Shown here piece after piece: positions 1 to 64,000 of a DNA stretch of 64,000 nt; within the stretch, counting starts at the first letter, position 1, and each line of letters opens with the position of its first letter. The notes beneath the pieces are model-generated. The model saw only the letters and a list, made by a program, of their open reading frames with translations. It searched no databases and was not told the origin of the DNA. Source of the DNA: Pseudobutyrivibrio sp. (lineage in GTDB: Bacteria > Bacillota > Clostridia > Lachnospirales > Lachnospiraceae); contig NZ_SVEV01000016.1 of the NCBI RefSeq assembly GCF_015057185.1, positions 1 through 64,000 on the forward strand. The letters are read 5' to 3'. A program made the translations under genes and the position numbers.

Positions 1-930
1 CTTTGTAAAGAAATATTAATACCAGAGCTACGCAAGAAGCTCATCTATGACAATTGCGCAAGCCTCAAAGGTAGAGGGATTGATATGCAGAGAGACAGAG
101 TAGTGGTACACCTGAAAAGATATTATGCCAGGTATGGAACCAACGAAGGATATGCATTGTTCAGTGACTTCTCGAAGTACTTTGATAATATAGATCACGA
201 GTTGCTCATCAAAGAGATGGGAAGAGTAATCAAAGACGAAGAGGTACTGAAAGAAGTGCAGCTCATTCTTGATGCATATAAGATAGATGGAAGTAAACTG
301 TCAGACGAAGAGTTTGAGCTTTGCAAGAATGGAGTCTATGACTCGAATAAATATTATCGAAATCCAAAACAAGGACCTGAACGTTATATCAATAAGTCAG
401 TAGGTATTGGCTCGGAGCTGTCGCAGATAGCAGGAGTATATTACCCGACTAGAATCGATAATTATGTAAAGATAGTCCGAGGCTGTACTGAGTATGGCCG
501 ATACAATGATGATTTTTACATCTTTCACCCCGATAAAGAATTCTTACTTGATGTATTTGAAGGCATAAAGGCAATAGCAAAAGAATTGAAGTTGCATATA
601 AACGAGAGAAAGACAAGGCTGGTCAAACTGAACCAGCCTTTTGTATTTCTAAAAGTTAGGTATCACCTAACAGAAACAGGCAAGGTTCCTCGCTCGTATA
701 CGGCAAAGACGTTCATCAGAGAACGAAAAAAGCTCAAGAAATTCAAAAAGAAACTCGATGCTCAAGAGCTGACGATGGAAACAATTGAGGCTCAATATCG
801 TTCCTGGAGAGGTCATGTTATGAGATGCCGTAACAAGCAGAGCAAGAATGCCAAGCCTATGTATAGTAACTGGAAAGCAGTTCAGACAACTGACAAGCTT
901 TTTAAAGAACTTTTTGGTTATTTACCATAA
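1..930 (+). CDS. prophage reverse transcriptase (5' end outside window)
   Basis: RNA-directed DNA polymerase. The frame is open from base 1 (LCKEILIPELRKKLIYDNC, then ASLKGRGID), so the gene starts upstream and the ATG at 85 is internal. Visible RT motifs are FSKYFDNID (motif with the first catalytic Asp), GIGSELSQ at about 403-426 and the catalytic box YNDD at 502-513, a variant of the usual YADD/YMDD. The S-Q pair after the glycine motif is the variant seen in diversity-generating retroelement and related phage RTs rather than the QG of group II introns. There is no maturase or HNH domain at the C terminus, only a basic thumb-like tail. It lies in the tail/lysis region of a prophage. It could be a DGR RT or one of the unassigned phage defence RTs; no template or variable repeat can be seen in this window. 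Confidence 0.85.
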   Translation, partial: LCKEILIPELRKKLIYDNCASLKGRGIDMQRDRVVVHLKRYYARYGTNEGYALFSDFSKYFDNIDHELLIKEMGRVIKDEEVLKEVQLILDAYKIDGSKLSDEEFELCKNGVYDSNKYYRNPKQGPERYINKSVGIGSELSQIAGVYYPTRIDNYVKIVRGCTEYGRYNDDFYIFHPDKEFLLDVFEGIKAIAKELKLHINERKTRLVKLNQPFVFLKVRYHLTETGKVPRSYTAKTFIRERKKLKKFKKKLDAQELTMETIEAQYRSWRGHVMRCRNKQSKNAKPMYSNWKAVQTTDKLFKELFGYLP

Positions 931-947
931 ACAAAGGAGGAATCAAA

Positions 948-1208
948 ATGGCAAATGAAGAAACCACAGAGTTGAGTACAGAAATTGACTCAACAAGTAA
1001 CCAGATAGCAGAGCTTAAGCTACAGCTATCATCACCCCATTCCCCAATAGGAGATTGGAAGCTGGCTAAAATAATGGAGTATAGAGCACTCGGTTACGAT
1101 GATCCATACGATTTAGATGAGCTGGCGGCGGAAAGACAAAAAGTAAGAGACCAAATCAATGAGCTTGAAGGCAATCAGGTTGATGAATTGGTTAAGACGG
1201 AGTCTTAA
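948..1208 (+). CDS. small prophage protein, coiled-coil, function unknown
   Basis: An 86-residue acidic protein preceded by a strong AAAGGAGG site. The central part reads SPIGDWKLAKIMEYRALG followed by a helix rich in Arg, Gln and Glu, a pattern I associate with short proteins encoded near phage tail genes. It begins 17 bases after the reverse transcriptase stop and is probably co-transcribed with it. No enzymatic motif, signal peptide or membrane segment is visible. I do not know its role; an accessory protein of the reverse transcriptase or of the tail is possible, but that is only inferred from position. Confidence 0.7.
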   Translation: MANEETTELSTEIDSTSNQIAELKLQLSSPHSPIGDWKLAKIMEYRALGYDDPYDLDELAAERQKVRDQINELEGNQVDELVKTES

Positions 1209-1234
1209 TAGATTTTTTATAGCGGGGATTAATA

Positions 1235-1378
1235 ATGGCAGAGAGATTACTAGAATTATGTGACATCGTTGAGAGACTGTCGAAATTATGTAGTGAGCTA
1301 ATTGATGAGCTTGCTCAGTACAAATGCATCGAAGCCGAAGAACAACGACTACATGAAATTAACGAATTGCAACTATAA
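1235..1378 (+). CDS. 47-residue prophage protein, amphipathic helix
   Basis: A short reading frame starting MAERLLELCDIVERLSKL, with an AGCGGGG ribosome site 7 bases upstream of the ATG. It is almost wholly helical by composition, with Leu/Ile repeats and Glu/Lys faces, and resembles the tiny coiled-coil proteins found between tail and holin genes of Firmicutes phages. It fills the only gap between its neighbours and runs in the same direction. Its function is unknown. Confidence 0.6.
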   Translation: MAERLLELCDIVERLSKLCSELIDELAQYKCIEAEEQRLHEINELQL

Positions 1379-1394
1379 TAAAAAATGGAGGATG

Positions 1395-1703
1395 ATGAAT
1401 GAAATGACAACAATAGTTACGACAATAATAGTGGCAATATTTGCATCAACAGGATTTTGGAGCTTTTTGCAGAATACGCTCCAAAATAAAGGGAATAAGG
1501 ACAGCGCGGAAAGTAAGATGTTAAAAGGCTTAGGGCATGACAGAATATGCTACCTAGGGGAGCATTACATTGAACGGGGTTATATCACGAAAGATGAGTA
1601 TGAAAACCTCTACGACTACTTATATATCCCCTATAAAGAATTAGGTGGCAACGGTACTGCAGAAAAGATTATCAATGAGGTCATGAAATTACCAACAAAG
1701 TAG
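1395..1703 (+). CDS. phage membrane-anchored protein near the lysis module
   Basis: About 102 residues. GGAGG lies at 1387-1391; in-frame ATG codons at 1392, 1395 and 1404 are all possible, and the best spaced is uncertain. The N terminus (MTTIVTTIIVAIFASTGFW) is one hydrophobic helix. The soluble part contains GLGHDRICYLGEHYIERG and a DYLYIPYKELGGNGTAE block, a conserved pattern I recognise from small proteins near holins in Firmicutes prophages. It overlaps no neighbour and precedes two further membrane proteins, which supports a lysis or envelope role, though no biochemical function is established by the sequence. Confidence 0.75.
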   Translation: MNEMTTIVTTIIVAIFASTGFWSFLQNTLQNKGNKDSAESKMLKGLGHDRICYLGEHYIERGYITKDEYENLYDYLYIPYKELGGNGTAEKIINEVMKLPTK

Positions 1704-1711
1704 GTGAGAGT

Positions 1712-1939
1712 ATGAAGACTAGCAATAAGATATTGATAGCCTTAGGATTAGGGCTGGTTCTGTTCACAATCTTAATGATTGTGATCTTTTTATATAAAGA
1801 CTCAGTACCAGATACACTCATAACATGTGTATTCGCAGCATGTACGGGTGAGTTTAGTGTTTTGGGGTGGATAAAGACCACCAAAGAAAAGAACAGAAGA
1901 GAAGATGATCCAGAAGGAGGAGACGAAGAATGTCAGTAA
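1712..1939 (+). CDS. two-helix phage membrane protein, holin-like
   Basis: A 75-residue protein with a first hydrophobic segment at about residues 7-27, a short loop and a second segment at about 34-52 (DTLITCVFAACTGEFS), ending in a charged tail (KEKNRREDDPEGGDEE). Small size, two membrane spans and a charged C terminus are typical of class II holins. It overlaps the next gene by 10 bases, which suggests translational coupling. The next protein is an equally good holin candidate, so the pair may act as holin and antiholin; the sequence cannot say which is which. Confidence 0.65.
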   Translation: MKTSNKILIALGLGLVLFTILMIVIFLYKDSVPDTLITCVFAACTGEFSVLGWIKTTKEKNRREDDPEGGDEECQ

Positions 1940-2223
1940 TTATTTTTTTAGCGCTGCTATTGTTCTTTGCAACAGTAACATCGCTGGTAACAGAAGCATT
2001 AAAGAAGGTGATCCCAGATTCGTTTAAAGGTTACAATCTTGTGGTAATGATTGTGGCTTTTGTAGTGGGATTCGTAGGAATGTTGATTTACTTCATGCTA
2101 AACCACATGTCGTTTGTGATTGATTATATTATATACGCATTCCTGATGGGATTGGCCACGTGGCTATCGGCGATGGTTGGATACGATAAAGTCAAAGAGA
2201 CCATCGAACAATTATTTTTATAA
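1930..2223 (+). CDS. phage holin-like membrane protein
   Basis: A 97-residue protein with three hydrophobic segments (about residues 2-20, 34-57 and 64-84) and little soluble mass. An AGAAGGAGG site lies inside the preceding gene. Position directly upstream of the endolysin, with a terminator-like hairpin between them, fits a holin that lets the cell-wall hydrolase reach the peptidoglycan. The family is not certain from sequence alone. Confidence 0.7.
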   Translation: MSVIIFLALLLFFATVTSLVTEALKKVIPDSFKGYNLVVMIVAFVVGFVGMLIYFMLNHMSFVIDYIIYAFLMGLATWLSAMVGYDKVKETIEQLFL

Positions 2224-2237
2224 TTTATATAACGTTG

Positions 2238-2277
2238 ACGGTTGCAGAGCACAATTGGTGTGTCTGCAACCGTTTTT
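2238..2277 (+). terminator. hairpin with T run between holin and endolysin genes
   Basis: An 11-bp perfect stem (ACGGTTGCAGA, 2238-2248, with TCTGCAACCGT, 2263-2273), a 14-nt loop and five T residues. It has the form of an intrinsic terminator, but it sits between two lysis genes only 25 bases before the endolysin start, so it may act as an attenuator limiting endolysin expression. Confidence 0.75.
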
Positions 2278-2301
2278 AGTTTTAGAAAGAGAGGACAAAA
2301 A

Positions 2302-3009
2302 ATGAATACAGTAGCACAGGCAACAGCACTTGCCAAATCAATGGTTAGCGGGAAGTATAGGTATCTGTATGGAGCTAAGGGAGAATTGTACACCACAGCC
2401 CTAGTCAATAAGCTTGCTGCTAAATACCCTAGTGTATTTACAGCCAGCCTTAAAGCAGAAGCTTTAAAAGATGCAGATAAGGGATATTACGCAATTGACT
2501 GTAGTGGATTTATCTGTGATGTCTTAGGCATATCTGATATGGGCTCTGCTCAACTTAAATCTACAGCAGTTAAAGTATTGAGTGTGTCAAAAGCAAATGC
2601 TCAAGAGGGTATGATTCTTTGGAAGTCTAGCCATGTCGCTTATGTTGGTGCAGACCTTAAAATCTACGAGGCAAAGTCAACAGCTAGTGATTTGACTGTG
2701 TCAACATGGGCTAGTAGAGCTAGCGCATTTACATACCTTCTAGTCGTAAAAGGTTCTGCACTTGCTAGTTCAACTACGACAACAACTACGACAACAACAG
2801 CGACATCGTCCACAAGCTATTATGCTAAATACACTGGCACAAGTTCGTCGCTAGTTACTGCTTTGGCAGCCGTTGGAGAGAAAGATACATCATACACACA
2901 TAGAAAGAAGATAGCCGTAGCAAATGGCATATCAAACTATAGTGGCAAAGCTTCACAAAATACCACTCTTTTGAACTTACTAAAGAACGGTAAGCTTATT
3001 AAAGCATAA
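2302..3009 (+). CDS. phage endolysin, NlpC/P60-type cysteine peptidase
   Basis: A 235-residue cell-wall hydrolase from ATG 2302; AAGAGAGG precedes it, and the in-frame ATG at 2242 falls inside the hairpin stem. The N-terminal domain has the catalytic Cys in AIDCSGFICD and a His in SSHVAYVG, the usual order for NlpC/P60-type peptidases that cut peptidoglycan stem peptides. A Ser/Thr-rich linker (runs of Thr codons at about 2775-2815) joins a C-terminal module, YYAKYTGTSSSLVTALAAVG through GISNYSGKASQNTTLLNLL, of the kind that anchors clostridial phage lysins to the wall. There is no signal peptide, consistent with holin-dependent release. Confidence 0.85.
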   Translation: MNTVAQATALAKSMVSGKYRYLYGAKGELYTTALVNKLAAKYPSVFTASLKAEALKDADKGYYAIDCSGFICDVLGISDMGSAQLKSTAVKVLSVSKANAQEGMILWKSSHVAYVGADLKIYEAKSTASDLTVSTWASRASAFTYLLVVKGSALASSTTTTTTTTTATSSTSYYAKYTGTSSSLVTALAAVGEKDTSYTHRKKIAVANGISNYSGKASQNTTLLNLLKNGKLIKA

Positions 3010-3018
3010 GGAGAAAAA

Positions 3019-3249
3019 ATGGAGAAGTTCATCGCAATAAGGCATATGGTATCAGATTCAAGGCAGATATCATTAAATACCGCGTTCCCGTTGTACAAGA
3101 TATTCCAATTAAAAACTGAGCTATTTTTAAAGCCCACCAATCAAAATGCAGAAACCTGCGAATGGTGGTTGAGACTCTATCATGGAGAAGCTACAAAAGA
3201 CGATATAAGAAGAGTTGAGAGCGAATTTAAGAAGTACGCAATTGCGTAA
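3019..3249 (+). CDS. small prophage protein, function unknown
   Basis: A 76-residue protein with an AAGGAGA ribosome site, 9 bases after the endolysin. It has no signal peptide or membrane helix; the C-terminal half (YHGEATKDDIRRVESEFKKY) looks helical and charged. It is the last gene before the prophage terminator. I do not recognise the family. Confidence 0.65.
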   Translation: MEKFIAIRHMVSDSRQISLNTAFPLYKIFQLKTELFLKPTNQNAETCEWWLRLYHGEATKDDIRRVESEFKKYAIA

Positions 3250-3254
3250 TATAG

Positions 3255-3300
3255 AACGGTGGCATTACTTAGGTTAATCCTGGGCAGCGCCACCGTTTTT
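3255..3300 (+). terminator. intrinsic terminator closing the prophage segment
   Basis: A 9-bp perfect stem (AACGGTGGC, 3255-3263, with GCCACCGTT, 3289-3297) followed by TTTTT. It ends the phage transcription unit before the dhaL promoter region. Confidence 0.85.
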
Positions 3301-3405
3301 CTATCATATGTGTCTAAAACAGGTATAACTAATGCGATTTTGCCAAGTTAGGAAATTAACCCCAGATTAATATTATATGTTGAAAATTCTCTCTCTCTTT
3401 TATGA

Positions 3406-3436
3406 AATGAGTGTTATAATGAGGTTAACATTCATT
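3406..3436 (+). promoter_or_regulatory. dhaL promoter -10 with overlapping palindromic operator
   Basis: A perfect TATAAT at 3415-3420 is the probable -10 box; no good -35 is present 17 bases upstream. An inverted repeat, AATGAGTGTTA (3406-3416) and TAACATTCATT (3426-3436), matching at 10 of 11 positions across a 9-base centre, covers the -10. The weak -35 and the palindrome on the -10 suggest control by a dimeric regulator, which I cannot name. Confidence 0.55.
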
Positions 3437-3459
3437 TATAGAAGGAGGGGGAATTTTTT

Positions 3460-4080
3460 ATGTCTACAAGAATCTACGATTGCTTGAAGGCTATAAGTGA
3501 GAAAATAATCGACAACAAAGATTTTCTTACTGATTTAGACCGAGAAATCGGTGATGCAGATCATGGCGTTAATATGGCGCGTGGCTTTCAGGCAGTTATC
3601 GAAAAAGTTCCATCTGACCAGACAGATATAGGAGCAGTCCTAAAGACAACAGGCATGACTCTCTTATCTACAGTTGGTGGAGCTTCAGGTCCACTTTATG
3701 GTACTGCGTATATGGAAGCAGCCAAAGTTTTTGCGGGCAAATCAGAAGTAACTGGTGAGGATTTTAAATCAGGATTAGAAGCGGCAATTGCAGGCATTCA
3801 AAAGAGAGGTAAAGCAGTCAAAGGGGAAAAGACTATGCTTGATGCCTTGATGCCAGCTACAGATGCATTTTCAGAAAAGCTTGCTGGGGGAGCAAGTTTT
3901 GCTGATGCTTTAGATGCAGCATGTACAGCAGCAAATGAGGGTGTAGAATACACTAAAACAATTGCAGCAACAAAGGGACGTGCAAGCTATCTAGGTGAGA
4001 GGAGTATTGGTCATCAGGATCCAGGAGCAACATCACTTACTATGACACTAGAGACCATTCGTGATTTTGTAAAGGGTTAG
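3460..4080 (+). CDS. dhaL: dihydroxyacetone kinase, ADP-binding subunit DhaL
   Basis: The nucleotide-binding subunit of the phosphotransferase-dependent dihydroxyacetone kinase, which holds ADP tightly as a coenzyme that is rephosphorylated by DhaM and passes phosphate to the substrate on DhaK. At 206 residues it is full length. Mg-binding aspartates lie in GDADHG (residues 31-36), with a GGASGPLYG loop and the KGRASYLGERSIGHQDPGA signature near the C terminus. GGAGGGGG precedes the ATG. It is the first gene of a dhaL-dhaM-dhaK unit, an order in which the substrate-binding subunit comes last. Confidence 0.95.
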   Translation: MSTRIYDCLKAISEKIIDNKDFLTDLDREIGDADHGVNMARGFQAVIEKVPSDQTDIGAVLKTTGMTLLSTVGGASGPLYGTAYMEAAKVFAGKSEVTGEDFKSGLEAAIAGIQKRGKAVKGEKTMLDALMPATDAFSEKLAGGASFADALDAACTAANEGVEYTKTIAATKGRASYLGERSIGHQDPGATSLTMTLETIRDFVKG

Positions 4081-4099
4081 TATGTAAAGGGGGAAAGTC

Positions 4100-4492
4100 A
4101 TGGTAGGATTAGTTATTGTTTCACACAGCTGGAAAATAGCAGAAGGTCTGAAGGATTTGACTACAGAAATTGCACCTACACATAATGGAATCATTGCGGC
4201 AGGTGGTTTGGAAGATAAGTCCATAGGCACAGATGCAATTCGTATTTCCGAAGCAATCAAGCAGGCTAATGATGGGGATGGAGTAGTTGTTTTGGCAGAT
4301 CTTGGAAGTGGGGTAATGAGTTCCGAGACAGCCATTGAGTTGCTTGAGGATGAGGGAATAAGAGTTCAATTGGCAGATGCTCCATTTGTTGAGGGGACAA
4401 TCGCAGCAGCAGTAACTGCTATGGTTGGAAGCGATTTTGATGCTGTTTTAAAAGCAGCTGAAGACACTCGTGGCGTAAATAAAATTAATTAA
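4100..4492 (+). CDS. dhaM: dihydroxyacetone kinase phosphotransferase subunit DhaM
   Basis: A 130-residue EIIA-Man-like phosphocarrier that takes phosphate from HPr and rephosphorylates ADP on DhaL. The phosphorylated histidine is His9 in MVGLVIVSHS, as in this family. It is the single-domain form, without the fused HPr and EI domains seen in Escherichia coli DhaM, so it should depend on the cell's general PTS. The LADLGSGVMSSETA block is characteristic. It lies 19 bases after dhaL with its own GGGGGA site. Confidence 0.95.
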   Translation: MVGLVIVSHSWKIAEGLKDLTTEIAPTHNGIIAAGGLEDKSIGTDAIRISEAIKQANDGDGVVVLADLGSGVMSSETAIELLEDEGIRVQLADAPFVEGTIAAAVTAMVGSDFDAVLKAAEDTRGVNKIN

Positions 4493-4507
4493 TAATGAGT
4501 AAAAATT

Positions 4508-4588
4508 TCTGTAGCTGTCAAACTCTAGTTTTACAGGAAGGAACCTGCAGTGACTGTAGATGACACTAGGTTTGATAGCGTAACAGAG
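4508..4588 (+). promoter_or_regulatory. structured RNA leader element, copy 1, upstream of dhaK
   Basis: This copy diverges most in its apical part but keeps the frame of the element family found at 5631, 57815, 59794 and 63474. Outer stem TCTGT/ACAGA (4508-4512 with 4583-4587) is followed by TCAAAC/GTTTGA (4518-4523 with 4570-4575) and CTAG/CTAG, and the 3' strand carries the shared GTAAC just before the outer arm. The inner part contains a CAGG/CCTG hairpin. It ends 31 bases before the dhaK start, so it may set dhaK expression separately from dhaLM. Confidence 0.55.
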
Positions 4589-4618
4589 AGTATTTAATCA
4601 CTAGGAGGAGGTTAAATT

Positions 4619-5614
4619 ATGAAGAAATTAATTAATGGTGTAGACAACATTGTTGATGAAATGCTTGAGGGAATGGTGGCAGCTTATCCACAGTATATAC
4701 GTAGATTAGATGGCTTTGATGTTGTTGTTAGAGCTGGTGGCTCTGAGGGCAAGGTTGCTTTAGTTTCTGGTGGTGGTAGTGGTCATGAACCAGCTCACGG
4801 TGGCTATGTTGGTAAGGGTATGCTTGATGGTGCCGTTGCAGGAGCTGTATTTACTTCTCCAACACCTGATCAGGTATATGAGGCTATTAAGGCTGCAGAT
4901 GGCGGCAAAGGAGTTCTTCTTGTAATTAAAAACTATACTGGTGATGTCATGAACTTTGAAATGGCAGCTGACATGGCTAGAGATGAAGGGATTGAAGTTG
5001 AGCAGGTAATTACAGCAGATGATGTTGCAGTAGAAAATAGTACATGGACAACAGGACGTCGTGGAATTGCTGGTACTATTCTTGTTCATAAAATTGCTGG
5101 TGCATGTGCAGAGGCAGGCGGTTCTCTTGCAGATGTTAAGAGAGTAGCAGAAAAAGTAATTGAGAATGTTCGTTCAATGGGTATGGCTATTGACGCATGT
5201 ACAGTTCCTGCTGCTGGAAAGCCTAGCTTTGATTTAGCAGAAGATGAAATTGAAATCGGAATTGGTATCCATGGTGAGCCTGGTGTTAACCGTGAGAAAA
5301 TCAGCACAGTTAATGATATCTCTGATAAACTTTTGGACAAGATTTTTGCGGAAGGCATTTATAATTCTGGAGATGAAGTAGCTGTTATGGTTAATGGCAT
5401 GGGTGGCACTCCTCTTATGGAGCTGTTTGTTGCAAATAAACATATTAAGGATGTGTTAGATTCAAAGGGAATCAAAGTGGCTAAGACTTTAGTAGGAAAC
5501 TATATGACATCTCTTGATATGGAAGGATTTTCAATTACCCTTCTTAAGGTTGATGATGAACTTAAGAAATTGCTTGATGCACCTGCTGATACACCAGCTT
5601 TTGTACAGGCTTAA
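4619..5614 (+). CDS. dhaK: dihydroxyacetone kinase, substrate-binding subunit DhaK
   Basis: Binds dihydroxyacetone covalently through a histidine hemiaminal and receives phosphate from DhaL-ATP, giving dihydroxyacetone phosphate for glycolysis. Residue His218 in GIGIHGEPG corresponds to the substrate-binding histidine of the Escherichia coli protein. The N-terminal GGSGHEPAHGGYVGKGML loop is also diagnostic. At 331 residues it is full length and lacks the DhaL-like domain of ATP-dependent kinases. An AGGAGGAGG site precedes the ATG, 126 bases after dhaM, with a structured element in the gap. Confidence 0.96.
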   Translation: MKKLINGVDNIVDEMLEGMVAAYPQYIRRLDGFDVVVRAGGSEGKVALVSGGGSGHEPAHGGYVGKGMLDGAVAGAVFTSPTPDQVYEAIKAADGGKGVLLVIKNYTGDVMNFEMAADMARDEGIEVEQVITADDVAVENSTWTTGRRGIAGTILVHKIAGACAEAGGSLADVKRVAEKVIENVRSMGMAIDACTVPAAGKPSFDLAEDEIEIGIGIHGEPGVNREKISTVNDISDKLLDKIFAEGIYNSGDEVAVMVNGMGGTPLMELFVANKHIKDVLDSKGIKVAKTLVGNYMTSLDMEGFSITLLKVDDELKKLLDAPADTPAFVQA

Positions 5615-5630
5615 CGAAAAATATAATAAG

Positions 5631-5727
5631 AGCCAACTGTAGGTAACAAGCTCTGGGGTTTCTCAAGCAAAACATTTTGTTGAGCTGAGAAACACTCAGG
5701 CTTGTTGCCGTAACAGTTGGCTTTTTA
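5631..5727 (+). terminator. structured RNA element, copy 2, acting as terminator after dhaK
   Basis: Outer stem GCCAACTGT (5632-5640) with ACAGTTGGC (5713-5721) is followed by TTTTTA, so this copy has terminator form. Inside it keeps GGTAACAAGCTCT on the left, a GTTTCTC/GAGAAAC hairpin and AGGCTTGTTGCCGTAAC on the right, nearly identical to the leader elements of cysS and pgk. T-rich sequence on the opposite strand suggests it could also end the converging minus-strand operon. Confidence 0.75.
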
Positions 5728-5728
5728 T

Positions 5729-6373
5729 TTATCGTAATTCCGAATATCCAAATGAGTTAACGATTGCATCAATTGGAACACCCTGCTTGCAAAGTGGGCA
5801 ATCATGAAGAGGATATGACTGATAGTTTGGAATATCCTGATCGTGGAATACTGCAGTGATAGGAATATCCTGAACTGTATCAACTGCTGAGAAAATTGCA
5901 CATGCACCACTGATTTTAGCTCCGTAATACTTTACACATTCTGCTAAGCTTTCTACCGTACGACCGGTGCTAAGTGAACCGAATAGTAGCAATACATTTT
6001 TATCACGGACAGCCATTTGCATATTATCGCGGAAAATGCTTTGGCCTGTGGATGTAAGCTCAGGAGAGGTTACATAAATTGTTTTGTGCTGATTGTAATT
6101 AGCAACGCCAGCTTTTGTAAGCTCCTGTGCTAGAAATGTACCGATAACTTCCATATCGTCGGCACAAACGATTGTATCTACAGGTGTAGATACTGAATAG
6201 TGCATAGCTAAAAGCTGAGCAACTCCTTGGGCTTCGTTACAACGAGTTTTCATTGTACCAATTTCCATGTAGTTGGTGATATGTGAGTGATTTGTAGCGA
6301 AGTGTCCTGGAATAATTTTAAGTGCTACTTCAGAATTTAATGGTGCCGGAATCTTAGTGTACTCTTTTAACAT
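5729..6373 (-). CDS. orotate phosphoribosyltransferase-like (PRTase-fold) protein
   Basis: A 214-residue cytosolic protein of the phosphoribosyltransferase fold. The segment NVLLLFGSLSTGRTVES lies where these enzymes have their PRPP-binding loop (normally two acidic residues followed by a T-x-G-x-T-like turn); here the acidic pair is replaced by Gly-Ser, so catalysis is doubtful. A CPLC pair near the C terminus (DCPLCKQG) could bind metal. It is the last gene of a minus-strand run, with a GGGGGG ribosome site. A standard PyrE would keep the acidic pair, so I call it PRTase-like and leave the substrate open. Confidence 0.65.
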   Translation of the reverse strand: MLKEYTKIPAPLNSEVALKIIPGHFATNHSHITNYMEIGTMKTRCNEAQGVAQLLAMHYSVSTPVDTIVCADDMEVIGTFLAQELTKAGVANYNQHKTIYVTSPELTSTGQSIFRDNMQMAVRDKNVLLLFGSLSTGRTVESLAECVKYYGAKISGACAIFSAVDTVQDIPITAVFHDQDIPNYQSYPLHDCPLCKQGVPIDAIVNSFGYSELR

Positions 6374-6480
6374 AATAAGCCCCCCAATGCTAATATTAAA
6401 AAGTGTTTCCTAACCAATATTATATTTACAGTATAGCATAGATTATTGAAAAAAATCATTTTTTCAATAATCCTACATAT

Positions 6481-7350
6481 CTATTCAACAGCATATCCCA
6501 AATAAGACTTGAGTTTATCCAGGCAATCTAGTGCAGTCCTTCTTCCAATATCGTATACACGTTGAAGTTCATCTGGGTTATTTTCTGTGGCACCAATATT
6601 AAGAGGTGCTTCAGGTCTGATAACAAAAACATTTCCAGATTCCTCTCTGGATTTAACATAGGCTTTTTGCTCGTTATATACTTTATAGCGATTAGTCATT
6701 GTTTTAATCATGTTTTTGAATTTGCCAAGCTTTAATTTAATGAGCCACATGTGTTTTTGTGGCTTCTTAATATAATCAGCTGGCTGTGTTTCAATGACTA
6801 ATATTTTGTCGCAACCTTGTTTTTCCATAAATTTCAGAGGGATAGAATCTGCCATTCCACCATCTAAGTATATGCCGCCATCTATTTCTACAGGGCGAGA
6901 GACTACAGGCATAGATGCTGAGGCTCTTATCCACTGAATATCAGCCCCTTCTGGAGTGTAATCCACATTATCGCATTTATGATATACAGCCTCGCCGGTA
7001 TTTAGATCAGTGACAACACAATAAAAATCCATTGGATTATTGTAGAAGGTCTCAGTATCCCAAATATCAAGCTCGTATGGAAGCGTATTGTAGCAAAAAT
7101 CTACATTATATACATCGCCAGTGGTAAAAAGTGAATGAAGACTTGCATAACGCTTATCATTGCAATATTTTTTGTTGTATCTAAGTGGGCGTCCCACCTG
7201 CTTTGATTTGTAATTTAAACCAAAAGTGGCGCCTGCGGAAACTCCAATAGCACTATCAAATGCTATCCCTGCGTCCATTAATACATCAATGACACCGCAG
7301 GTGAACATTCCACGCATTGCGCCACCTTCCATAACTAGTCCTTTTTTCAT
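6481..7350 (-). CDS. patatin-like phospholipase/acyl hydrolase
   Basis: A 289-residue lipid acyl hydrolase of the patatin family with a Ser-Asp dyad. The oxyanion motif GGAMRG is at residues 9-14, the nucleophile is Ser38 in GVSAG, and the catalytic Asp is Asp163 in DGG. No signal peptide is present, so action on the inner leaflet or on cytosolic lipids is likely. It lies between the PRTase-like and cytidylate-kinase-like genes on the same strand, in a run that may be co-transcribed. The substrate cannot be read from sequence. Confidence 0.9.
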   Translation of the reverse strand: MKKGLVMEGGAMRGMFTCGVIDVLMDAGIAFDSAIGVSAGATFGLNYKSKQVGRPLRYNKKYCNDKRYASLHSLFTTGDVYNVDFCYNTLPYELDIWDTETFYNNPMDFYCVVTDLNTGEAVYHKCDNVDYTPEGADIQWIRASASMPVVSRPVEIDGGIYLDGGMADSIPLKFMEKQGCDKILVIETQPADYIKKPQKHMWLIKLKLGKFKNMIKTMTNRYKVYNEQKAYVKSREESGNVFVIRPEAPLNIGATENNPDELQRVYDIGRRTALDCLDKLKSYLGYAVE

Positions 7351-7382
7351 TATTATGTCCTTATATTAAGCCTAAAATTTTG

Positions 7383-7985
7383 TTACTCTGGGTAATTTGT
7401 AGCCAAATCACAAATGGTTTTTACACACATTTCTTCTCCAAGTAATCCGCTATCTAAGATAACGTCATACTCTCTAAAATCACCCCATGTTTTGTCTGTG
7501 TAATATTTGTAATATGTTTTTCTTTGTTTGTCCTTCTTGGCAAGTCGCTTTTCGATACTAACATTCTCGATGTTTTCATATCTTTCTAAGACACGTTTTT
7601 TACGGTGCTCCATGTCGGCATGAATCATTACATTCATACAGCGAACACCTTCTTTTCTGAGGATGTAGTCTGCGCAACGACCAACAATTACGCAAGGCCC
7701 CTTACTAGCACAATCAAGAATGACTTTTTTCTGTGCGATAAAAATCTCATCCTGTGGGCTTTGGAAGTACATTGTGCCAGCTGCTGAAATATCAAACCAC
7801 ATTGCTGTAGAAGATGTGTATTCACCTTGGGTTTCTATAAGCTCTTTTGCATATCCGCTTTCGATAGCGACCCTATTAACTATTTCCCCGTCATAGAATG
7901 GAATGTTTAGCTGTTTTGCTACAGCCTCGCCTATGCTATGTCCGCCGCTGCCGAATTCTCTACTAATTGTAATTACTGGATACAT
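7383..7985 (-). CDS. cytidylate kinase-like family protein
   Basis: A 200-residue P-loop protein of the cytidylate kinase-like family common in clostridia. The N terminus MYPVITISREFGSGGHSIG holds the glycine-rich loop, followed by YDGEIVNR and a GRCADYIL strand. Family members are usually distinct from housekeeping Cmk, and their substrate is often unassigned. The start is placed at ATG 7985, which has GGAGGG 8 bases upstream; an in-frame TTG at 8000 overlaps that ribosome site and is unlikely. It precedes the patatin gene by 32 bases. Confidence 0.8.
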   Translation of the reverse strand: MYPVITISREFGSGGHSIGEAVAKQLNIPFYDGEIVNRVAIESGYAKELIETQGEYTSSTAMWFDISAAGTMYFQSPQDEIFIAQKKVILDCASKGPCVIVGRCADYILRKEGVRCMNVMIHADMEHRKKRVLERYENIENVSIEKRLAKKDKQRKTYYKYYTDKTWGDFREYDVILDSGLLGEEMCVKTICDLATNYPE

Positions 7986-8020
7986 AGTGATTCCCTCCAA
8001 TCTTTTTTCTTACCTATAGT

Positions 8021-8674
8021 TTAAAATTTTTCCGATAAAAAGTCAAAAAGAGTTCTATTTGTCTGATTATTGATATCATAGGCAAAATGGGCATTTTCTC
8101 CTGAATCGCCGCATATATCCACACCAATAATTTTCCTTGCAGAAAATAATTCTTTTAGTATAGAAATCATTTCATCCAAGGACATAGTGCCCTGGTCCCA
8201 ATCCGTAATTGCGAATTTCTCAGAAAGTACGTCTTTATCGATTGAAATATAAATAGGTAAATCTGTTGGAATATCTTTTGCAGGAATCTCATTACCTACA
8301 CCAAATGTAAATACATTTTTAAGATTTTCAAGGGTTTCCGTAGCTTCTAATACCCATCCACCACAGGAGGTAATATCGCCAAAACTAGGAGGCTGATTAT
8401 CAGGATGATGATCAAATAAAACTAAGCTAAATGGGGTAGTGATTTTGTTAAGCCATAGAAGGCTCAGATAGTGGTAGTTTCCAGAATCGATGAAGTGAAT
8501 TCCTTCAGATGGGAATTCCTTTATGCGTTCTATAATAGTTTCTTTTGCAGAGTCATCCAAATAACAACGAGTGCCTTCAAGGTCTCTGCAATCAACTATA
8601 GAGCAATTATTTATTTCTTTAAAGAATGACTGATACTCGTAAGCATCAGTCATTTTAATAATAGTAGTATTCAT
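8021..8674 (-). CDS. arginase/agmatinase-fold protein
   Basis: A 217-residue protein with the metal-binding signatures of the ureohydrolase fold: GNYHYLSLLWL, FDHHPD and SIDKDVL, equivalent to the His/Asp ligands of the Mn cluster. It is shorter than true arginases (about 300 residues), so its activity could be on another ureido or amide substrate. Its ATG overlaps the trkH stop codon by one base, so it is translationally coupled to potassium uptake genes, although no functional link is obvious. Confidence 0.8.
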   Translation of the reverse strand: MNTTIIKMTDAYEYQSFFKEINNCSIVDCRDLEGTRCYLDDSAKETIIERIKEFPSEGIHFIDSGNYHYLSLLWLNKITTPFSLVLFDHHPDNQPPSFGDITSCGGWVLEATETLENLKNVFTFGVGNEIPAKDIPTDLPIYISIDKDVLSEKFAITDWDQGTMSLDEMISILKELFSARKIIGVDICGDSGENAHFAYDINNQTNRTLFDFLSEKF

Positions 8675-10173
8675 TAGTTTTTCATTATCTTTCCAGCATT
8701 TTTAGGTGTCTTATAGTGATAAGTAGTGAATAAGTCTCTCCAGATAGTAGGATGGAAGAGCATCAAAATAGGGAATAACTCTAATCTACCAGCTAGCATA
8801 TCAAAAATTAGAACAAGCTTTGAAGGGCATGAGAAAAATGCAAAATTCTCAGCTGGACCAACTAGGCTAAGTCCTGGACCGATATTACTCATTGTGGCAA
8901 TAACCGCTGTAAATATTGTAGAAAAATCAAGGTTTTCAAAGGAAAGTATAAATACACTTACGAAGAATATAAGCATAAATGTACCAAAAAATACGTTGTT
9001 TGAACGAATTGTCTCATGGTTAACTGGCTTGCCATCCATGATTGTTTTACGAACGCTACGTGGATGAATGTAACCAATAAGTTCTTTGTGCACAGCCTTT
9101 CCCATTAAAACAAAACGAGAAACCTTGATACCACCACCTGTTGAACCAGCGCAGGCACCAATAAACATAAGTAAAACTAAAACGCATCGGCTGGTTTGAG
9201 GCCACTGAGCGAAGTCTGCAGTAGAGAAACCAGTTGATGACTGGATTGAAGTAACCTGGAATGCAGCTTTTGTAAGTGCATCAAATAATCCAGCGCTACA
9301 GCTTAACGTATTTACGGTAATGATACCGATGGAAAGTGCAGTTAAGAAGGAATACATTTTAACCTCTTCCATACGAAAGGCTGTGCGGGCATGATGGAAA
9401 AGAATGTAGTAGTAAAAGTTAAAGTTGACACCAAATATAAACATGAAGACTGCTACAATCCATTGGCAGGCAACATTGAAGCCACCGATACTGCTAGAAT
9501 AAATACCAAATCCTCCTGTACCTGCAGTAGCAATACCAGTATTTATCGCTTCGAATGGAGTCATTCCTGCTATAAGTAGAAGTATTATTTCAGCAGCACA
9601 AAGTCCAAGATATATTAAGTAGAGCATTTGTGCTGTGTTTTTTAGCTTTGGAACAAGCTTGCCAACAGAAGGACCAGGCGATTCAGCTTTCATAAGATTG
9701 AACTGAGAACCGTCGCCTCCGGCCAAAGGTATAACAGTAAGCAAGAATACTAATACACCCATACCACCAACAAGGTGTGTAAAGCTTCGCCAAAACAATG
9801 ATGCATGGCTGAGAGCCTCTACGTTATGTAAAATAGAAGCACCAGTAGTAGTAAATCCGGAAACTGATTCAAATAAAGCATCTATGTAGTTAGGAATCTC
9901 ACCAGTAAGCCAAAGTGGAATAGCGCCGATTACAGATAATACTACCCAAGAAGCACCAGTGCAGAAGAAACCTTCTTTTAAGTAGAAAGAAAACTTTTTA
10001 GGCTTGAAGTAGCTGTTAAGTATTCCAAGAACTAAGCATGGAAAAGCAACAAGAGCATAGTCAAACCAAACATTTTCATGATAAATAAATGCGACTATTA
10101 TAGGTAATGTCAAAAACAGGCCCATGAAGCCTACAACATATCCTAAAATAAATCGAATTACGGAATTATTCAT
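8674..10173 (-). CDS. trkH: Trk-type potassium uptake channel subunit TrkH
   Basis: A 499-residue integral membrane potassium transporter with four P-loop repeats. Filter-like segments are visible: GFTTTGASIL, GTAGTGGFGIY, SSTGFSTADF and SNIGPGLSLVG. It lies directly downstream of trkA, whose regulatory subunit gates it. The trkA stop overlaps the trkH ribosome site region, so the two are coupled. The protein works in the cytoplasmic membrane for osmotic and membrane-potential control. Confidence 0.95.
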   Translation of the reverse strand: MNNSVIRFILGYVVGFMGLFLTLPIIVAFIYHENVWFDYALVAFPCLVLGILNSYFKPKKFSFYLKEGFFCTGASWVVLSVIGAIPLWLTGEIPNYIDALFESVSGFTTTGASILHNVEALSHASLFWRSFTHLVGGMGVLVFLLTVIPLAGGDGSQFNLMKAESPGPSVGKLVPKLKNTAQMLYLIYLGLCAAEIILLLIAGMTPFEAINTGIATAGTGGFGIYSSSIGGFNVACQWIVAVFMFIFGVNFNFYYYILFHHARTAFRMEEVKMYSFLTALSIGIITVNTLSCSAGLFDALTKAAFQVTSIQSSTGFSTADFAQWPQTSRCVLVLLMFIGACAGSTGGGIKVSRFVLMGKAVHKELIGYIHPRSVRKTIMDGKPVNHETIRSNNVFFGTFMLIFFVSVFILSFENLDFSTIFTAVIATMSNIGPGLSLVGPAENFAFFSCPSKLVLIFDMLAGRLELFPILMLFHPTIWRDLFTTYHYKTPKNAGKIMKN

Positions 10174-10179
10174 GTCCGA

Positions 10180-11571
10180 TTACCTCAATGTATCTAATAT
10201 TGTGCCGAAGCCAGTGTGAGTTGTTACAACCATTACAGTATCGCCAACTTCAATTGTATCTGAACCGCTAGGAATAATGATAGTTCCGTTACGGTTGATA
10301 AATGCAATAAGTACGTTATCTTTAAACTGAAGAACAGAAAATGGTACACCAACTGCTCGTGACTTTTCGCTAATATTAAACTCAATAGCTTCTACCTTTT
10401 GATCGAAAAGGTGGTAGAGGGTAAGAATATCATCACCGTCTCCTGACGCACTCTTGGCACGAACATATGCAATAATTGATTCTGCAGTAATGTGTCTTGG
10501 GTAAACAACAGAACCAAGGTTTAATTGTGATAAAACATTATCGAAGTTGATACGGTTAACCTTGGTAACAACCTTTGCATTGCTGACCTGGTTAGCATAT
10601 AAGGTCAAGATAATGTTTTCTTCGTCAATTCCAGTAAGTGGAACAAAGGCTTCTGCGTACTCGATGCCTTCTTCTCTAAGAAGTGATTCATCGCCGCCGT
10701 CACCGTTTATAATAGTTGCCTTTGGAAGAACAGTAGAAAGCTCTTCGCAGCGCTCTTTACTGCGTTCAATAATACTAACGTCAATTTTTGCCTGAAGCAG
10801 TAGCTTTGCAAGATAATACGAAGCCTTGCCACCACCTACGATAAGGCAGTTCTTTACCTGACGAGTCTTGAAACCAATTTCATTAAGGAATGTACGGGCA
10901 AAACGTCTAGCACCTACAGCACATACGATATCATTTGCCTGTAAAACATATTCACCAGTAGGAATAATTACATCAGAGCCACGCTTAACTGCAGTAATAA
11001 GCACTTTGCTGGAAATAGCCTGTGATAAATCCTTTATGGCAAGACCAGACAAAATGTTTCCTTCCTCTATTTTAAATTCAACCATTTCAGCCTGCCCATG
11101 GGCGAATGAAGAAACCTCAAGAGTAGAAGGAAGTGAGAGAATAGATGATATTTCCCTTGCAGCTTCTAACTCTGGATTAATAATCATTACAAGACCAAGC
11201 TTTTCCTGAAGGTATGAAATTTCTTTTGAATAGTCTGGATTTCTAACTCGAGCGATAGATGCGCAATCACCTACCTGCTTCGCAATAGTACAGCAGAGAA
11301 GATTAAGCTCATCAGAGTTAGTAACGGCAATAATGAGATCGGCCTCATTAATACCAGCCTCAACCTGAGTGCTGTAGCTGGCACCATTTCCCTGAATGCC
11401 CATTATGTCGTAGAGATTTGTAAGATTGTCAATACGATCCTGATTTTCATCGATGACAACAATATTGTGTCCTTCTTTGGAGAGTCTATCAACAAGGGTG
11501 CGTCCAACTTTTCCGCAACCTACGATAATTATTTTAAGTCCTCTTTTTTTTGAGGATTTACCAAAAGCCAT
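10180..11571 (-). CDS. trkA: Trk potassium uptake regulator TrkA
   Basis: A 463-residue cytosolic gating subunit with two tandem RCK units. The Rossmann motifs are IVGCGKVGRTLVD in the first half and IVGGGKASYYLAK in the second, each followed by a TrkA-C domain. Such proteins bind NAD(H) or nucleotides and open the TrkH channel. GGAGG lies 8 bases before the ATG. It is the upstream partner of trkH. Confidence 0.95.
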   Translation of the reverse strand: MAFGKSSKKRGLKIIIVGCGKVGRTLVDRLSKEGHNIVVIDENQDRIDNLTNLYDIMGIQGNGASYSTQVEAGINEADLIIAVTNSDELNLLCCTIAKQVGDCASIARVRNPDYSKEISYLQEKLGLVMIINPELEAAREISSILSLPSTLEVSSFAHGQAEMVEFKIEEGNILSGLAIKDLSQAISSKVLITAVKRGSDVIIPTGEYVLQANDIVCAVGARRFARTFLNEIGFKTRQVKNCLIVGGGKASYYLAKLLLQAKIDVSIIERSKERCEELSTVLPKATIINGDGGDESLLREEGIEYAEAFVPLTGIDEENIILTLYANQVSNAKVVTKVNRINFDNVLSQLNLGSVVYPRHITAESIIAYVRAKSASGDGDDILTLYHLFDQKVEAIEFNISEKSRAVGVPFSVLQFKDNVLIAFINRNGTIIIPSGSDTIEVGDTVMVVTTHTGFGTILDTLR

Positions 11572-11667
11572 TTTATTGCCTCCAATTATTTATACTATTG
11601 GGAAGAAATTGCTTTAGCACAAAATCATCCATATCATAATTTAGTCTAAAAGAGGCAAAAGTGCAAG

Positions 11668-12168
11668 TTATATTCTAACATCCACTTTTCTTGTTATTTT
11701 CCTAGCATTTGTATATAAATCATTTAGGTACTGATTCTCTTTATCAAAGAACTTTGTAAACCTCTCTCGTTTGAAGTTTTTGGCTGCAGAATCATATACA
11801 GAAAGCGTGCCATCGCTATCAATACTTATACCTATTTTCTTTAACTCACTTTCGTATTGTGCGTTGAGATTTTTTATATTATTGGCGGCATTTTTGACTG
11901 CGGTATTGTTTGAACCATATTTTTGCGCAGACGATATAGTATAGTTAATAGTATCTGCAAAAGCCTTTAGTTTTTCTTGTACTTGGCTTTCAGACGCCTC
12001 TTCAAAATCAAAATCTTGAAGTTTTCTTACAGCATTGCGAAGTGCACTGGCATCTGCCATTGACAGAGTGCCTGTGGTAGCGTCTTTACGATTAGAAGTC
12101 TTCACCAGTGAATTGTAGTTATTATAATAAACACGTAATGTCAGTGAATTTGTAATACTTAAACTCAT
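11668..12168 (-). CDS. conserved-looking protein of unknown function
   Basis: A 166-residue protein with AAGGAG before the ATG. The N terminus MSLSITNSLTLRVYYNNYN is Ser/Asn-rich and amphipathic, the middle is helical, and there is a Y(D)SAAKNF segment near 125. The overall style (Asn/Ser/Ala-rich helices without Cys) recalls flagellar or secreted structural proteins, but I see no diagnostic motif. It reads divergently from guaA and is 96 bases upstream of trkA, without an evident link to either. No function is assigned. Confidence 0.6.
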   Translation of the reverse strand: MSLSITNSLTLRVYYNNYNSLVKTSNRKDATTGTLSMADASALRNAVRKLQDFDFEEASESQVQEKLKAFADTINYTISSAQKYGSNNTAVKNAANNIKNLNAQYESELKKIGISIDSDGTLSVYDSAAKNFKRERFTKFFDKENQYLNDLYTNARKITRKVDVRI

Positions 12169-12244
12169 ATAAAACTCCTTATAAAAAGTTTCACTTATCT
12201 TTATAATTTATCGTAAGAAAATGTTAAATTGTTAATATTTTCAG

Positions 12245-12273
12245 TTGAAGAAAAGCTAAATTTATACTATATT
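12245..12273 (+). promoter_or_regulatory. guaA promoter
   Basis: TTGAAG (12245-12250) and TATATT (12268-12273) are separated by exactly 17 bases and lie 41 bases before the guaA start, matching a sigma-A promoter. No purine riboswitch was recognised in the short leader. Confidence 0.6.
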
Positions 12274-12313
12274 AGAGAAAATTTTAATAGTCATTTATTA
12301 GAAGGAGTGTCTA

Positions 12314-13861
12314 ATGAACCAGGAAAAAGTCATTGTTATTGACTTTGGCGGACAGTATAACCAGCTGGTTGCTCGTCGCGTCAGAGAGTGTAACGTCTAT
12401 TGCGAGATTTATTCTTATCGCACCCCTATTGATCAAATCAAAGAAATGAATCCTAAGGGTATTATCCTTACAGGTGGACCTAATTCTTGTTATGAGGATG
12501 GAGCACCTACTTACACAAAGGAACTTTTTGAGTTAGGAATACCAGTTCTTGGTCTTTGCTATGGTGCACAGCTTATGATGCATCTTCTTGGAGGCAAAGT
12601 AGAAAAAGCTCCAGTTCGTGAGTACGGAAAGACTGAAACATTTATTGATGGTGCTACAAATTCTATATTTGCAGGTGTTGAAAAGTCTACTATTGTTTGG
12701 ATGAGTCATTTTGACTACATAAGCAAAGTCGCTCCTGATTTTGAAATCATAGCACACACAGCAGATTGTCCAGTTGCAGCAGCTGCATGCGAGGACAAAA
12801 AGCTTTATGCCATTCAGTTTCACCCAGAGGTTCTTCACACAGTTAAGGGTAAGGACATTTTATTTAATTTTGTTCGCAACATTTGTGGCACATCAGGTGA
12901 GTGGAGAATGGATTCTTTTGTTGAGCACACAATCGGTGAGATTCGTGAGCGTGTTGGCAATGGCAAAGTACTTCTTGCCCTTTCAGGTGGTGTTGATTCA
13001 TCTGTCCTTGCGGCACTTCTTGCAAAGGCAATTGGAAAGCAGCTTACTTGTGTATTTGTAGACCATGGTCTTCTTCGTAAAAACGAAGGTGACGAAGTAG
13101 AAGGCGTATTCGGTCCAAATGGTTCATTTGATATTAATTTTGTACGTGTTAATGCAGCTGAGAGATATTATGCAAAGCTTGCTGGAGTTACAGAGCCAGA
13201 GCAAAAGCGTAAAATCATCGGCGAAGAATTTATTCGTGTATTCGAAGAAGAAGCCAAGAAGATTGGTACAGTAGACTTCCTTGCTCAGGGTACTATTTAT
13301 CCTGACGTTGTTGAGTCTGGACTTGGTGGTGAGTCAGTTGTTATCAAGTCACATCACAACGTAGGTGGTCTTCCTGATTATGTTGATTTCAAAGAAATCA
13401 TTGAGCCACTTCGCAATCTTTTCAAGGATGAGGTTCGTAAGGTTGGTCTTGAGCTCGGTCTTCCAGAATACCTTGTATTCCGCCAGCCATTCCCAGGCCC
13501 AGGTCTTGGAATCCGTATCATTGGTGAGGTAACAGCAGAAAAGGTACGTATCGTTCAGGATGCTGACTATATCTATCGTACAGAGCTTGCAGAAGCAGGT
13601 CTTGAGAAATTGCCAGATCAGTATTTTGCAGCACTTTCAAATATGCGTTCCGTAGGCGTTATGGGTGACGAGCGTACATATGACTACGCAGTAGTCCTTA
13701 GAGCAGTTGAGACTATCGACTTCATGACAGCAGAAGCTTCAGAGATTCCATTTGAGGTACTTCAGCGTGTAATGAGCCGTATCATCAACGAGGTTAAGGG
13801 TGTTAACCGCGTAATGTACGACCTTACATCTAAGCCACCTGGAACTGTAGAGATGGAATAA
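12314..13861 (+). CDS. guaA: GMP synthase (glutamine-hydrolysing)
   Basis: Converts XMP to GMP using ATP and glutamine. The 515-residue protein has an N-terminal class I glutamine amidotransferase domain (catalytic Cys in GLCYGAQL, His-Glu in FHPEV), an ATP pyrophosphatase domain with the SGGVDSS loop, and the C-terminal dimerisation domain ending in [13 protein letters not shown], typical of GuaA. GAAGGAG precedes the ATG. It stands alone between a promoter and a terminator. Confidence 0.98.
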
Positions 13862-13870
13862 AACTTAATC

Positions 13871-13912
13871 GACCTGAGAACATTGAAAATTCAATGTCCT
13901 CAGGTCTTTTTT
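13871..13912 (+). terminator. guaA terminator
   Basis: GACCTGAG (13871-13878) pairs with CTCAGGTC (13899-13906), with an inner ATTGAA/TTCAAT stem, followed by six T residues. Confidence 0.9.
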
Positions 13913-14038
13913 ATTATCTAGTGACAATAAAATTGGATAAATTAGATCATATCCGTTAAATTGTTAAAATATGTGTTAGTATAAAAATAGTTGGATATGT
14001 GATAGTAATATATGAATCAATGACATTGGAGGGGTTGA

Positions 14039-14917
14039 ATGCATTTCGTAAATGCGAAGGGGATACTAACTGCAAATAATGGTTGTTGCGGTATGAATAT
14101 ATACCGTGGGTGCACACATGGCTGTATATATTGCGATAGCAGAAGCAAATGCTATCAGTTCACCCATGCCTTTGAGGATATTGAGGTGAAGCAGAATGCC
14201 CCAGAGCTTTTGGGGGCTGCTCTCAAATCTAAAAGAAAGAAATGTATGATTGGCACAGGTGCCATGTCAGATCCATATATGCATTGTGAAAAGCAACTAA
14301 AGCTCACAAGACAGTGCCTAGAAATCATTTCAAAATATGAATTTGGCATAGCTATTCAGACAAAGTCAGACAGAATTCTTAGAGACATTGAACTTTTGGA
14401 TGAAATCAACCAGAAGGCAAAGGCGGTAGTACAGATGACGTTGACCACTTTTGACGATGGCTTGTGCGCAATCATAGAGCCAAATGTTTGCAATACAAAA
14501 CGTAGAATACAGGTGCTAGAGGAGATGCAAAAGCGCGGCATTCCAACAGTGGTTTGGCTGACTCCAATTCTTCCTTTTATAAATGATAATGAAGAAAACG
14601 TAAATGCGATACTTAAGGAATGTATTCGTGTGGGGGTGAAGGGGATTATTTGCTTTGATATGGGAGTGACTTTGAGGGAAGGCGACAGGGAATATTTTTA
14701 TGAAGCTTTGGATAGAAATTTCCCTGGACTGAAAGAAAAATACATTAAAACTTATGGCAATTCCTATAATGTACCAAGCCCTAACAGCAAAAAATTAATG
14801 AGCATATTTGAGGACACATGTGAAGCTCATAATATTCTTTATAAACCTAATGACTGCTTTAATTACTTGAATGACTTGCCGGAGAAATATGAACAGCTAA
14901 CTCTAGATTTGCTATAA
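14039..14917 (+). CDS. radical SAM protein, SPL-like family
   Basis: A 292-residue iron-sulfur enzyme. The CxxxCxxC cluster motif is Cys25, Cys29 and Cys32 in GCTHGCIYC, which binds the 4Fe-4S cluster that cleaves S-adenosylmethionine. GTGAMSDPYMHCE follows, as in clostridial relatives annotated as radical SAM or SPL-family proteins. The spore photoproduct lyase cysteine cannot be placed confidently, so substrate is unassigned. GGAGGGG precedes the ATG. Confidence 0.85.
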   Translation: MHFVNAKGILTANNGCCGMNIYRGCTHGCIYCDSRSKCYQFTHAFEDIEVKQNAPELLGAALKSKRKKCMIGTGAMSDPYMHCEKQLKLTRQCLEIISKYEFGIAIQTKSDRILRDIELLDEINQKAKAVVQMTLTTFDDGLCAIIEPNVCNTKRRIQVLEEMQKRGIPTVVWLTPILPFINDNEENVNAILKECIRVGVKGIICFDMGVTLREGDREYFYEALDRNFPGLKEKYIKTYGNSYNVPSPNSKKLMSIFEDTCEAHNILYKPNDCFNYLNDLPEKYEQLTLDLL

Positions 14918-15015
14918 TCTTATGCAGGGAAGAATTTTGGAATTGCTGGCGTATGGCTTTGCTATGTAACAATTATGAGGTTTATTATACTAAAAAAATG
15001 TGGAGGGCTAAGACA

Positions 15016-15369
15016 ATGATTAAAGTTTATTGTTATGAAAGATGCACTACTTGCAAAAAAGCATTGAAGTGGCTTGATGATAATAAAATCAAATATGAGC
15101 TCATAGATATTAAAGGGAGCAATCCGGACAAGACGACATTAAAAGTTGCTTATGAAAAAAGTGGTCAGCCACTTAAGAAATTTTTCAATACAAGTGGACA
15201 ACTCTATAGGGGAATGGAATTATCAAAGAAGCTTCCAGATATGAGTGAGGATGAGCAGCTTAATCTATTGGCAACGGATGGAATGCTTGTAAAGCGTCCT
15301 CTTGTAATAGGGGAAGACTTTGTTTTATTAGGCTTCAAGGAAGCAGAGTGGACTCAGACTCTCAAATAG
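15016..15369 (+). CDS. Spx/ArsC-like thioredoxin-fold protein
   Basis: A 117-residue protein of the ArsC/Spx/MgsR family. The redox pair is CTTC at residues 10-13 (MIKVYCYERCTTCKKAL), and the KRPLVIGEDFVLLGF block near the C terminus is characteristic. Start is ATG 15016, with GGAGG 9 bases upstream; the longer in-frame extension back to 14953 lacks a ribosome site. Spx proteins bind RNA polymerase under thiol stress, while ArsC reduces arsenate; absence of arsenic genes nearby favours a regulatory or redox role, but this is not settled. Confidence 0.85.
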   Translation: MIKVYCYERCTTCKKALKWLDDNKIKYELIDIKGSNPDKTTLKVAYEKSGQPLKKFFNTSGQLYRGMELSKKLPDMSEDEQLNLLATDGMLVKRPLVIGEDFVLLGFKEAEWTQTLK

Positions 15370-15397
15370 AAAATCAAACGATATAGTGAGGTAATAA

Positions 15398-16228
15398 ATG
15401 ATATACATAGGCTGTCACTTGTCAGTGACAAATGGATATGAAGCAATGGGACGCCAGATGGTGGATTTTGGTGGAAACACATTTGCTTGGTTTACAAGAA
15501 ATCCACGTGGTGGAAAAGCAAAGGATATAGAGCCAGAAGATGTTGAAAAGCTTCAGGAGATTCTTGAAAAAGAAAAGTTCGGGACCCTTGTAGCACATGC
15601 TAGTTACACAATGAATCTTTGTTCAGCAAAACTAGAGACCAGAGCAAACGCTCTTGATATGCTTAAGCAGGATTTACAGAGAATGGAACAGGTTCCAAAT
15701 CAATACTACAATTTCCATCCTGGTTCCCACACAGGGCAAGGAGTAGAAACTGGTATTCAGCAGATTGCTGATGGACTTAATGCAGCTTTATTTGAAGACA
15801 TGCACACTACAGTGTTATTAGAGACTATGGCTGGTAAAGGCTCAGAGGTAGGTAAAACTTTCGAGGAATTAAGAGAGATTATAGACCGCATAACGCTTAG
15901 CGATAAGTTAGGTGTTTGCCTTGACACCTGCCATGTATGGGATGGTGGATATGATATCGTAAATAACCTTGATGGTGTTCTTACTCAGTTTGATAAAATT
16001 GTCGGTTTGGATAGATTGAAGGCAATACATTTCAACGATAGTAAAAACGAATGTGGTGCGGCAAAGGATCGTCACGAGAAGCTTGTGCAGGGATGTATTG
16101 GAATGGAAGCAATGAAACGAGTTGCAACACATCCTGTTCTTCAAAATCTTCCATTTATTTTGGAAACACCAAACGATGATGCAGGATATATAGAAGAAAT
16201 AGCGATTGTAAATAGTTGGATGTCTTGA
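15398..16228 (+). CDS. nfo: deoxyribonuclease IV (AP endonuclease)
   Basis: Endonuclease IV repairs abasic sites in DNA by cutting 5' of the lesion with a trinuclear zinc centre. The 276-residue protein shows the metal-ligand motifs YNFHPGSH, LLETMAGKGSEVG, LGVCLDTCHVWDGGYD, HFNDSK, GAAKDRHEKL and FILETP in the family order. GTGAGG precedes the ATG, 28 bases after the Spx-like gene, so the two may form a stress-response pair. Confidence 0.96.
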   Translation: MIYIGCHLSVTNGYEAMGRQMVDFGGNTFAWFTRNPRGGKAKDIEPEDVEKLQEILEKEKFGTLVAHASYTMNLCSAKLETRANALDMLKQDLQRMEQVPNQYYNFHPGSHTGQGVETGIQQIADGLNAALFEDMHTTVLLETMAGKGSEVGKTFEELREIIDRITLSDKLGVCLDTCHVWDGGYDIVNNLDGVLTQFDKIVGLDRLKAIHFNDSKNECGAAKDRHEKLVQGCIGMEAMKRVATHPVLQNLPFILETPNDDAGYIEEIAIVNSWMS

Positions 16229-16319
16229 GATAGCAGATGATGAGTTTTATTTATAAATTGATTTAATGCACTAAGAGCCATAGAAAGTTTTGTAAAAAAG
16301 TAAAACATATAGAAGTACT

Positions 16320-16353
16320 AAGTGTTGTTTCGTAAAAAACGACACTTTTCTTT
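16320..16353 (+). terminator. terminator after nfo
   Basis: AAGTGTTGTTT (16320-16330) pairs with AAACGACACTT (16337-16347), with one T-G wobble, followed by TTCTTT. It separates nfo from the next transcription unit. Confidence 0.75.
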
Positions 16354-16427
16354 ATTGTGTTGTATATAAGACGACTGTTAGATAAAATGCTTACTGGATG
16401 TATGAATGTAAAGGGGATGATTTAATA

Positions 16428-16952
16428 ATGGTTCTATTAGTTATTGATGTACAAAAAGGAATTACAGACGAGAGATTATACAATTATAAAGAGTTTATAG
16501 AAAACACATCAAGGCTGATACAGACAGCTCGTGATAATAATGTAGAGGTTATTTATGTACAGCATGACGACGGTCCAGGTACAGGATTTTCTGTAGGTGA
16601 TGAGGACTATGAAATAGCAGATCAGGTTGCACCACTAGGTAATGAGAGGATTTTTACAAAGACTGTAAATAGTTGCTTTGGAAATCCAGATTTTGTATCG
16701 TATTTACAGCAGACTGGCACAAGAGAACTTATGATAGTGGGGCTTCAGACCAACTTTTGCATAGATGCAACAGTAAAGTCTGCTTTTGATAGAGGCTATA
16801 AGGTTATAGTACCAACTGGATGCAATTCAACATTTGACAATGATTACATGAATGCTGAAACTACATATAGATATTATAATGAGATGATGTGGCCAAAGAG
16901 GTTTGCCGACTGTGTATCTACCCAGGATGCAGAGCGTATATTGAAAAAGTAA
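16428..16952 (+). CDS. isochorismatase-family cysteine hydrolase
   Basis: A 174-residue hydrolase of the isochorismatase superfamily with the expected triad: Asp7 (LVIDVQKG), Lys78 (FTKTVNS) and Cys111 (TNFCID). Start is ATG 16428 after AAGGGGA; the ORF extends upstream to 16398 but without a ribosome site. Family members hydrolyse nicotinamide, pyrazinamide, ureido or related amides; the substrate here cannot be told. No siderophore genes lie nearby, so an isochorismate role is unlikely. Confidence 0.85.
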   Translation: MVLLVIDVQKGITDERLYNYKEFIENTSRLIQTARDNNVEVIYVQHDDGPGTGFSVGDEDYEIADQVAPLGNERIFTKTVNSCFGNPDFVSYLQQTGTRELMIVGLQTNFCIDATVKSAFDRGYKVIVPTGCNSTFDNDYMNAETTYRYYNEMMWPKRFADCVSTQDAERILKK

Positions 16953-17009
16953 TTACTGATTGAACTGATGCAAGATGACATAATGTGTCTATAAAGAATG
17001 GAGACTAAC

Positions 17010-17492
17010 ATGAGAATAATAGAAAAAGCGACAGAAAAAGATAAAGACGAAATTCTTAAACTTTATAAATCACAGCTTGGTAGGCAGTATTGCCCTTGGA
17101 ATGAATACTATCCTACAATGGAAGAGATAGATTTTGATTTATCTAGGGATGCTTTGTTTGTAATGAGAGAAGATGGCAAGATAATTGCTGCTATTTCAAT
17201 AGATGACGATGATTCTGTTAATAATTTAGAGTGTTGGACATCCGAGTTACAGCCAGGCGGAGAGCTTTCAAGGCTTGCGGTTAGCCCGGATTGCCAAGGC
17301 AAAGGCTTGGCTAAAGAGATGATTGAAAAGGGCCTGGAAGAGCTAAAAAATAGAAGCTATAAGAGCCTTCATTTCCTAGTAAATAGGCATAATCTTAAAG
17401 CGCTTAAATGCTATTCAGCATTTAAGTTTAACAAGGTTGGGGAATGTGAGTTGTACGAGCAACCAATGCTTTGCTATGAGATGGAACTATAA
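17010..17492 (+). CDS. GNAT-family N-acetyltransferase
   Basis: A 160-residue acetyl-CoA-dependent transferase. The acetyl-CoA-binding strand-loop is LSRLAVSPDCQGKGLAKEMI (R/Q-x-x-G-x-G/A type). ATG 17010 has GGAG 6 bases upstream; the ATG at 16998 is possible but lacks a site. The acceptor substrate is not predictable. It overlaps the out-of-frame extension of the next gene but not its likely coding part. Confidence 0.85.
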   Translation: MRIIEKATEKDKDEILKLYKSQLGRQYCPWNEYYPTMEEIDFDLSRDALFVMREDGKIIAAISIDDDDSVNNLECWTSELQPGGELSRLAVSPDCQGKGLAKEMIEKGLEELKNRSYKSLHFLVNRHNLKALKCYSAFKFNKVGECELYEQPMLCYEMEL

Positions 17493-17511
17493 ATTGAAAG
17501 GACAGATAACG

Positions 17512-18387
17512 ATGAATTACACAATAGAAAATGACAAATTAAAGCTTACAGCCTCAGAACATGGAGCTGAGATTAAATCACTTATTAGAAAAGCTGATGG
17601 CAAGGAGCTTATGTGGCAGGCAGATGCTTCATACTGGGGACGTACAGCGCCAGTGCTTTTCCCACTTGTAGGAAACTATTATCAGAAAAAGTCCGTATTC
17701 AAGGGACAGACATATGAGATGGGACAGCATGGATTTGCCAGAGATATGGATTTTATGCTGGGCAGACAGACTGAAAACGAGCTTGTTTTCTTACTTAAAG
17801 ATAACGAAGAATCAAGAAAGAAATATCCATTTTCATTTCTTCTTATAATTACTTACAGATTGGAAAACGATACTGTAAATGTTGAATGGAAGGTCGAAAA
17901 TCCAAACGAAGAAACTATGTATTTCTCAATTGGTGGTCATCCAGCATTCAACTGTGATTTAGATACTTATACACTCAGATTTGAAAAAGATGACCAGCCT
18001 AATTCTAAGGTTACAGCAAATATCATCGCAGGTGATGGCAGCGGCTGTCTTAGCAATGAACAGGAAACATTCGATCTTGATAACGGAGTACTTGGCATGT
18101 CAGATGAGCTTTTCAGCCGTGATGCTCTGATTATCGAGGATAGACAATCAGACAAAGTAACACTTGTTGATGACAATGGCAATGATGTGCTTGCTGTAAA
18201 GTTTGATGCACCACTCTTTGGAGTATGGTCTCCAGTAGGAAAGCATGCACCATTTGTTTGTATTGAGCCATGGTATGGACGATGTGATAGAGTAGGTTTT
18301 AATCAAAAATTAGAGGAACGTGAATATGGAAATATGTTAGGAATTACAGATATATTCCAGGTAAGCTTTGATATCCAGGTATTTTAA
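17512..18387 (+). CDS. aldose 1-epimerase-like sugar mutarotase
   Basis: A 291-residue galactose mutarotase-fold protein (LacX-like). Conserved features include ELMWQADASYWGRTAPVLFP, QHGFARDMDF (catalytic His) and SIGGHPAFNC (second His), with a C-terminal VCIEPWYGRCD containing the acidic residue. ATG 17512 follows GAAAGGA; upstream in-frame codons overlap the acetyltransferase and are unlikely to be used. It interconverts anomers of an aldose, substrate unknown. It lies in a run of small metabolic genes with the acetyltransferase. Confidence 0.9.
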   Translation: MNYTIENDKLKLTASEHGAEIKSLIRKADGKELMWQADASYWGRTAPVLFPLVGNYYQKKSVFKGQTYEMGQHGFARDMDFMLGRQTENELVFLLKDNEESRKKYPFSFLLIITYRLENDTVNVEWKVENPNEETMYFSIGGHPAFNCDLDTYTLRFEKDDQPNSKVTANIIAGDGSGCLSNEQETFDLDNGVLGMSDELFSRDALIIEDRQSDKVTLVDDNGNDVLAVKFDAPLFGVWSPVGKHAPFVCIEPWYGRCDRVGFNQKLEEREYGNMLGITDIFQVSFDIQVF

Positions 18388-18477
18388 AAGTTTTTTAACA
18401 AATTTGATATACGTTAAATGCTATAATTAATCTGTACATTATGTGTAAATTGTTGAGCATTTTACAGAGGGCGGGAA

Positions 18478-20949
18478 TTGAAGAAAAGATATATTGTTAT
18501 CATCAATATTCTGATAGTAGGGTTGATTCTTTTCATTATCGCTGAATATGCAAATGATAGGGCATCAGAATCAAACCTTGCTTCAATTGCGTCTTTTGAG
18601 AAAATGACAACAACAACAGAGCAAATAGTTGCCAATTATTTAGAGGACGAGCAGCATTTGTGCGACATTTGGGCTAATTACATTAATGGGTCTGCTGATG
18701 ACGGCACTCCAATGACTGTAGATGAGGCCATTTCTTATATTCGAAAAGCAAAAATTTCTCCTGAAATATCAGGTCATCTAATTTATATAGATGACGGTTC
18801 TATGGCGGGACTGTCTACCACCGCCAGATCAACAAATCCGTCGGATTTTAATGTGAATTATTCCAATATTGCTATTTTTGACAACCTTGAGATTAGTAAT
18901 GTAAATGGTAAGGTAAATTTAACAAGGGCGTATACTAATCCTTTAAACGGCGTGCAATCTATTGCATTTTTGAATAATGTAAAGGTGATAGATGCTGAAA
19001 CAGGAGCGCTGAGAGAAGGCCTTATCATTCGCGTGGTACCAGTAAGCCTACTTGAGCAGAAGCTTGTTTTTTTGAAGGGTGAGTATGAGAATGTGGAAAT
19101 ATCTTTGATTGACTGGGATGGGGACTATATGATTCATGGCAAATCCTTGAAAAACAGTAATTTCTTTGAATATTTCAAATCATATAATCCTATGTCGCCT
19201 CAGGAATATAACAAGGCTGTTGATACCATTCGTACAGATATAGGTACCATGCATATTCGAAATTCTAAGAATGAGGATTGTGTTATTTCTTACACTCCTT
19301 TAAGTAATTTAGATTCATGGTTTCTTGTGGCTTATATTCCTGCAGCTGAATTAACTGTGAGCAGATCAATTGATTGGACAATATTGGGAATTGTAACACT
19401 GGGACTTGTGATTTTACTTAGTTTCAATCTAATCATTCTCCGTAATTTTAATCGCAAGCTGACAATTGCTGCTAAGGCTGCAAATCAGGCAAATGAAGCT
19501 AAATCATATTTCCTATCAACTATGTCTCATGATATTAGGACTCCAATGAATGCCATAATTGGCATGAATGAAATGATTCTAAGGGATAGTAGGGATAATA
19601 GTATTCTCATGTATGCAGAAAACATTAGGGCTGCGGGGAATACACTTCTTGGAATTATTAATGATATTCTCGACTTTTCAAAGATTGAAGCAGGAAAGAT
19701 GGAAGTCATTAATGTGGACTACAATTTTGTTTCCTTACTAAACGATATAGTAAACATGGTTCAGCGAAAGGCGGATGAGAAAGGACTAAACTTCCAGCTT
19801 GATGTGGATAACAATATTCCAATATGTTTGCACGGTGATGAAATACGAATTAAACAGATTATTATTAATATTCTTTCCAATGCTGTTAAATACACCAAGG
19901 AAGGTAGCGTTGTTTTCTCCATCAATAGCACTAAATGTGATGATGATTACGTAATGCTACATGTCAATGTAAAAGACACTGGTGTAGGAATCAAAAAAGA
20001 AGATCTTGATAGGCTATTCGTTGCCTTCGAAAGAATTGAGGAAAAGAAAAATAGAAATATTGAAGGTACAGGCCTTGGAATGGCTATTGCCCAAAGCTTT
20101 CTTAACATGATGGATAGTAAAATTCAGGTGGAAAGTGAGTATGGCAAAGGCTCTACATTTTCCTTTGACTTAAAGCAAAAGGTTGTGAAATGGGAACCAC
20201 TTGGTGAATTTGAAGCTGCTTTTAAACGTTATCTCATGGAGAGAGAACAATATCAGGTATCCTTTGTTGCTCCAGAAGCGAAAATCCTGGTGGTTGATGA
20301 TAATGAAATCAATCTAAAGGTTTTTGTAAATCTGCTTAGGGAAACAAGGATGCAAATAGATACAGCCGATAGTGGAGACTCAGCAATTGTTCTTTATAAG
20401 CGCAATTTTTATGATGTAATCTTTTTGGATCATATGATGCCAAATAAAGATGGCATCGAAACCATAAAGGAAATGAAGGAGTGTGAAGATACTCCAAACC
20501 AAAGCACCCCAATTATTTGCCTTACCGCAAATGCGGTATCTGGAATGCGGGAAATGTATATAAAAGCAGGCTTTGATGACTATCTTACAAAGCCTATTGA
20601 TACCGGCAGGCTAGAGAGTATGCTTTTAAACTATTTATCCACAGACCTAGTAAAGACGCCAGAGAATGAACCGGCAAGGAAATACAGCGTTCTTGTAATT
20701 GACGAGGATATTGATTATTTGCGAAGGATAAAAGAAAAGCTGTCAGAGCTGTATGAAGTGGTGGTAGTTAAATCTACAGAACAGGCCTTGGCATATTTCA
20801 AGAATCATGAAGCTGATTTAATACTAATGGATTCTCAACTGCCGGAGCTTGCTAATATGGATAAAGAAAAAGTCCTAACAGGGCATTTTAAGGAGATGAG
20901 CCTAGAGGACGTTTATGCACTGGTTAATGAACGTTTTGGTCACATTTGA
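18478..20949 (+). CDS. hybrid sensor histidine kinase with two receiver domains
   Basis: An 823-residue membrane sensor, starting at TTG 18478 after a GAGG site. The domain order is a TM helix (about 6-24), an extracytoplasmic Cache-like sensor to about 295, a second TM (298-321), HisKA with His351 in MSHDIRTP, HATPase (NAVKYTKEG, DTGVGIKKED, GTGLGMAIA), receiver 1 with Asp651 in FLDHMMPNKDG, and a shorter degenerate receiver-like end with Asp785 in LMDSQLP. The next gene encodes an extracellular solute-binding lipoprotein, which suggests the sensor may read a ligand through a binding protein. The second receiver is short and may not be phosphorylated. Confidence 0.9.
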   Translation: MKKRYIVIINILIVGLILFIIAEYANDRASESNLASIASFEKMTTTTEQIVANYLEDEQHLCDIWANYINGSADDGTPMTVDEAISYIRKAKISPEISGHLIYIDDGSMAGLSTTARSTNPSDFNVNYSNIAIFDNLEISNVNGKVNLTRAYTNPLNGVQSIAFLNNVKVIDAETGALREGLIIRVVPVSLLEQKLVFLKGEYENVEISLIDWDGDYMIHGKSLKNSNFFEYFKSYNPMSPQEYNKAVDTIRTDIGTMHIRNSKNEDCVISYTPLSNLDSWFLVAYIPAAELTVSRSIDWTILGIVTLGLVILLSFNLIILRNFNRKLTIAAKAANQANEAKSYFLSTMSHDIRTPMNAIIGMNEMILRDSRDNSILMYAENIRAAGNTLLGIINDILDFSKIEAGKMEVINVDYNFVSLLNDIVNMVQRKADEKGLNFQLDVDNNIPICLHGDEIRIKQIIINILSNAVKYTKEGSVVFSINSTKCDDDYVMLHVNVKDTGVGIKKEDLDRLFVAFERIEEKKNRNIEGTGLGMAIAQSFLNMMDSKIQVESEYGKGSTFSFDLKQKVVKWEPLGEFEAAFKRYLMEREQYQVSFVAPEAKILVVDDNEINLKVFVNLLRETRMQIDTADSGDSAIVLYKRNFYDVIFLDHMMPNKDGIETIKEMKECEDTPNQSTPIICLTANAVSGMREMYIKAGFDDYLTKPIDTGRLESMLLNYLSTDLVKTPENEPARKYSVLVIDEDIDYLRRIKEKLSELYEVVVVKSTEQALAYFKNHEADLILMDSQLPELANMDKEKVLTGHFKEMSLEDVYALVNERFGHI

Positions 20950-20960
20950 AAGGAGCGAGC

Positions 20961-22310
20961 ATGGAAAAAAACATTAAGACATTTTTTTCGAAAGCTCTTG
21001 TAGCAATGTTGATATTTAGTGCAGTCGGCTGTGGTCAGAATGAAAATCAGAACCAAATGGAGAACATATGTGACGGTGTAAAGGAAGCGGAGACAACAAC
21101 TGTTTTTTCTCCTAAATTTTCATCTGATACTGAATATAAGGTATCTGTGGTTGGAAGCTACTCCAATTTTGAATCCCTGGAAATCACTATCGAGAAATTC
21201 TATGAAGTGTATCCAAATGGAGAGATTGAGTATACATACCTTGATGATTACAGAAATACAATAGGACCGGCACTAGCAGGGCAGGAGCCACCTGATATTT
21301 ATGTTGTTCAGCCATGGATGTATGGTGATGAACAATTTACTCCTTTATTTGATGGAGCAGAGGTGCTCTCAGATCCTAAACTAGATATCAATTTAGATTG
21401 CATCCGTTCAGGCTTAAAATGGGAAATGGATAACGGAGAAATACTGACACTTCCAGTATTTGCCACATCCTGTGGAATGCTTGTTAACATGGACATTTTT
21501 GAAAAAGAAGGACTTGAGGTTCCTACAACTTTTGAAGAATTAAAGGCTGTATGTGAAAAGCTAAAGGAAGCAGGCTATGAATCTCCATTAATGGGAGCAA
21601 ATACAACCACAACACCGGGTATTGCCTATAGCTTTGGCTATCCTATGTTTGCAAAAACAGTGAAGGAAGACAAAAGTGTCGAGGACGATTTAAATAATCT
21701 TGTTCCTTCAGCTGGTGAAGCTATGCGAGTATCTCTTGAACGTTTAAAAGAACTTGTGGATTCTGGATGTATAGATATAGAAAAATGTACTGAGGAAATC
21801 GAGGATGATTACAATGCGGTTGTTATGAGATTTTTTGAAGGGGATGTTCCAATGATGTTATGTTCTGGAGATGTTGTTTCTGGAACAAAAAAACGTGAAG
21901 GTCAGTCGGAAGCCTTTGCTGCAAATCCTTTCAAGTATAGTTTTTATATTGCACCTTCAGGAGATGATGGGGGTTATTATATGGATTCAGTTTCCATATT
22001 ATTCTGTGTAAATAAAAACAGCTCAAATCTTGATATGACCAATGAGTTTATTAGGTTCCTAACAAGTGAAGATGAGCTCGGACTTATGGCACAAGAAAAA
22101 AGACTTATACCCCCTACCAAGGACTATTCAGTGGATGAAGTCTATGCTTCATTAGCGGAATTTCCAGAGGATAGAACCATTAATTTTAGAGACATAGAGC
22201 TTCTTGATACTACTGTAAAACAGTATCGAGCTGCAGCCTACGCAGTTGTAAATGGCGAAATGACTGTGGATGAAGCAGTGGCTAATTATGGCACAATACC
22301 AACGGAGTAG
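20961..22310 (+). CDS. extracellular solute-binding lipoprotein (family 1 type)
   Basis: A 449-residue secreted lipoprotein. The signal peptide ends in a lipobox AVGC at about residues 20-23 (FSAVGCGQ). Motifs such as ADEP-like PDIYVVQPW and EGDVPMMLCSGD match periplasmic sugar-binding proteins of ABC transporters. Start is ATG 20961, 8 bases after AGGAGC. No permease gene is adjacent; instead it is flanked by a sensor kinase and an HPt protein, so it may serve as a sensory rather than a transport protein. The lipobox Cys anchors it to the outer face of the membrane. Confidence 0.85.
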   Translation: MEKNIKTFFSKALVAMLIFSAVGCGQNENQNQMENICDGVKEAETTTVFSPKFSSDTEYKVSVVGSYSNFESLEITIEKFYEVYPNGEIEYTYLDDYRNTIGPALAGQEPPDIYVVQPWMYGDEQFTPLFDGAEVLSDPKLDINLDCIRSGLKWEMDNGEILTLPVFATSCGMLVNMDIFEKEGLEVPTTFEELKAVCEKLKEAGYESPLMGANTTTTPGIAYSFGYPMFAKTVKEDKSVEDDLNNLVPSAGEAMRVSLERLKELVDSGCIDIEKCTEEIEDDYNAVVMRFFEGDVPMMLCSGDVVSGTKKREGQSEAFAANPFKYSFYIAPSGDDGGYYMDSVSILFCVNKNSSNLDMTNEFIRFLTSEDELGLMAQEKRLIPPTKDYSVDEVYASLAEFPEDRTINFRDIELLDTTVKQYRAAAYAVVNGEMTVDEAVANYGTIPTE

Positions 22311-22311
22311 T

Positions 22312-22893
22312 TTAGAGCTGTTTTTGTATTTCTAGGGCAAGCTCCTTTGCTTCGTCATAGTCAAGATTGGAAACAAGCTTGTCTAAGGCTGTTATTTGTG
22401 CATAAAGCTCTTTGGTGCAATTGTAAGAAAGAAGCTGCTTGGCTGCATCCTCAGCGGTACCTAGGTCAAAATCATCTACAGCCTTGATGAGCTTATTTAA
22501 TGTGGCTGTTATTTCAGCCCTGTCAAAACTGATATTAATATTAGGGCCCTTTATAGCAAATGGTGCAAGATAAGGCTTTAATGCTTTGAAGGTATTTAAG
22601 ACACCTGGAGTAAGAGCTTTAATTTGCTCAATATTATTGTCCTTGCCTAATTTTTCTAGATTAAAGAATTCTTCACCAAGGCTTATGGCACCAATCATAC
22701 GACAGGTTGTTTTGAGAGAATGTACCTCTATAGTGTAGTTTTGGATGTTTTCCTGTGAAAGGTAAGTCTCTACAAGGTTAATTTTGTCATCCATAAGTTT
22801 GTACACATCACCAAGAAGTTCAATAAAGAGTTCTTTAGAACCAGAGTTTTTGATAGCTTTTTCAATATCAATACCAGGAATGTTAATGTTCAT
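22312..22893 (-). CDS. HPt-domain phosphotransfer protein
   Basis: A 193-residue protein starting at ATG 22893, with GGAGGG 6 bases upstream. It contains an HPt helix bundle with the phosphorylatable histidine in EVHSLKTTCRMIGA. A second helical half of similar length follows and may be a degenerate HPt copy. It reads towards the solute-binding protein gene and ends 2 bases beyond it. It is a good candidate to carry phosphate between the hybrid kinase and the REC-HD-GYP protein encoded on either side. Confidence 0.85.
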   Translation of the reverse strand: MNINIPGIDIEKAIKNSGSKELFIELLGDVYKLMDDKINLVETYLSQENIQNYTIEVHSLKTTCRMIGAISLGEEFFNLEKLGKDNNIEQIKALTPGVLNTFKALKPYLAPFAIKGPNINISFDRAEITATLNKLIKAVDDFDLGTAEDAAKQLLSYNCTKELYAQITALDKLVSNLDYDEAKELALEIQKQL

Positions 22894-22992
22894 AGATGGC
22901 CCTCCATGTTTTGAGTATACCACTATTAAAATGAGGTATAAACAGGTGTAAAATATCATTGCATAGAAGGAATTGTCATCGGGGAGGTTAAA

Positions 22993-23982
22993 ATGATTCC
23001 ACAGATTGTAGTTATAGACGACGATCCTATAATTTTAAAAAGAGCTTGGAATACTCTTACAAGTGCGGGACTTAAAGCGGTGGTTTTGAAATCCGGAAAA
23101 GCGCTCCTAGAGTATATAAAAGATAATCAGGCACCAGACCTTATTTTGATGGATATTAGTATGCCTGAGATGGACGGTTTTGAGACACTTAAGGAATTAA
23201 AAAAGTGTGAGGGCAGCTGGAGAGACACTCCTGTGATTTTCTTAACTGGAAATGAAGATGAAGACACTGAAACAAAGGGACTTTCCCTTGGGGCAATGGA
23301 TTTTATTAGAAAGCCATTTGTTGCCAGTGTACTTGTGCTTCGTGTTAAACATGCTGTTGAGCTAGTAAGACTCCAGAGAAATCTTGAGGACATGGTAGAG
23401 GAGAAAACACGGGAGAATGAGAATCTTTTTCTACATGTCGTGGAAAGTCTGGCAGATGCCATTGATGCTAAAGATAATTACACAAAAGGTCATTCAGGAC
23501 GAGTAGCTACTTATTCTAAGGAAATAGCAAAAAGATATGGATATGACGAGAAACGTCAGGAACAGATTTTTATGATGGGGCTACTTCACGACGTAGGGAA
23601 AATTGGAGTTCCCGATGAAGTGATTAATAAGCCTGGTCGCCTTACAGATGAGGAGTTTGCAAAAATAAAGAAGCACCCAGGAATTGGTGGAAAGATTCTT
23701 GGTAACATAAAGGAAATGCCTGAGCTTGCAGCAGGAGCCAAATGGCATCACGAAAGATATGATGGCAAGGGATATCCAGAAGGACTATCCGGTGAAGACA
23801 TTCCTGAAGAGGCAAGAATCATTGCAGTGGCAGATGCATACGATGCCATGACCAGTACTAGAAGCTACAGAGGGGCGCTTCCACTTGAGGTAGTTCGAGG
23901 TGAAATTGAAAAGGGAAAAGGAAGTCAATTTGATCCAAAGTTTGCGGATATCATGCTTGAAATGTTAAACACAATATCATAA
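22993..23982 (+). CDS. response regulator with HD-GYP domain (putative c-di-GMP phosphodiesterase)
   Basis: A 329-residue protein with an N-terminal receiver (Asp54 in LILMDISMPEMDG), a helical linker, and a C-terminal HD-GYP domain. The HD pair is His199-Asp200 (LLHDVGKIGV) and the GYP motif is complete at 260-262 (DGKGYPEGL), with VADAYDAMTS downstream. Such proteins hydrolyse cyclic di-GMP to GMP when phosphorylated. It is divergent from the HPt gene and lies 650 bases from the solute-binding protein, and probably receives the signal from the hybrid kinase via HPt. Confidence 0.93.
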   Translation: MIPQIVVIDDDPIILKRAWNTLTSAGLKAVVLKSGKALLEYIKDNQAPDLILMDISMPEMDGFETLKELKKCEGSWRDTPVIFLTGNEDEDTETKGLSLGAMDFIRKPFVASVLVLRVKHAVELVRLQRNLEDMVEEKTRENENLFLHVVESLADAIDAKDNYTKGHSGRVATYSKEIAKRYGYDEKRQEQIFMMGLLHDVGKIGVPDEVINKPGRLTDEEFAKIKKHPGIGGKILGNIKEMPELAAGAKWHHERYDGKGYPEGLSGEDIPEEARIIAVADAYDAMTSTRSYRGALPLEVVRGEIEKGKGSQFDPKFADIMLEMLNTIS

Positions 23983-24028
23983 ACTAATATCCATTGAAAT
24001 AGAGTATTTACAATAGGAAGAAGAGCAT

Positions 24029-25513
24029 ATGGGAAAAATAGGATTTAGTAACGAAAAATACACAGAAATGCAGTCAAAAAACATTAGAGACCGCATCGAT
24101 CAATTTGGTGGAAAGCTTTACCTTGAGTTCGGCGGAAAGCTTTTTGATGATTATCATGCTTCTAGAGTTTTACCAGGATTTAAGCCTGATGCAAAAATAA
24201 CAATGCTCAAGGAGTTAGCTGACAAAACAGAAATTGTTATTGCTATCAAGGCTGGGGACATTGAGAAAAATAAGGTTCGTGGAGATATTGGTATCACTTA
24301 TGATATGGACCTTCTTAGACTTATTGATGCATTTACTAGCTACGGATTATATGTAGGCTCAGTTGTTCTTACACAGTTTGCTGAGCAGCCATCTGCAGTT
24401 GCATACGAGAAAAAGCTTAAAGCTCTTGGATTAAAGGTTTATAGACACTATATTATTCCAGGTTATCCATCAAATATTCCTTTCATCGTTTCAGATGAAG
24501 GATTTGGAAAGAATGATTACATTGAGACAACACGTCCACTTGTAGTTGTTACCGCTCCAGGGCCAGGTTCAGGAAAGATGGCTACATGCCTTTCACAGCT
24601 TTACCATGAGTCAAAGCGTGGTGTAAAGGCTGGATATGCTAAGTTCGAGACATTCCCAATTTGGAATTTGCCACTTAATCATCCAGTAAACCTTGCATAT
24701 GAGGCAGCTACAGCTGACTTAAATGATGTTAATATGATTGACCCATTCCATTTAGAGGCTTATGGAAAGACAGTGGTTAACTATAACCGTGACGTTGAGG
24801 TATTCCCAGTTCTCAAGGCTATGTTTGAGAAGATTTCAGGGGAGTCTCCATACAAGTCACCTACTGACATGGGTGTTAATATGGCAGGAAATGCAATCAT
24901 CGATGATGATGCATGTAGAAGTGCTTCTAATCAGGAAATCATTAGAAGATACTATGAGGCTACAGTTGCAAAGCGTAAGGGTGACGGAGCTGATTCTGCA
25001 ATCCAGAAGCTTGAGCTTCTCATGGAAAAGGCTGGTATTTCGGTATCTGATAGACCTGTTGTTGCAGCAGCTAATATTAAGGCGGATCAGATTGGTGTTC
25101 CATGTGCAGCAATGGAGCTACCTGATGGCAAAATCATCACAGGAAAGACTTCAGAGATGCTTGGTGCTTCTTCAGCAATGATTCTCAACGCATTGAAGTA
25201 TCTTGCTAAGATTCCTGATGAGGTTAAATTGATTTCACCAGAGGTTCTTACACCTATCATGACCCTAAAGACAAATTACTTGGGAGATAACAACCCACAT
25301 CTTCATTTGAACGAGCTTTTAATTGCTCTTTCAATGGAAGCTATCAGCAGTGAAGATGCTAAGAAAGCATACGATTGTCTTCCTGAATTAGTAGGTGCAG
25401 AGGTTCACTCCTCAGTAATCCTTGCTTCAGTAGACGTTGGAGTATTCAAGCAGCTTGGCACTCACTTGACATGTGAGCCACGCTACGAAGGTAACAAATT
25501 GTACCACGAGTAA
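24029..25513 (+). CDS. DUF1846-family protein
   Basis: A 494-residue cytosolic protein of the DUF1846 family, recognised by MGKIGFSNEKY and FDDYHASRVLPGF at the N terminus, GPGPGSGKMATCLSQLYHE near residue 180 (a P-loop-like stretch) and NLGDN/HLHLNELLIALSMEA near the end. Family members are conserved in many Firmicutes and fold like nucleotide-binding enzymes, but a reaction has not been established by my knowledge. AGGAAGAAGAG precedes the ATG. It is convergent with dmkA and isolated from the signalling block. Confidence 0.9.
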   Translation: MGKIGFSNEKYTEMQSKNIRDRIDQFGGKLYLEFGGKLFDDYHASRVLPGFKPDAKITMLKELADKTEIVIAIKAGDIEKNKVRGDIGITYDMDLLRLIDAFTSYGLYVGSVVLTQFAEQPSAVAYEKKLKALGLKVYRHYIIPGYPSNIPFIVSDEGFGKNDYIETTRPLVVVTAPGPGSGKMATCLSQLYHESKRGVKAGYAKFETFPIWNLPLNHPVNLAYEAATADLNDVNMIDPFHLEAYGKTVVNYNRDVEVFPVLKAMFEKISGESPYKSPTDMGVNMAGNAIIDDDACRSASNQEIIRRYYEATVAKRKGDGADSAIQKLELLMEKAGISVSDRPVVAAANIKADQIGVPCAAMELPDGKIITGKTSEMLGASSAMILNALKYLAKIPDEVKLISPEVLTPIMTLKTNYLGDNNPHLHLNELLIALSMEAISSEDAKKAYDCLPELVGAEVHSSVILASVDVGVFKQLGTHLTCEPRYEGNKLYHE

Positions 25514-25551
25514 TTGGAGAGGATTTCGTTCTCCTTCGAAACGTATATTGC

Positions 25552-26451
25552 CTAGCACCAAATCCCTAGCAATATTGATACAAAATAAGCAGAATTAATA
25601 ATTACATAGTTTTTAATTGAGCAGATGAAGGTTTTTTCTTTTATCTGCTCTTTTTTGAATGCGCGAATATTTTTTTCTACTGGAATAATAGAAAGCAAGA
25701 ACACTAGGCTGATAGGGCTAAGTATTTTAAACACCACCATTAGTATTACAGAAGCGTAGCAGCAATAATATAAAATTCCAAAGAAGCCAGTGGCTGTTTT
25801 TTGACCTATGTAATGAACTATAGTTAATCTATTTACAGCCTCATCTTTTTTTACATCACAGGTATTGTTTGCAAGCATAATATTTGATGTAGTAAAGGTC
25901 ATAACAAGTGAAAATAGGAAAAAGCTAATAAGTGGCATTACTTCTAAAGATAAGCTGATTGTCTTTAGTGATAAATCAAGTGAAAGATAGTAGGTTGGAT
26001 TATTAATGTAAAGCATTAAAAATGGAATAAACATACCATATGCGATTCCTGAAAAGACTTCACCTAGTGGAATTCTAGAGATAGGAATAGGTCCAAAGGT
26101 GTAAAAAATTCCAAGCATAAAGCAGAATGCACCAAGTAACAGAACAACTATACCTGTTTTGTATGCTAAATATAAACCTAAGATTGTGCTGATAGAAAGC
26201 ATAGTGATTATTGCAATAAATGCATTTTTTCTTTTTATAGGCAGCATCTCTGGATAGTCCTTGCTATCAATGTAGTTGTTTATACCTGTAGTAGTAAGAT
26301 CAAATATAAACATAGAAAAAAAGAACACTACCATCAATGGAGCATTAATAGGTTGTTTGGTGTATAAAATGAATGCAAGTGTGTTTATAAAAGCAAATAA
26401 ACTAGTAATCTTTGTTTGAATTTCTACGAATTTTAAAAATCTCTTTATCAT
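25552..26451 (-). CDS. dmkA: UbiA-family prenyltransferase (DHNA polyprenyltransferase-like)
   Basis: A 299-residue membrane enzyme with about nine hydrophobic helices. The two Asp-rich metal-diphosphate motifs are present as NNYIDSKDYPE and NNTCDVKKDE. Start is ATG 26451 (MIKRFLKFVEIQTK), with GGAAGG upstream, rather than 26490. Divergent from ndh2 and adjacent to a polyprenyl synthase gene, it matches the DmkA role in extracellular electron transfer loci, attaching a prenyl tail to dihydroxynaphthoate to give demethylmenaquinone. Biosynthesis of the naphthoate head is not encoded here. Confidence 0.75.
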   Translation of the reverse strand: MIKRFLKFVEIQTKITSLFAFINTLAFILYTKQPINAPLMVVFFFSMFIFDLTTTGINNYIDSKDYPEMLPIKRKNAFIAIITMLSISTILGLYLAYKTGIVVLLLGAFCFMLGIFYTFGPIPISRIPLGEVFSGIAYGMFIPFLMLYINNPTYYLSLDLSLKTISLSLEVMPLISFFLFSLVMTFTTSNIMLANNTCDVKKDEAVNRLTIVHYIGQKTATGFFGILYYCCYASVILMVVFKILSPISLVFLLSIIPVEKNIRAFKKEQIKEKTFICSIKNYVIINSAYFVSILLGIWC

Positions 26452-26531
26452 ATAACTAAATTCCTTCCAAATAGATAATTTTGACCACAAATCAATATAT
26501 ATGTCTCATGGTTAGGCAACAAATAATTAAA

Positions 26532-26606
26532 ATAGTTGCATCTAATTAAATTGTTGTTAAATTAATAACATAAAATATTGTTAAGTGCAACTATTCATGT
26601 TATAAT
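26532..26606 (+). promoter_or_regulatory. ndh2 promoter with Rex-like and palindromic operator sites
   Basis: TTGTTA (26578-26583) and TATAAT (26601-26606) are 17 bases apart, a near-ideal sigma-A promoter 79 bases before ndh2. TTGTTAA-ATTA-ATAACAT (26554-26571) matches 12 of 14 positions of the clostridial Rex consensus TTGTTAA-N4-TTAACAA. A separate perfect 9-bp inverted repeat, ATAGTTGCA (26532-26540) and TGCAACTAT (26586-26594), brackets it and enters the promoter spacer. Control by the NAD(H)-sensing repressor Rex is an inference. Confidence 0.55.
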
Positions 26607-26685
26607 GCATTCCTAAAAACGATGACGCACAATAATATTGCGCACGATTTGCATAATGTATAAAAAAGGAAGAAAGGAATTAACC

Positions 26686-28755
26686 ATGACAAAGATTGTC
26701 GTAATTGGAGCAGGTTACGCAGGTGTACTTGCTACAAAGAAACTTGAAAAAAAGCTTCGTAAGAAAAAAATGGCAGATTCTACTCAGATAACACTTATTG
26801 ATAAGCATCCTTATCATACAATGCTAACTGAGTTACATGAGGTTGCAGCTTGCCGTGTAGGCGAGGAAAGCGTAAAGATGAATTTGGACCAGATTTTTGC
26901 TGGCCGCAAAGTAGATGTAGTTCTTGATACAGTCACAAAAGTTGATTTCGAGAATAATAAAGTTCAGGGAAAGAATAATCAATATGACTATGACTACCTT
27001 GTTGTTGCAGCAGGTTCAAAGCCAACCTACTTTGGTGTAGAGGGAGCTGAGGAAAACAGCTATTCCCTTTGGTCATATGATGATGCTGTAAAGCTTAGAG
27101 ATAGAATTCACGACTGTTTCAGAATGGCAGCTGATGAGACTGACCCAGCAAAGAAAAAGGAACTTCTTAGCTTCTACGTTGTAGGTGCAGGCTTTACAGG
27201 TGTTGAGATGGTTGGAGAGTTGGCTGAGTACACTCCAATTCTTTGCAAGAGATTCAATATCAATAGAGAAGATGTAACTATCGTTGATGTTGATGGACTT
27301 TCTCGTCCAGTGCCAATCTTGCCAGAAAAGCTTTCAAACAAAGTAGATAGACGTCTTAGAAAAATGGGTGTTGATGTAGTGATGAACGCCAGTGTAGTAG
27401 GTGTTGGTAAAAACTTCATCAAGCTTAAGAAGAATGATGAGATAACAGAGCATGTTGCTGGAACAGTAATCTGGACAGCCGGTATCGAAAGCTCAGAGAT
27501 TACTTCTGAAATTGCAAAGGAAGTTACTAGCGGTGGTAGAGGTCGAATTCAGGTTGATGAAAATCTTCGTTCGGTTGATTACAAGAATGTTTATGTTATT
27601 GGTGACAACATGCTTTACACTGCACCAGGTGAGGAAAGACCAGTCCCTCAGATGGTTGAAAATGCAGAGCATTCAGCGGCTACAGTAGCAAAAAATATTG
27701 TTAGTGAAATTACAAAGTCAGGCAAGCTAGAAGCTTACAACCCAAAATTCCATGGCGTTATGGTTTGCGTTGGTGGTAGATACGGTGTAGCTAGAGGTGG
27801 AATGGCAAAGCATCAGATTAATTTTGCTTCATTCTTCGCTATGTTTGCAAAACACTTTATTAATATTATCTATTTCATTCAGGTAATGGGATGGACAAAA
27901 ATCATTTCATACCTTAAGCATGAGTTCTTTACTATCAGAAATAATCGAAGCTTCTTAGGCGGACATTTTTCTAATAAAACTCCTAGCTTTATGCTAGTTC
28001 CATTACGTCTTTGGTTAGGTGCCGTTTGGGTATATGAGGGTGTAATGAAAATCTTAGAAGGTTGGCTTACTAAGCCAATGCTTTCAGGATTCTTTGGTGG
28101 TGCTAATGCTTGGTTTGATTCACTCCTTGGTAGAATGACAGAGACAGCAGATGCAGTAGCTTCGGCTTCTACAGAAGTTGTAGCTACAGTTGATGCGACA
28201 GCATCAGCCTCAACAGCTGCAGCGGCAGGTGCGGCAGATGCAGTAGCTTCAGCATCTACAGCAGTTTCTTCAGCAGCAGGTGCAGCGGCTGACGCAGTAG
28301 CTTCTGCAGGTACAGTTATTTTTGATTGGAACTTCAAACTTTTTGAGACAATTCTTGTTTCAGGCACAGATCTTGTTCATTCAACAATTTCTGATATTGC
28401 ATTTAAGATTCAAGTTCCATTTGTAGATTGGTTTGTAGAAAACGTAGTACTCGCTTCAGATGGTATGACAATGTTCATGCAGATTTTAATAGTAGTACTC
28501 CAGATTCTCATCGGTCTTGGACTTATGGGAGGATGCTTTACATTCCTTTCAGCACTTGTTTCATTAGTACTTCAGGTAATGTTTGTAACAACTACAGGTT
28601 TATATTTGAATACGTTCTGGATGATTTTTGCCGGATTAGCTTTAGTTTTTGGTGGCGGATATACACTTGGAATCGATTACTACTTGATGCCTTTCCTAAA
28701 GAAAAAGTGGCAAAAGGTCAAGTGGGCGAGAAAGTGGTATTTGTATAATGATTAA
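26686..28755 (+). CDS. ndh2: membrane-anchored type II NADH dehydrogenase Ndh2
   Basis: A 689-residue protein starting at ATG 26686 after GAAAGGAA. The N-terminal 400 residues are a single-subunit NADH:quinone oxidoreductase: FAD motif VIGAGYAGVLATKKL, NADH motif VVGAGFTGVEMVGELAEY, and YVIGDNM near 305. The C-terminal part, which ordinary NDH-2 enzymes lack, has several membrane helices, as in the Ndh2 of electron-export loci. Between helices lies an Ala/Ser-rich insert, residues 486-544, made of imperfect ADAVASAST repeats. It overlaps the next gene by 8 bases. It should pass electrons from NADH to demethylmenaquinone. Confidence 0.88.
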   Translation: MTKIVVIGAGYAGVLATKKLEKKLRKKKMADSTQITLIDKHPYHTMLTELHEVAACRVGEESVKMNLDQIFAGRKVDVVLDTVTKVDFENNKVQGKNNQYDYDYLVVAAGSKPTYFGVEGAEENSYSLWSYDDAVKLRDRIHDCFRMAADETDPAKKKELLSFYVVGAGFTGVEMVGELAEYTPILCKRFNINREDVTIVDVDGLSRPVPILPEKLSNKVDRRLRKMGVDVVMNASVVGVGKNFIKLKKNDEITEHVAGTVIWTAGIESSEITSEIAKEVTSGGRGRIQVDENLRSVDYKNVYVIGDNMLYTAPGEERPVPQMVENAEHSAATVAKNIVSEITKSGKLEAYNPKFHGVMVCVGGRYGVARGGMAKHQINFASFFAMFAKHFINIIYFIQVMGWTKIISYLKHEFFTIRNNRSFLGGHFSNKTPSFMLVPLRLWLGAVWVYEGVMKILEGWLTKPMLSGFFGGANAWFDSLLGRMTETADAVASASTEVVATVDATASASTAAAAGAADAVASASTAVSSAAGAAADAVASAGTVIFDWNFKLFETILVSGTDLVHSTISDIAFKIQVPFVDWFVENVVLASDGMTMFMQILIVVLQILIGLGLMGGCFTFLSALVSLVLQVMFVTTTGLYLNTFWMIFAGLALVFGGGYTLGIDYYLMPFLKKKWQKVKWARKWYLYND

Positions 28756-29707
28756 TCAAAAAATGGATTTTGAGACAGCCTTTAGTGAGGTTCAAAAAGA
28801 AGCTTCAAAGATTATTACATCTGGGCCAAGTCTTATAAATTCATATGTTTCATATCTTACAGATGTGACTGGAAAAATGATGCGTGCAAAGGCAGTTTTA
28901 GCCTGTGCCATGGATGAGGATGGTCTTGTTGACAGTGATGCAGTGAAATTTGCTGCAGCAGTTGAGGTTCTACATTTGGCCACATTAGTACATGACGACA
29001 TTATGGATGATGCTGATACACGAAGAGGACAAGAGACACTCCAGAAAAAATCTGGCAAGAGAAATGCCGTGATTTGTGGCGACTTCCTACTTGCATCAGC
29101 AATTAGAGAAATCATTGATGTGGCTCAAAAGGATAATTACAAGGACTTCGATTTTTCTAAATATGTTCAGGATATTGCTTTAGGTGAGCTTAGACAAAAC
29201 ATTAATAATAGAAATTATCGACTTAAAACATTTAGATATTTGTCTATTATTGACGGTAAAACGGCAGCCTTGTTTGAGGCATCCTTCCACGCTGGGGCAT
29301 TGGTTTTAAATGCTGATAAAAAGACTCAAAAGCTTTATAGAAGACTTGGTAGATATATAGGTATTATTTTCCAGCTAACAGATGACTGTATTGATTATGA
29401 AAATACAAAGGACAGTGCATTAAAGCCCGTCCAATCTGATTTTGAAAATGGTGTTATTACTCTACCTCTTATACATGCATTTGAGAATGACCCTACTCTT
29501 ATAAAAAAGGCTGAGCAGGGAAGACTTTCAAAAGAAGAAGTGTTTGATGCTGTAGAAAAGCATGAGGGGGTAGCTTATACCCACAGTGTTGCAGAAAGCT
29601 ATTTCGTAAGAGCAAAAGCAATTATTGATGAGCTGCAAATGTGCAACGCAAAGAAGCTTATTATAAGCAAACTATTAGATAGGGCATATATAGGCCTATC
29701 AAAATGA
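28748..29707 (+). CDS. dmkB: polyprenyl diphosphate synthase
   Basis: A 319-residue trans-prenyl synthase making the side chain of the quinone. The first Asp-rich motif is HDDIMDDADTRRG and the second is LTDDCIDYE, with the chain-length helix between them. ATG 28748 overlaps the ndh2 stop by 8 bases, and no separate ribosome site is needed. Together with the UbiA-type gene it supplies prenyl donor and transferase, as in the dmkA/dmkB pair of electron-export loci. The chain length cannot be read with confidence. Confidence 0.88.
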   Translation: MINQKMDFETAFSEVQKEASKIITSGPSLINSYVSYLTDVTGKMMRAKAVLACAMDEDGLVDSDAVKFAAAVEVLHLATLVHDDIMDDADTRRGQETLQKKSGKRNAVICGDFLLASAIREIIDVAQKDNYKDFDFSKYVQDIALGELRQNINNRNYRLKTFRYLSIIDGKTAALFEASFHAGALVLNADKKTQKLYRRLGRYIGIIFQLTDDCIDYENTKDSALKPVQSDFENGVITLPLIHAFENDPTLIKKAEQGRLSKEEVFDAVEKHEGVAYTHSVAESYFVRAKAIIDELQMCNAKKLIISKLLDRAYIGLSK

Positions 29708-29768
29708 TATTTATAGTGTTTTTTTCACTAGAAATATAGTACTAAATTTGGAGAGAAAGGAATAAAAA

Positions 29769-30851
29769 ATGAAAAAGAATTTAGTCGCAATTATGTGTGT
29801 TGCAGCACTTTCTGCAACTGCACTTGTTGGCTGTGGTTCCAAGCAAGCTGACACAACTGCTACAACTGAAACTAATTCTTCAGTAGAGGCAACAACTGAT
29901 GGAGCAACAGCAAATGTTGCTGCAGAGGGAGAACTTTTAACAGGTATTGGTACATCTGTATCAATCGCAGATTCACAGGACGCTACAGCAGATGCTGACG
30001 GTACAGCTCAGTGTGATGCTACAATCGCTGCTGTAACAGTTGATTCAAATGGCGCTATTGTTGAGTGTGTTATCGATATAGCACAGACAAAGATTGGCGT
30101 AAGCTCAGATGGAAAGATTACTTCTGATATCAATGCTGAGTATCCTTCAAAGAGAGAGCTTGGCGATGACTACGGTATGAAGAAGGCTTCTGTAATCGGT
30201 AAGGAATGGTATGAGCAGGCTGATGCTTTTGCAGCATGGGCTGTAGGTAAGACAAGAGATGAAATCAGTGGTATGGCTATCACAGATGGTCTTGCAGGTG
30301 ATGCAGATCTTGCTGCTTCAGTTTCAATCCACGTGACAGGTTTCCAGGCAGCAGTTGTTGAAGCTATGGATAACGCAGTAAGCGGTGGTGCAGTAGCTGG
30401 AGACAAGCTTGGTCTTGGTGTTTCTACAAAAATCTCAAATTCTGTAGATGCAACAGCAGATGCTGATGGTACAGCAGAGGCTTACACAACAATTTCTGTT
30501 CTTACAGTAAATGGCGATGGTGTAATCACAAGCTCAATTCTTGATGCAGTTCAGGCAAAGATTACTTTTGATGCAACAGGTGTTATTACAGCTGATAAGA
30601 ACGCAGAAGTAGCTAGCAAGAACGAGCTTGGTGATGCTTACGGTATGAAGGCAGCATCAGCTATTGGTAAGGAATGGAATGAACAGGCAGCTTCTTATGC
30701 TGAGTACACAGTAGGTAAGACTCTTGATGAAGTTCAGGGTACTGCTGTAGAAGAAGGTCGTGCAGCAGATGCAGATCTTGCAGCTTCAGTTTCAATTCAC
30801 ATTACAGATTTTAACTCTGTAATTGCAAAGGCTGTTGAAAGCGCAAAATAA
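29769..30851 (+). CDS. pplA: FMN-binding lipoprotein PplA-like with two repeats
   Basis: A 360-residue surface lipoprotein. Signal peptide and lipobox end at Cys22 (ATALVGC), followed by a Thr/Ala-rich linker. Two homologous FMN-binding-like repeats cover about residues 57-197 and 217-356; each has DATADADGTA, ELGDxYGMK, IGKEW and a DADLAASVSIH block that I take as the flavinylation site, with Ser where Thr is usual. In electron-export loci this protein takes electrons from the quinone pool to outside acceptors. GGAGAGAAAGGAA precedes the ATG. It is followed by a terminator and then by apbE. Confidence 0.85.
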   Translation: MKKNLVAIMCVAALSATALVGCGSKQADTTATTETNSSVEATTDGATANVAAEGELLTGIGTSVSIADSQDATADADGTAQCDATIAAVTVDSNGAIVECVIDIAQTKIGVSSDGKITSDINAEYPSKRELGDDYGMKKASVIGKEWYEQADAFAAWAVGKTRDEISGMAITDGLAGDADLAASVSIHVTGFQAAVVEAMDNAVSGGAVAGDKLGLGVSTKISNSVDATADADGTAEAYTTISVLTVNGDGVITSSILDAVQAKITFDATGVITADKNAEVASKNELGDAYGMKAASAIGKEWNEQAASYAEYTVGKTLDEVQGTAVEEGRAADADLAASVSIHITDFNSVIAKAVESAK

Positions 30852-30875
30852 TTATTTTACAATGAGATAGCAATA

Positions 30876-30911
30876 GGGGAGTGTGCCTTTTGCACACTCC
30901 TCAATCTTTTT
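30876..30911 (+). terminator. terminator/attenuator after pplA
   Basis: GGAGTGTGC (30878-30886) pairs with GCACACTCC (30892-30900) over a CTTTT loop, followed by TCAATCTTTTT. It sits 15 bases before the apbE start, so it may partly stop transcription and keep pplA mRNA more abundant than the downstream genes. Confidence 0.7.
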
Positions 30912-30925
30912 AGAAGGGTTTCCTT

Positions 30926-32008
30926 ATGAATCGAATAAAAGCAGCATCTGTAATGCTGATAGTATTATTAATAGTATTTATATTGGCAGTTCAAAATGGA
31001 TTACTTTCTAATAACAAGTCCGTTGATACTGCAGAAAAAACAAAATATACAGCTACATTTTTGGACATATTTGATACCCGTACAGAGATTGTTGGATACG
31101 GGGCTACTGAAGAAGAATTCTCAAACCAAGCGGAAATCATAAGAGAACGCTTAGTTTTTTATAATAATTTATTTGATATTTACAACGATTATGATGGTAT
31201 TAACAATATTAAGACTGTCAATGATAATGCAGGTATTGCACCAGTAGAAGTGGATCCTGAAATAATTGATTTGCTTAAATTTAGTAAGGATATGTATGAC
31301 TTAACCGATGGGAAGGTCAACGTAGCTATGGGCTCAGTACTTTCTATTTGGCATGAGCATAGAGAGTATGGAAGTAATAATCCTGAACGAGCAACTCTTC
31401 CTGATATAGAGGAGCTTAAAGAAGCAAATAATCATACTAATATTGAAGATTTGATAATTGATGAAGAAAACAACACAGTTTATTTAGCAGACCCAGAAAT
31501 GTCACTTGATGTGGGAAGTACAGCTAAGGGATATGCAGTTCAAAAGGTTATGGACTATTGCAGACAGCAGGGAATGGACAATATTCTCCTTAGCTTAGGC
31601 GGTAATATTTCTGGGTTAGGAACAAGAATTGATGGAACTCAATTTAGAATAGCAATCCAAAATCCAGATATGGATAGTGACCAGGAATATATCGAAAAAT
31701 TGGATATAACAGATGGCCAGTGTGTGGTTTCATCAGGTGATTATCAGAGATATTACGTGGTAGATGGAAAGGTCTATTGCCATATTATTAATCCAGAAAC
31801 CTTGTATCCGGCAGAGACATTTGCTGCTGTTTCTGTACTAGCAGATGATTCAGGTATGGCAGACGCACTTTCAACAGCCCTTTATAATATGACAATTGAT
31901 GAGGGGCTTGAGTTTGTAAATAGTCATGATAATATTGAGGCTATGTGGGTTTATCATGATGGCACCAAGGTATACTCAGACCATTTTGAGGAAAGTATCG
32001 TTAAATAA
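30926..32008 (+). CDS. apbE: FAD:protein FMN transferase (ApbE family)
   Basis: A 360-residue extracytoplasmic enzyme that links FMN to a Thr or Ser of target flavoproteins. The N terminus (MNRIKAASVMLIVLLIVFIL) is a single signal-anchor helix. Family motifs are MGSVLSIWHEH, DVGSTAKGYAVQ, SLGGNISGLG and HIINPETLYPAE (the His-x-x-Asn/Asp-Pro block). AAGGG precedes the ATG. Its target is almost certainly the lipoprotein encoded just upstream. Confidence 0.93.
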   Translation: MNRIKAASVMLIVLLIVFILAVQNGLLSNNKSVDTAEKTKYTATFLDIFDTRTEIVGYGATEEEFSNQAEIIRERLVFYNNLFDIYNDYDGINNIKTVNDNAGIAPVEVDPEIIDLLKFSKDMYDLTDGKVNVAMGSVLSIWHEHREYGSNNPERATLPDIEELKEANNHTNIEDLIIDEENNTVYLADPEMSLDVGSTAKGYAVQKVMDYCRQQGMDNILLSLGGNISGLGTRIDGTQFRIAIQNPDMDSDQEYIEKLDITDGQCVVSSGDYQRYYVVDGKVYCHIINPETLYPAETFAAVSVLADDSGMADALSTALYNMTIDEGLEFVNSHDNIEAMWVYHDGTKVYSDHFEESIVK

Positions 32009-32011
32009 AGT

Positions 32012-32389
32012 ATGAAAAAGAATGACATTATTTTAATAATTACAATATTAGTTATTACCTTTGCAGGTGTTTTGTTTATGGGTATACAGCAAAGGAAAAA
32101 TACTGATGATAATGCTATGGTAGTTATTTCCATAGATGGTGAAGAATATGGAAGATATCCACTGAATCAGGAACACACTGAAAAAATAGAGCTGCCAGAC
32201 GGTTCATTCAATACTCTACAGATTTCAGATGGATATGCAGATATGATAGAGGCTGACTGCCGAGATCAGATATGTGTTAATCATTTCCACATTCATTACT
32301 CAGGAGAAACTATAGTTTGCCTGCCAAATAAGGTTGTGGTAGAAATAGTTGGTGGCGAAGAGGATGACATTGACGGGGCAACACATTAG
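32012..32389 (+). CDS. eetA: NusG domain II-type protein EetA-like
   Basis: A 125-residue membrane-anchored protein: an N-terminal helix (residues 5-25, IILIITILVITFAGVLF) followed by an extracytoplasmic NusG-domain-II-like beta domain. The conserved Cys-containing end, CRDQICVNHFHIH and IVCLPNKVVVEIVGG, is typical. It starts 3 bases after apbE without a clear ribosome site, so it is probably translationally coupled. In electron-export loci this protein pairs with EetB; its precise function there is not established. Confidence 0.8.
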   Translation: MKKNDIILIITILVITFAGVLFMGIQQRKNTDDNAMVVISIDGEEYGRYPLNQEHTEKIELPDGSFNTLQISDGYADMIEADCRDQICVNHFHIHYSGETIVCLPNKVVVEIVGGEEDDIDGATH

Positions 32390-32403
32390 AAACAGGAGAT
32401 TTT

Positions 32404-32895
32404 ATGAAAACAAATAAAATAGCTTTTTTAGGACTTTTGGTTGCTCTTGCCTTTGTACTTTCTTATGTAGAAATGTTACTTCCTATCAGCATAGGCATTC
32501 CAGGAGCAAAAATCGGCCTTGCTAATTTGGTGGTCATGGTGGCTTTATATACCATAGGTCCAAAAAATGCATTTATCCTTTCAATTGTGAGGGTAGTTTT
32601 AGTAGGTTTTACATTTGGAAATATGGCTATGATGATTTACTCAATGGCTGGAGCAATGCTTTCATTTGTAGCAATGATAATAGGTAAAAAAACAAAACTT
32701 TTTTCTATTACTGGTGTCAGTGTTTTGGGTGGAGTATTCCATAATGTGGGTCAGATTATCGTAGCAATTATTGCACTTGATGCAGCAAGCCTTGTGTATT
32801 ATTTTCCATTCTTAGTTGTTATCGGAACAATTTCAGGTATAGTAATTGGTATTGTTTCTGGAATGATTACCGAAAGAATAAAGGTAACCTTCTAG
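32404..32895 (+). CDS. eetB: Gx-transporter-family membrane protein EetB-like
   Basis: A 163-residue integral membrane protein with five or six helices and glycine-rich motifs (SIGIPGAKIGLANLVVM, GGVFHNVGQ). It belongs to the Gx transporter/heptaprenyl diphosphate synthase component I family. AGGAGA precedes the ATG. It closes the electron-export cluster, next to the NusG-domain protein, as EetB does in Listeria-type loci. Confidence 0.85.
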   Translation: MKTNKIAFLGLLVALAFVLSYVEMLLPISIGIPGAKIGLANLVVMVALYTIGPKNAFILSIVRVVLVGFTFGNMAMMIYSMAGAMLSFVAMIIGKKTKLFSITGVSVLGGVFHNVGQIIVAIIALDAASLVYYFPFLVVIGTISGIVIGIVSGMITERIKVTF

Positions 32896-32951
32896 AATTG
32901 ACAAACTACTCAAAACAAAATAAAATATTTACCTAGTAATTAGATAGGAAA

Positions 32952-32978
32952 AAGCAGATGCTGGGCATCTGCTTTACT
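32952..32978 (+). terminator. terminator closing the electron-export operon
   Basis: A 10-bp stem AAGCAGATGC (32952-32961) with GCATCTGCTT (32965-32974) around a TGG loop, followed by a short T-rich tail. The tail is weak, so read-through is possible. Confidence 0.7.
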
Positions 32979-33002
32979 TGTGTTTTATAGAAGGATATTA
33001 AA

Positions 33003-34172
33003 ATGAGAGAAATCGAGTATAAGGAATTAGCCCAATTAGCAGATGAAAGCTATACATTAGTAGATGTGCGAAATGAGGGCAGTTTGAAATATGGAATGAT
33101 TCCAGGTGCAATCAGTATCACTCATCAATATTTTGAGGAGGATATTGAGAGTGTTATTAAAAAATTAGATAAGAATAAAAAGATTATCTTGTATTGTACT
33201 AGAGGTCAGGTTTCTCTTGATGATGCTGAGCTTTTGAGCTCTGAGGGATTTGACGCAGTCAGTCTAAAGGGCGGTTACAACAGCTATTTGTCAGCTTTAA
33301 TGGAGCAACAAAAGTCAGAGAGCCGTGATGAACTTGCGGAACAAACAGCTGAGATTGAAAAGAGCATTAGGAAAAAGTTTCACAAAACTTTGTTTTCCCC
33401 ATTTGCTAGGGCTTGCAAGGAATACGAGCTAATAAAAGAAGGAGACCATATATGTGTGTGCATTTCTGGTGGCAAGGATTCTATGCTTATGGCCAAGCTT
33501 TTTCAGGAAATCAAGCGTCATCAGAAGGTCAATTTTGAACTAACATTTCTTGTTATGGATCCCGGGTATAGCGCTGTGAATAGACAGCTGATAGAGAGTA
33601 ATGCAAAGCTGATGGGCATTCCTATTGTTGTGTATGAGAGCGATATTTTCGATGCGGTTGATACCGTAGATAAGAACCCATGCTATTTATGTGCGAGAAT
33701 GCGTAGAGGGCATCTTTATTCAAAGGCAAAAGAACTTGGCTGTAATAAAATTGCTTTAGGTCATCATTATGATGATGTTATTGAAACAATCCTTATGGGA
33801 ATGCTTTACGGTGCTCAGGTACAGACAATGATGCCAAAGCTACATTCTACTAATTTCGAAGGAATGGAATTGATTAGACCACTTTATTTGGTCCGTCAGG
33901 ATGATATTATTGCATGGCAACGTTACAATGGTTTTCACTTTTTACAGTGCGCATGTCATTTTACAGAGACCTGTGACAGCTGCTCAACAGATGGCACTAG
34001 CGCATCTAAGCGTTTGGAAACTAGAAATCTTATTGCTGAGCTTAAGAAAACAAATCCATATGTTGAGTCCAATATTTTCCGCAGTGTAGAAAATGTTAAT
34101 CTGGCAACAGTTATTGCCTATAAGCAGGATGGTGTTAAGCATCATTTCCTAGATACTTATGATGAACAATAG
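33003..34172 (+). CDS. rhodanese and TtcA-type PP-loop tRNA thiolation fusion
   Basis: A 389-residue protein. Residues 1-100 form a rhodanese domain with its active Cys65 in ILYCTRGQ, and residues 130-389 form a PP-loop ATPase with SGGKDS at 155-160, related to TtcA (tRNA 2-thiocytidine synthesis). CYLCARM supplies the CxxC, and CACHFTETCDSC adds further cysteines that may hold an iron-sulfur cluster. The rhodanese domain would hand persulfide sulfur to the thiolase domain in the same chain. AAGGA precedes the ATG. It lies just before TcdA, another tRNA-modifying enzyme. Confidence 0.87.
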   Translation: MREIEYKELAQLADESYTLVDVRNEGSLKYGMIPGAISITHQYFEEDIESVIKKLDKNKKIILYCTRGQVSLDDAELLSSEGFDAVSLKGGYNSYLSALMEQQKSESRDELAEQTAEIEKSIRKKFHKTLFSPFARACKEYELIKEGDHICVCISGGKDSMLMAKLFQEIKRHQKVNFELTFLVMDPGYSAVNRQLIESNAKLMGIPIVVYESDIFDAVDTVDKNPCYLCARMRRGHLYSKAKELGCNKIALGHHYDDVIETILMGMLYGAQVQTMMPKLHSTNFEGMELIRPLYLVRQDDIIAWQRYNGFHFLQCACHFTETCDSCSTDGTSASKRLETRNLIAELKKTNPYVESNIFRSVENVNLATVIAYKQDGVKHHFLDTYDEQ

Positions 34173-34191
34173 ATAATAAATAGAGGTATAT

Positions 34192-34959
34192 ATGTTAAAT
34201 CAGTTTTCGAGAACAGAGTTGCTTCTTGGTAAGGATGCCATGGAGCAGCTAGAGAATAAAAGAGTTGCCATTTTCGGAATCGGTGGCGTCGGCGGATATG
34301 TGTGTGAGGCCCTTGTGCGTACAGGCATTGGTCATTTCGATTTGATTGATGATGACAAGGTATGTCTGACTAACCTTAACAGACAGATAATTGCCACCCG
34401 TTCAACAGTTGGCAAGGACAAGGTTGAGGTCATGAAGGAGCGTATGCTTGATATTAATCCTAAGGCTGATATTACAGTTCATAAATGCTTTTTCCTGCCT
34501 GAAAATGCGGACCAATTTGATTTTAAGTCTTATGATTATGTTGTGGATGCTGTGGATACAGTTACTGCTAAAATAGAGATTATCATGAGATGTAAGGCTG
34601 AGGATGTTCCTGTAATCAGTTGTATGGGTGCAGGAAACAAACTAGATCCTAGTCGTTTTAGAGTAGCAGATATTTATAAGACAACAATGTGCCCTTTGGC
34701 AAAGGTTATGCGTCGAGAAATGAAAAAAAGAGGAGTAAAAAATCTTAAGGTTGTCTTTTCCGACGAAAAGCCTACACGCCCAATTGAGGATATGGCAATC
34801 AGTTGTAGAACAAATTGTATATGCCCACCAGGTGCTGAGCATAAGTGCACTGAGCGAAGAGATATTCCGGGCTCAATAGCCTTTACGCCTGCAGTGGCAG
34901 GACTTGTGCTTGCCAGTGAGGTAATCAAGGATTTATCAAATGGATTTGGACGCCAATAA
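34192..34959 (+). CDS. tcdA: tRNA threonylcarbamoyladenosine dehydratase (ThiF/E1 family)
   Basis: A 255-residue ATP-dependent enzyme that cyclises the threonylcarbamoyl group of t6A37 in tRNA. The nucleotide site is GIGGVGGYVCEALVRTG, with the DDDKVCLTNLNRQ and KVEVMKERM blocks of the E1-like fold. No C-terminal Cys-rich zinc site of ThiF is prominent beyond a CRTNCICPPG stretch. GAGG precedes the ATG, 20 bases after the PP-loop gene, so the two tRNA-modifying genes likely form one unit. Confidence 0.9.
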   Translation: MLNQFSRTELLLGKDAMEQLENKRVAIFGIGGVGGYVCEALVRTGIGHFDLIDDDKVCLTNLNRQIIATRSTVGKDKVEVMKERMLDINPKADITVHKCFFLPENADQFDFKSYDYVVDAVDTVTAKIEIIMRCKAEDVPVISCMGAGNKLDPSRFRVADIYKTTMCPLAKVMRREMKKRGVKNLKVVFSDEKPTRPIEDMAISCRTNCICPPGAEHKCTERRDIPGSIAFTPAVAGLVLASEVIKDLSNGFGRQ

Positions 34960-34967
34960 TAAAGTCC

Positions 34968-35387
34968 TTAATGATTAATATATTTAACTATATATCTAGC
35001 CAGTTCTGGAATGGTTTCAACAGCTGCATATTCTCTTGGATTCGAAGGTAGATTTAAGTCTCTTTGTATTGAATACAAAAGGAGTGCAGTTTTTGTTGAT
35101 TCAGAGGTGGCTTTATCACAAGGTGTTGCTAGGTCGATTTCTCTGAGTACAGAGGAATCGATTTTCATCATTTTAGATAAACTAATTACGGCAAGTGCCT
35201 TTAGATTTTCCTCAGGCTCTTCTGGGGATAATACGTATTTTTTTAAAATATAATTTCTTATGTGCTGATAAACAAAGGCATAGTCACTATTGTTTCCATT
35301 TAAGATTGTTTGGGCTTCCTCATCAGCCCCTTCCTTAGCTGCTTTTAAAAGTCTAGTTACAATTGCGCGTCTCTTCTCTGAATCCAT
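34968..35387 (-). CDS. protein of unknown function next to sufE
   Basis: A 139-residue acidic helical protein with no signal or membrane segment. Recognisable stretches are KALAVISLSKMMKI and SNPREYAAVETIPELARYI. It is encoded directly after SufE, 3 bases apart on the minus strand, so it is probably co-transcribed with it. I do not recognise its family and see no catalytic motif. Confidence 0.65.
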   Translation of the reverse strand: MDSEKRRAIVTRLLKAAKEGADEEAQTILNGNNSDYAFVYQHIRNYILKKYVLSPEEPEENLKALAVISLSKMMKIDSSVLREIDLATPCDKATSESTKTALLLYSIQRDLNLPSNPREYAAVETIPELARYIVKYINH

Positions 35388-35390
35388 GTC

Positions 35391-35798
35391 CTAAATAGCC
35401 TTTGCATAATTTTTTATAGTACTAATAACAGAATTAATTCCATTAAATCTGTCTGTTGAGATTTGATTTTTGATATTTGTTTTTTCAATAAATGAAGGCT
35501 CAAAGGAATCAATCTCTGCTTTGCTTTGGCCATCAAAAATGCCAACGATAATTGCAAGGATGCCTCTGATAATAAGGGCATCGCTATCAGCCTGAACGTG
35601 TACGATGTCATCATCATTGCTGAGATTCAACCATACACCAGACTGACAGCCTTTGACTTTATTAGCATCGGTTTTTTCTTGGTCTGAGAATTTTGGCAGA
35701 TCCGAGGATATTTCTAATAAATATTCATATTGTAAAAACCAATCTTCCAACATATTTAAATCATCAATATATGTTTTTTCAACCTCTGCTAGTGTCAT
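35391..35798 (-). CDS. sufE: SufE sulfur-acceptor protein
   Basis: A 135-residue protein that takes a persulfide from SufS and passes it to iron-sulfur cluster assembly. The acceptor is Cys51 in KGCQSGVWL, and the IIRGILAIIVGIFDGQSK block is typical of the family. It lies 23 bases after the sugar isomerase gene on the same strand, while sufS is 3.4 kb away on the other strand, past the isomerase and its regulator. No scaffold genes sufBCDU are in view. Confidence 0.93.
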   Translation of the reverse strand: MTLAEVEKTYIDDLNMLEDWFLQYEYLLEISSDLPKFSDQEKTDANKVKGCQSGVWLNLSNDDDIVHVQADSDALIIRGILAIIVGIFDGQSKAEIDSFEPSFIEKTNIKNQISTDRFNGINSVISTIKNYAKAI

Positions 35799-35821
35799 TA
35801 CCCTATTACATCCTTTTTATT

Positions 35822-37357
35822 TTATACGCAGACAACTTCTAAGCCTAAGAACTTGCCTAACATCTTTAATTCTTCTGTGTAGTCACCATATACAAGTGGG
35901 AGATGATTACCGAATTCTAACTGTGCTTCATAGTATTTGCGCTGATCAGCAACACGGTAAACAACATATCCGTTGCAGTTATTTAAATCGTAATCACCAC
36001 CAGCAACGATTTCACCACTACCTACAAATAGCTTCTTGCAGTCTGGAGAAATACGGCATGTTGTAATTCTCTGGCCCTTATCCTTATCGAACTCATAGCG
36101 CATGCATGCACCAAACTTCTGATCATAAGCGAAGTAACGAAGACCAAAGCTTTCCTTGTTGTTATCGATACCCTTTAACTTTCTGTTTGGAGTAGAATGC
36201 TCTGAATGATAAAGGTTAGACTTGTCATCCAAATAATCAATTACCTTTTCGTTGAACATAAGAAGTGGACGAATCTTGCCATCTTCAATAACGATTGGGT
36301 TTGTATTTCCCATGAATGGAGCGTGATTTGAAATTGTTGAAAGGATAAGCATCGTTAATACACCGTCAACATCATACTCACAAGCTGATGGAATACCCTG
36401 CTCGTTTAAAAGTGAATGAGTTAAGCAGAATGTGAATTTCTCCTCATTTAATCTTCTTGTAGAGCATGTATCTGGACATGGTACAGTGAAACCACAGCAG
36501 TCGTGGATATCAAGAAGCTTCTTAACTTCGATATAAGCCATGCACGACTTAACAAGCATTTCTTTGCTAATTGTAGAATCAGCAGCTTCGCCTAAAAGCT
36601 CATCAGCTAATTTTTCAGCTTCCTTGATTTCTTCTTCTGTAATGTTTGGAGTGTTAAGTCTACCAGGAGTTGTATAATTTCCTTCTGCAGGAATTGGCTT
36701 CATGTAATCAATAAGCTCATGAAGGTTTAAAAATCTAAACTGAGTACCAAATTTCTGAGTAGCAGTTTGAAGTGAAACAAATGTATCGTTTGCTGACTTA
36801 GAAGCATTTGAATCGAAACGTACACCAAGAAGAACCTTTGCCTCCTTTAATGCTTTGCGGACTCTAAGAACACGAAGTGTTGTAGTAACTTCCTTCCATG
36901 TAAGTGGTGAGAATGTCTCAATACCACGAGCCTTGATGGCAGCAGTTACAGCTGTTACATCAGAGTAAGTTGTTGGATCCTGAATGATTGGCTTCTTTGT
37001 GCGCTCAGCAAGCTCAATAACTAAATTAGAACGTGCAATACCACCTGAAATCATGAAAACATCAATTTCTCCATTTGGATCAGTTGTCATTTTCTCAAAT
37101 AATTCCTCAGGAATCACCCAATTGTCATAGCATGCAAAAGTAACAGGCTCGAGCATATTTACAGCCTCTAAAGGCATTGCTTTATCAACATTAGCGAAAA
37201 ATTCTTTCTCTAGGTTCTGAGTGAAAATCTTTTCAAATTCAGGCTGGAGTCCATCTCCACCTGCAAAACGACAAGGTCCTTCATAGTAATACTGATGAGA
37301 AAGACCTAAGAAAATTGGCTTAACGTTTAATTTAACGTCTAATCCTCTGCGAATCAT
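35822..37357 (-). CDS. L-fucose/L-arabinose-type sugar isomerase-like protein
   Basis: A 511-residue cytosolic protein related to the L-fucose isomerase family. It opens with MIRRGLDVKLNVKPIFLGLS and contains the CDVFMISGGIARSNLV-like strand, EYDVDGVLTMLIL, GNTNPIVIEDG and HSEHSTPNRKL near the metal/active-site region. GGGAGG lies 9 bases upstream. It is divergent from a PucR-type regulator with a palindrome between them, which suggests substrate-induced expression. The exact sugar is unclear; ketose-aldose interconversion of a deoxy or pentose sugar is the family activity. Confidence 0.8.
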   Translation of the reverse strand: MIRRGLDVKLNVKPIFLGLSHQYYYEGPCRFAGGDGLQPEFEKIFTQNLEKEFFANVDKAMPLEAVNMLEPVTFACYDNWVIPEELFEKMTTDPNGEIDVFMISGGIARSNLVIELAERTKKPIIQDPTTYSDVTAVTAAIKARGIETFSPLTWKEVTTTLRVLRVRKALKEAKVLLGVRFDSNASKSANDTFVSLQTATQKFGTQFRFLNLHELIDYMKPIPAEGNYTTPGRLNTPNITEEEIKEAEKLADELLGEAADSTISKEMLVKSCMAYIEVKKLLDIHDCCGFTVPCPDTCSTRRLNEEKFTFCLTHSLLNEQGIPSACEYDVDGVLTMLILSTISNHAPFMGNTNPIVIEDGKIRPLLMFNEKVIDYLDDKSNLYHSEHSTPNRKLKGIDNNKESFGLRYFAYDQKFGACMRYEFDKDKGQRITTCRISPDCKKLFVGSGEIVAGGDYDLNNCNGYVVYRVADQRKYYEAQLEFGNHLPLVYGDYTEELKMLGKFLGLEVVCV

Positions 37358-37392
37358 AATAAAAACCTCCCTGTGTGTAAAAAAATATTGGT

Positions 37393-37434
37393 CTAATGAA
37401 CCCTTGCTTTTCTTAGAAAAACAAGAACCATTAG
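37393..37434 (-). promoter_or_regulatory. hairpin in the 5' leader of the sugar isomerase gene
   Basis: Nested palindrome in the untranslated region of the minus-strand gene: CTAATG (37393-37398) with CATTAG (37429-37434), and within it CTTGcTTTTCT with AGAAAAaCAAG. It forms a 40-nt hairpin and has no T run, so a control or mRNA-stability role is more likely than termination. Confidence 0.55.
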
Positions 37435-37512
37435 CTTTATTTTATTTTGTGCAAACAGTTATCTCAACGTTGCAAATGCCAAATCATCTTATAGTAAAAT
37501 AGACAAAAGATA

Positions 37513-37560
37513 TGTAGGATTGTAAAATTTATTTGTAATATCCTACAAAAAGACTATAAT
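37513..37560 (+). promoter_or_regulatory. pucR-type gene promoter with palindromic operator
   Basis: TTGTAA (37533-37538), 16 bases, then TATAAT (37555-37560), is a good sigma-A promoter 38 bases before the regulator. TGTAGGAT (37513-37520) and ATCCTACA (37540-37547) are perfect inverted arms 19 bases apart; the right arm sits in the promoter spacer. Autoregulation and control of the divergent isomerase are plausible. Confidence 0.6.
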
Positions 37561-37597
37561 TCTATGTGGGAGATTTTTTACTTGCTTAGGGGGAATA

Positions 37598-39154
37598 ATG
37601 AAAGTTAAATTAAGTATTATTTTGTACAAGTTACAAAAGCGGTATGTAACTTGTATCAGTGAATCTGATAAAGAGGTAAACTCTGCAAATCTGATATCTT
37701 CTGATACCAATTCATTTAATCCAGACATCCTTTATGTAGGAAATTTATCTAGTTATTTAGCATCAGATGCTACTAGCACTGAGGCCTGTTTTTTGTGCGT
37801 GGATGATGTTAATAGATTAGATTTAAAAGAAAACATTATCGATTATCCTAACCTTGTCATATTAGATGAGACAGCGGAGCTTAATGGAGTATTTAATAAT
37901 GTTATTAATACGATTTTAATGGTGGATAATTGGAATAATGCTATGCAAATGGCAATATTTCAAAACAAGGGCTTACAGGATTTAGTGGATTTATCTGAAG
38001 ATATCATTGGTGAGCACATAGATATTTTGGATGAGAATTTTAAATTATTATCCTACACAAAAAATATTTCTACGATTGATCCGCTTACAAATGAGTTAAT
38101 TGAGCGAGGTGCACATTCAAAGGAAGTAATTGAAAAGTTCTACTTTAACAGAATAATAGAAGAGTTTGAGACATCTGAAGATTTAATAATTGTAAATGAA
38201 TCTCCTTTTACTGATTTCAATGTTGTAATAAAGGTTCTTCATATAAATAAATGTCGAGAGCTTTTTGTGGTATTGCTTTTAGACAAACATGAAATTGCCA
38301 AGGGCTATTTAGATTTATTTAGCATATTCTTAGACAATGTTGATAGATATTGCATTAAGGCTTTTTATTCTACGGAAGAATATGGCGATTTATACAATTT
38401 GATTTCAGATTTGCTTGAGGGCTACAAAATTACAAAGGAAGAAGCTGCATCCCGAGCAGCCTTCATTAACTATCCAAACAAGGATGGATTTATTTGTGTA
38501 ACTGTAAAATTTGAGGATGAGACTAACATACTTATAAATCGATTTATAAATATCATTAATAAGAATTTCTATTCTTGTGCAGCATTTGCTCACAAAAATA
38601 GAGTGGTAATAATTTATTTTTGTGACTTTGAAAAGAATAATGCAGACGAAATATGCAAACGATTAAATGGTGTTTTCTTCCCACTGAAATATTACGTCGG
38701 AGTAAGCAATGAATTCGAATATATTTGGGAAGTGCCAATAGCCTATGATCAGACAGCAGCGGTTTTAGAATGTGCAACTAAAATTGATGCAAAGAAGGCA
38801 GCTGGGGACGAGGCACCAGTTTATAAGTTTGAGGATTATTTTATAGAAATATTCTTGTTCAAGGGTGGCATTGGAAAAGATATTTTCAAGAATGCCTTTA
38901 TGTATAAATCCATGAAGCAATTGGAAAATGCAAGCTTAGTCAAGGGCATTGATTTGATTAATTTACTTGATGTTTACTTCAATAATGGATGTAAGGCTAC
39001 AGATACTGGAGTAGTACTTAATATGCATAGAAATTCTGTGCTTTATCACATTTCAAAAATAGAAAAAATGCTGGGAGTTTCCATTGAAGACCCAAAGGTA
39101 TCTCTCAAGCTTAGACTGGCAATAATTGTACACAACACAGGATTTTTAATATAA
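37598..39154 (+). CDS. PucR/CdaR-type transcriptional regulator
   Basis: A 518-residue cytosolic regulator with a long sensory part and a C-terminal PucR-type helix-turn-helix: LLDVYFNNGCKATDTGVVLN and MHRNSVLYHISKIEKMLG (about residues 465-505). The N-terminal domain is rich in Asp/Glu loops without a recognised ligand motif. TAGGGGG precedes the ATG. It is divergent from the sugar isomerase gene and likely controls it. Confidence 0.85.
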   Translation: MKVKLSIILYKLQKRYVTCISESDKEVNSANLISSDTNSFNPDILYVGNLSSYLASDATSTEACFLCVDDVNRLDLKENIIDYPNLVILDETAELNGVFNNVINTILMVDNWNNAMQMAIFQNKGLQDLVDLSEDIIGEHIDILDENFKLLSYTKNISTIDPLTNELIERGAHSKEVIEKFYFNRIIEEFETSEDLIIVNESPFTDFNVVIKVLHINKCRELFVVLLLDKHEIAKGYLDLFSIFLDNVDRYCIKAFYSTEEYGDLYNLISDLLEGYKITKEEAASRAAFINYPNKDGFICVTVKFEDETNILINRFINIINKNFYSCAAFAHKNRVVIIYFCDFEKNNADEICKRLNGVFFPLKYYVGVSNEFEYIWEVPIAYDQTAAVLECATKIDAKKAAGDEAPVYKFEDYFIEIFLFKGGIGKDIFKNAFMYKSMKQLENASLVKGIDLINLLDVYFNNGCKATDTGVVLNMHRNSVLYHISKIEKMLGVSIEDPKVSLKLRLAIIVHNTGFLI

Positions 39155-39175
39155 AGTAGAAGTGAGGTTTTTATT

Positions 39176-40396
39176 TTGCAGGAGAATATTTGGCGAAAGG
39201 ATTTTCCGATACTTGAGACAAAGGTTTATGGAAAGCCTTTAATATATTTAGACAATGGGGCAACATCTCAGATGCCTAGTCAGGTAATAAATCGTATTTA
39301 CGAACATTACCAGAAGGAACATGGAAATATACACAGGGGGATACATTATTTAAGCGAGGAATCCACAAAGGCAGTGGAGGATACTAGAGAGCTGGTTAAA
39401 AATTATATTAATGCTAAAAATGTTGAGAGCATTATTTTCACTCAGAACACCACAGACAGTATCAATATAGTAGCTGCATCCATCGGGTTAGAAAATGATG
39501 GAGGTGGTATAGTTACAACAGAAATGGAGCATCATTCTAATTTTGTTCCATGGCAACAGGCATGCAAGCACAGCGGACGACAGTTTTTCGTGAGTCCTGT
39601 TGTGGATGGAGAGTTGGATATTGATGAATTAGAAAACATTCTAAAAAACAATTCTATTAGACTGGTTGCATGTGCCCATGTATCAAATGTTACAGGCACA
39701 GTTAATCCTATTAAACGAGTAATAGAATTGGCTCATAAATATGGTGCAGAGGTGCTGATTGATGGGGCTCAGGGGATACTGCATCTTCCAGTTGACGTTG
39801 AGGAGCTAGGCTGTGATTATTATTGCTTTTCAGCTCATAAAATGATTGGTCCAACAGGTGTTGGAGTATTATATGGAAAAACTGACTGCCTGGAAAAGCT
39901 TGAGCCTGTTAGATATGGAGGAGGTATGGTTGATGAGGTTTTAGAGGAAAACACGACTTGGGGCAATCTTCCATATCGCTTCGAGGCAGGTACACCTAAT
40001 ATTGGTGGCATAATTGGTCTTGGAGAAGCAATCAAGTATTTGATGGAACATGATGTAGAGCTAATTCGTAAATACGAAGATTATTTATTGAACTACGCAT
40101 ACGAAAAAATAAGCAGTATCGAGCATGTAAAAATACTGGGACATCCTGCCAAAAGGGCAGGAGCAATTTCATTTGTAGTTGATGGTGCTCATCCATATGA
40201 TATTGCTAGCATGCTAGACAAGGCAGGCATAGCAGTTCGCTCTGGTAGTCACTGTGCACAGCCTATACTTCGTACATTTGACGTGACAGCAACAGTTAGA
40301 GTGACACCTAATTTTTACAACACAAGGGAAGAGATAGACTATTTTTGCCAGACCTTGGATAAGGTAATAAATATGCTTAGAAAATATAGTATATAA
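39176..40396 (+). CDS. sufS: SufS-type cysteine desulfurase
   Basis: A 406-residue pyridoxal-phosphate enzyme that removes sulfur from cysteine for iron-sulfur cluster assembly. It opens with ENIWRKDFPILETKVYGKPL and has the PLP lysine in SAHKMIGPTG and the active Cys in VRSGSHCAQP. Start is TTG 39176 with GAGG 8 bases upstream. It is class II (SufS-like) and would work with the SufE encoded on the far side of the isomerase. Confidence 0.94.
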   Translation: MQENIWRKDFPILETKVYGKPLIYLDNGATSQMPSQVINRIYEHYQKEHGNIHRGIHYLSEESTKAVEDTRELVKNYINAKNVESIIFTQNTTDSINIVAASIGLENDGGGIVTTEMEHHSNFVPWQQACKHSGRQFFVSPVVDGELDIDELENILKNNSIRLVACAHVSNVTGTVNPIKRVIELAHKYGAEVLIDGAQGILHLPVDVEELGCDYYCFSAHKMIGPTGVGVLYGKTDCLEKLEPVRYGGGMVDEVLEENTTWGNLPYRFEAGTPNIGGIIGLGEAIKYLMEHDVELIRKYEDYLLNYAYEKISSIEHVKILGHPAKRAGAISFVVDGAHPYDIASMLDKAGIAVRSGSHCAQPILRTFDVTATVRVTPNFYNTREEIDYFCQTLDKVINMLRKYSI

Positions 40397-40519
40397 GAAT
40401 TAGTTAAATAGCATTTTACTTTAGCAGTGTAAAGTGATAAAATCTTCATTAAATAAAAGGGCTTAATCCAATGAATTTGGATATGGAGCTAGCAAAAAAT
40501 ATTTTAGGGAGATTTTTAT

Positions 40520-41791
40520 ATGAAACTTGTAAAAGCGTACAATAGTGTAAGTCTTATTGTAAGAATCCTAATCGGATTAGTTATTGGTGCGATACTTGGA
40601 TTAGCATTTAACAATCTATCATTTGTATCATTACTTGGTACAGTTTTTGTAGGAGCACTAAAGGCTGTTGCACCAGTGCTTGTATTTGTACTTGTAACAT
40701 CGGCATTAGCTCAGGGCAATGACAAACTGGATAGAAGATTTGTAACTGTTATTTTCCTCTATATGGTGAGTACATTTCTTGCATCAGTTGTAGCTGTAGT
40801 AGGTAGCTTCCTTTTTCCACAGACAATCATGCTTAGCCAGGCTGCAGAAGCAGATGTTGTTCCTACAGGAGTTGGAGAGGTGCTTTCAAATCTTTTAGTT
40901 GCCATGGTTGCAAATCCAGTAGGTGCAATTGTGGAGGGCAGATATATAGGTATCCTTTTCTGGGCTGTTGTGTTAGGTATTGCTGCTAAGCGTGTAGCCA
41001 GTGATACTACTAAAAAGGTCATGGAAGATTTTGCAAATATGGTTTCTACAGCCGTTAGATGGATTATCAATCTTGCTCCATTTGGAATTATGGGACTCGT
41101 ATATGAAAACGTATCTACAAATGGACTTGCTATTTTCACAGACTATGGAAAGCTTTTAGCACTCCTTGTAGGCTGCATGTTGACAGTTGCTTTAATTATT
41201 GATCCATTACTTGCAGCAATTGTTCTTAGAACAAACCCATACCCACTTGTATTCAGATGTCTCAAGGAATCAGGCGTTACAGCGTTCTTTACACGAAGCT
41301 CAGCTGCTAACATTCCTGTAAACATGGAGCTTTGCGAGGACCTTGGAATGGATAGAGAAATGTATGCTGTATCAATTCCTCTTGGTGCTACAATCAATAT
41401 GGATGGCGCTGCCATTACAATTGCAGTTATGTCACTTGCAGCAGCCAATACAGTAGGCATCCATGTTTCCTTTGCAACAGCGCTGATTCTTGCATTTATT
41501 GCTACATTAGCAGCATGCGGTGCATCAGGTGTTGCCGGAGGCTCCCTCCTTTTAATACCAATGGCATGCTCCCTCTTTGGAGTTAACGCAGATGTAGCAA
41601 TGCAGGTCGTAGCAGTAGGCTTCATAATCGGAGTAGTTCAGGATTCTGTCGAAACAGCCCTTAACTCCTCAGGAGACGTAATGTTTGCAGCAACTGCCGA
41701 ATATTCTCAGTGGAAGCGTCAGGGCAAATCCCTTCCAACCTTCCTTGGTGGAACGACAAAAGTGGGCCTTTCTCACGACTCAAACAAATAA
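40520..41791 (+). CDS. sstT: sodium:serine/threonine symporter SstT
   Basis: A 423-residue membrane symporter of the dicarboxylate/amino-acid:cation family, recognisable as SstT from KAYNSVSLIVRILIGLVIG, FTRSSAANIPVNMELC and GATINMDGAAITIAVMSLAA (the transport hairpin). It takes up serine and threonine with Na+. GGGAGA precedes the ATG. Its stop codon is only 3 bases before the long palindrome, so its transcript may run into that structure. Confidence 0.94.
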   Translation: MKLVKAYNSVSLIVRILIGLVIGAILGLAFNNLSFVSLLGTVFVGALKAVAPVLVFVLVTSALAQGNDKLDRRFVTVIFLYMVSTFLASVVAVVGSFLFPQTIMLSQAAEADVVPTGVGEVLSNLLVAMVANPVGAIVEGRYIGILFWAVVLGIAAKRVASDTTKKVMEDFANMVSTAVRWIINLAPFGIMGLVYENVSTNGLAIFTDYGKLLALLVGCMLTVALIIDPLLAAIVLRTNPYPLVFRCLKESGVTAFFTRSSAANIPVNMELCEDLGMDREMYAVSIPLGATINMDGAAITIAVMSLAAANTVGIHVSFATALILAFIATLAACGASGVAGGSLLLIPMACSLFGVNADVAMQVVAVGFIIGVVQDSVETALNSSGDVMFAATAEYSQWKRQGKSLPTFLGGTTKVGLSHDSNK

Positions 41792-41794
41792 GTG

Positions 41795-42426
41795 TCCCAC
41801 CCCAGTGCTTGCAGGGAGGTTATTTACCACTGGCCCCGCCTAGGGACACCTGCCCGCCCCCCTGGTGGAAAAACAATTTCGCGAATATTCTTAGTTTTCC
41901 AATATGCAAAAGGGAGCATCCCGCATGTGTCTTTCTATGGATGAACTATTTTGAAAAATGTATTTTTGTTTGGCGGACATATTAGTTTGTTTAAATTGGT
42001 ACAACTCAGGTCTCAAGGGGAAATTGGGCTCATATTACGTTCACCAAGAAAAATCACAAAGCTGGATTATCATATATTGGCACCGTGCTTTATACGACAT
42101 CGTGTCGCGTGTCGCACTTGCGCCGCCGTCCTAGCGGCGCATGCCAATATATTGATAATCCTGCTTTTATTTTTCTAGGTTCACTTAAAAATCGCCCAAT
42201 TCCCCCTGAGCCTGAGTTGTACTAATTTTTTATTTTGTGTCCACCCATAAAATACCTTTTTCAAAATTGTCCAGACATGAGAAAGACACATGCTAATAAA
42301 AGATGCGAGTCTTTGCATATATGGAAAACAGAATATTCTTGCGAAGTTTTCCACCAGGGGGGGGCGGGCAGGCGTGCCTAATCGGGGCCGGTGGTGCATT
42401 GAAGGGGTGCAAGCACTGGGGCGGGA
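41795..42426. repeat. long imperfect palindrome of about 630 bp
   Basis: Left arm 41795 to about 42090 and right arm about 42142 to 42426 are reverse complements with many matching blocks, for example CCCAGTGCTTGCA, CCTGCCCGCCCCCCTGGTGG, CATGTGTCTTTCT, TTTTGAAAAA, GTACAACTCAG, GGGG-AATTGGGC and GATTATCA-ATATTGGCA. The centre holds two small hairpins, CGACAtcgTGTCG and GCGCCGC/GCGGCGC (about 42120-42141). No transposase or plausible gene is inside; short ORFs in the arms have no ribosome sites. Parts are much more GC-rich than the surroundings. It could be a decayed MITE-like element, an inverted duplication or a large folded RNA. Confidence 0.85.
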
Positions 42427-42516
42427 CGGAAATTGTACAAAAGGTCGTGAAAATGGTACACTTATTTTGTCGTTTTGCGACGTTTATTTTTTGTACAGTT
42501 TTGAAAGGAACGATGG

Positions 42517-43452
42517 ATGAAAGTAGTTTTTATGGGTACACCGGATTTTGCGGTGGAGACTTTAAAGGCAATATATGATGCAGGACATGAGATTGTGTTG
42601 GTGGTTAGCCAGCCTGACAAACCAAAGGGACGTAGTGGCAAGCTACAGATGACTCCTGTTAAGGAGTGGGCAGTGGAGCATGAGCTTCCAGTTTATCAGC
42701 CTGTAAAAATTAGGGCAGAGGAATCAGTTGAATATTTAAAGCAGTATGAGGCAGATGTTTTTGTTGTGGCTGCTTTTGGACAGATTTTGCCAAAGGTTAT
42801 TCTTGATATGCCAAGATTGGGATGTGTAAATGTGCATGGTTCGCTTCTTCCTAAGTATCGTGGTGCGGCTCCTATTCAGTGGGCGGTTATCAATGGTGAA
42901 AAGGTTTCTGGCAATACTACAATGCTGATGGGACCTGGACTTGATGATGGCGATATGCTTCTTAAATCTGAGATAGAGCTAGCTGCAGACGAGACTGGTG
43001 GTAGTCTTTTTGATAAGTTGGCATTGGATGGCGGACAGCTTGCTGTCAGAACAATAGAGGCTTTGGATAGAGGTGAGATTACACCAATTCCTCAGGATGA
43101 GTCTCAGGCTACACATGTAGGTATGATTAGCAAGGATATGGGAAATATCGATTGGAATAAGCCAGCGGTGGAGATTGAGAGACTCATTCGTGGACTTGAT
43201 CCATGGCCATCTGCTTTTACATTTGTGGATGGAAAACAGCTTAAAATTTGGAAGGCAACTGTAGTTGATAAGGCTGGCCAGCCGGGCACTGTCATTGATG
43301 TTGATAAAAACGTATTTACGGTAGCTTGTGGGGATAAGGCTCTTGAAATTAATGAGCTTCAGCTCGAGGGCAAAAAGCGTATGGCCACAGGGGATTTCCT
43401 TAGAGGCTATAGCTTAAAAAAGGGCACAGCCTTTGCCACAAGCAAGAATTAA
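42517..43452 (+). CDS. fmt: methionyl-tRNA formyltransferase
   Basis: Formylates initiator Met-tRNA for translation initiation. The 311-residue protein begins MKVVFMGTPDFAVETLKAI and has the formyl-THF motif NVHGSLLPKYRGAAPIQWA, with an OB-like C-terminal domain. GAAAGGA precedes the ATG. It begins the conserved fmt-rsmB-rlmN-prpC-prkC-rsgA-rpe-thiN order; def and priA, which usually precede fmt, are absent here, replaced by the palindrome and sstT. Confidence 0.97.
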   Translation: MKVVFMGTPDFAVETLKAIYDAGHEIVLVVSQPDKPKGRSGKLQMTPVKEWAVEHELPVYQPVKIRAEESVEYLKQYEADVFVVAAFGQILPKVILDMPRLGCVNVHGSLLPKYRGAAPIQWAVINGEKVSGNTTMLMGPGLDDGDMLLKSEIELAADETGGSLFDKLALDGGQLAVRTIEALDRGEITPIPQDESQATHVGMISKDMGNIDWNKPAVEIERLIRGLDPWPSAFTFVDGKQLKIWKATVVDKAGQPGTVIDVDKNVFTVACGDKALEINELQLEGKKRMATGDFLRGYSLKKGTAFATSKN

Positions 43453-43469
43453 AATTGATGAGGTATTAA

Positions 43470-44741
43470 ATGGCAAGTATTAATATCAGAGAAATTGCTG
43501 GAGATACATTAGTTGAGATTTTAGAACACGGTCAGTTTTCTCATATCTATTTAAAAGCGGTGTTGGATAAATATGTTTATCTTGAGAAAAATGAACGTGC
43601 ATTTATTACTCGTCTTGTAAATGGAGTTGTCGAGCGCAAATTAGAATTGGATTATATTATCGACAATTATTCAAAAACAAAAGTAAAGAAAATGAAGCCT
43701 CTCATTCGCACAATGATGCGAATGGGTGTGTTTGAAATATATTACATGGATGGCGTGCCAGAATCTGCTACCTGTAATGAATATGTTAAGCTGGCAAAGA
43801 AACGTGGCTTTGCAGGATTGTCAGGATTCGTAAATGGTGTTTTAAGACATGTGGCTCGTTCAAAGGGCGAGATTGCTATAAATGATATTTCGGTAAAGTA
43901 TTCATTGCCACAGTGGATTGTTGATAAATGGACTGAGGAATATGGCAAGGAGCAGACAGAAAATATTGCTGCTGGCTTTTTTGAGCATCAGGATTTATGT
44001 GTTAGGGTTAATTTGGCTCAAATCACTAGAGATGAATTGAAAGCTAAATTAGAGAAGCAGGGCATTACAGTTCGTATATGCGATAATTTGCCTTCTGCTA
44101 TGTATTTGTCAGGCTATGATTCATTGGCTGCAATTCCAGAGTTTGGTCAGGGCTTGTTTTATGTTCAGGATTATTCTTCACAGCTTGTGGCTCATATGGC
44201 CCAGGTGAAGGATACAGATTCAATAATAGATGTTTGCGCAGCTCCTGGAGGAAAGGCTTTGCATTTTGCAGAGCTTGCAAGTAAAGGGCAGGTTGTTGCT
44301 AGAGATTTAACAGCTGCCAAGGTTGCACTTATCAATGAAAATATTAAGAGAACTGGAGCCACAAATATTCAGTCTCAGCAGTGGGATGCTACAGAATTTG
44401 ACGAATCGGCAGCTTTGAAATACGATATTGTGGTTGCTGATTTACCATGCTCTGGACTTGGAATTATCAGGAAAAAACCAGATATAAAATATAATCAGAC
44501 AGAGGAATCATTGGCAGAGCTTGTGGATTTGCAGAAGCAAATTCTTGATAATGTTTGTCAATATGTAAAGGTTGGTGGAAAACTTTGCTATAGTACATGT
44601 ACCATCAACAAAAATGAAAATGAAAATCAGGTAACAAACTTTTTAGCGTCACATAAGGATTTTACAATAGAAGAGCAAATGCAGCTTTTCCCTGATGTTG
44701 ACCATGATGGATTTTATATATGTGTAATGAAAAAGAATTAA
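43470..44741 (+). CDS. rsmB: 16S rRNA cytosine-C5 methyltransferase RsmB
   Basis: A 423-residue enzyme methylating C967 of 16S rRNA. An N-terminal NusB-like domain (RALVNGVVERKLELDYII-type, here FITRLVNGVVERKLE) is followed by the methyltransferase domain with VCAAPGGKALHFAEL (SAM site), DLPCSGLG and the second Cys in YSTCTINKNENE. GAGG precedes the ATG. Its end overlaps rlmN by 22 bases. Confidence 0.96.
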   Translation: MASINIREIAGDTLVEILEHGQFSHIYLKAVLDKYVYLEKNERAFITRLVNGVVERKLELDYIIDNYSKTKVKKMKPLIRTMMRMGVFEIYYMDGVPESATCNEYVKLAKKRGFAGLSGFVNGVLRHVARSKGEIAINDISVKYSLPQWIVDKWTEEYGKEQTENIAAGFFEHQDLCVRVNLAQITRDELKAKLEKQGITVRICDNLPSAMYLSGYDSLAAIPEFGQGLFYVQDYSSQLVAHMAQVKDTDSIIDVCAAPGGKALHFAELASKGQVVARDLTAAKVALINENIKRTGATNIQSQQWDATEFDESAALKYDIVVADLPCSGLGIIRKKPDIKYNQTEESLAELVDLQKQILDNVCQYVKVGGKLCYSTCTINKNENENQVTNFLASHKDFTIEEQMQLFPDVDHDGFYICVMKKN

Positions 44742-45784
44742 TCGATATTAGATCTCTTAATTTAATAGAGCTTACAGATTTTGTAACCAAGGATTTAGGG
44801 GAGCCAAAATTTAGAGCAAAGCAGTTGTATGAGTGGATGCATCAGCACTTGGCTTTGGATTATGACGAAATGAAAAATATCCCTAAATCTCTCAAAGAAA
44901 AGCTAGAGGCTAGCTGCAATTACCGTTCTTTGAAGCAAATTGATTTGCAGATTTCCAAAATAGATGGCACACGCAAATACTTATTTGAGCTGTTTGATGG
45001 ACAAATGGTTGAGAGTGTTTGGATGAGCTATAAACATGGCAATTCGGTTTGTATTTCATCCCAGGTTGGTTGCAAAATGGGATGTAGATTCTGTGCATCT
45101 ACTTTGGATGGATGGGTTAGAAACCTTACTCCGGCAGAAATGCTTGGCCAGATTTATGCTATCCAAAGGGACACAGGAGAGAGAGTTTCTAATCTTGTAG
45201 TGATGGGCACAGGTGAGCCTATGGATAACTACGACAATATTGTTAAATTTGTAAGGATGTTGTCAGATGAAAATGGACTTAATATTTCTCAGCGAAATAT
45301 TACTGTTAGTACCTGTGGCATAGTTCCACGTATTAAGCAATTGGCAGACGAGGATTTGACAATCACGCTTGCAATTTCACTCCACGCTCCTAACCAGCAG
45401 AAGCGAGCTGAGCTTATGCCTATAGCCAATAAATATGATATTCATGAGCTGATAGAAGCATGTGAATATTACTTCAATAAAACAGGAAGAAGAATCACAT
45501 TTGAGTATTCACTTGTTGGCGGAGTAAATGATAGGGACGAGGATGCAAAGGAATTAGGTGAACTTATAGGTCACTTAAATTGTCATGTTAACCTTATTCC
45601 AGTCAATCCAATTAAGGAGCGAGACTTTGTTAGTCCTACTATGGACAGGGCTTACGCATTCCAAAAAAAGATTGAAAAATATGTGAATAATGCTACTATT
45701 AGAAGGGAAATGGGTCGCGATATTGACGGGGCCTGTGGACAATTAAGAAAGAGAAAAATGGACGTTTCGAAGGGGACTAATTAA
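44720..45784 (+). CDS. rlmN: dual-specificity rRNA/tRNA adenosine methyltransferase RlmN
   Basis: A radical SAM enzyme that methylates A2503 of 23S rRNA and A37 of some tRNAs. The CxxxCxxC cluster motif is Cys118, Cys122 and Cys125 in GCKMGCRFC. Also visible are VVMGTGEPMDNYDN and the resolving region near SLHAPNQ; a further Cys in DIDGACGQL fits the S-methylated cysteine. The start at 44720 overlaps rsmB, so translation is coupled. At 354 residues it is normal length. Confidence 0.96.
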   Translation: MCNEKELIDIRSLNLIELTDFVTKDLGEPKFRAKQLYEWMHQHLALDYDEMKNIPKSLKEKLEASCNYRSLKQIDLQISKIDGTRKYLFELFDGQMVESVWMSYKHGNSVCISSQVGCKMGCRFCASTLDGWVRNLTPAEMLGQIYAIQRDTGERVSNLVVMGTGEPMDNYDNIVKFVRMLSDENGLNISQRNITVSTCGIVPRIKQLADEDLTITLAISLHAPNQQKRAELMPIANKYDIHELIEACEYYFNKTGRRITFEYSLVGGVNDRDEDAKELGELIGHLNCHVNLIPVNPIKERDFVSPTMDRAYAFQKKIEKYVNNATIRREMGRDIDGACGQLRKRKMDVSKGTN

Positions 45785-46503
45785 TGATAGGCTATGCAAA
45801 AACTGACGTAGGAATAAAGAGAAAAGTTAATCAAGACTCTATTTTTGTTTCTGATGCCAGCATTGGGAACTTGCCCAATTTATATATGGTTGCCGATGGC
45901 ATGGGCGGCGAGCTAGCAGGAGACTATGCTTCAGCCAAATGCGTGGAGACAATCGTAAATAGTATTAAAACATCTAAAGAAAAAGAAACAGTTCGAATTT
46001 TAGAGAAGGCAATTCAAGAAGCAAATAAAATCATTTATGGGGAATCATCATCTGATTCAACAAAGGCCGGAATGGGTACCACACTTGTGTTGGCTACTGT
46101 CATTGATGGCCATCTTTTTGTGGCAAATGTTGGAGACAGCAGATTGTACGTTGCCACAGCTTCCAAGATTATGCAAATTACAAAGGACCATTCCGTGGTT
46201 GCAGAGTTGGTTAGAACTGGTGAGCTAGATGAGGATGATGCTCGTACAGATAAACGCAAAAATATGATTACTAGAGCAATAGGAGCAGAAGCCACTATCA
46301 CTGCTGACTATTTTGATGTTGGTCTAAAGGGTAGGGAACATATTTTACTATGCTCAGATGGTCTTACAAATATGGTGTCTGATGAGGATATTTTCAAAGT
46401 ATTAAAATCATCAGAAACAATTGAAAATCGCGCTTCCAAGCTAATAGAGTTAGCTAACCAAAATGGCGGCAGAGATAATATTTCAGTTATTATTATTGAA
46501 TAA
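45784..46503 (+). CDS. prpC: PP2C-type serine/threonine phosphatase
   Basis: A 239-residue Mn-dependent phosphatase that opposes the kinase encoded next. Metal and catalytic motifs are VNQDSIF, ADGMGGELAGDYAS, GMGTTLVLA, ANVGDSRLY and DGLTNMVSDEDI with GGRDNISV at the end. ATG overlaps the rlmN stop by one base. It forms the usual PrpC-PrkC pair that controls cell wall growth and translation in Firmicutes. Confidence 0.96.
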   Translation: MIGYAKTDVGIKRKVNQDSIFVSDASIGNLPNLYMVADGMGGELAGDYASAKCVETIVNSIKTSKEKETVRILEKAIQEANKIIYGESSSDSTKAGMGTTLVLATVIDGHLFVANVGDSRLYVATASKIMQITKDHSVVAELVRTGELDEDDARTDKRKNMITRAIGAEATITADYFDVGLKGREHILLCSDGLTNMVSDEDIFKVLKSSETIENRASKLIELANQNGGRDNISVIIIE

Positions 46504-46526
46504 TCTACATAAGAACAGGAGATTAT

Positions 46527-48404
46527 ATGATTACACAAGGCGTATTTATAGCAGATAGATATGAAGTAATTGATAGAGTAGGTTCAGGCGGAATGTCTGA
46601 CGTTTATCGTGCAAAGGATCACATCCTTGGACGTGAGGTTGCAATTAAAATATTAAAACAGGAATTTTCTGAGGATGCTACTTTTGTTGCTAAATTCAGA
46701 ACAGAGGCTCAGTCAGCTGCAGGTTTGGAGCATCCAAACATTGTTAATATCTATGACGTAGGCTCTGAAAATGGAATGTACTTTATTGTTATGGAGTACG
46801 TTGAGGGCATCACTCTTAAAACATATATTGAGAAAAAGGGACAGCTTAATTTCAAAGAGGCTATCTCTATAGCTATTCAGGTTGGCCGTGGTATCGAAGC
46901 TGCTCATCAAAAGGGCATTATTCACCGCGATATCAAGCCTCAGAATATTATTATTTCTACAGAAGGAAAGGTTAAGGTTACTGATTTTGGTATTGCTAGA
47001 GCAGCTAGCTCTAATACTATCCATGCTGATGTTATGGGATCTGTTCACTACTCTTCACCAGAGCAGGCTAGAAATGGATTCGTAGATGGCAAGAGCGATA
47101 TTTATTCTCTTGGTATTGTAATGTATGAAATGGTAACTGGCCGTGTTCCTTTTGACGGTGATAATACAGTTGCTATTGCCATTCAGCATTTACAGGAGGA
47201 GATGGTAGCACCTTCAGCATATGCTCCAGACCTTCCTATTTCTCTTGAGAAAATTATTCTCAAGGCTACAATGAAGAGCCCAGATAGACGTTATGGTACT
47301 ATCTCAGATATGCTTATGGATTTAAAGCGCGCTCTCGTTAGACCAGATGAGGATTTCGTTACAATAGTAGATTCTTCGGATTTAGGCAAAACAAGAGTTA
47401 TGCCAAAGGTTGCACAGGAGCCTGAGGAGACTATTACAAAGCGCGCTGCTGAAGCACTTACATTTGTTGATGATGAGTACGACGAAGAAGACTATGACGA
47501 CGAGTACTATGATGAATATGACGATGATGATTATGATGACGAAGAGGATGATTCAAAAATGGATAAAATCCTTACAATCTCAGGCATCGTAGCAGGTATA
47601 GCTATTGTAATCATTCTCGTTGCTATTCTTGGTAATATGTTTGGACTGTTTAAATTCGGTTCAAAGAAAGTTGAAATGATAGATGTAGTTGGTAGCCAGT
47701 ATGAGGAGGCTATCGAAGATCTTACAGAGCTTGGCTTAGACGAAGAGAAAAATATTGTAGTTATGTATGAGTCTAGTGACGAGGCAGATGGTACTGTTAT
47801 TTACCAGTCAGTTGAGGCCGGAGAGGAGTTTTCTCTTTCTGATTCTCTTAGACTTACAGTTTCTGGTTCAGAGGATTCAGAGTCAGAAGATTCATCAGAC
47901 AGTGACAGCTCTAGTACCTCTTCACAGTCAACAACTACAGAGACTGAAGAGGATGCGGTTACTGTTCCTAACGTAGTTGGTCTCACACAGGCTGAAGCTA
48001 CTAAGCTTTTGGATGAGAAATCTATTGTTGTTGGTACTGTTACACAGGAATACTCAGATGATGTTGAGTCAGGTTGTGTTATCAGCCAGTCAGTTGAGGC
48101 TGGAGAAGAAGTAGAAGCTAATTCAAAGATTAACCTTGTTATTAGTAAGGGCAAAAAGGAAACAACTTATAGCTACAGCATTGCAAATCCATATGATGGT
48201 GAGTGTACATATTCTATAGCTGAGCTTAACAAGTCAGGTACAATTCCTAAGAATGGCTCAATTAATATTTCTGATGTTACACGTTCTGAGTTAACAATTA
48301 CATTAACATACACACCTACCTTTACTACTGAGGATGGTACAACAATTAATCTTGATAACCAAACAGAGACATCAACTCAGACAGTACAGGGAACATTGAA
48401 TTAA
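46527..48404 (+). CDS. prkC: PASTA-domain serine/threonine kinase PrkC-like
   Basis: A 625-residue transmembrane kinase. Domain order: a Hanks kinase (VGSGGMSDVYRAKD, VAIKILK Lys, HRDIKPQN with catalytic Asp135, DFGIARA), an acidic stretch at about residues 313-345 with many Asp/Glu/Tyr, a TM helix at about 349-373, then two PASTA repeats and a C-terminal beta-rich end. PASTA repeats bind muropeptides and link the cell wall to cytosolic phosphorylation. GGAGA precedes the ATG. The very acidic juxtamembrane run (DYDDEYYDEYDDDDYDDEE) is unusually long. Confidence 0.95.
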   Translation: MITQGVFIADRYEVIDRVGSGGMSDVYRAKDHILGREVAIKILKQEFSEDATFVAKFRTEAQSAAGLEHPNIVNIYDVGSENGMYFIVMEYVEGITLKTYIEKKGQLNFKEAISIAIQVGRGIEAAHQKGIIHRDIKPQNIIISTEGKVKVTDFGIARAASSNTIHADVMGSVHYSSPEQARNGFVDGKSDIYSLGIVMYEMVTGRVPFDGDNTVAIAIQHLQEEMVAPSAYAPDLPISLEKIILKATMKSPDRRYGTISDMLMDLKRALVRPDEDFVTIVDSSDLGKTRVMPKVAQEPEETITKRAAEALTFVDDEYDEEDYDDEYYDEYDDDDYDDEEDDSKMDKILTISGIVAGIAIVIILVAILGNMFGLFKFGSKKVEMIDVVGSQYEEAIEDLTELGLDEEKNIVVMYESSDEADGTVIYQSVEAGEEFSLSDSLRLTVSGSEDSESEDSSDSDSSSTSSQSTTTETEEDAVTVPNVVGLTQAEATKLLDEKSIVVGTVTQEYSDDVESGCVISQSVEAGEEVEANSKINLVISKGKKETTYSYSIANPYDGECTYSIAELNKSGTIPKNGSINISDVTRSELTITLTYTPTFTTEDGTTINLDNQTETSTQTVQGTLN

Positions 48405-49291
48405 TGCAAGGAAAGATAATTAAAGGTATAGCTGGATTCTACTACGTTCAAGTAGAGGATTCAGGTATATACGAGTGCAAGGCAAAGGGTGCCTTTAGAA
48501 AAGATAAAATAAAGCCTCTAGTTGGAGATGACGTTGAAATAGACGTCATCTCTCAGGAGGAAATGACGGGCAATGTTACAAACATTCTTCCACGCAAGTC
48601 GGAATTAATTCGACCGGCTGTTGCGAATGTTGATCAAGCATTGCTCATTTTTGCAACTAAAAATCCTGAACCAAATCTTAATTTGTTGGATAGATTTTTA
48701 TGCATGATGGAGGAGCAACAGGTTCCTATTATCATATGTTTTAATAAAGCGGATATAGCAGATGAGGGATTTGAAGCTACCATGCGTGATACATATGAGA
48801 AAGCTGGCTACCAGGTGATATTTACCTCGGCAAAACAGGAGCATGGAATTGATGCAATTAGACAGGTCCTAAAAGGCAAAACATCTACTGTTGCTGGCCC
48901 TTCAGGAGTAGGAAAAAGCTCAATAGTCAATTTATTGACTGAAGGTCAGACAATGGAAACTGGAGAGGTTTCTACTAAGATTGGTAGAGGAAAGCATACT
49001 ACTAGACATTCTGAGCTTTTATACCTTGGTGATGATACATATATTATGGATACACCTGGTTTTTCATCTTTGTTCGTGCCTAAGTGTGAACCGGTGGAAT
49101 TATATTCGCTGTTTCCAGAATTTATTGAACCGGAAACCCATTGTCGTTTTGGTGGCTGTGTTCATTACAAGGAGCCTGACTGTGGAGTTAAGGCTGCGGT
49201 AGAGGCTGGAGAAATAGTTAAAAGCAGATATGAAAATTACCTACAGATTTATTCTGAGATGGTTGACCAACAGAATTCAAAATATCGATAA
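48404..49291 (+). CDS. rsgA: ribosome small subunit GTPase RsgA
   Basis: A 295-residue GTPase that matures the 30S subunit. An N-terminal OB domain is followed by a circularly permuted GTPase: NKAD (G4), GPSGVGKSSIVN (G1), DTPGF (G3), and the C-terminal zinc site with CRFGGCVHYKEPDC. ATG overlaps the prkC stop by one base. It is the usual target/partner gene of the PrpC-PrkC pair. Confidence 0.96.
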   Translation: MQGKIIKGIAGFYYVQVEDSGIYECKAKGAFRKDKIKPLVGDDVEIDVISQEEMTGNVTNILPRKSELIRPAVANVDQALLIFATKNPEPNLNLLDRFLCMMEEQQVPIIICFNKADIADEGFEATMRDTYEKAGYQVIFTSAKQEHGIDAIRQVLKGKTSTVAGPSGVGKSSIVNLLTEGQTMETGEVSTKIGRGKHTTRHSELLYLGDDTYIMDTPGFSSLFVPKCEPVELYSLFPEFIEPETHCRFGGCVHYKEPDCGVKAAVEAGEIVKSRYENYLQIYSEMVDQQNSKYR

Positions 49292-49327
49292 TTTGAATGT
49301 AAATAATATACAAGCAGGAGAATTAAT

Positions 49328-49981
49328 ATGGAAAAATGTTTAGCACCTTCAATACTATCAGCAGATTTTGGAATATTGAAAGAACAGCTGCAATTAATTG
49401 ATGAAGCAGGAGCACAATACGTACATTTTGATGTTATGGATGGCTTGTTTGTGCCTAGCATCAGCTTCGGATTACCTGTTTTAAAAACTATTCGTCAGTA
49501 CACGGATAGACTTTTTGATGTACATTTGATGATTATGGATCCAGAAAGATATGTAAAGGATTTTGCTGAGGCAGGAGCTGATATTATTACGGTGCATGCT
49601 GAAGCCTGCAAGCACTTAGATGCTACAATCGATTTGATAAAAAGTTGTGGAGTAATGGCAGGCGTAGCAATAAATCCTGCAACACCAATCAATGACATTA
49701 TTCATGTGCTAGACAAGGTTGATATGGTTTTGATAATGACTGTCAATCCAGGTTTTGGTGGTCAAAGTATGATTCCTTATACAGTGGATAAGGTTAGGGA
49801 GCTATCTGTTCTTGCTAGACAAAAAAAGCTAAAACTTGATATAGAAGTTGATGGCGGAGTTAATATGGACACCATTGATGATGTGCTTGAAGCAGGAGCT
49901 AATATTATAGTTGCTGGCTCTGCAGTATTTAAGGGCGACATCAAGGCCAATGCAATGGCCCTTTTGGAGAAAATGGAATGA
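49328..49981 (+). CDS. rpe: ribulose-phosphate 3-epimerase
   Basis: A 217-residue TIM-barrel enzyme of the pentose phosphate pathway. Markers are LAPSILSADFGILKEQ, HFDVMDGLFVPSISFG (catalytic Asp/His), VNPGFGGQSMIPYTVDK and EVDGGVNMDTIDD. GCAGGAGA precedes the ATG. It overlaps thiN by 4 bases. Confidence 0.97.
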   Translation: MEKCLAPSILSADFGILKEQLQLIDEAGAQYVHFDVMDGLFVPSISFGLPVLKTIRQYTDRLFDVHLMIMDPERYVKDFAEAGADIITVHAEACKHLDATIDLIKSCGVMAGVAINPATPINDIIHVLDKVDMVLIMTVNPGFGGQSMIPYTVDKVRELSVLARQKKLKLDIEVDGGVNMDTIDDVLEAGANIIVAGSAVFKGDIKANAMALLEKME

Positions 49982-50634
49982 AGTGCATAATAATAGCTGG
50001 CGGCAAAATTGAGGATGATTTTTTAGAGGCTTTTTTTAAGGAACAGGAGCAAGAAAAACAGTTCATAATTGCTTGTGATAAAGGCTATGAGACATGCGAG
50101 CATTTGAACTTAACACCTAACCTAGTAATTGGGGATTTTGATTCTGCTAGTCAGGGGGTAGTGGATAGAATTACTGCTAGGGGAATCGAAATCAAAATTC
50201 TAAATCCAGTGAAGGATGACACAGATACTGAGGCTGCTCTTAGGTATGCATTTGATATTACCGATGAATTAGATTCGATTTTTATTTTTGGCGGTACAGG
50301 CTCTAGAATAGACCACATGCTAGGGAACATCGCCTTACTTGGTCTTGGGTTAAAAAATAATAGAAATGTTATTCTTTTAGATTCTCATAATTTTATTCAG
50401 ATGATACGTCCAGGTGACATTTACATTGTGGATAAGGAAGAAGGACTTTTCGTTTCAGTTATCCCTTATATGGGAGTGGCGCGAAAGGTTACAATGGAAG
50501 GATTCAAATATCCTTTGACAGAGGCTGACATAAAAGGTTTTGACACATTGACTATTAGCAATCAGGTGGTGGCTCAGGAGGGACATATTTTCCTAGAGGA
50601 TGGATACCTGATAGTTATTGAAAGCAGAGATTAG
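49978..50634 (+). CDS. thiN: thiamine diphosphokinase
   Basis: A 218-residue enzyme converting thiamine to thiamine diphosphate. Motifs are ACDKGYETCEHLNL, LVIGDFDSAS, DDTDTEAALRYAFD and GGTGSRIDHMLGN. It overlaps rpe by 4 bases, consistent with the conserved order. Confidence 0.94.
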   Translation: MKCIIIAGGKIEDDFLEAFFKEQEQEKQFIIACDKGYETCEHLNLTPNLVIGDFDSASQGVVDRITARGIEIKILNPVKDDTDTEAALRYAFDITDELDSIFIFGGTGSRIDHMLGNIALLGLGLKNNRNVILLDSHNFIQMIRPGDIYIVDKEEGLFVSVIPYMGVARKVTMEGFKYPLTEADIKGFDTLTISNQVVAQEGHIFLEDGYLIVIESRD

Positions 50635-50654
50635 GATTAGTACGGGAGAAGAAA

Positions 50655-52133
50655 ATGCCAGTTTTCGATTTTAACAACAGCGGAAATGAAAAGAAAGAAT
50701 CAGTAAAAACATATGTGACATTTAGGTCGGAAGAACCAGAAGCTACAGGGGATAAACCGTTTTTGGTTTTGTCAAATAATTCTGGGAAAATGGTTCACCA
50801 TGTAAATGGAGCATTTACAAATCCAGGGGTTCGAAGCAGCTTTGAAGGAGAGTTTCAAGGCGGAGTTACCTCTGAAGATATTCTTAGAATAGATCTTAGA
50901 TTTGTAAGCTTAATAGGTTGGCTGGGAGAGAATCACATACCAGTTAGATTATCTGGAAAGTGTACTTCTGAGGGCTATGCTGTATATAAAATTAGAGAAA
51001 CTGGTATTGGTAATGGAAAGCTTTCATCAGAAGATGGATTCTTACAGTTTATGATGGATAGATTGTTTGCTTCTAATGCCCCTTCAGAAGAGGAGCTAGA
51101 TGAGGAAGAGGCAGAAGATGGTGATGATATGAAGCTCACCAGCATCCAGTCTATTACTGACTTTATTACCTGTGCAGGCAGAACCTTCCCAGATAATATA
51201 AGATTGTGGGCTCGTCGTAATCTTGCAGTGGCAAAATCTGCAGAAGTTACTATTGAAGAACGACGACATGCTCAACGAGCTTTATCAATAATGATAAACA
51301 TTCAGTGGAAGAGTGATTATTTTGAGGCTATTGATCCAGTGGAGGCTAGAAGAATTCTTGATGAAGAGCTTTATGGTCTAGAGTCTGTTAAGCAAAGAAT
51401 TATGGAGACAGTTATTCAGGTTAACCGTACCCATACTTTGCCAAGCTACGGTTTGTTGCTCTGCGGACCTGCGGGAGTTGGTAAATCTCAGATTGCCTAT
51501 GCGGTAGCTAGAATTCTTAAATTGCCATGGACTACTCTTGATATGAGCTCTATAAATGATCCAGAGCAGCTTACAGGCAGTTCTAGAATTTATTCCAATG
51601 CAAAGCCTGGAATTATAATGGAAGCTTTTTCCAATGCAGGAACTAGCAACCTTGTATTTATAATAAATGAGTTAGATAAAGCAAATTCTGGCAAAGGAAA
51701 CGGAAATCCTGCAGACGTGCTTTTGACACTTCTTGATAACCTTGGTTTTACAGATAATTATATGGAGTGCATGATTCCAACAATGGGTGTTTATCCTATT
51801 GCTACAGCAAATGTAAAGGCTGACATATCAGCACCATTAATGTCTCGATTTGCGGTAATTGATATTCCTGATTATTCTGTTGAAGAGAAAAAGGAGATAT
51901 TTAGACGTTTTTCTCTGCCAAAGGTTTTGAAACGAATCGGTATGACTCCAGAAGAGTGTCAGGTTACAGAAGATGGCCTTGATGCGGTTATGGAGAAATT
52001 TGTTATATCTACTGGAATTAGAAATGTTGAGCAGGCTGCAGAGCATCTGGCTGCCAATGCTCTATATCAAATAGAGGTAGATGGAGTTAAGGAAGTTGTC
52101 TTTGATAGAAAAATGGTAGAAAAACTTTCTTAA
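50655..52133 (+). CDS. Lon-like AAA+ ATPase lacking the protease domain
   Basis: A 492-residue cytosolic ATPase. The N-terminal 200 residues are unusual beta-rich sequence of unknown family, with an acidic EEELDEEEAEDGDD linker. From about 220 a AAA+ module shows DEELYGLESVKQRIME (as in Lon), Walker A GPAGVGKSQ (about 272-280), Walker B FIINELDKAN and MSRFAVIDIPDYSVEEKKEI sensor regions. It ends where the peptidase S16 domain of Lon would begin; no Ser-Lys dyad is present. GGGAGA precedes the ATG. It follows thiN by 20 bases, extending the conserved operon with a non-standard gene. Confidence 0.8.
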   Translation: MPVFDFNNSGNEKKESVKTYVTFRSEEPEATGDKPFLVLSNNSGKMVHHVNGAFTNPGVRSSFEGEFQGGVTSEDILRIDLRFVSLIGWLGENHIPVRLSGKCTSEGYAVYKIRETGIGNGKLSSEDGFLQFMMDRLFASNAPSEEELDEEEAEDGDDMKLTSIQSITDFITCAGRTFPDNIRLWARRNLAVAKSAEVTIEERRHAQRALSIMINIQWKSDYFEAIDPVEARRILDEELYGLESVKQRIMETVIQVNRTHTLPSYGLLLCGPAGVGKSQIAYAVARILKLPWTTLDMSSINDPEQLTGSSRIYSNAKPGIIMEAFSNAGTSNLVFIINELDKANSGKGNGNPADVLLTLLDNLGFTDNYMECMIPTMGVYPIATANVKADISAPLMSRFAVIDIPDYSVEEKKEIFRRFSLPKVLKRIGMTPEECQVTEDGLDAVMEKFVISTGIRNVEQAAEHLAANALYQIEVDGVKEVVFDRKMVEKLS

Positions 52134-52220
52134 TTTGGGTTTACAAAAAGTTGTTTTATGTGTTAAAGTTTTTTTGTTAATTCAAACAATTTAATTTAGA
52201 AAAATGAAAGGAGAGCAGCT

Positions 52221-52304
52221 ATGGATAAATCGGACAGTCACGGGCGATTATTTAGCGACGAGGCAAATAGTAAGCTTAGTATGGTAGCTGCTCTTGATAT
52301 ATAA
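52221..52304 (+). CDS. 27-residue upstream peptide in the mgtE leader
   Basis: An ORF of MDKSDSHGRLFSDEANSKLS and seven more residues, with a strong GAAAGGAGAGC site 6-8 bases upstream. It lies 177 bases before mgtE and could be a regulatory leader peptide. Its acidic, unusual sequence gives no domain match. It may also be chance, but the strong ribosome site, in contrast with the poor one of mgtE, argues for translation. Confidence 0.45.
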   Translation: MDKSDSHGRLFSDEANSKLSMVAALDI

Positions 52305-52356
52305 ATAGAGTAGTTTTCATTTAATGAGCTTGTTCTTGTCATCGTCTACAGTAACT

Positions 52357-52416
52357 GTTTTCTGATAAGGACAATCAGAAAACGTTGCCCAGCAGGTCCT
52401 TATTGTCTTAGACAAT
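52357..52416 (+). promoter_or_regulatory. structured mgtE leader with pseudoknot potential
   Basis: Hairpin A has a perfect 10-bp stem, GTTTTCTGAT (52357-52366) with ATCAGAAAAC (52374-52383), and loop AAGGACA. GTCCTTAT (52396-52403) is complementary to ATAAGGAC across that loop. Hairpin B is ATTGTC-tta-GACAAT (52402-52416). The overlap of these pairings gives mutually exclusive folds in front of mgtE. It does not resemble the M-box consensus I know. Confidence 0.6.
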
Positions 52417-52480
52417 ATCTAGATGGATCTGCTTCATTTTTTGTGGTGACTTTATATTTATTTCATGTTCATGTGAAACT

Positions 52481-53869
52481 ATGGAAAACAAAGAATTATT
52501 AGAGAACGATATTACTCAAGAAATTATTGACCTGCTACGCTCTAATATCGGTGCAGAAGAGCTAATGGAGGCTTTGGATGATTATCATGAGAATGATATC
52601 GCCGAGGCGTACGAAGCCCTTGATAAGGAAGACCGCCAGAGACTATATGGCATTTTGGGCGCTGAGCGTCTTTCTGAAATCTTCCCTTACATTGAAGATG
52701 TAGGAGAGATTTTAGCGGAGATTACTCCAGAACAGGCCGCTGATGTCCTTGAAAACATGGATGCGGATGACGCGGTAGATGCTCTTGAAGACATCGAGGA
52801 CGAAGAACAGAGAGAGCAGTTGATTTCTTTGATGGACAAAGACGCATCTGCAGATGTTCGACTCATTAATTCCTACGATGAGGATGAAATTGGTAGCATG
52901 ATGACTACTAATTTCATAGTTATTGGCAAGAGCTTTACCGTAAAGCAGGCAATGCGTTCTTTGATTGCTCAGTCAAAGGACAATGACAATATCAATACTA
53001 TTTATGTTGAAGACGAAAACAAAAAATATTACGGAGCTATTGAACTTAGGGATTTGATTTTAGCTAGAGATTACACTCCTCTAGAGGACATAATTTCCCA
53101 TAGCTACCCAAGCATAAAAGCCGATGCTCTCATTGCAGATACAATTGAGGATTTGAAGGATTATGCTGAGGATTCAATTCCAGTACTTAATCCTGCAGAT
53201 GAGATTATTGGTGTTATTACATCTCAGGATATCATCGAGGCTGTAGATGATGAGATGGGTGAGGATTACGCTAAGTTAGCTGGTTTGACCGCAGAGGAAG
53301 ATTTAAACGAGCAACTTGGGGAGAGTATTAAAAAGCGCATGCCTTGGTTGCTGTTATTATTAGGGCTAGGGCTTGTTACCAGCTCGGTAATAGGTATTTT
53401 TGATAAGGTTGTAGCATCTGTAGCAATAGTTGTTGTATTCCAATCCTTGATTTTGGATATGGCAGGAAATGTTGGAACACAATCCCTTGCTGTTACCATT
53501 CGTGTTCTTATGGATGAAGAAATTTCTGGTGTAGAAAAAGCCAAATTCATTCTTAAGGAAATGCGAGTTGGTGGTACAAATGGACTGATTCTAGGTGTGA
53601 TTGCATTTGTATTTGTGGCTTGCTATTTACATGGCTTCAAAGGCTACCTTTGGGTGCATGCATTTAGAATTTCTGCAATAGTTGGATTTTCACTTTTCGT
53701 TGCTATGATTGTGTCAAGCTTTATAGGAACTATTATTCCTATTTTCTTCCACAAAATTAAAGTTGACCCAGCTGTAGCGTCAGGTCCACTAATTACTACA
53801 ATTAACGATTTGGTTGCGGTAGTAACTTACTATGGACTGGCAGGCTTACTGTTGGTAGGACATATTTAA
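52481..53869 (+). CDS. mgtE: magnesium transporter MgtE
   Basis: A 462-residue Mg2+ channel with an N-terminal superhelical domain (LEDIEDEEQREQLISLM region), two CBS domains (about residues 136-255) that sense Mg2+, and a C-terminal membrane part with five helices from about 285. The acidic early stretch and EDMADDA/ADVLENMDADDAVDALEDI repeats are typical. Unusually, no good Shine-Dalgarno lies before the ATG, which follows a long structured leader and an upstream peptide gene, suggesting translation-level control. Confidence 0.93.
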   Translation: MENKELLENDITQEIIDLLRSNIGAEELMEALDDYHENDIAEAYEALDKEDRQRLYGILGAERLSEIFPYIEDVGEILAEITPEQAADVLENMDADDAVDALEDIEDEEQREQLISLMDKDASADVRLINSYDEDEIGSMMTTNFIVIGKSFTVKQAMRSLIAQSKDNDNINTIYVEDENKKYYGAIELRDLILARDYTPLEDIISHSYPSIKADALIADTIEDLKDYAEDSIPVLNPADEIIGVITSQDIIEAVDDEMGEDYAKLAGLTAEEDLNEQLGESIKKRMPWLLLLLGLGLVTSSVIGIFDKVVASVAIVVVFQSLILDMAGNVGTQSLAVTIRVLMDEEISGVEKAKFILKEMRVGGTNGLILGVIAFVFVACYLHGFKGYLWVHAFRISAIVGFSLFVAMIVSSFIGTIIPIFFHKIKVDPAVASGPLITTINDLVAVVTYYGLAGLLLVGHI

Positions 53870-53875
53870 AATAAA

Positions 53876-53921
53876 GCATCGTATGTTGGTTTTGTTACGA
53901 ATCAACATGCGGTGCTTTTTT
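53876..53921 (+). terminator. terminator after mgtE
   Basis: GCATCGTATGTTG (53876-53888) pairs with CAACATGCGGTGC (53903-53915) with one mismatch, followed by TTTTTT. Confidence 0.85.
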
Positions 53922-53985
53922 CACAAATTCTACATAAATAACTACAAAATCTTGTGGAACTTAAGGGGCAATTGGAGTAAAATTG

Positions 53986-54031
53986 AATTATCAGAAAAGT
54001 TATCTGCAATACGCAGCGCTGACTGATAATT
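53986..54031 (+). promoter_or_regulatory. hairpin in the leader of the PhoH-family gene
   Basis: AATTATCAG (53986-53994) and CTGATAATT (54023-54031) are perfect 9-base inverted arms enclosing a CTGC/GCAG mini-stem (54004-54007 with 54013-54016). It ends 24 bases before the gene's start. Function unknown. Confidence 0.5.
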
Positions 54032-54055
54032 TAATATGCAAGGAGCGTGACCCCT

Positions 54056-55339
54056 ATGAAGAAAAACTACGTATTAGACACCAACATTTTGATTCATTGT
54101 CCTTCGGCCATGTTTGGTTTTGATGATAATAATGTTATCATCACCACCACTACTTTACAGGAGCTTGACTCAAAGAAAACCGCCTATGCTGAGGTTGGTT
54201 ATGGTGCCAGGGAGTCTATAAGAAATATTGAATCTATAGAAGGGGACTACGCTGCTGGGGTGGAAATGCCAAATGGCGGCACCTTCAAAATAGCCAAAGA
54301 GTCTGAGTTCGAAAAACTGGTTCCAGCTGAATTTACCATGGACAGACCTGACAACAGAATAATAAATGGAGTTTTAGCAATTGCTAAAGCTAGTGATTTG
54401 GAAACAATACTTGTTACAAATGATATCTCAATGAGGATCAATGCTACTATGTGTGGCTGCGTTGTGCAGGGCTATCACAATGAGATGATTCTTGATAACG
54501 AGAATTATTCAGGACGTCGAGATATTACTCCAGAAGATATAGAAAGTCCATTTAATAAGGGCTTTATAGTAAATGAATTTGGAATATGTAGAGAAGGTAG
54601 CAATTCTGCTTTATATACATTTAAAAATGATGGTTGGCATCTATTAAAGGATAGAGATTATTATACTCCTTATTGTCAGCCAAGAAATGTGGGCCAAAGG
54701 TTTGCTTTATATGCACTTTTGGCGCATCCGGAGGATATACCACTCGTAATCCTAAAGGGTAGTGCAGGAACAGCAAAAACCTTCCTATCCTTGGCTGCTG
54801 GTTTACAGGGCTATTATCACAACGGTTATGACAGAATAATGATTACCCGAAGCAACACTCTTTCTGATAATGATTTAGGCTTCCTTCCAGGAGATTTGGA
54901 AGAAAAAATGACGCCACTTATTGCTCCATTTATGGATAACCTGCAGGTACTTTTAAAGGGACAGAATGAGGAAAAGGAGCAGGTTAAGCTTCAGATAGAG
55001 GATATGTTTGAAACAGGTATTATCGAGATATGTTCATTGGCCTACATGAGAGGTCGCTCGCTTGTTAATTCATTTATCATAGTAGACGAGGCACAGAACT
55101 GTACCATAGGTCAAATACTTGAGATTATTACTAGAGCAGGCAAGGGATCGAAGGTTGTACTACTTGGTGATCCAGATCAAATTGATTCTCCAAAGCTAGA
55201 CAGAAAGAATAATGGTCTTTCCTTTGCAGCAGAGAGAATGAAGGGTTCAGAACTTTGTGCTCAAATTACCTTTGACGAAAGTGAAACAGTGAGAAGTCCA
55301 CTGGCTGCCGAAGGCGCAAAGAGACTTGTAATAAAATAA
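54056..55339 (+). CDS. PIN and PhoH-domain ATPase
   Basis: A 427-residue protein from ATG 54056 (AAGGAG 8 bases upstream; the GTG at 54047 is too close to the site). The N-terminal PIN-like domain has MKKNYVLDTNILIH with its first Asp and further acidic residues; the C-terminal PhoH domain has Walker A KGSAGTAKTFLS and Walker B IIVDEAQN. Such PIN-PhoH proteins act as ATP-dependent RNA helicase/nucleases in RNA or toxin-related metabolism. It stands alone, flanked by terminators. Confidence 0.9.
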   Translation: MKKNYVLDTNILIHCPSAMFGFDDNNVIITTTTLQELDSKKTAYAEVGYGARESIRNIESIEGDYAAGVEMPNGGTFKIAKESEFEKLVPAEFTMDRPDNRIINGVLAIAKASDLETILVTNDISMRINATMCGCVVQGYHNEMILDNENYSGRRDITPEDIESPFNKGFIVNEFGICREGSNSALYTFKNDGWHLLKDRDYYTPYCQPRNVGQRFALYALLAHPEDIPLVILKGSAGTAKTFLSLAAGLQGYYHNGYDRIMITRSNTLSDNDLGFLPGDLEEKMTPLIAPFMDNLQVLLKGQNEEKEQVKLQIEDMFETGIIEICSLAYMRGRSLVNSFIIVDEAQNCTIGQILEIITRAGKGSKVVLLGDPDQIDSPKLDRKNNGLSFAAERMKGSELCAQITFDESETVRSPLAAEGAKRLVIK

Positions 55340-55374
55340 TTGCTTATCATCAGTATTATAATAAATCCTCCTTT

Positions 55375-55404
55375 GGGGCCCTAGGTGAGTAGGGCTCCTT
55401 TTTT
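55375..55404 (+). terminator. terminator after the PhoH-family gene
   Basis: GGGGCCCTA (55375-55383) pairs with TAGGGCTCC (55390-55398), one G-T wobble, around a 6-base loop, followed by six T. Confidence 0.88.
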
Positions 55405-55527
55405 GGAAATAACTGTACCACTTGAAATAGTACAGAGAATGTGTATACTAAGCATTAGAAAGCAGAATGATTTTGAAAGTTAGATATAGGGTTAAATTTT
55501 GTTTGGTTGGGAGATATGGAGGTTAGT

Positions 55528-57090
55528 ATGAAAAAAAAGATACCACTGATGCTTGTGGTAGCATTAGTTACATTTGCGTTAATTGCATGTGATACTGAGG
55601 AGACAGAGAAGGCGGCTACACCACAGAAGGTGACAGAGACGACAGAAGAACCTGAGGAAACTGTTAACGACACCGATTCTTTGCCTGAATATACATACAC
55701 AGCCGTGGCTTATGATGATGTATATGAGTATTTCACTGGCTCTATCCAGTGTGTGGAAATTACAGATACAAATCATTCCACACTGGCGGATGCTGTTAAC
55801 GAATATTTCTCAGAGCAGGTTGAGACTTTTAATAAAACCTGCGAGAACATGGTGAATGAGGCAAAGGATACCAATGCTCAGCTTGAAAAGGATAAGGCTG
55901 ACAATGAAGGTGCTGAAAATGAATTTGTCTACGACTATGTTGCCTATTATTCATACACTATCAGCGCTGAAGTTACTAGATGTGACAACCAGTTATTTAG
56001 CATTCATTTGAGCGAGTATGACTACGAGGGTGGTGCCAATGGGGTTCAGAATGAATATGGTGTGACCTTTGACACTCAAACAGGAGAAATCCTTGAGAAT
56101 ACCAGCTTTGAAGCTAGCGTTTCTAATATTGCACAGGCCATTAGAAATGATATTGATAACAGCTCCGAAGAAGCAAAGAGCATGCTTATGGATGACTATG
56201 ATGACTACATTGCACGTATGGAGACAGGACTATTATCTACTGTAGGTGTTTGGTTTAATGAGCGAGGCATTGTCATTGGATTCCCAGAAAGCACAATAGC
56301 GCCACATGCTGCAGGCTCTGTTACATTCAACATACCATATAGCCAGCTGGAAGGATTCGATGAAAAATACATACCTTCAGGCGATTTCTATACATCTGAC
56401 ATTTCTACATTCGGACTTGCTGATTTGATAGATGTAAATGGAGATGGTGAGAATGAGATAGTTTACTTAGAAAGCGTAGAAGATGAGGAAAACTATTCTA
56501 CAGAGTTCACCCTTCATATTGGAGAAAATGAAATCAAATTAAATGATCCTGACGTTTTTTACTGTGAGCCGATGTTTGTTCACTCAAGCACAGGAAATTA
56601 TATTATGATAGTCACTTCAGGTTCTAGTGATTGGAATGTTATCCATTTGTATGATGCAGATAAAAACTATACATTGGTTCAGGAATTAGATGGCTCTATC
56701 CAAAATATTGAGGACAATGTAATCACTGTACAATACAGAGTAGATGCCTTTGGTACCTGGGGTGCCACAAAGGATTATCAATATGATGGAAATGGATTTT
56801 CGACCACAGAAACATTTGACAAATTGTCAAATGATCCAAGAACAAATGGAAATGCAATGGGAATCACCCTTAAAAAAGATTTAAGATATACAGATAATAA
56901 CGGAGACAGTGCAACCGTTGAAAAAGGCACAGTTATCTACCCAATCACCAAATACGATTCAGAAATCGAGTTTGTAAATGAAGATGGCACAATACAAGGC
57001 ATTTTCACATACAAATACAAAGATGGAGTTCGCTACGTAGATGGCGAAAGCGAATACGATTTATTCGATAACATGCCATACGCGGGATAA
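55528..57090 (+). CDS. lipoprotein with DUF3298/RsiV-like region
   Basis: A 520-residue lipoprotein; lipobox LIAC ends at Cys21 (VTFALIACD). GGAGG lies 5 bases before ATG 55528. Residues about 60-300 contain the DUF4163/DUF3298-like pattern (SLPEYTYTAVAYDDVYEYF, EYDYEGGANG, PYSQLEGF) found in extracytoplasmic anti-sigma-like and muramidase-sensing proteins. The C-terminal part has IDVNGDGENEIVYLE (FG-GAP/EF-hand-like) and beta-rich repeats of unknown role. No sigma factor is adjacent, so it probably is not an RsiV anti-sigma but a surface-anchored protein. Confidence 0.75.
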   Translation: MKKKIPLMLVVALVTFALIACDTEETEKAATPQKVTETTEEPEETVNDTDSLPEYTYTAVAYDDVYEYFTGSIQCVEITDTNHSTLADAVNEYFSEQVETFNKTCENMVNEAKDTNAQLEKDKADNEGAENEFVYDYVAYYSYTISAEVTRCDNQLFSIHLSEYDYEGGANGVQNEYGVTFDTQTGEILENTSFEASVSNIAQAIRNDIDNSSEEAKSMLMDDYDDYIARMETGLLSTVGVWFNERGIVIGFPESTIAPHAAGSVTFNIPYSQLEGFDEKYIPSGDFYTSDISTFGLADLIDVNGDGENEIVYLESVEDEENYSTEFTLHIGENEIKLNDPDVFYCEPMFVHSSTGNYIMIVTSGSSDWNVIHLYDADKNYTLVQELDGSIQNIEDNVITVQYRVDAFGTWGATKDYQYDGNGFSTTETFDKLSNDPRTNGNAMGITLKKDLRYTDNNGDSATVEKGTVIYPITKYDSEIEFVNEDGTIQGIFTYKYKDGVRYVDGESEYDLFDNMPYAG

Positions 57091-57099
57091 GCCAGACCA

Positions 57100-57134
57100 A
57101 AAGGCCCGCTGGATTTTAAATCCAGCGGGCCTTT
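57100..57134 (+). terminator. strong terminator
   Basis: A 17-bp near-perfect stem, left arm 57100-57116, right arm 57118-57134 (core GGCCCGCTGG/CCAGCGGGCC), ending in TTT and working on either strand. It separates the lipoprotein gene from ispF. Confidence 0.85.
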
Positions 57135-57232
57135 AATGCGAAAAAGTCTATTAAATAAGCTGATTTTTTGCTATAATTCAATGTTGACTAAGTAGGTTAA
57201 ATAAATGATTGATTATTGAGGAGATATACATT

Positions 57233-57778
57233 ATGAGAATAGGCACGGGGTATGATGTGCATAAGCTCGTTGAAGGCCGTGATTTGATTATTGGTGGCGT
57301 TAAAATAGATCACACTCTTGGATTGTTGGGACATTCTGATGCTGATGTTCTTTTGCATGCTATTGCAGATGCGGTCCTTGGAGCGGCTGGACTCAAAGAT
57401 ATTGGTGCACATTTTCCAGATACTGACCCTAAGTACAAGGGGGCAGATTCCATGAAGCTTCTAGAACAGGTTAGAGAGCTTGTTATGGATAAAGGCTATG
57501 TGGTTGGAAACGTTGATGCTACAGTAATCGCACAGGCACCAAAGCTGAGACCTTTCATCGACCAGATGGAAGAAAACGTTGCACGATGTTTGGGCATCGA
57601 TGTAGATCAGGTAAATATTAAAGCTACTACCGAGGAGCACTTGGGATTCACTGGCCGAGAAGAAGGCATTAGCGCTCAGGCAGTATGTTTGCTTTATGAG
57701 TTTTATGATGGAAGCAATGTAGTGTTTGATAGCGGACGTAGCTGCGAAGGCTGCTCTGGTTGCAAACGTGGAAAATAA
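57233..57778 (+). CDS. ispF: 2-C-methyl-D-erythritol 2,4-cyclodiphosphate synthase
   Basis: A 181-residue enzyme of the MEP isoprenoid pathway. Metal ligands Asp8 and His10 are in GTGYDVHKL, with His42-type [18 protein letters not shown] and the active region [11 protein letters not shown]. Start is ATG 57233 after GAGGAG. It has a C-terminal extension of about 20 residues ending [11 protein letters not shown], a Cys-rich tail that standard IspF (about 157 residues) lacks. It precedes the cysS/mrnC/rlmB/sigH cluster, as in Firmicutes relatives. Confidence 0.95.
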
Positions 57779-57814
57779 AAGAATTTTCATTAGACAAAGA
57801 AAATAATTATATGA

Positions 57815-57899
57815 GCAGGTAGGTAACAAGCTCTTATGCTTCTGCGCGAATCGTTTTAGATGAGCAAAGAAGCTATAAGGCTTGTGACCGTAACCCTGC
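57815..57899 (+). promoter_or_regulatory. structured RNA leader element, copy 3, upstream of cysS
   Basis: Outer stem GCAGG/CCTGC (57815-57819 with 57895-57899), then GGT/ACC, an A bulge, ACAAGC/GCTTGT, and an apical GCTTCT/AGAAGC hairpin whose loop holds GCGAATCGTTTTAGATGAGC, almost the same as in the pgk copy. GTAAC occurs before the outer arm. It ends 18 bases before cysS. It is not a T-box, which cysS genes often have. Confidence 0.7.
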
Positions 57900-57916
57900 G
57901 GATTAGGAGAATAAAA

Positions 57917-59332
57917 ATGTTTAGGTTTTATAATACTTTGAGTAGAAAAGTGGAAGATTTTCATTCGAATGAGGAGGGTAAGGTAGCAATGTACACTTGC
58001 GGCCCTACTGTTTATCATTTTGCACATATTGGAAATATTCGTACATATATCATGCAGGATGCACTTATTAAATCGCTTGAGTACGCAGGATACGATGTTA
58101 AGCGTGTTATGAACATTACAGACGTAGGACACCTTTCAAGCGATGCTGACACTGGTGAGGATAAAATGGTAGCTGGTGCAAAGCGTGAGCACAAAACAGT
58201 TATGGAAATTGCAAAGTTCTATACAGATGCATTCTTTAAGGATTTTGATGCAGTTGGCAATAAGCGTCCAGACGTTGTAGAGCCGGCAACAAATTGTATT
58301 CCTGAGTTCATCCACATGATTGAGACACTTATTGAAAAAGGCTATGCATATTTAGCTGGCGGCAATGTTTACTTTGACACAAGCAAGCTTTCAGATTATT
58401 ATGTATTTTCTTCATCAGTTGAAAAGGAAGCACTTGAGGTTGGTGTTCGTGATGATGTAGAAGAGGATACAAACAAGAAAAATAAAACAGACTTTGTACT
58501 TTGGTTTACAAAATCAAAGTTTGAGGACCAGGCTCTTAAATGGGATAGTCCTTGGGGCGTAGGCTACCCAGGATGGCATATTGAGTGCTCATGCATTTCT
58601 ATGAAGCACCTTGGAGAGTATATGGATATTCACTGTGGTGGTGTTGATAATATTTTCCCACATCACACAAATGAGGTGGCTCAGTCAGAGGCTTATCTTG
58701 GACATAAATGGTGCAACTACTGGTTCCATAGCAATCACCTTAATGACCAGTCAGGAAAGATGTCAAAGTCAAAGGGAGCTATCCTTACAGTTTCTGTTCT
58801 TCAGGAAAAGGGATATGATCCACTTGTATACAGATTCTTCTGCTTACAGTCACATTATCGTAAGCCACTTGTATTCTCTTGGGAGAATTTGGACAATACA
58901 GTTCAGGCTTACAATAAGCTCGTTAAGAGAGTATCTGAGCTCAAGGCAGAGGGTGCAGTAGATGAGGCTGTTAAGAAGGAGTTTGAAGAAAAATTCTGTG
59001 AGGCAGTTTCAAATGATTTGAATACATCTATGGCTATCACAATTCTCTATGATGCCCTTAAGGCAGATACAAATGATGCTACTAAGCTTGCACTTGTAGA
59101 AAGCTTTGATAGAGTTCTTTCCCTTGATTTGATTGGTCATGCAAAGGCTCTTGAGGCGGGCAATGAAGTAGATGCTGAGCTTGAGGCATTCATCAATGAT
59201 GCTATCGCTCGCAGAGCTGAGGCTAAAAAAGCAAAAGACTTTGCTACAGCGGATGCAATTCGTGATGAGCTTTTAGCAAAGGGTGTAGAGATTAAAGATA
59301 CTCGTGAAGGAGTAGTATGGAAGCTAGTTTAA
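57917..59332 (+). CDS. cysS: cysteinyl-tRNA synthetase
   Basis: A 471-residue class I aminoacyl-tRNA synthetase. Motifs are YTCGPTVYHFAHIGN (HIGH and the first zinc Cys), IDIHCGGVDNIFPHHTNE (His zinc region) and GKMSKSKG (KMSKS). Start is ATG 57917 with AGGAG 7 bases upstream; the longer in-frame ORF from 57860 falls within the structured leader. It overlaps mrnC by 16 bases and leads the mrnC-rlmB-sigH group. Confidence 0.97.
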   Translation: MFRFYNTLSRKVEDFHSNEEGKVAMYTCGPTVYHFAHIGNIRTYIMQDALIKSLEYAGYDVKRVMNITDVGHLSSDADTGEDKMVAGAKREHKTVMEIAKFYTDAFFKDFDAVGNKRPDVVEPATNCIPEFIHMIETLIEKGYAYLAGGNVYFDTSKLSDYYVFSSSVEKEALEVGVRDDVEEDTNKKNKTDFVLWFTKSKFEDQALKWDSPWGVGYPGWHIECSCISMKHLGEYMDIHCGGVDNIFPHHTNEVAQSEAYLGHKWCNYWFHSNHLNDQSGKMSKSKGAILTVSVLQEKGYDPLVYRFFCLQSHYRKPLVFSWENLDNTVQAYNKLVKRVSELKAEGAVDEAVKKEFEEKFCEAVSNDLNTSMAITILYDALKADTNDATKLALVESFDRVLSLDLIGHAKALEAGNEVDAELEAFINDAIARRAEAKKAKDFATADAIRDELLAKGVEIKDTREGVVWKLV

Positions 59333-59757
59333 ATGAATATTTAAATGGCAAATTTAATATCGAAGCAAAGGATATTAGAACATATTCACCGCTAACGCTT
59401 GCTTATATTGGTGATGCGATTTTTGATGTGGTGATTCGTTCCATCCTTGTTAATAAAGGTAATACCGCAGTAAACAAACTCCACCAGAGAGCAAGTTCTA
59501 TTGTAAAGGCACCTACTCAGGCAAGAATGGCAGCAACGCTTATGGATGATTTTACAGAAGAGGAGTCTGACTGGTATCGCAGAGGACGCAATTCAAAGCC
59601 TCACACCAAGGCGAAAAATGCCACTACAATGGATTATTTGGAGGCTACAGGCTTTGAGGCGGTAATAGGATATCTTTATTTGACTGACAATATGGACCGT
59701 GTGTGCGAATTGGTTAATAAGGGCATTGCAGCCCTTGAGCTAGATATACTAGATTAG
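59317..59757 (+). CDS. mrnC: mini-ribonuclease III
   Basis: A 146-residue RNase III-like catalytic domain without a dsRNA-binding domain, involved in 23S rRNA 3' maturation. Residues YSPLTLAYIGDAIFDVVIR carry the catalytic Asp, and NTAVNKLHQRASSIVKAPTQ follows. It overlaps the end of cysS, with AAGGAG inside that gene. Confidence 0.93.
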   Translation: MEASLNEYLNGKFNIEAKDIRTYSPLTLAYIGDAIFDVVIRSILVNKGNTAVNKLHQRASSIVKAPTQARMAATLMDDFTEEESDWYRRGRNSKPHTKAKNATTMDYLEATGFEAVIGYLYLTDNMDRVCELVNKGIAALELDILD

Positions 59758-59793
59758 TGGAGCTTTAACAATAAAGTATATTAGAAAGTGTAA

Positions 59794-59882
59794 GGGAGTA
59801 GGCGATAATTATTTCCCTGTTTTTCGAGAGTATAGTGAAAACGATGAGAAAAACAGGGGGAATGATTGTAGCCGTAACTCCC
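59794..59882 (+). promoter_or_regulatory. structured RNA leader element, copy 4 (divergent), upstream of rlmB
   Basis: Outer stem GGGAG/CTCCC (59794-59798 with 59878-59882), then GGC/GCC, and a long hairpin CCCTGTTTTTC/GAGAAAAACAGGG. The GTAA before the outer 3' arm is kept, while the ACAAGC stem is replaced by AATTATT/AATGATT. It ends 13 bases before rlmB, which has only a weak GTAGG ribosome site. Confidence 0.6.
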
Positions 59883-59895
59883 GTAGGTTTGTAAA

Positions 59896-60645
59896 ATGGA
59901 AGAGAGTAGAATTGTAGAGGGCCGCAATGCTGTGCTTGAGGCTTTTAGAAGTGGTAAAACTATAGACAAGTTGTTTGTGCTTGAGGGCTGCAAGGATGGC
60001 CCAGTTCAGACAATACTTAGAGAGGCTAAAAAGAGCAAGGATACAGTTATTAGCTTTGTAAAGAAGGAGCGACTTGACCAGCTTTCAGAGACAGGAAAGC
60101 ACCAGGGCGTTCTCGCTTATGCTGCAAGCTATGATTATGTGGAACTTGAGGATATTATGGCATCAGCTAGAGAAAAGGGTGAGGATCCATTCCTTATTAT
60201 CCTTGATAATATTGAGGACCCTCATAACTTGGGCGCTATTATCCGTACAGCTAATCAGGCTGGAGCACACGGCGTTGTTATTCCAAAGCATCGTGCAGTT
60301 GGACTTACAGCTACAGTAGCAAAGGCATCAGCAGGTGCAATCAATTACACTCCAGTAGCAAAAGTTACAAATATAAGCAAAACTATGGAAGAGCTTAAAG
60401 AACAGGGAATGTGGTTTGTATGTGCAGATATGGGTGGCACTACCATGTATGACCTTAATCTTACAGGCTCAATTGGTCTTGTAATTGGTAATGAAGGCCA
60501 TGGAGTTTCTGATTTAGTTAAAAAGAATTGTGATATGATTGCCAGCATTCCTATGTATGGTGATATCGATTCTCTTAATGCGTCAGTTGCTTGCGGAGTA
60601 TTAGCATACGAAGTTGTTAGACAAAGAATTAATAAGAGTAAATAA
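59896..60645 (+). CDS. rlmB: 23S rRNA guanosine-2'-O-methyltransferase RlmB
   Basis: A 249-residue TrmH/SpoU-family enzyme; methylates G2251 of 23S rRNA. The knotted fold shows IVEGRNAVLEA at the N terminus, LDNIEDPHNLGAIIRTANQAG, GLVIGNEGHG and SLNASVACGVLAYE. It is the middle gene of the mrnC-rlmB-sigH order. A weak ribosome site lies directly after the structured element. Confidence 0.95.
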   Translation: MEESRIVEGRNAVLEAFRSGKTIDKLFVLEGCKDGPVQTILREAKKSKDTVISFVKKERLDQLSETGKHQGVLAYAASYDYVELEDIMASAREKGEDPFLIILDNIEDPHNLGAIIRTANQAGAHGVVIPKHRAVGLTATVAKASAGAINYTPVAKVTNISKTMEELKEQGMWFVCADMGGTTMYDLNLTGSIGLVIGNEGHGVSDLVKKNCDMIASIPMYGDIDSLNASVACGVLAYEVVRQRINKSK

Positions 60646-60659
60646 ATTGGGAGTGAGCT

Positions 60660-61247
60660 ATGGACGCTAGAGCCGAATATGAAAAGCTTACAGATGAACA
60701 ATTAGTAAAAAAATATCAGGATGGCGATCAGGCCATCCTGAATTATATATGTGAGAAATACAAACCATTAGTACTAAAAAATTCAAAAAAGTATTTTTTG
60801 GTAGGCGGAGAAAACGAAGATTTAATTCAAGAAGGAATGATTGGATTATTTGGAGCTATAGGTGACTATGATACCACCTCTGAGGTTACATTTTTTCATT
60901 TTGCTTCTATGTGTATAGACAGGCAGATGATAAAGGCCATCGAAGCTAGTAATCGAAAAAAACATTCTCCATTAAATGCCTATGTGTCAATTTATAATGA
61001 GGATGGCAACGAAGTAGAAGAGCAGAATTTGACTACAGATGACCCTGCACAGTTGCTTATAGAGGCAGAGGAAAATCTCAGTCTCATCGACCGACTAAAA
61101 TCGAATCTGTCACCATTAGAGCAGCAAGTATTTGATTTATACATGCAGGATTTTAATTATAAGGAAATCGCCGCTAAACTTGGGAAATCTGAGAAATCAA
61201 TAGATAACACACTCACTAGAATCAAACAAAAAGCAAGGACTATTTAG
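60660..61247 (+). CDS. sigH: sigma-70 family factor SigH-like
   Basis: A 195-residue sigma factor with regions 2 (DLIQEGMIGLFGAIGDYD) and 4 (LSPLEQQVFDLYMQDFNYKEIAAKLGK, then a HTH). Its position after rlmB is that of the stationary-phase/sporulation sigma H. GGGAG precedes the ATG. The rae1/yacP gene that often separates rlmB and sigH is absent here. Confidence 0.93.
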   Translation: MDARAEYEKLTDEQLVKKYQDGDQAILNYICEKYKPLVLKNSKKYFLVGGENEDLIQEGMIGLFGAIGDYDTTSEVTFFHFASMCIDRQMIKAIEASNRKKHSPLNAYVSIYNEDGNEVEEQNLTTDDPAQLLIEAEENLSLIDRLKSNLSPLEQQVFDLYMQDFNYKEIAAKLGKSEKSIDNTLTRIKQKARTI

Positions 61248-61259
61248 CCCTTGCTTTTA
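61228..61259 (+). terminator. terminator overlapping the end of sigH
   Basis: AAAGCAAGG (61230-61238) pairs with CCTTGCTTT (61249-61257) across the sigH stop codon; T residues follow. It can act on both converging genes. Confidence 0.8.
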
Positions 61260-61265
61260 TTTATA

Positions 61266-62072
61266 TTATAGTGGATACATATTAGGAACACGTTTTTTGA
61301 AAACCGCATATTCGGTAAAACCACAGCTAGATAATAATTCAGGAAGTCTATTGAAGTCTGCGGCAATGTCTTGTGGAATGTGAGCATCGGCACCTATTGT
61401 GATAAGGCGTCCACCTAACGCGCGGTATCGTTTTATTATGGAAGCAGCAGGATTAGGACTATTCATTCCTTTTCGATAGGCGGCTGTGTTTATTTCTAAG
61501 GCTTTGTCATTTTTTATGATGTGCTCAAGTATAGCGTCTATTATTTCTTTATAAGGCTCATGAGAATTATTTTTAATATGCTCGTCCTTAGCATATCTAA
61601 AGGCATAATCCAAATGTCCAACAGTATCAAAATCGGAAAAACCAGTTATGTTCTCGTAGATACAATTATAGTATCGAGTTAATAGTTCAATTGGATTTTT
61701 GTTTTCCCAAGTGCTTTCAAAATATGGATCTAGCTTATCAATGAGATGAGTGCTACCAATAATAAAGTCATAAGGTTGACTGGCTACAATTTTTTTATTC
61801 TCTTCCTGGACCCATGGCTGGAGCCCAACTTCAAGTCCAGTTAAAATTGTAAAATTATCATCTGAATTTTCTTCTGCTAGCTTATGCTGAGTAGGGTAGT
61901 AATTTTGAATATCTAGATCGAAGAAGCCATATTCTTCGGGATATCCTAAATCTAAATGATCAGTGAAGGTGATTCCACGAAGCCCCTTTGCTTTTGCAGC
62001 GTTTATCATATCGATAGGAGCGGTGTCAGAATCTCCTGAAAAACTAGAGTGCATATGATTGTCCCAAAACAT
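61266..62072 (-). CDS. PHP-type histidinol-phosphatase-like protein
   Basis: A 268-residue metal-dependent phosphatase of the PHP family (HisK/HisJ type). It begins MFWDNHMHSSFSGDS with the His-x-His metal motif, then GITFTDHLDLG, HLDYAFRYA, LEINTAAYRK and GADAHIPQDI. AAGGAGG precedes the ATG. It is convergent with sigH. No other histidine genes are nearby, so its role in histidine synthesis is likely but not proved. Confidence 0.85.
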   Translation of the reverse strand: MFWDNHMHSSFSGDSDTAPIDMINAAKAKGLRGITFTDHLDLGYPEEYGFFDLDIQNYYPTQHKLAEENSDDNFTILTGLEVGLQPWVQEENKKIVASQPYDFIIGSTHLIDKLDPYFESTWENKNPIELLTRYYNCIYENITGFSDFDTVGHLDYAFRYAKDEHIKNNSHEPYKEIIDAILEHIIKNDKALEINTAAYRKGMNSPNPAASIIKRYRALGGRLITIGADAHIPQDIAADFNRLPELLSSCGFTEYAVFKKRVPNMYPL

Positions 62073-62186
62073 AGTAAACCTCCTTAAGTTGAGGTAATTT
62101 TACCATAATAAAAGACTTTATCAACATTCTGAGCATATTTTAATTTTGGAAGATTGAGAAAAATTTAACATTCTTTCATTTAAGGG

Positions 62187-62213
62187 TTGAATTATGCTTG
62201 CAAGTTGTATAAA
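62187..62213 (+). promoter_or_regulatory. possible gap promoter
   Basis: TTGAAT (62187-62192) and TATAAA (62208-62213) with a 15-base spacer lie 77 bases before gap. Spacing is short, so this is only a fair candidate. Confidence 0.4.
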
Positions 62214-62290
62214 ATGAAGTGCATACGGGGTTATTTTTTATAAATAGCTCGCTAAAAAATTTTTAAAAGAATCTTTAGGAGGATTTGAAA

Positions 62291-63307
62291 ATGGCAGTAA
62301 GAGTAGCAATTAACGGTTTTGGCCGTATCGGACGTCTTGCATTCCGTCAGATGTTCGGCGCAGAAGGTTACGAAGTAGTAGCAATCAACGACTTAACTAG
62401 CCCAAAGATGTTAGCACATCTTTTAAAGTATGATTCATCACAGGGAAAGTATGAGCATGCAGATGAGGTTTCTTGCACAGATGATTCAATCATCGTTTGC
62501 GGTAAGGAAATCAAAATCTATGCATTCCCAGATGCAAACAATTGCCCATGGGGAGACCTTAAGGTAGACGTAGTTCTTGAGTGCTCAGGATTCTACACAT
62601 CTAAGGAAAAGGCACAGGCTCATATCAATGCAGGTGCTAGAAAGGTTGTTATCTCTGCACCAGCAGGAAACGATCTTCCTACAATCGTTTACAATACAAA
62701 CCATAAGACACTTAAGGCTTCTGATAACATCATTTCAGCAGCTTCATGTACAACAAACTGCTTAGCACCTATGGCTGACGCACTTAACAAGTACGCTCCA
62801 ATCCAGTCTGGTATCATGGTAACAATCCACGCTTACACAGGTGATCAGATGACACTTGATGGCCCACAGAGAAAGGGTGATCTTCGTCGTTCACGTGCAG
62901 CAGCAGTTAACATCGTTCCTAACTCAACAGGTGCAGCAAAGGCTATCGGTCTTGTTATCCCAGAGCTTAACGGAAAGCTTATCGGATCTGCTCAGCGTGT
63001 TCCTACACCAACAGGTTCTACAACAATCCTTACAGCAGTAGTAAACAAGAAGGACGTTACTGTTGAGGGTATCAACGCAGCTATGAAGGCAGCAGCTAAC
63101 GAGTCATTCGGTTACAACGAGGATGAAATCGTTTCTTCAGATATCGTAGGTATGAGATTTGGTTCTCTCTTCGATGCTACACAGACAATGGTTTCTAAGA
63201 TTTCTGATGATCAGTACGAGGTACAGGTTGTTTCTTGGTATGATAACGAGAACAGCTACACATCACAGATGGTACGTACAATCAAGTACTTCTCAGAGTT
63301 AGCATAA
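62291..63307 (+). CDS. gap: glyceraldehyde-3-phosphate dehydrogenase, type I
   Basis: A 338-residue glycolytic NAD-dependent dehydrogenase. NAD fold [15 protein letters not shown], catalytic Cys in [12 protein letters not shown], and [28 protein letters not shown] 62291 has TAGGAGGA upstream; the TTG at 62285 is not needed. pgk follows, the usual glycolytic pair. Confidence 0.98.
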
Positions 63308-63315
63308 AAATTGTC

Positions 63316-63395
63316 TATTTGCCCATCTGCTTCGTTATGTTGCGCTTGCAGTACTTAGTACAGCTTCGCTTATGTTCCTAGCCTATGAGCAAATA
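63316..63395. repeat. palindromic element between gap and its terminator
   Basis: TATTTGCCCAT (63316-63326) and ATGAGCAAATA (63385-63395) match at 10 of 11 positions, enclosing imperfect arms that centre on AGTACTTAGTACA. The inner GCGCTTGCAGTACT and AGTACAGCTTCGC strands pair well. It looks like a dispersed intergenic repeat of about 80 bp, folded as one long hairpin. Confidence 0.6.
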
Positions 63396-63416
63396 TCCGA
63401 ATTTTTTGGATTTTTC

Positions 63417-63451
63417 AAGGGTCCGGTCCTATTGGACCGCGGCCCTTTTTT
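63417..63451 (+). terminator. gap terminator
   Basis: AAGGGTCCGGTCC pairs with GGACCGCGGCCCTT, one bulged C, around TATT and followed by six T (63446-63451). Confidence 0.9.
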
Positions 63452-63473
63452 ATTTAAGATATTAATAAACTGA

Positions 63474-63558
63474 GCCTGTAAGTAACAAGCTCTTAGATTT
63501 CTCAAGCGAATCGTGTCAGATGAGCGGAGAAACGCTAAGGCTTGTAACTGTAACAGGC
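63474..63558 (+). promoter_or_regulatory. structured RNA leader element, copy 5, upstream of pgk
   Basis: Outer stem GCCTGT/ACAGGC (63474-63479 with 63553-63558), AGT/ACT, A bulge, ACAAGC/GCTTGT and a TTTCTC/GAGAAA apical hairpin with loop GCGAATCGTGTCAGATGAGC. GTAAC is present before the outer arm. It ends 26 bases before pgk, which has its own AAGGAGG site. Confidence 0.7.
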
Positions 63559-63584
63559 GTAGGTTTTTAAGGAGGAAAAGAATA

Positions 63585-64000
63585 ATGGCATTAAATAAGA
63601 AGACAGTTGATGACATCAACGTAAAGGGTCGCCGTGTACTTGTTCGTTGTGACTTCAATGTACCTCTTAAAGCAGGTGAAATCACAGATGATACACGTAT
63701 CAAGGCTGCTCTTCCTACAATCAACAAGCTTATCGCTGATGGTGGAAAGGTTATCCTTTGCTCACACCTTGGTAAGGTAAAGAATGGTCCTAACGAGGGC
63801 GAGTCGCTTGCTCCAGTTGCAAAGAGACTTTCTGAGAAGCTTGGAAAGGAAGTAAACTTCGTTTCTGATTACAACGTAACAGGTGAGGCTGCTACAAAGG
63901 CTGTTGAGGCTATGAAAGAAGGAGATGTAGTACTTCTTCAGAATACTCGTTTCCGTGGCGAGGAAGAAACAAAGAATGGTGAGGCTTTCTCTAAGGAACT
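63585..64000 (+). CDS. pgk: phosphoglycerate kinase (3' end outside window)
   Basis: The first 138 codons of phosphoglycerate kinase, which makes ATP from 1,3-bisphosphoglycerate. [20 protein letters not shown] is followed by [30 protein letters not shown] (KxxHxGRP-type region) and [10 protein letters not shown]. The reading frame is open to the last base. AAGGAGG lies 10 bases before ATG 63585, after the structured leader. Confidence 0.97.

Follow-up and report, generated by a model that had tools for sequence, protein, structure and literature searches.

The NEMIS/Correia, ERIC and RUP elements are described as MITE-like small repeats, intergenic hairpins of about 100 nt in about a hundred copies, and for those that are cotranscribed an effect on the mRNA is proposed (PMC2229807). 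BOX, RUP and SPRITE of Streptococcus pneumoniae occur genome-wide with extensive predicted RNA structure and can occupy the 5' and 3' parts of operons, as reported in PMC3049150, where they are treated as sequence families (HMMs). REP/GTAG palindromes are intergenic and have a GTAG-like junction (PMC3733652), and the repetitive hairpin-forming elements of sponge mitochondria are reported as recurrent invaders of intergenic regions (PMC2800124). Riboswitches and other cis-regulatory leaders have a covarying fold and conserved unpaired positions and are often located just 5' of a gene. The double-hairpin elements of fungi are said to be hairpins that recurrently invade intergenic regions. The element described here, a hairpin of about 90 nt from Pseudobutyrivibrio, is a new, unusually structured variant among the small interspersed hairpin repeats: its many copies are dispersed between genes and patchy at orthologous sites. 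It resembles NEMIS/Correia, ERIC and RUP in size, location and copy number, yet no target duplication was seen, no related insertion sequence was identified, copies are nested and fixed loops sit on almost free helices. As BOX, RUP and SPRITE it is spread over the genome and structured, but it keeps the fold rather than the stem sequence. The REP-like junction differs in that the tag is paired, in an element of about 90 nt that has no link to a Y1 transposase. From the sponge and fungal invaders of intergenic regions it is set apart by its bacterial chromosome, its conserved internal loops and its strong covariation, and from the similarly folded leaders by a lack of a common gene set, by antisense and 3' copies and by little conservation at orthologous sites. 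We consider it probable that the element is a genus-specific, high-copy, non-coding interspersed hairpin repeat which is under RNA-level selection and turns over at its tips.

The window, a stretch of 64,000 nucleotides (Pseudobutyrivibrio sp., assembly GCF_015057185.1, contig NZ_SVEV01000016.1), contains five copies, all on the + strand and at the places given in the initial annotation. The copies and the parts of the one before cysS are:

4505..4591, + strand: copy before dhaK, 59.3 bits
5633..5721, + strand: copy after dhaK, between convergent genes, with a T run after the outer stem, 85.3 bits
57813..57901, + strand: copy before cysS, 82.4 bits with model R1 and 86.4 bits with model R2
57815..57819, + strand: left arm GCAGG of the outer stem of the cysS copy, pairing with CCTGC at 57895-57899 (fold, covarying helix 1)
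57820..57821, + strand: TA, the 5' side of the near-invariant TA/GTAA internal loop (98/106 copies) in the cysS copy
57826..57831, + strand: ACAAGC of the cysS copy, pairing with GCTTGT at 57880-57885, the basal stem under the exchangeable tip
57890..57894, + strand: GTAAC of the cysS copy, the 3' side of the TA/GTAA internal loop
57900..57919, + strand: GGATTAGGAG, a likely ribosome-binding site, and the cysS ATG at 57917
59792..59885, + strand: copy before rlmB with a variant tip, 57.7 bits
63472..63561, + strand: copy before pgk, 94.2 bits

The gene at 57917 was assigned to cysS by the Pfam family tRNA-synt_1e. The folds proposed for the five copies were reproduced, with z values against 200 dinucleotide shuffles of -4.3 (4505), -9.4 (5633), -5.9 (57813), -7.7 (59792) and -6.4 (63472); not one of the 200 shuffles equalled the native fold at any of these places. 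The short stems were as annotated, GGT/ACC before cysS, AGT/ACT before pgk, GGC/GCC before rlmB and GGT/GCC after dhaK, as were the bulged A, the ACAAGC/GCTTGT stem, the 3' GTAAC and the loop common to the cysS and pgk copies. Two of the five differ from the shared layout: the rlmB copy has an ATAAT/ATTGT stem and a different tip, and the copy 5' of dhaK has a TCAAAC/GTTTGA stem. The tip of the rlmB copy belongs to another type, TTTTTTGAG-AGTATAG..., which replaces the common tip at window 59792-59885 and in L034:233-381, L040:2413-2512 and L243:2496-2590.

A family of five members had been proposed. The five stand, the family is far larger: the 3.25 Mb genome (62 contigs) holds at least 110 covariance-model matches at E ≤ 1, of which 109 reach E ≤ 1.4e-4, and more copies are possible, as 150 of 883 first-look candidates were scored. 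The first model, R1, was built from nine copies, of which five came from the window and four from a pattern search of the genome. It served for the 110-match search, for the bit scores listed without a model name and for the alignment A6; its outer stem was shifted by one column, and the pairs are correct in R2. Neighbourhoods were fetched for 108 of the 110 matches, leaving out C34:64625 and C7:33714, and two extra copies in the fetched loci (L076:581 and L034:233) bring the scored set to 110. A6 comprises 106 rows from this genome, without the two copies of L076, L040:2413 and L034:233. Recent identical copies were not found in this genome, where the closest pair is 92 % alike. At L076:581-745 a copy of 165 nt has an additional hairpin inserted in its tip.

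The order of parts is a variable outer stem, a UA/GUAA internal loop, a 3-bp stem, a purine mismatch (A/G in 52 and A/A in 21 of 106 copies), a CAAGC/GCUUG stem and, above it, a bulged U, a 5-bp stem and a hairpin. The unpaired positions are near-fixed (the loop in 98/106 copies, the bulged U in 104/106) and the helices vary. A conserved fold with changing stems had been suggested from the five copies and is strongly borne out by the larger set: the A6 structure has 30 pairs, 94.6 % of its 3148 cells are paired, and 27 of the 30 pairs show changes on both sides, with 747 double-change cells where shuffles have 200.5; the covariation score is 0.631, as compared with 0.171 when shuffled and at most 0.100 when slid. 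These values are favoured by the way A6 was made, by fitting to a model whose structure is almost this one. Ten pairs outside the pattern constraint were counted in 177 distinct copies from own and related loci, collected by a plain pattern instead of a covariance model and non-independent among related copies; they gave 1682 Watson-Crick, 33 G-U, 1 A-C and 54 other cells. In A6 itself G-U outnumbered A-C by 111 to 29, and by placement by 65 to 20 in sense, 19 to 5 in antisense and 21 to 3 in convergent copies. This excess of G-U over A-C means that selection acts on the plus strand in single-stranded form; RNA is the simplest candidate, single-stranded DNA being also possible. Since the loops are fixed on nearly free helices, the plus-strand fold is what is kept. 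The helix modules are weakly related to each other: Mantel r ranged between -0.05 and 0.23 in the full set of 106 copies and reached 0.32 in sense copies. They are not fully independent, since for several of these low correlations none of 500 permutations gave as high a value; this is the case for the outer arms and the CAAGC stem (r 0.17, 0/500) and, in sense copies, for the outer arms and the 5-bp stem (r 0.23, 0/500).

With genes called by a simple script, no gene contained any of the 110 scored copies, and the overlap of seven copies with a gene end amounts to 2-25 nt. Between codirectional genes 68 copies were sense and 19 antisense (p 1.2e-7), and the others were located between convergent genes (15), between divergent genes (3) or beside a one-sided neighbour (5), so that 34 of 110 had an antisense or convergent placement. 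Forty-four of the 72 copies preceding a + gene end 10-27 nt from the called start. Transcription as part of operon mRNAs is thus probable for most copies, which have sense orientation and a start codon shortly downstream. A stop codon lies within 25 nt of the copy end in 14 of 19 antisense and 12 of 15 convergent copies. Copies before + genes have in common the flanks TTTAAAT-GAGC and GCGGA-TAAAG; beside convergent genes the copies are flanked by an A tract and a T tract. Outer stems of at least 8 bp occurred in 10 of 17 convergent-type copies against 6 of 72 before + genes, and TTTT runs in 5 of 17 against 3 of 72. Of 20 downstream proteins scanned 19 had Pfam matches, among them FabA-like, acyl transferase, OMP decarboxylase, DHFR, DHDPS, RF3, SmpB, HypA, SMC and DNA polymerase III alpha families, and a common pathway was absent. 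Hiding of the SD by pairing of the flanking arms was marginal in copies before + genes, where 11 of 200 permutations were as strong (antisense 4/200, convergent 27/200).

As far as sampled, the element is confined to Pseudobutyrivibrio. Model R2 found copies in 23 of 24 other genomes that we infer to belong to this genus, from one to at least 106 copies each, and in none of the 16 genomes that represent other genera of this order. Across 200 genomes sampled from the family, searched with stricter filters and 21 scored candidates per genome, matches were restricted to two Pseudobutyrivibrio genomes (0 of 198 others). A pattern scan of named species genomes gave Pseudobutyrivibrio for all loci among the matches listed, 80 of 105, so that other genera are possible in the remainder, and viral contigs had no match. 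One own copy (L021:1501) is matched letter for letter by a copy from a P. ruminis record (L168), and the flanks of the two agree at 97-98 %. The genome without a copy (G020) is 83 % complete and the most different from that of the window among 20 compared; its divergence together with its lack of copies points to a gain within the genus. The initial annotation could not match the element to a named riboswitch, and Rfam likewise gave it no name: no family scored above threshold on a copy in the window or in 20 copy loci, and permissive scans of two stretches returned microRNA families only, far below threshold (best E 0.008). The literature searches gave no paper on such a hairpin family in Pseudobutyrivibrio or Butyrivibrio. 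A match to a known repeat or transposon family with random placement had been named as evidence against a functional RNA; the copies do behave as an interspersed repeat, they match no named family and their placement is non-random.

At orthologous sites the copies come and go. Of 20 relatives, 2 had a model hit before cysS and 10 before rlmB; in other relatives there were short stems, a different hairpin enclosed by the same outer stem, or a stop codon beside the SD. Before dhaK 4 of 12 relatives had a copy, two a right-end relic, one a short stem and five nothing. The pgk gene was located in 3 of 20 relatives, each with a copy, and four further loci with a partial pgk (L231, L235, L237, L239) had none. 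Over 42 own sites the related loci scored 66 present, 60 short and 16 other; these are loci L125 and later, with L097-L124 left out, and they overlap between genomes and are thus non-independent. Where a copy is shared, the memory of the site is weak. At 1 of 29 shared sites, one with flanks 98 % identical, none of the 106 candidates was closer than the orthologous copy, whose median rank over the sites was 20. In 25 pairs with flanks at least 88 % identical, several of them from the pgk site, the median copy identity was 0.71 against 0.67 for random own copies. Identity of at least 0.85 was retained in 9 of 141 same-orientation orthologue pairs, and in 27 of 168 pairs the two copies pointed in opposite directions. 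L246 and L247 carry wholly different rlmB copies between closely similar flanks, with 14.5 % of fourfold sites differing; at the pgk site, L195 and L230 have flanks 94 % identical and share the arms and the basal stem, while the tip is different throughout. Chimaeric orthologue pairs with like base and unlike tip did not exceed chance (8 of 141 against 80 of 800 random pairs), thus the argument for tip exchange comes from single cases. Among own copies, 16 pairs have tips at least 90 % identical; the 3-bp stem is common to one of these pairs and the outer arms to one.

Five of 268 distinct copies, sought in the same orientation, are nested in the tip of another copy. An extra right half followed a copy seven times and an extra left half preceded one three times in this set. 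Tandem extra right ends (GTAAC..GCGGACT) lacking left partners follow a full copy in L028:1591-1650, L145, L169 and L224. A search for empty hairpins with a matching outer stem found none. Bare mini-stems with any loop numbered 86 against 42 in reversed sequence; those with a GTAA loop were too few to use (2 against 0).

The initial annotation took the element for a leader RNA that governs dhaK, cysS, rlmB and pgk in response to a broad growth or metabolite signal. A cis-regulatory leader, either a riboswitch or a protein-responsive attenuator, would have a very wide regulon, with gain and loss of copies as regulon turnover. The strong RNA-level covariation, a conserved fold on the transcribed strand, the sense bias and the short distance of many copies to the start codon would suit it. 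It is at odds with about 100 copies beside unrelated genes, the absence of a shared pathway downstream, the antisense and convergent copies, including the one at 5633 which sits in a convergent terminator, the patchy hits at cysS, rlmB and dhaK orthologues, and the marginal SD pairing in sense copies. We regard such a leader as quite improbable. Ordinary terminators or chance look-alike hairpins would account for the long stems and T runs of convergent copies, but hardly for fixed loops common to 106 copies, for fold scores of E ≤ 1e-4 at 109 places, or for sense copies which precede start codons and have T runs in three of 72; the common loops refute this reading, which we find scarcely credible.

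High copy number, intergenic sites, palindromic form and site polymorphism are also what a MITE would show, a defective derivative of some DDE-type insertion sequence, moved by the transposase of the latter, with the RNA fold as a by-product of the terminal repeats. TA is found near both core ends, and TA termini are reported for several MITEs (PMC2229807). Direct repeats of 4-8 bases, in any register, never rose above permutation in 110 copies, and the excess of 3-base repeats (24/110 against a permuted maximum of 16) lies inside the arms; fixed loops on free stems and the preference of G-U over A-C are unexpected for DNA-level terminal repeats, and near-identical copies are absent. A MITE origin is thus unlikely in our estimate. 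A REP family whose movement depends on a REP-associated tyrosine (Y1) transposase, with the GTAG/GTAA of the 5' junction as the REP tag, agrees with the GTAR junction and with the high-copy intergenic palindromes described in PMC3733652. We judge it very unlikely: the first base of the tag, G, has a pairing partner in 98 of 100 scored cells and the fourth base in 105 of 106, and the element has about 90 nt against 20-40. Y1_Tnp matches occurred in 10 of 29 genus genomes and were not found in four genomes with 71-99 copies (G011, G012, G016, G018), and the eight Y1 loci fetched held no copy of the element. A missing Y1 gene is weak evidence, because transposase genes and REP families are reported to be without obvious correlation (PMC3733652). 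As a candidate partner, the reverse transcriptase family RVT_1 was rejected: it occurred in 15 of 29 genomes and was not found in the copy-rich G011, G013 and G016. A mobilising enzyme was thus not identified among the Y1 and reverse transcriptase families in the 29 genus genomes.

In the reading as a hairpin repeat under RNA-level selection, the near-fixed unpaired parts would be the probable recognition target of some cellular factor, and the helices would mainly need to pair. New material may enter at the hairpin tips, where a whole copy can sit in another copy's tip, and the part above the CAAGC/GCUUG stem appears replaceable as a complementary unit, by tip insertion or by conversion from another copy. 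Paired arms replaced between similar flanks are hard to obtain stepwise, so a joint copying of both arms is simpler. A bolder version, doubtful but worth stating, is a structure-guided mobile element that would spread by insertion of copies into the tips of hairpins already in place, terminators or other copies, the target stem becoming the outer stem, and whose tips would be exchanged with both arms rewritten at once. Nested and terminator-held copies fit such a tip insertion; because an empty target with the same stem was not found and the outer arms are weakly related to the core, we put it forward conditionally. If true, it would be a hairpin-targeted spread in which the RNA fold is kept and the sequence is not. 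The effect on neighbouring genes would be on mRNA processing or stability at operon joints rather than ligand sensing; by analogy to NEMIS and ERIC, as described in PMC2229807, such an effect on operon mRNAs is likely.

Neither Rfam nor the literature searched has a name for this repeat family, which fills operon joints in a common genus of the rumen. Its case warns that leaders may covary strongly without being gene-control RNAs. The hundreds of natural copies, with the same loops on nearly free stems, constitute a natural experiment for loop-binding partners, and the wholesale change of stems with pairing kept between close relatives bears on the evolution of palindromic repeats.

Further observations concern other parts of the sequences. 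A divergent reverse transcriptase is encoded at window 85-927 (+ strand), at the left edge of the contig (RVT_1 42 bits, best PADLOC E 7e-16), and G015 has a similar weak match to it. A second hairpin family of about 140 nt has fixed ACTTAG/CTTAGTAC blocks and variable outer stems and uses some sites in common with the element. It was seen in L018:74-109, L088:2713-2746, L232:654-687, and before cysS in L238 and L242; a strict pattern matched it six times, in 5 of the 29 genomes of the genus, and Rfam gave no match. A palindrome at window 63353 loosely resembles this second family. On the - strand, window 42032-42191 is a TwoAYGGAY RNA (RF01731) with 50.7 bits at a gathering threshold of 43.
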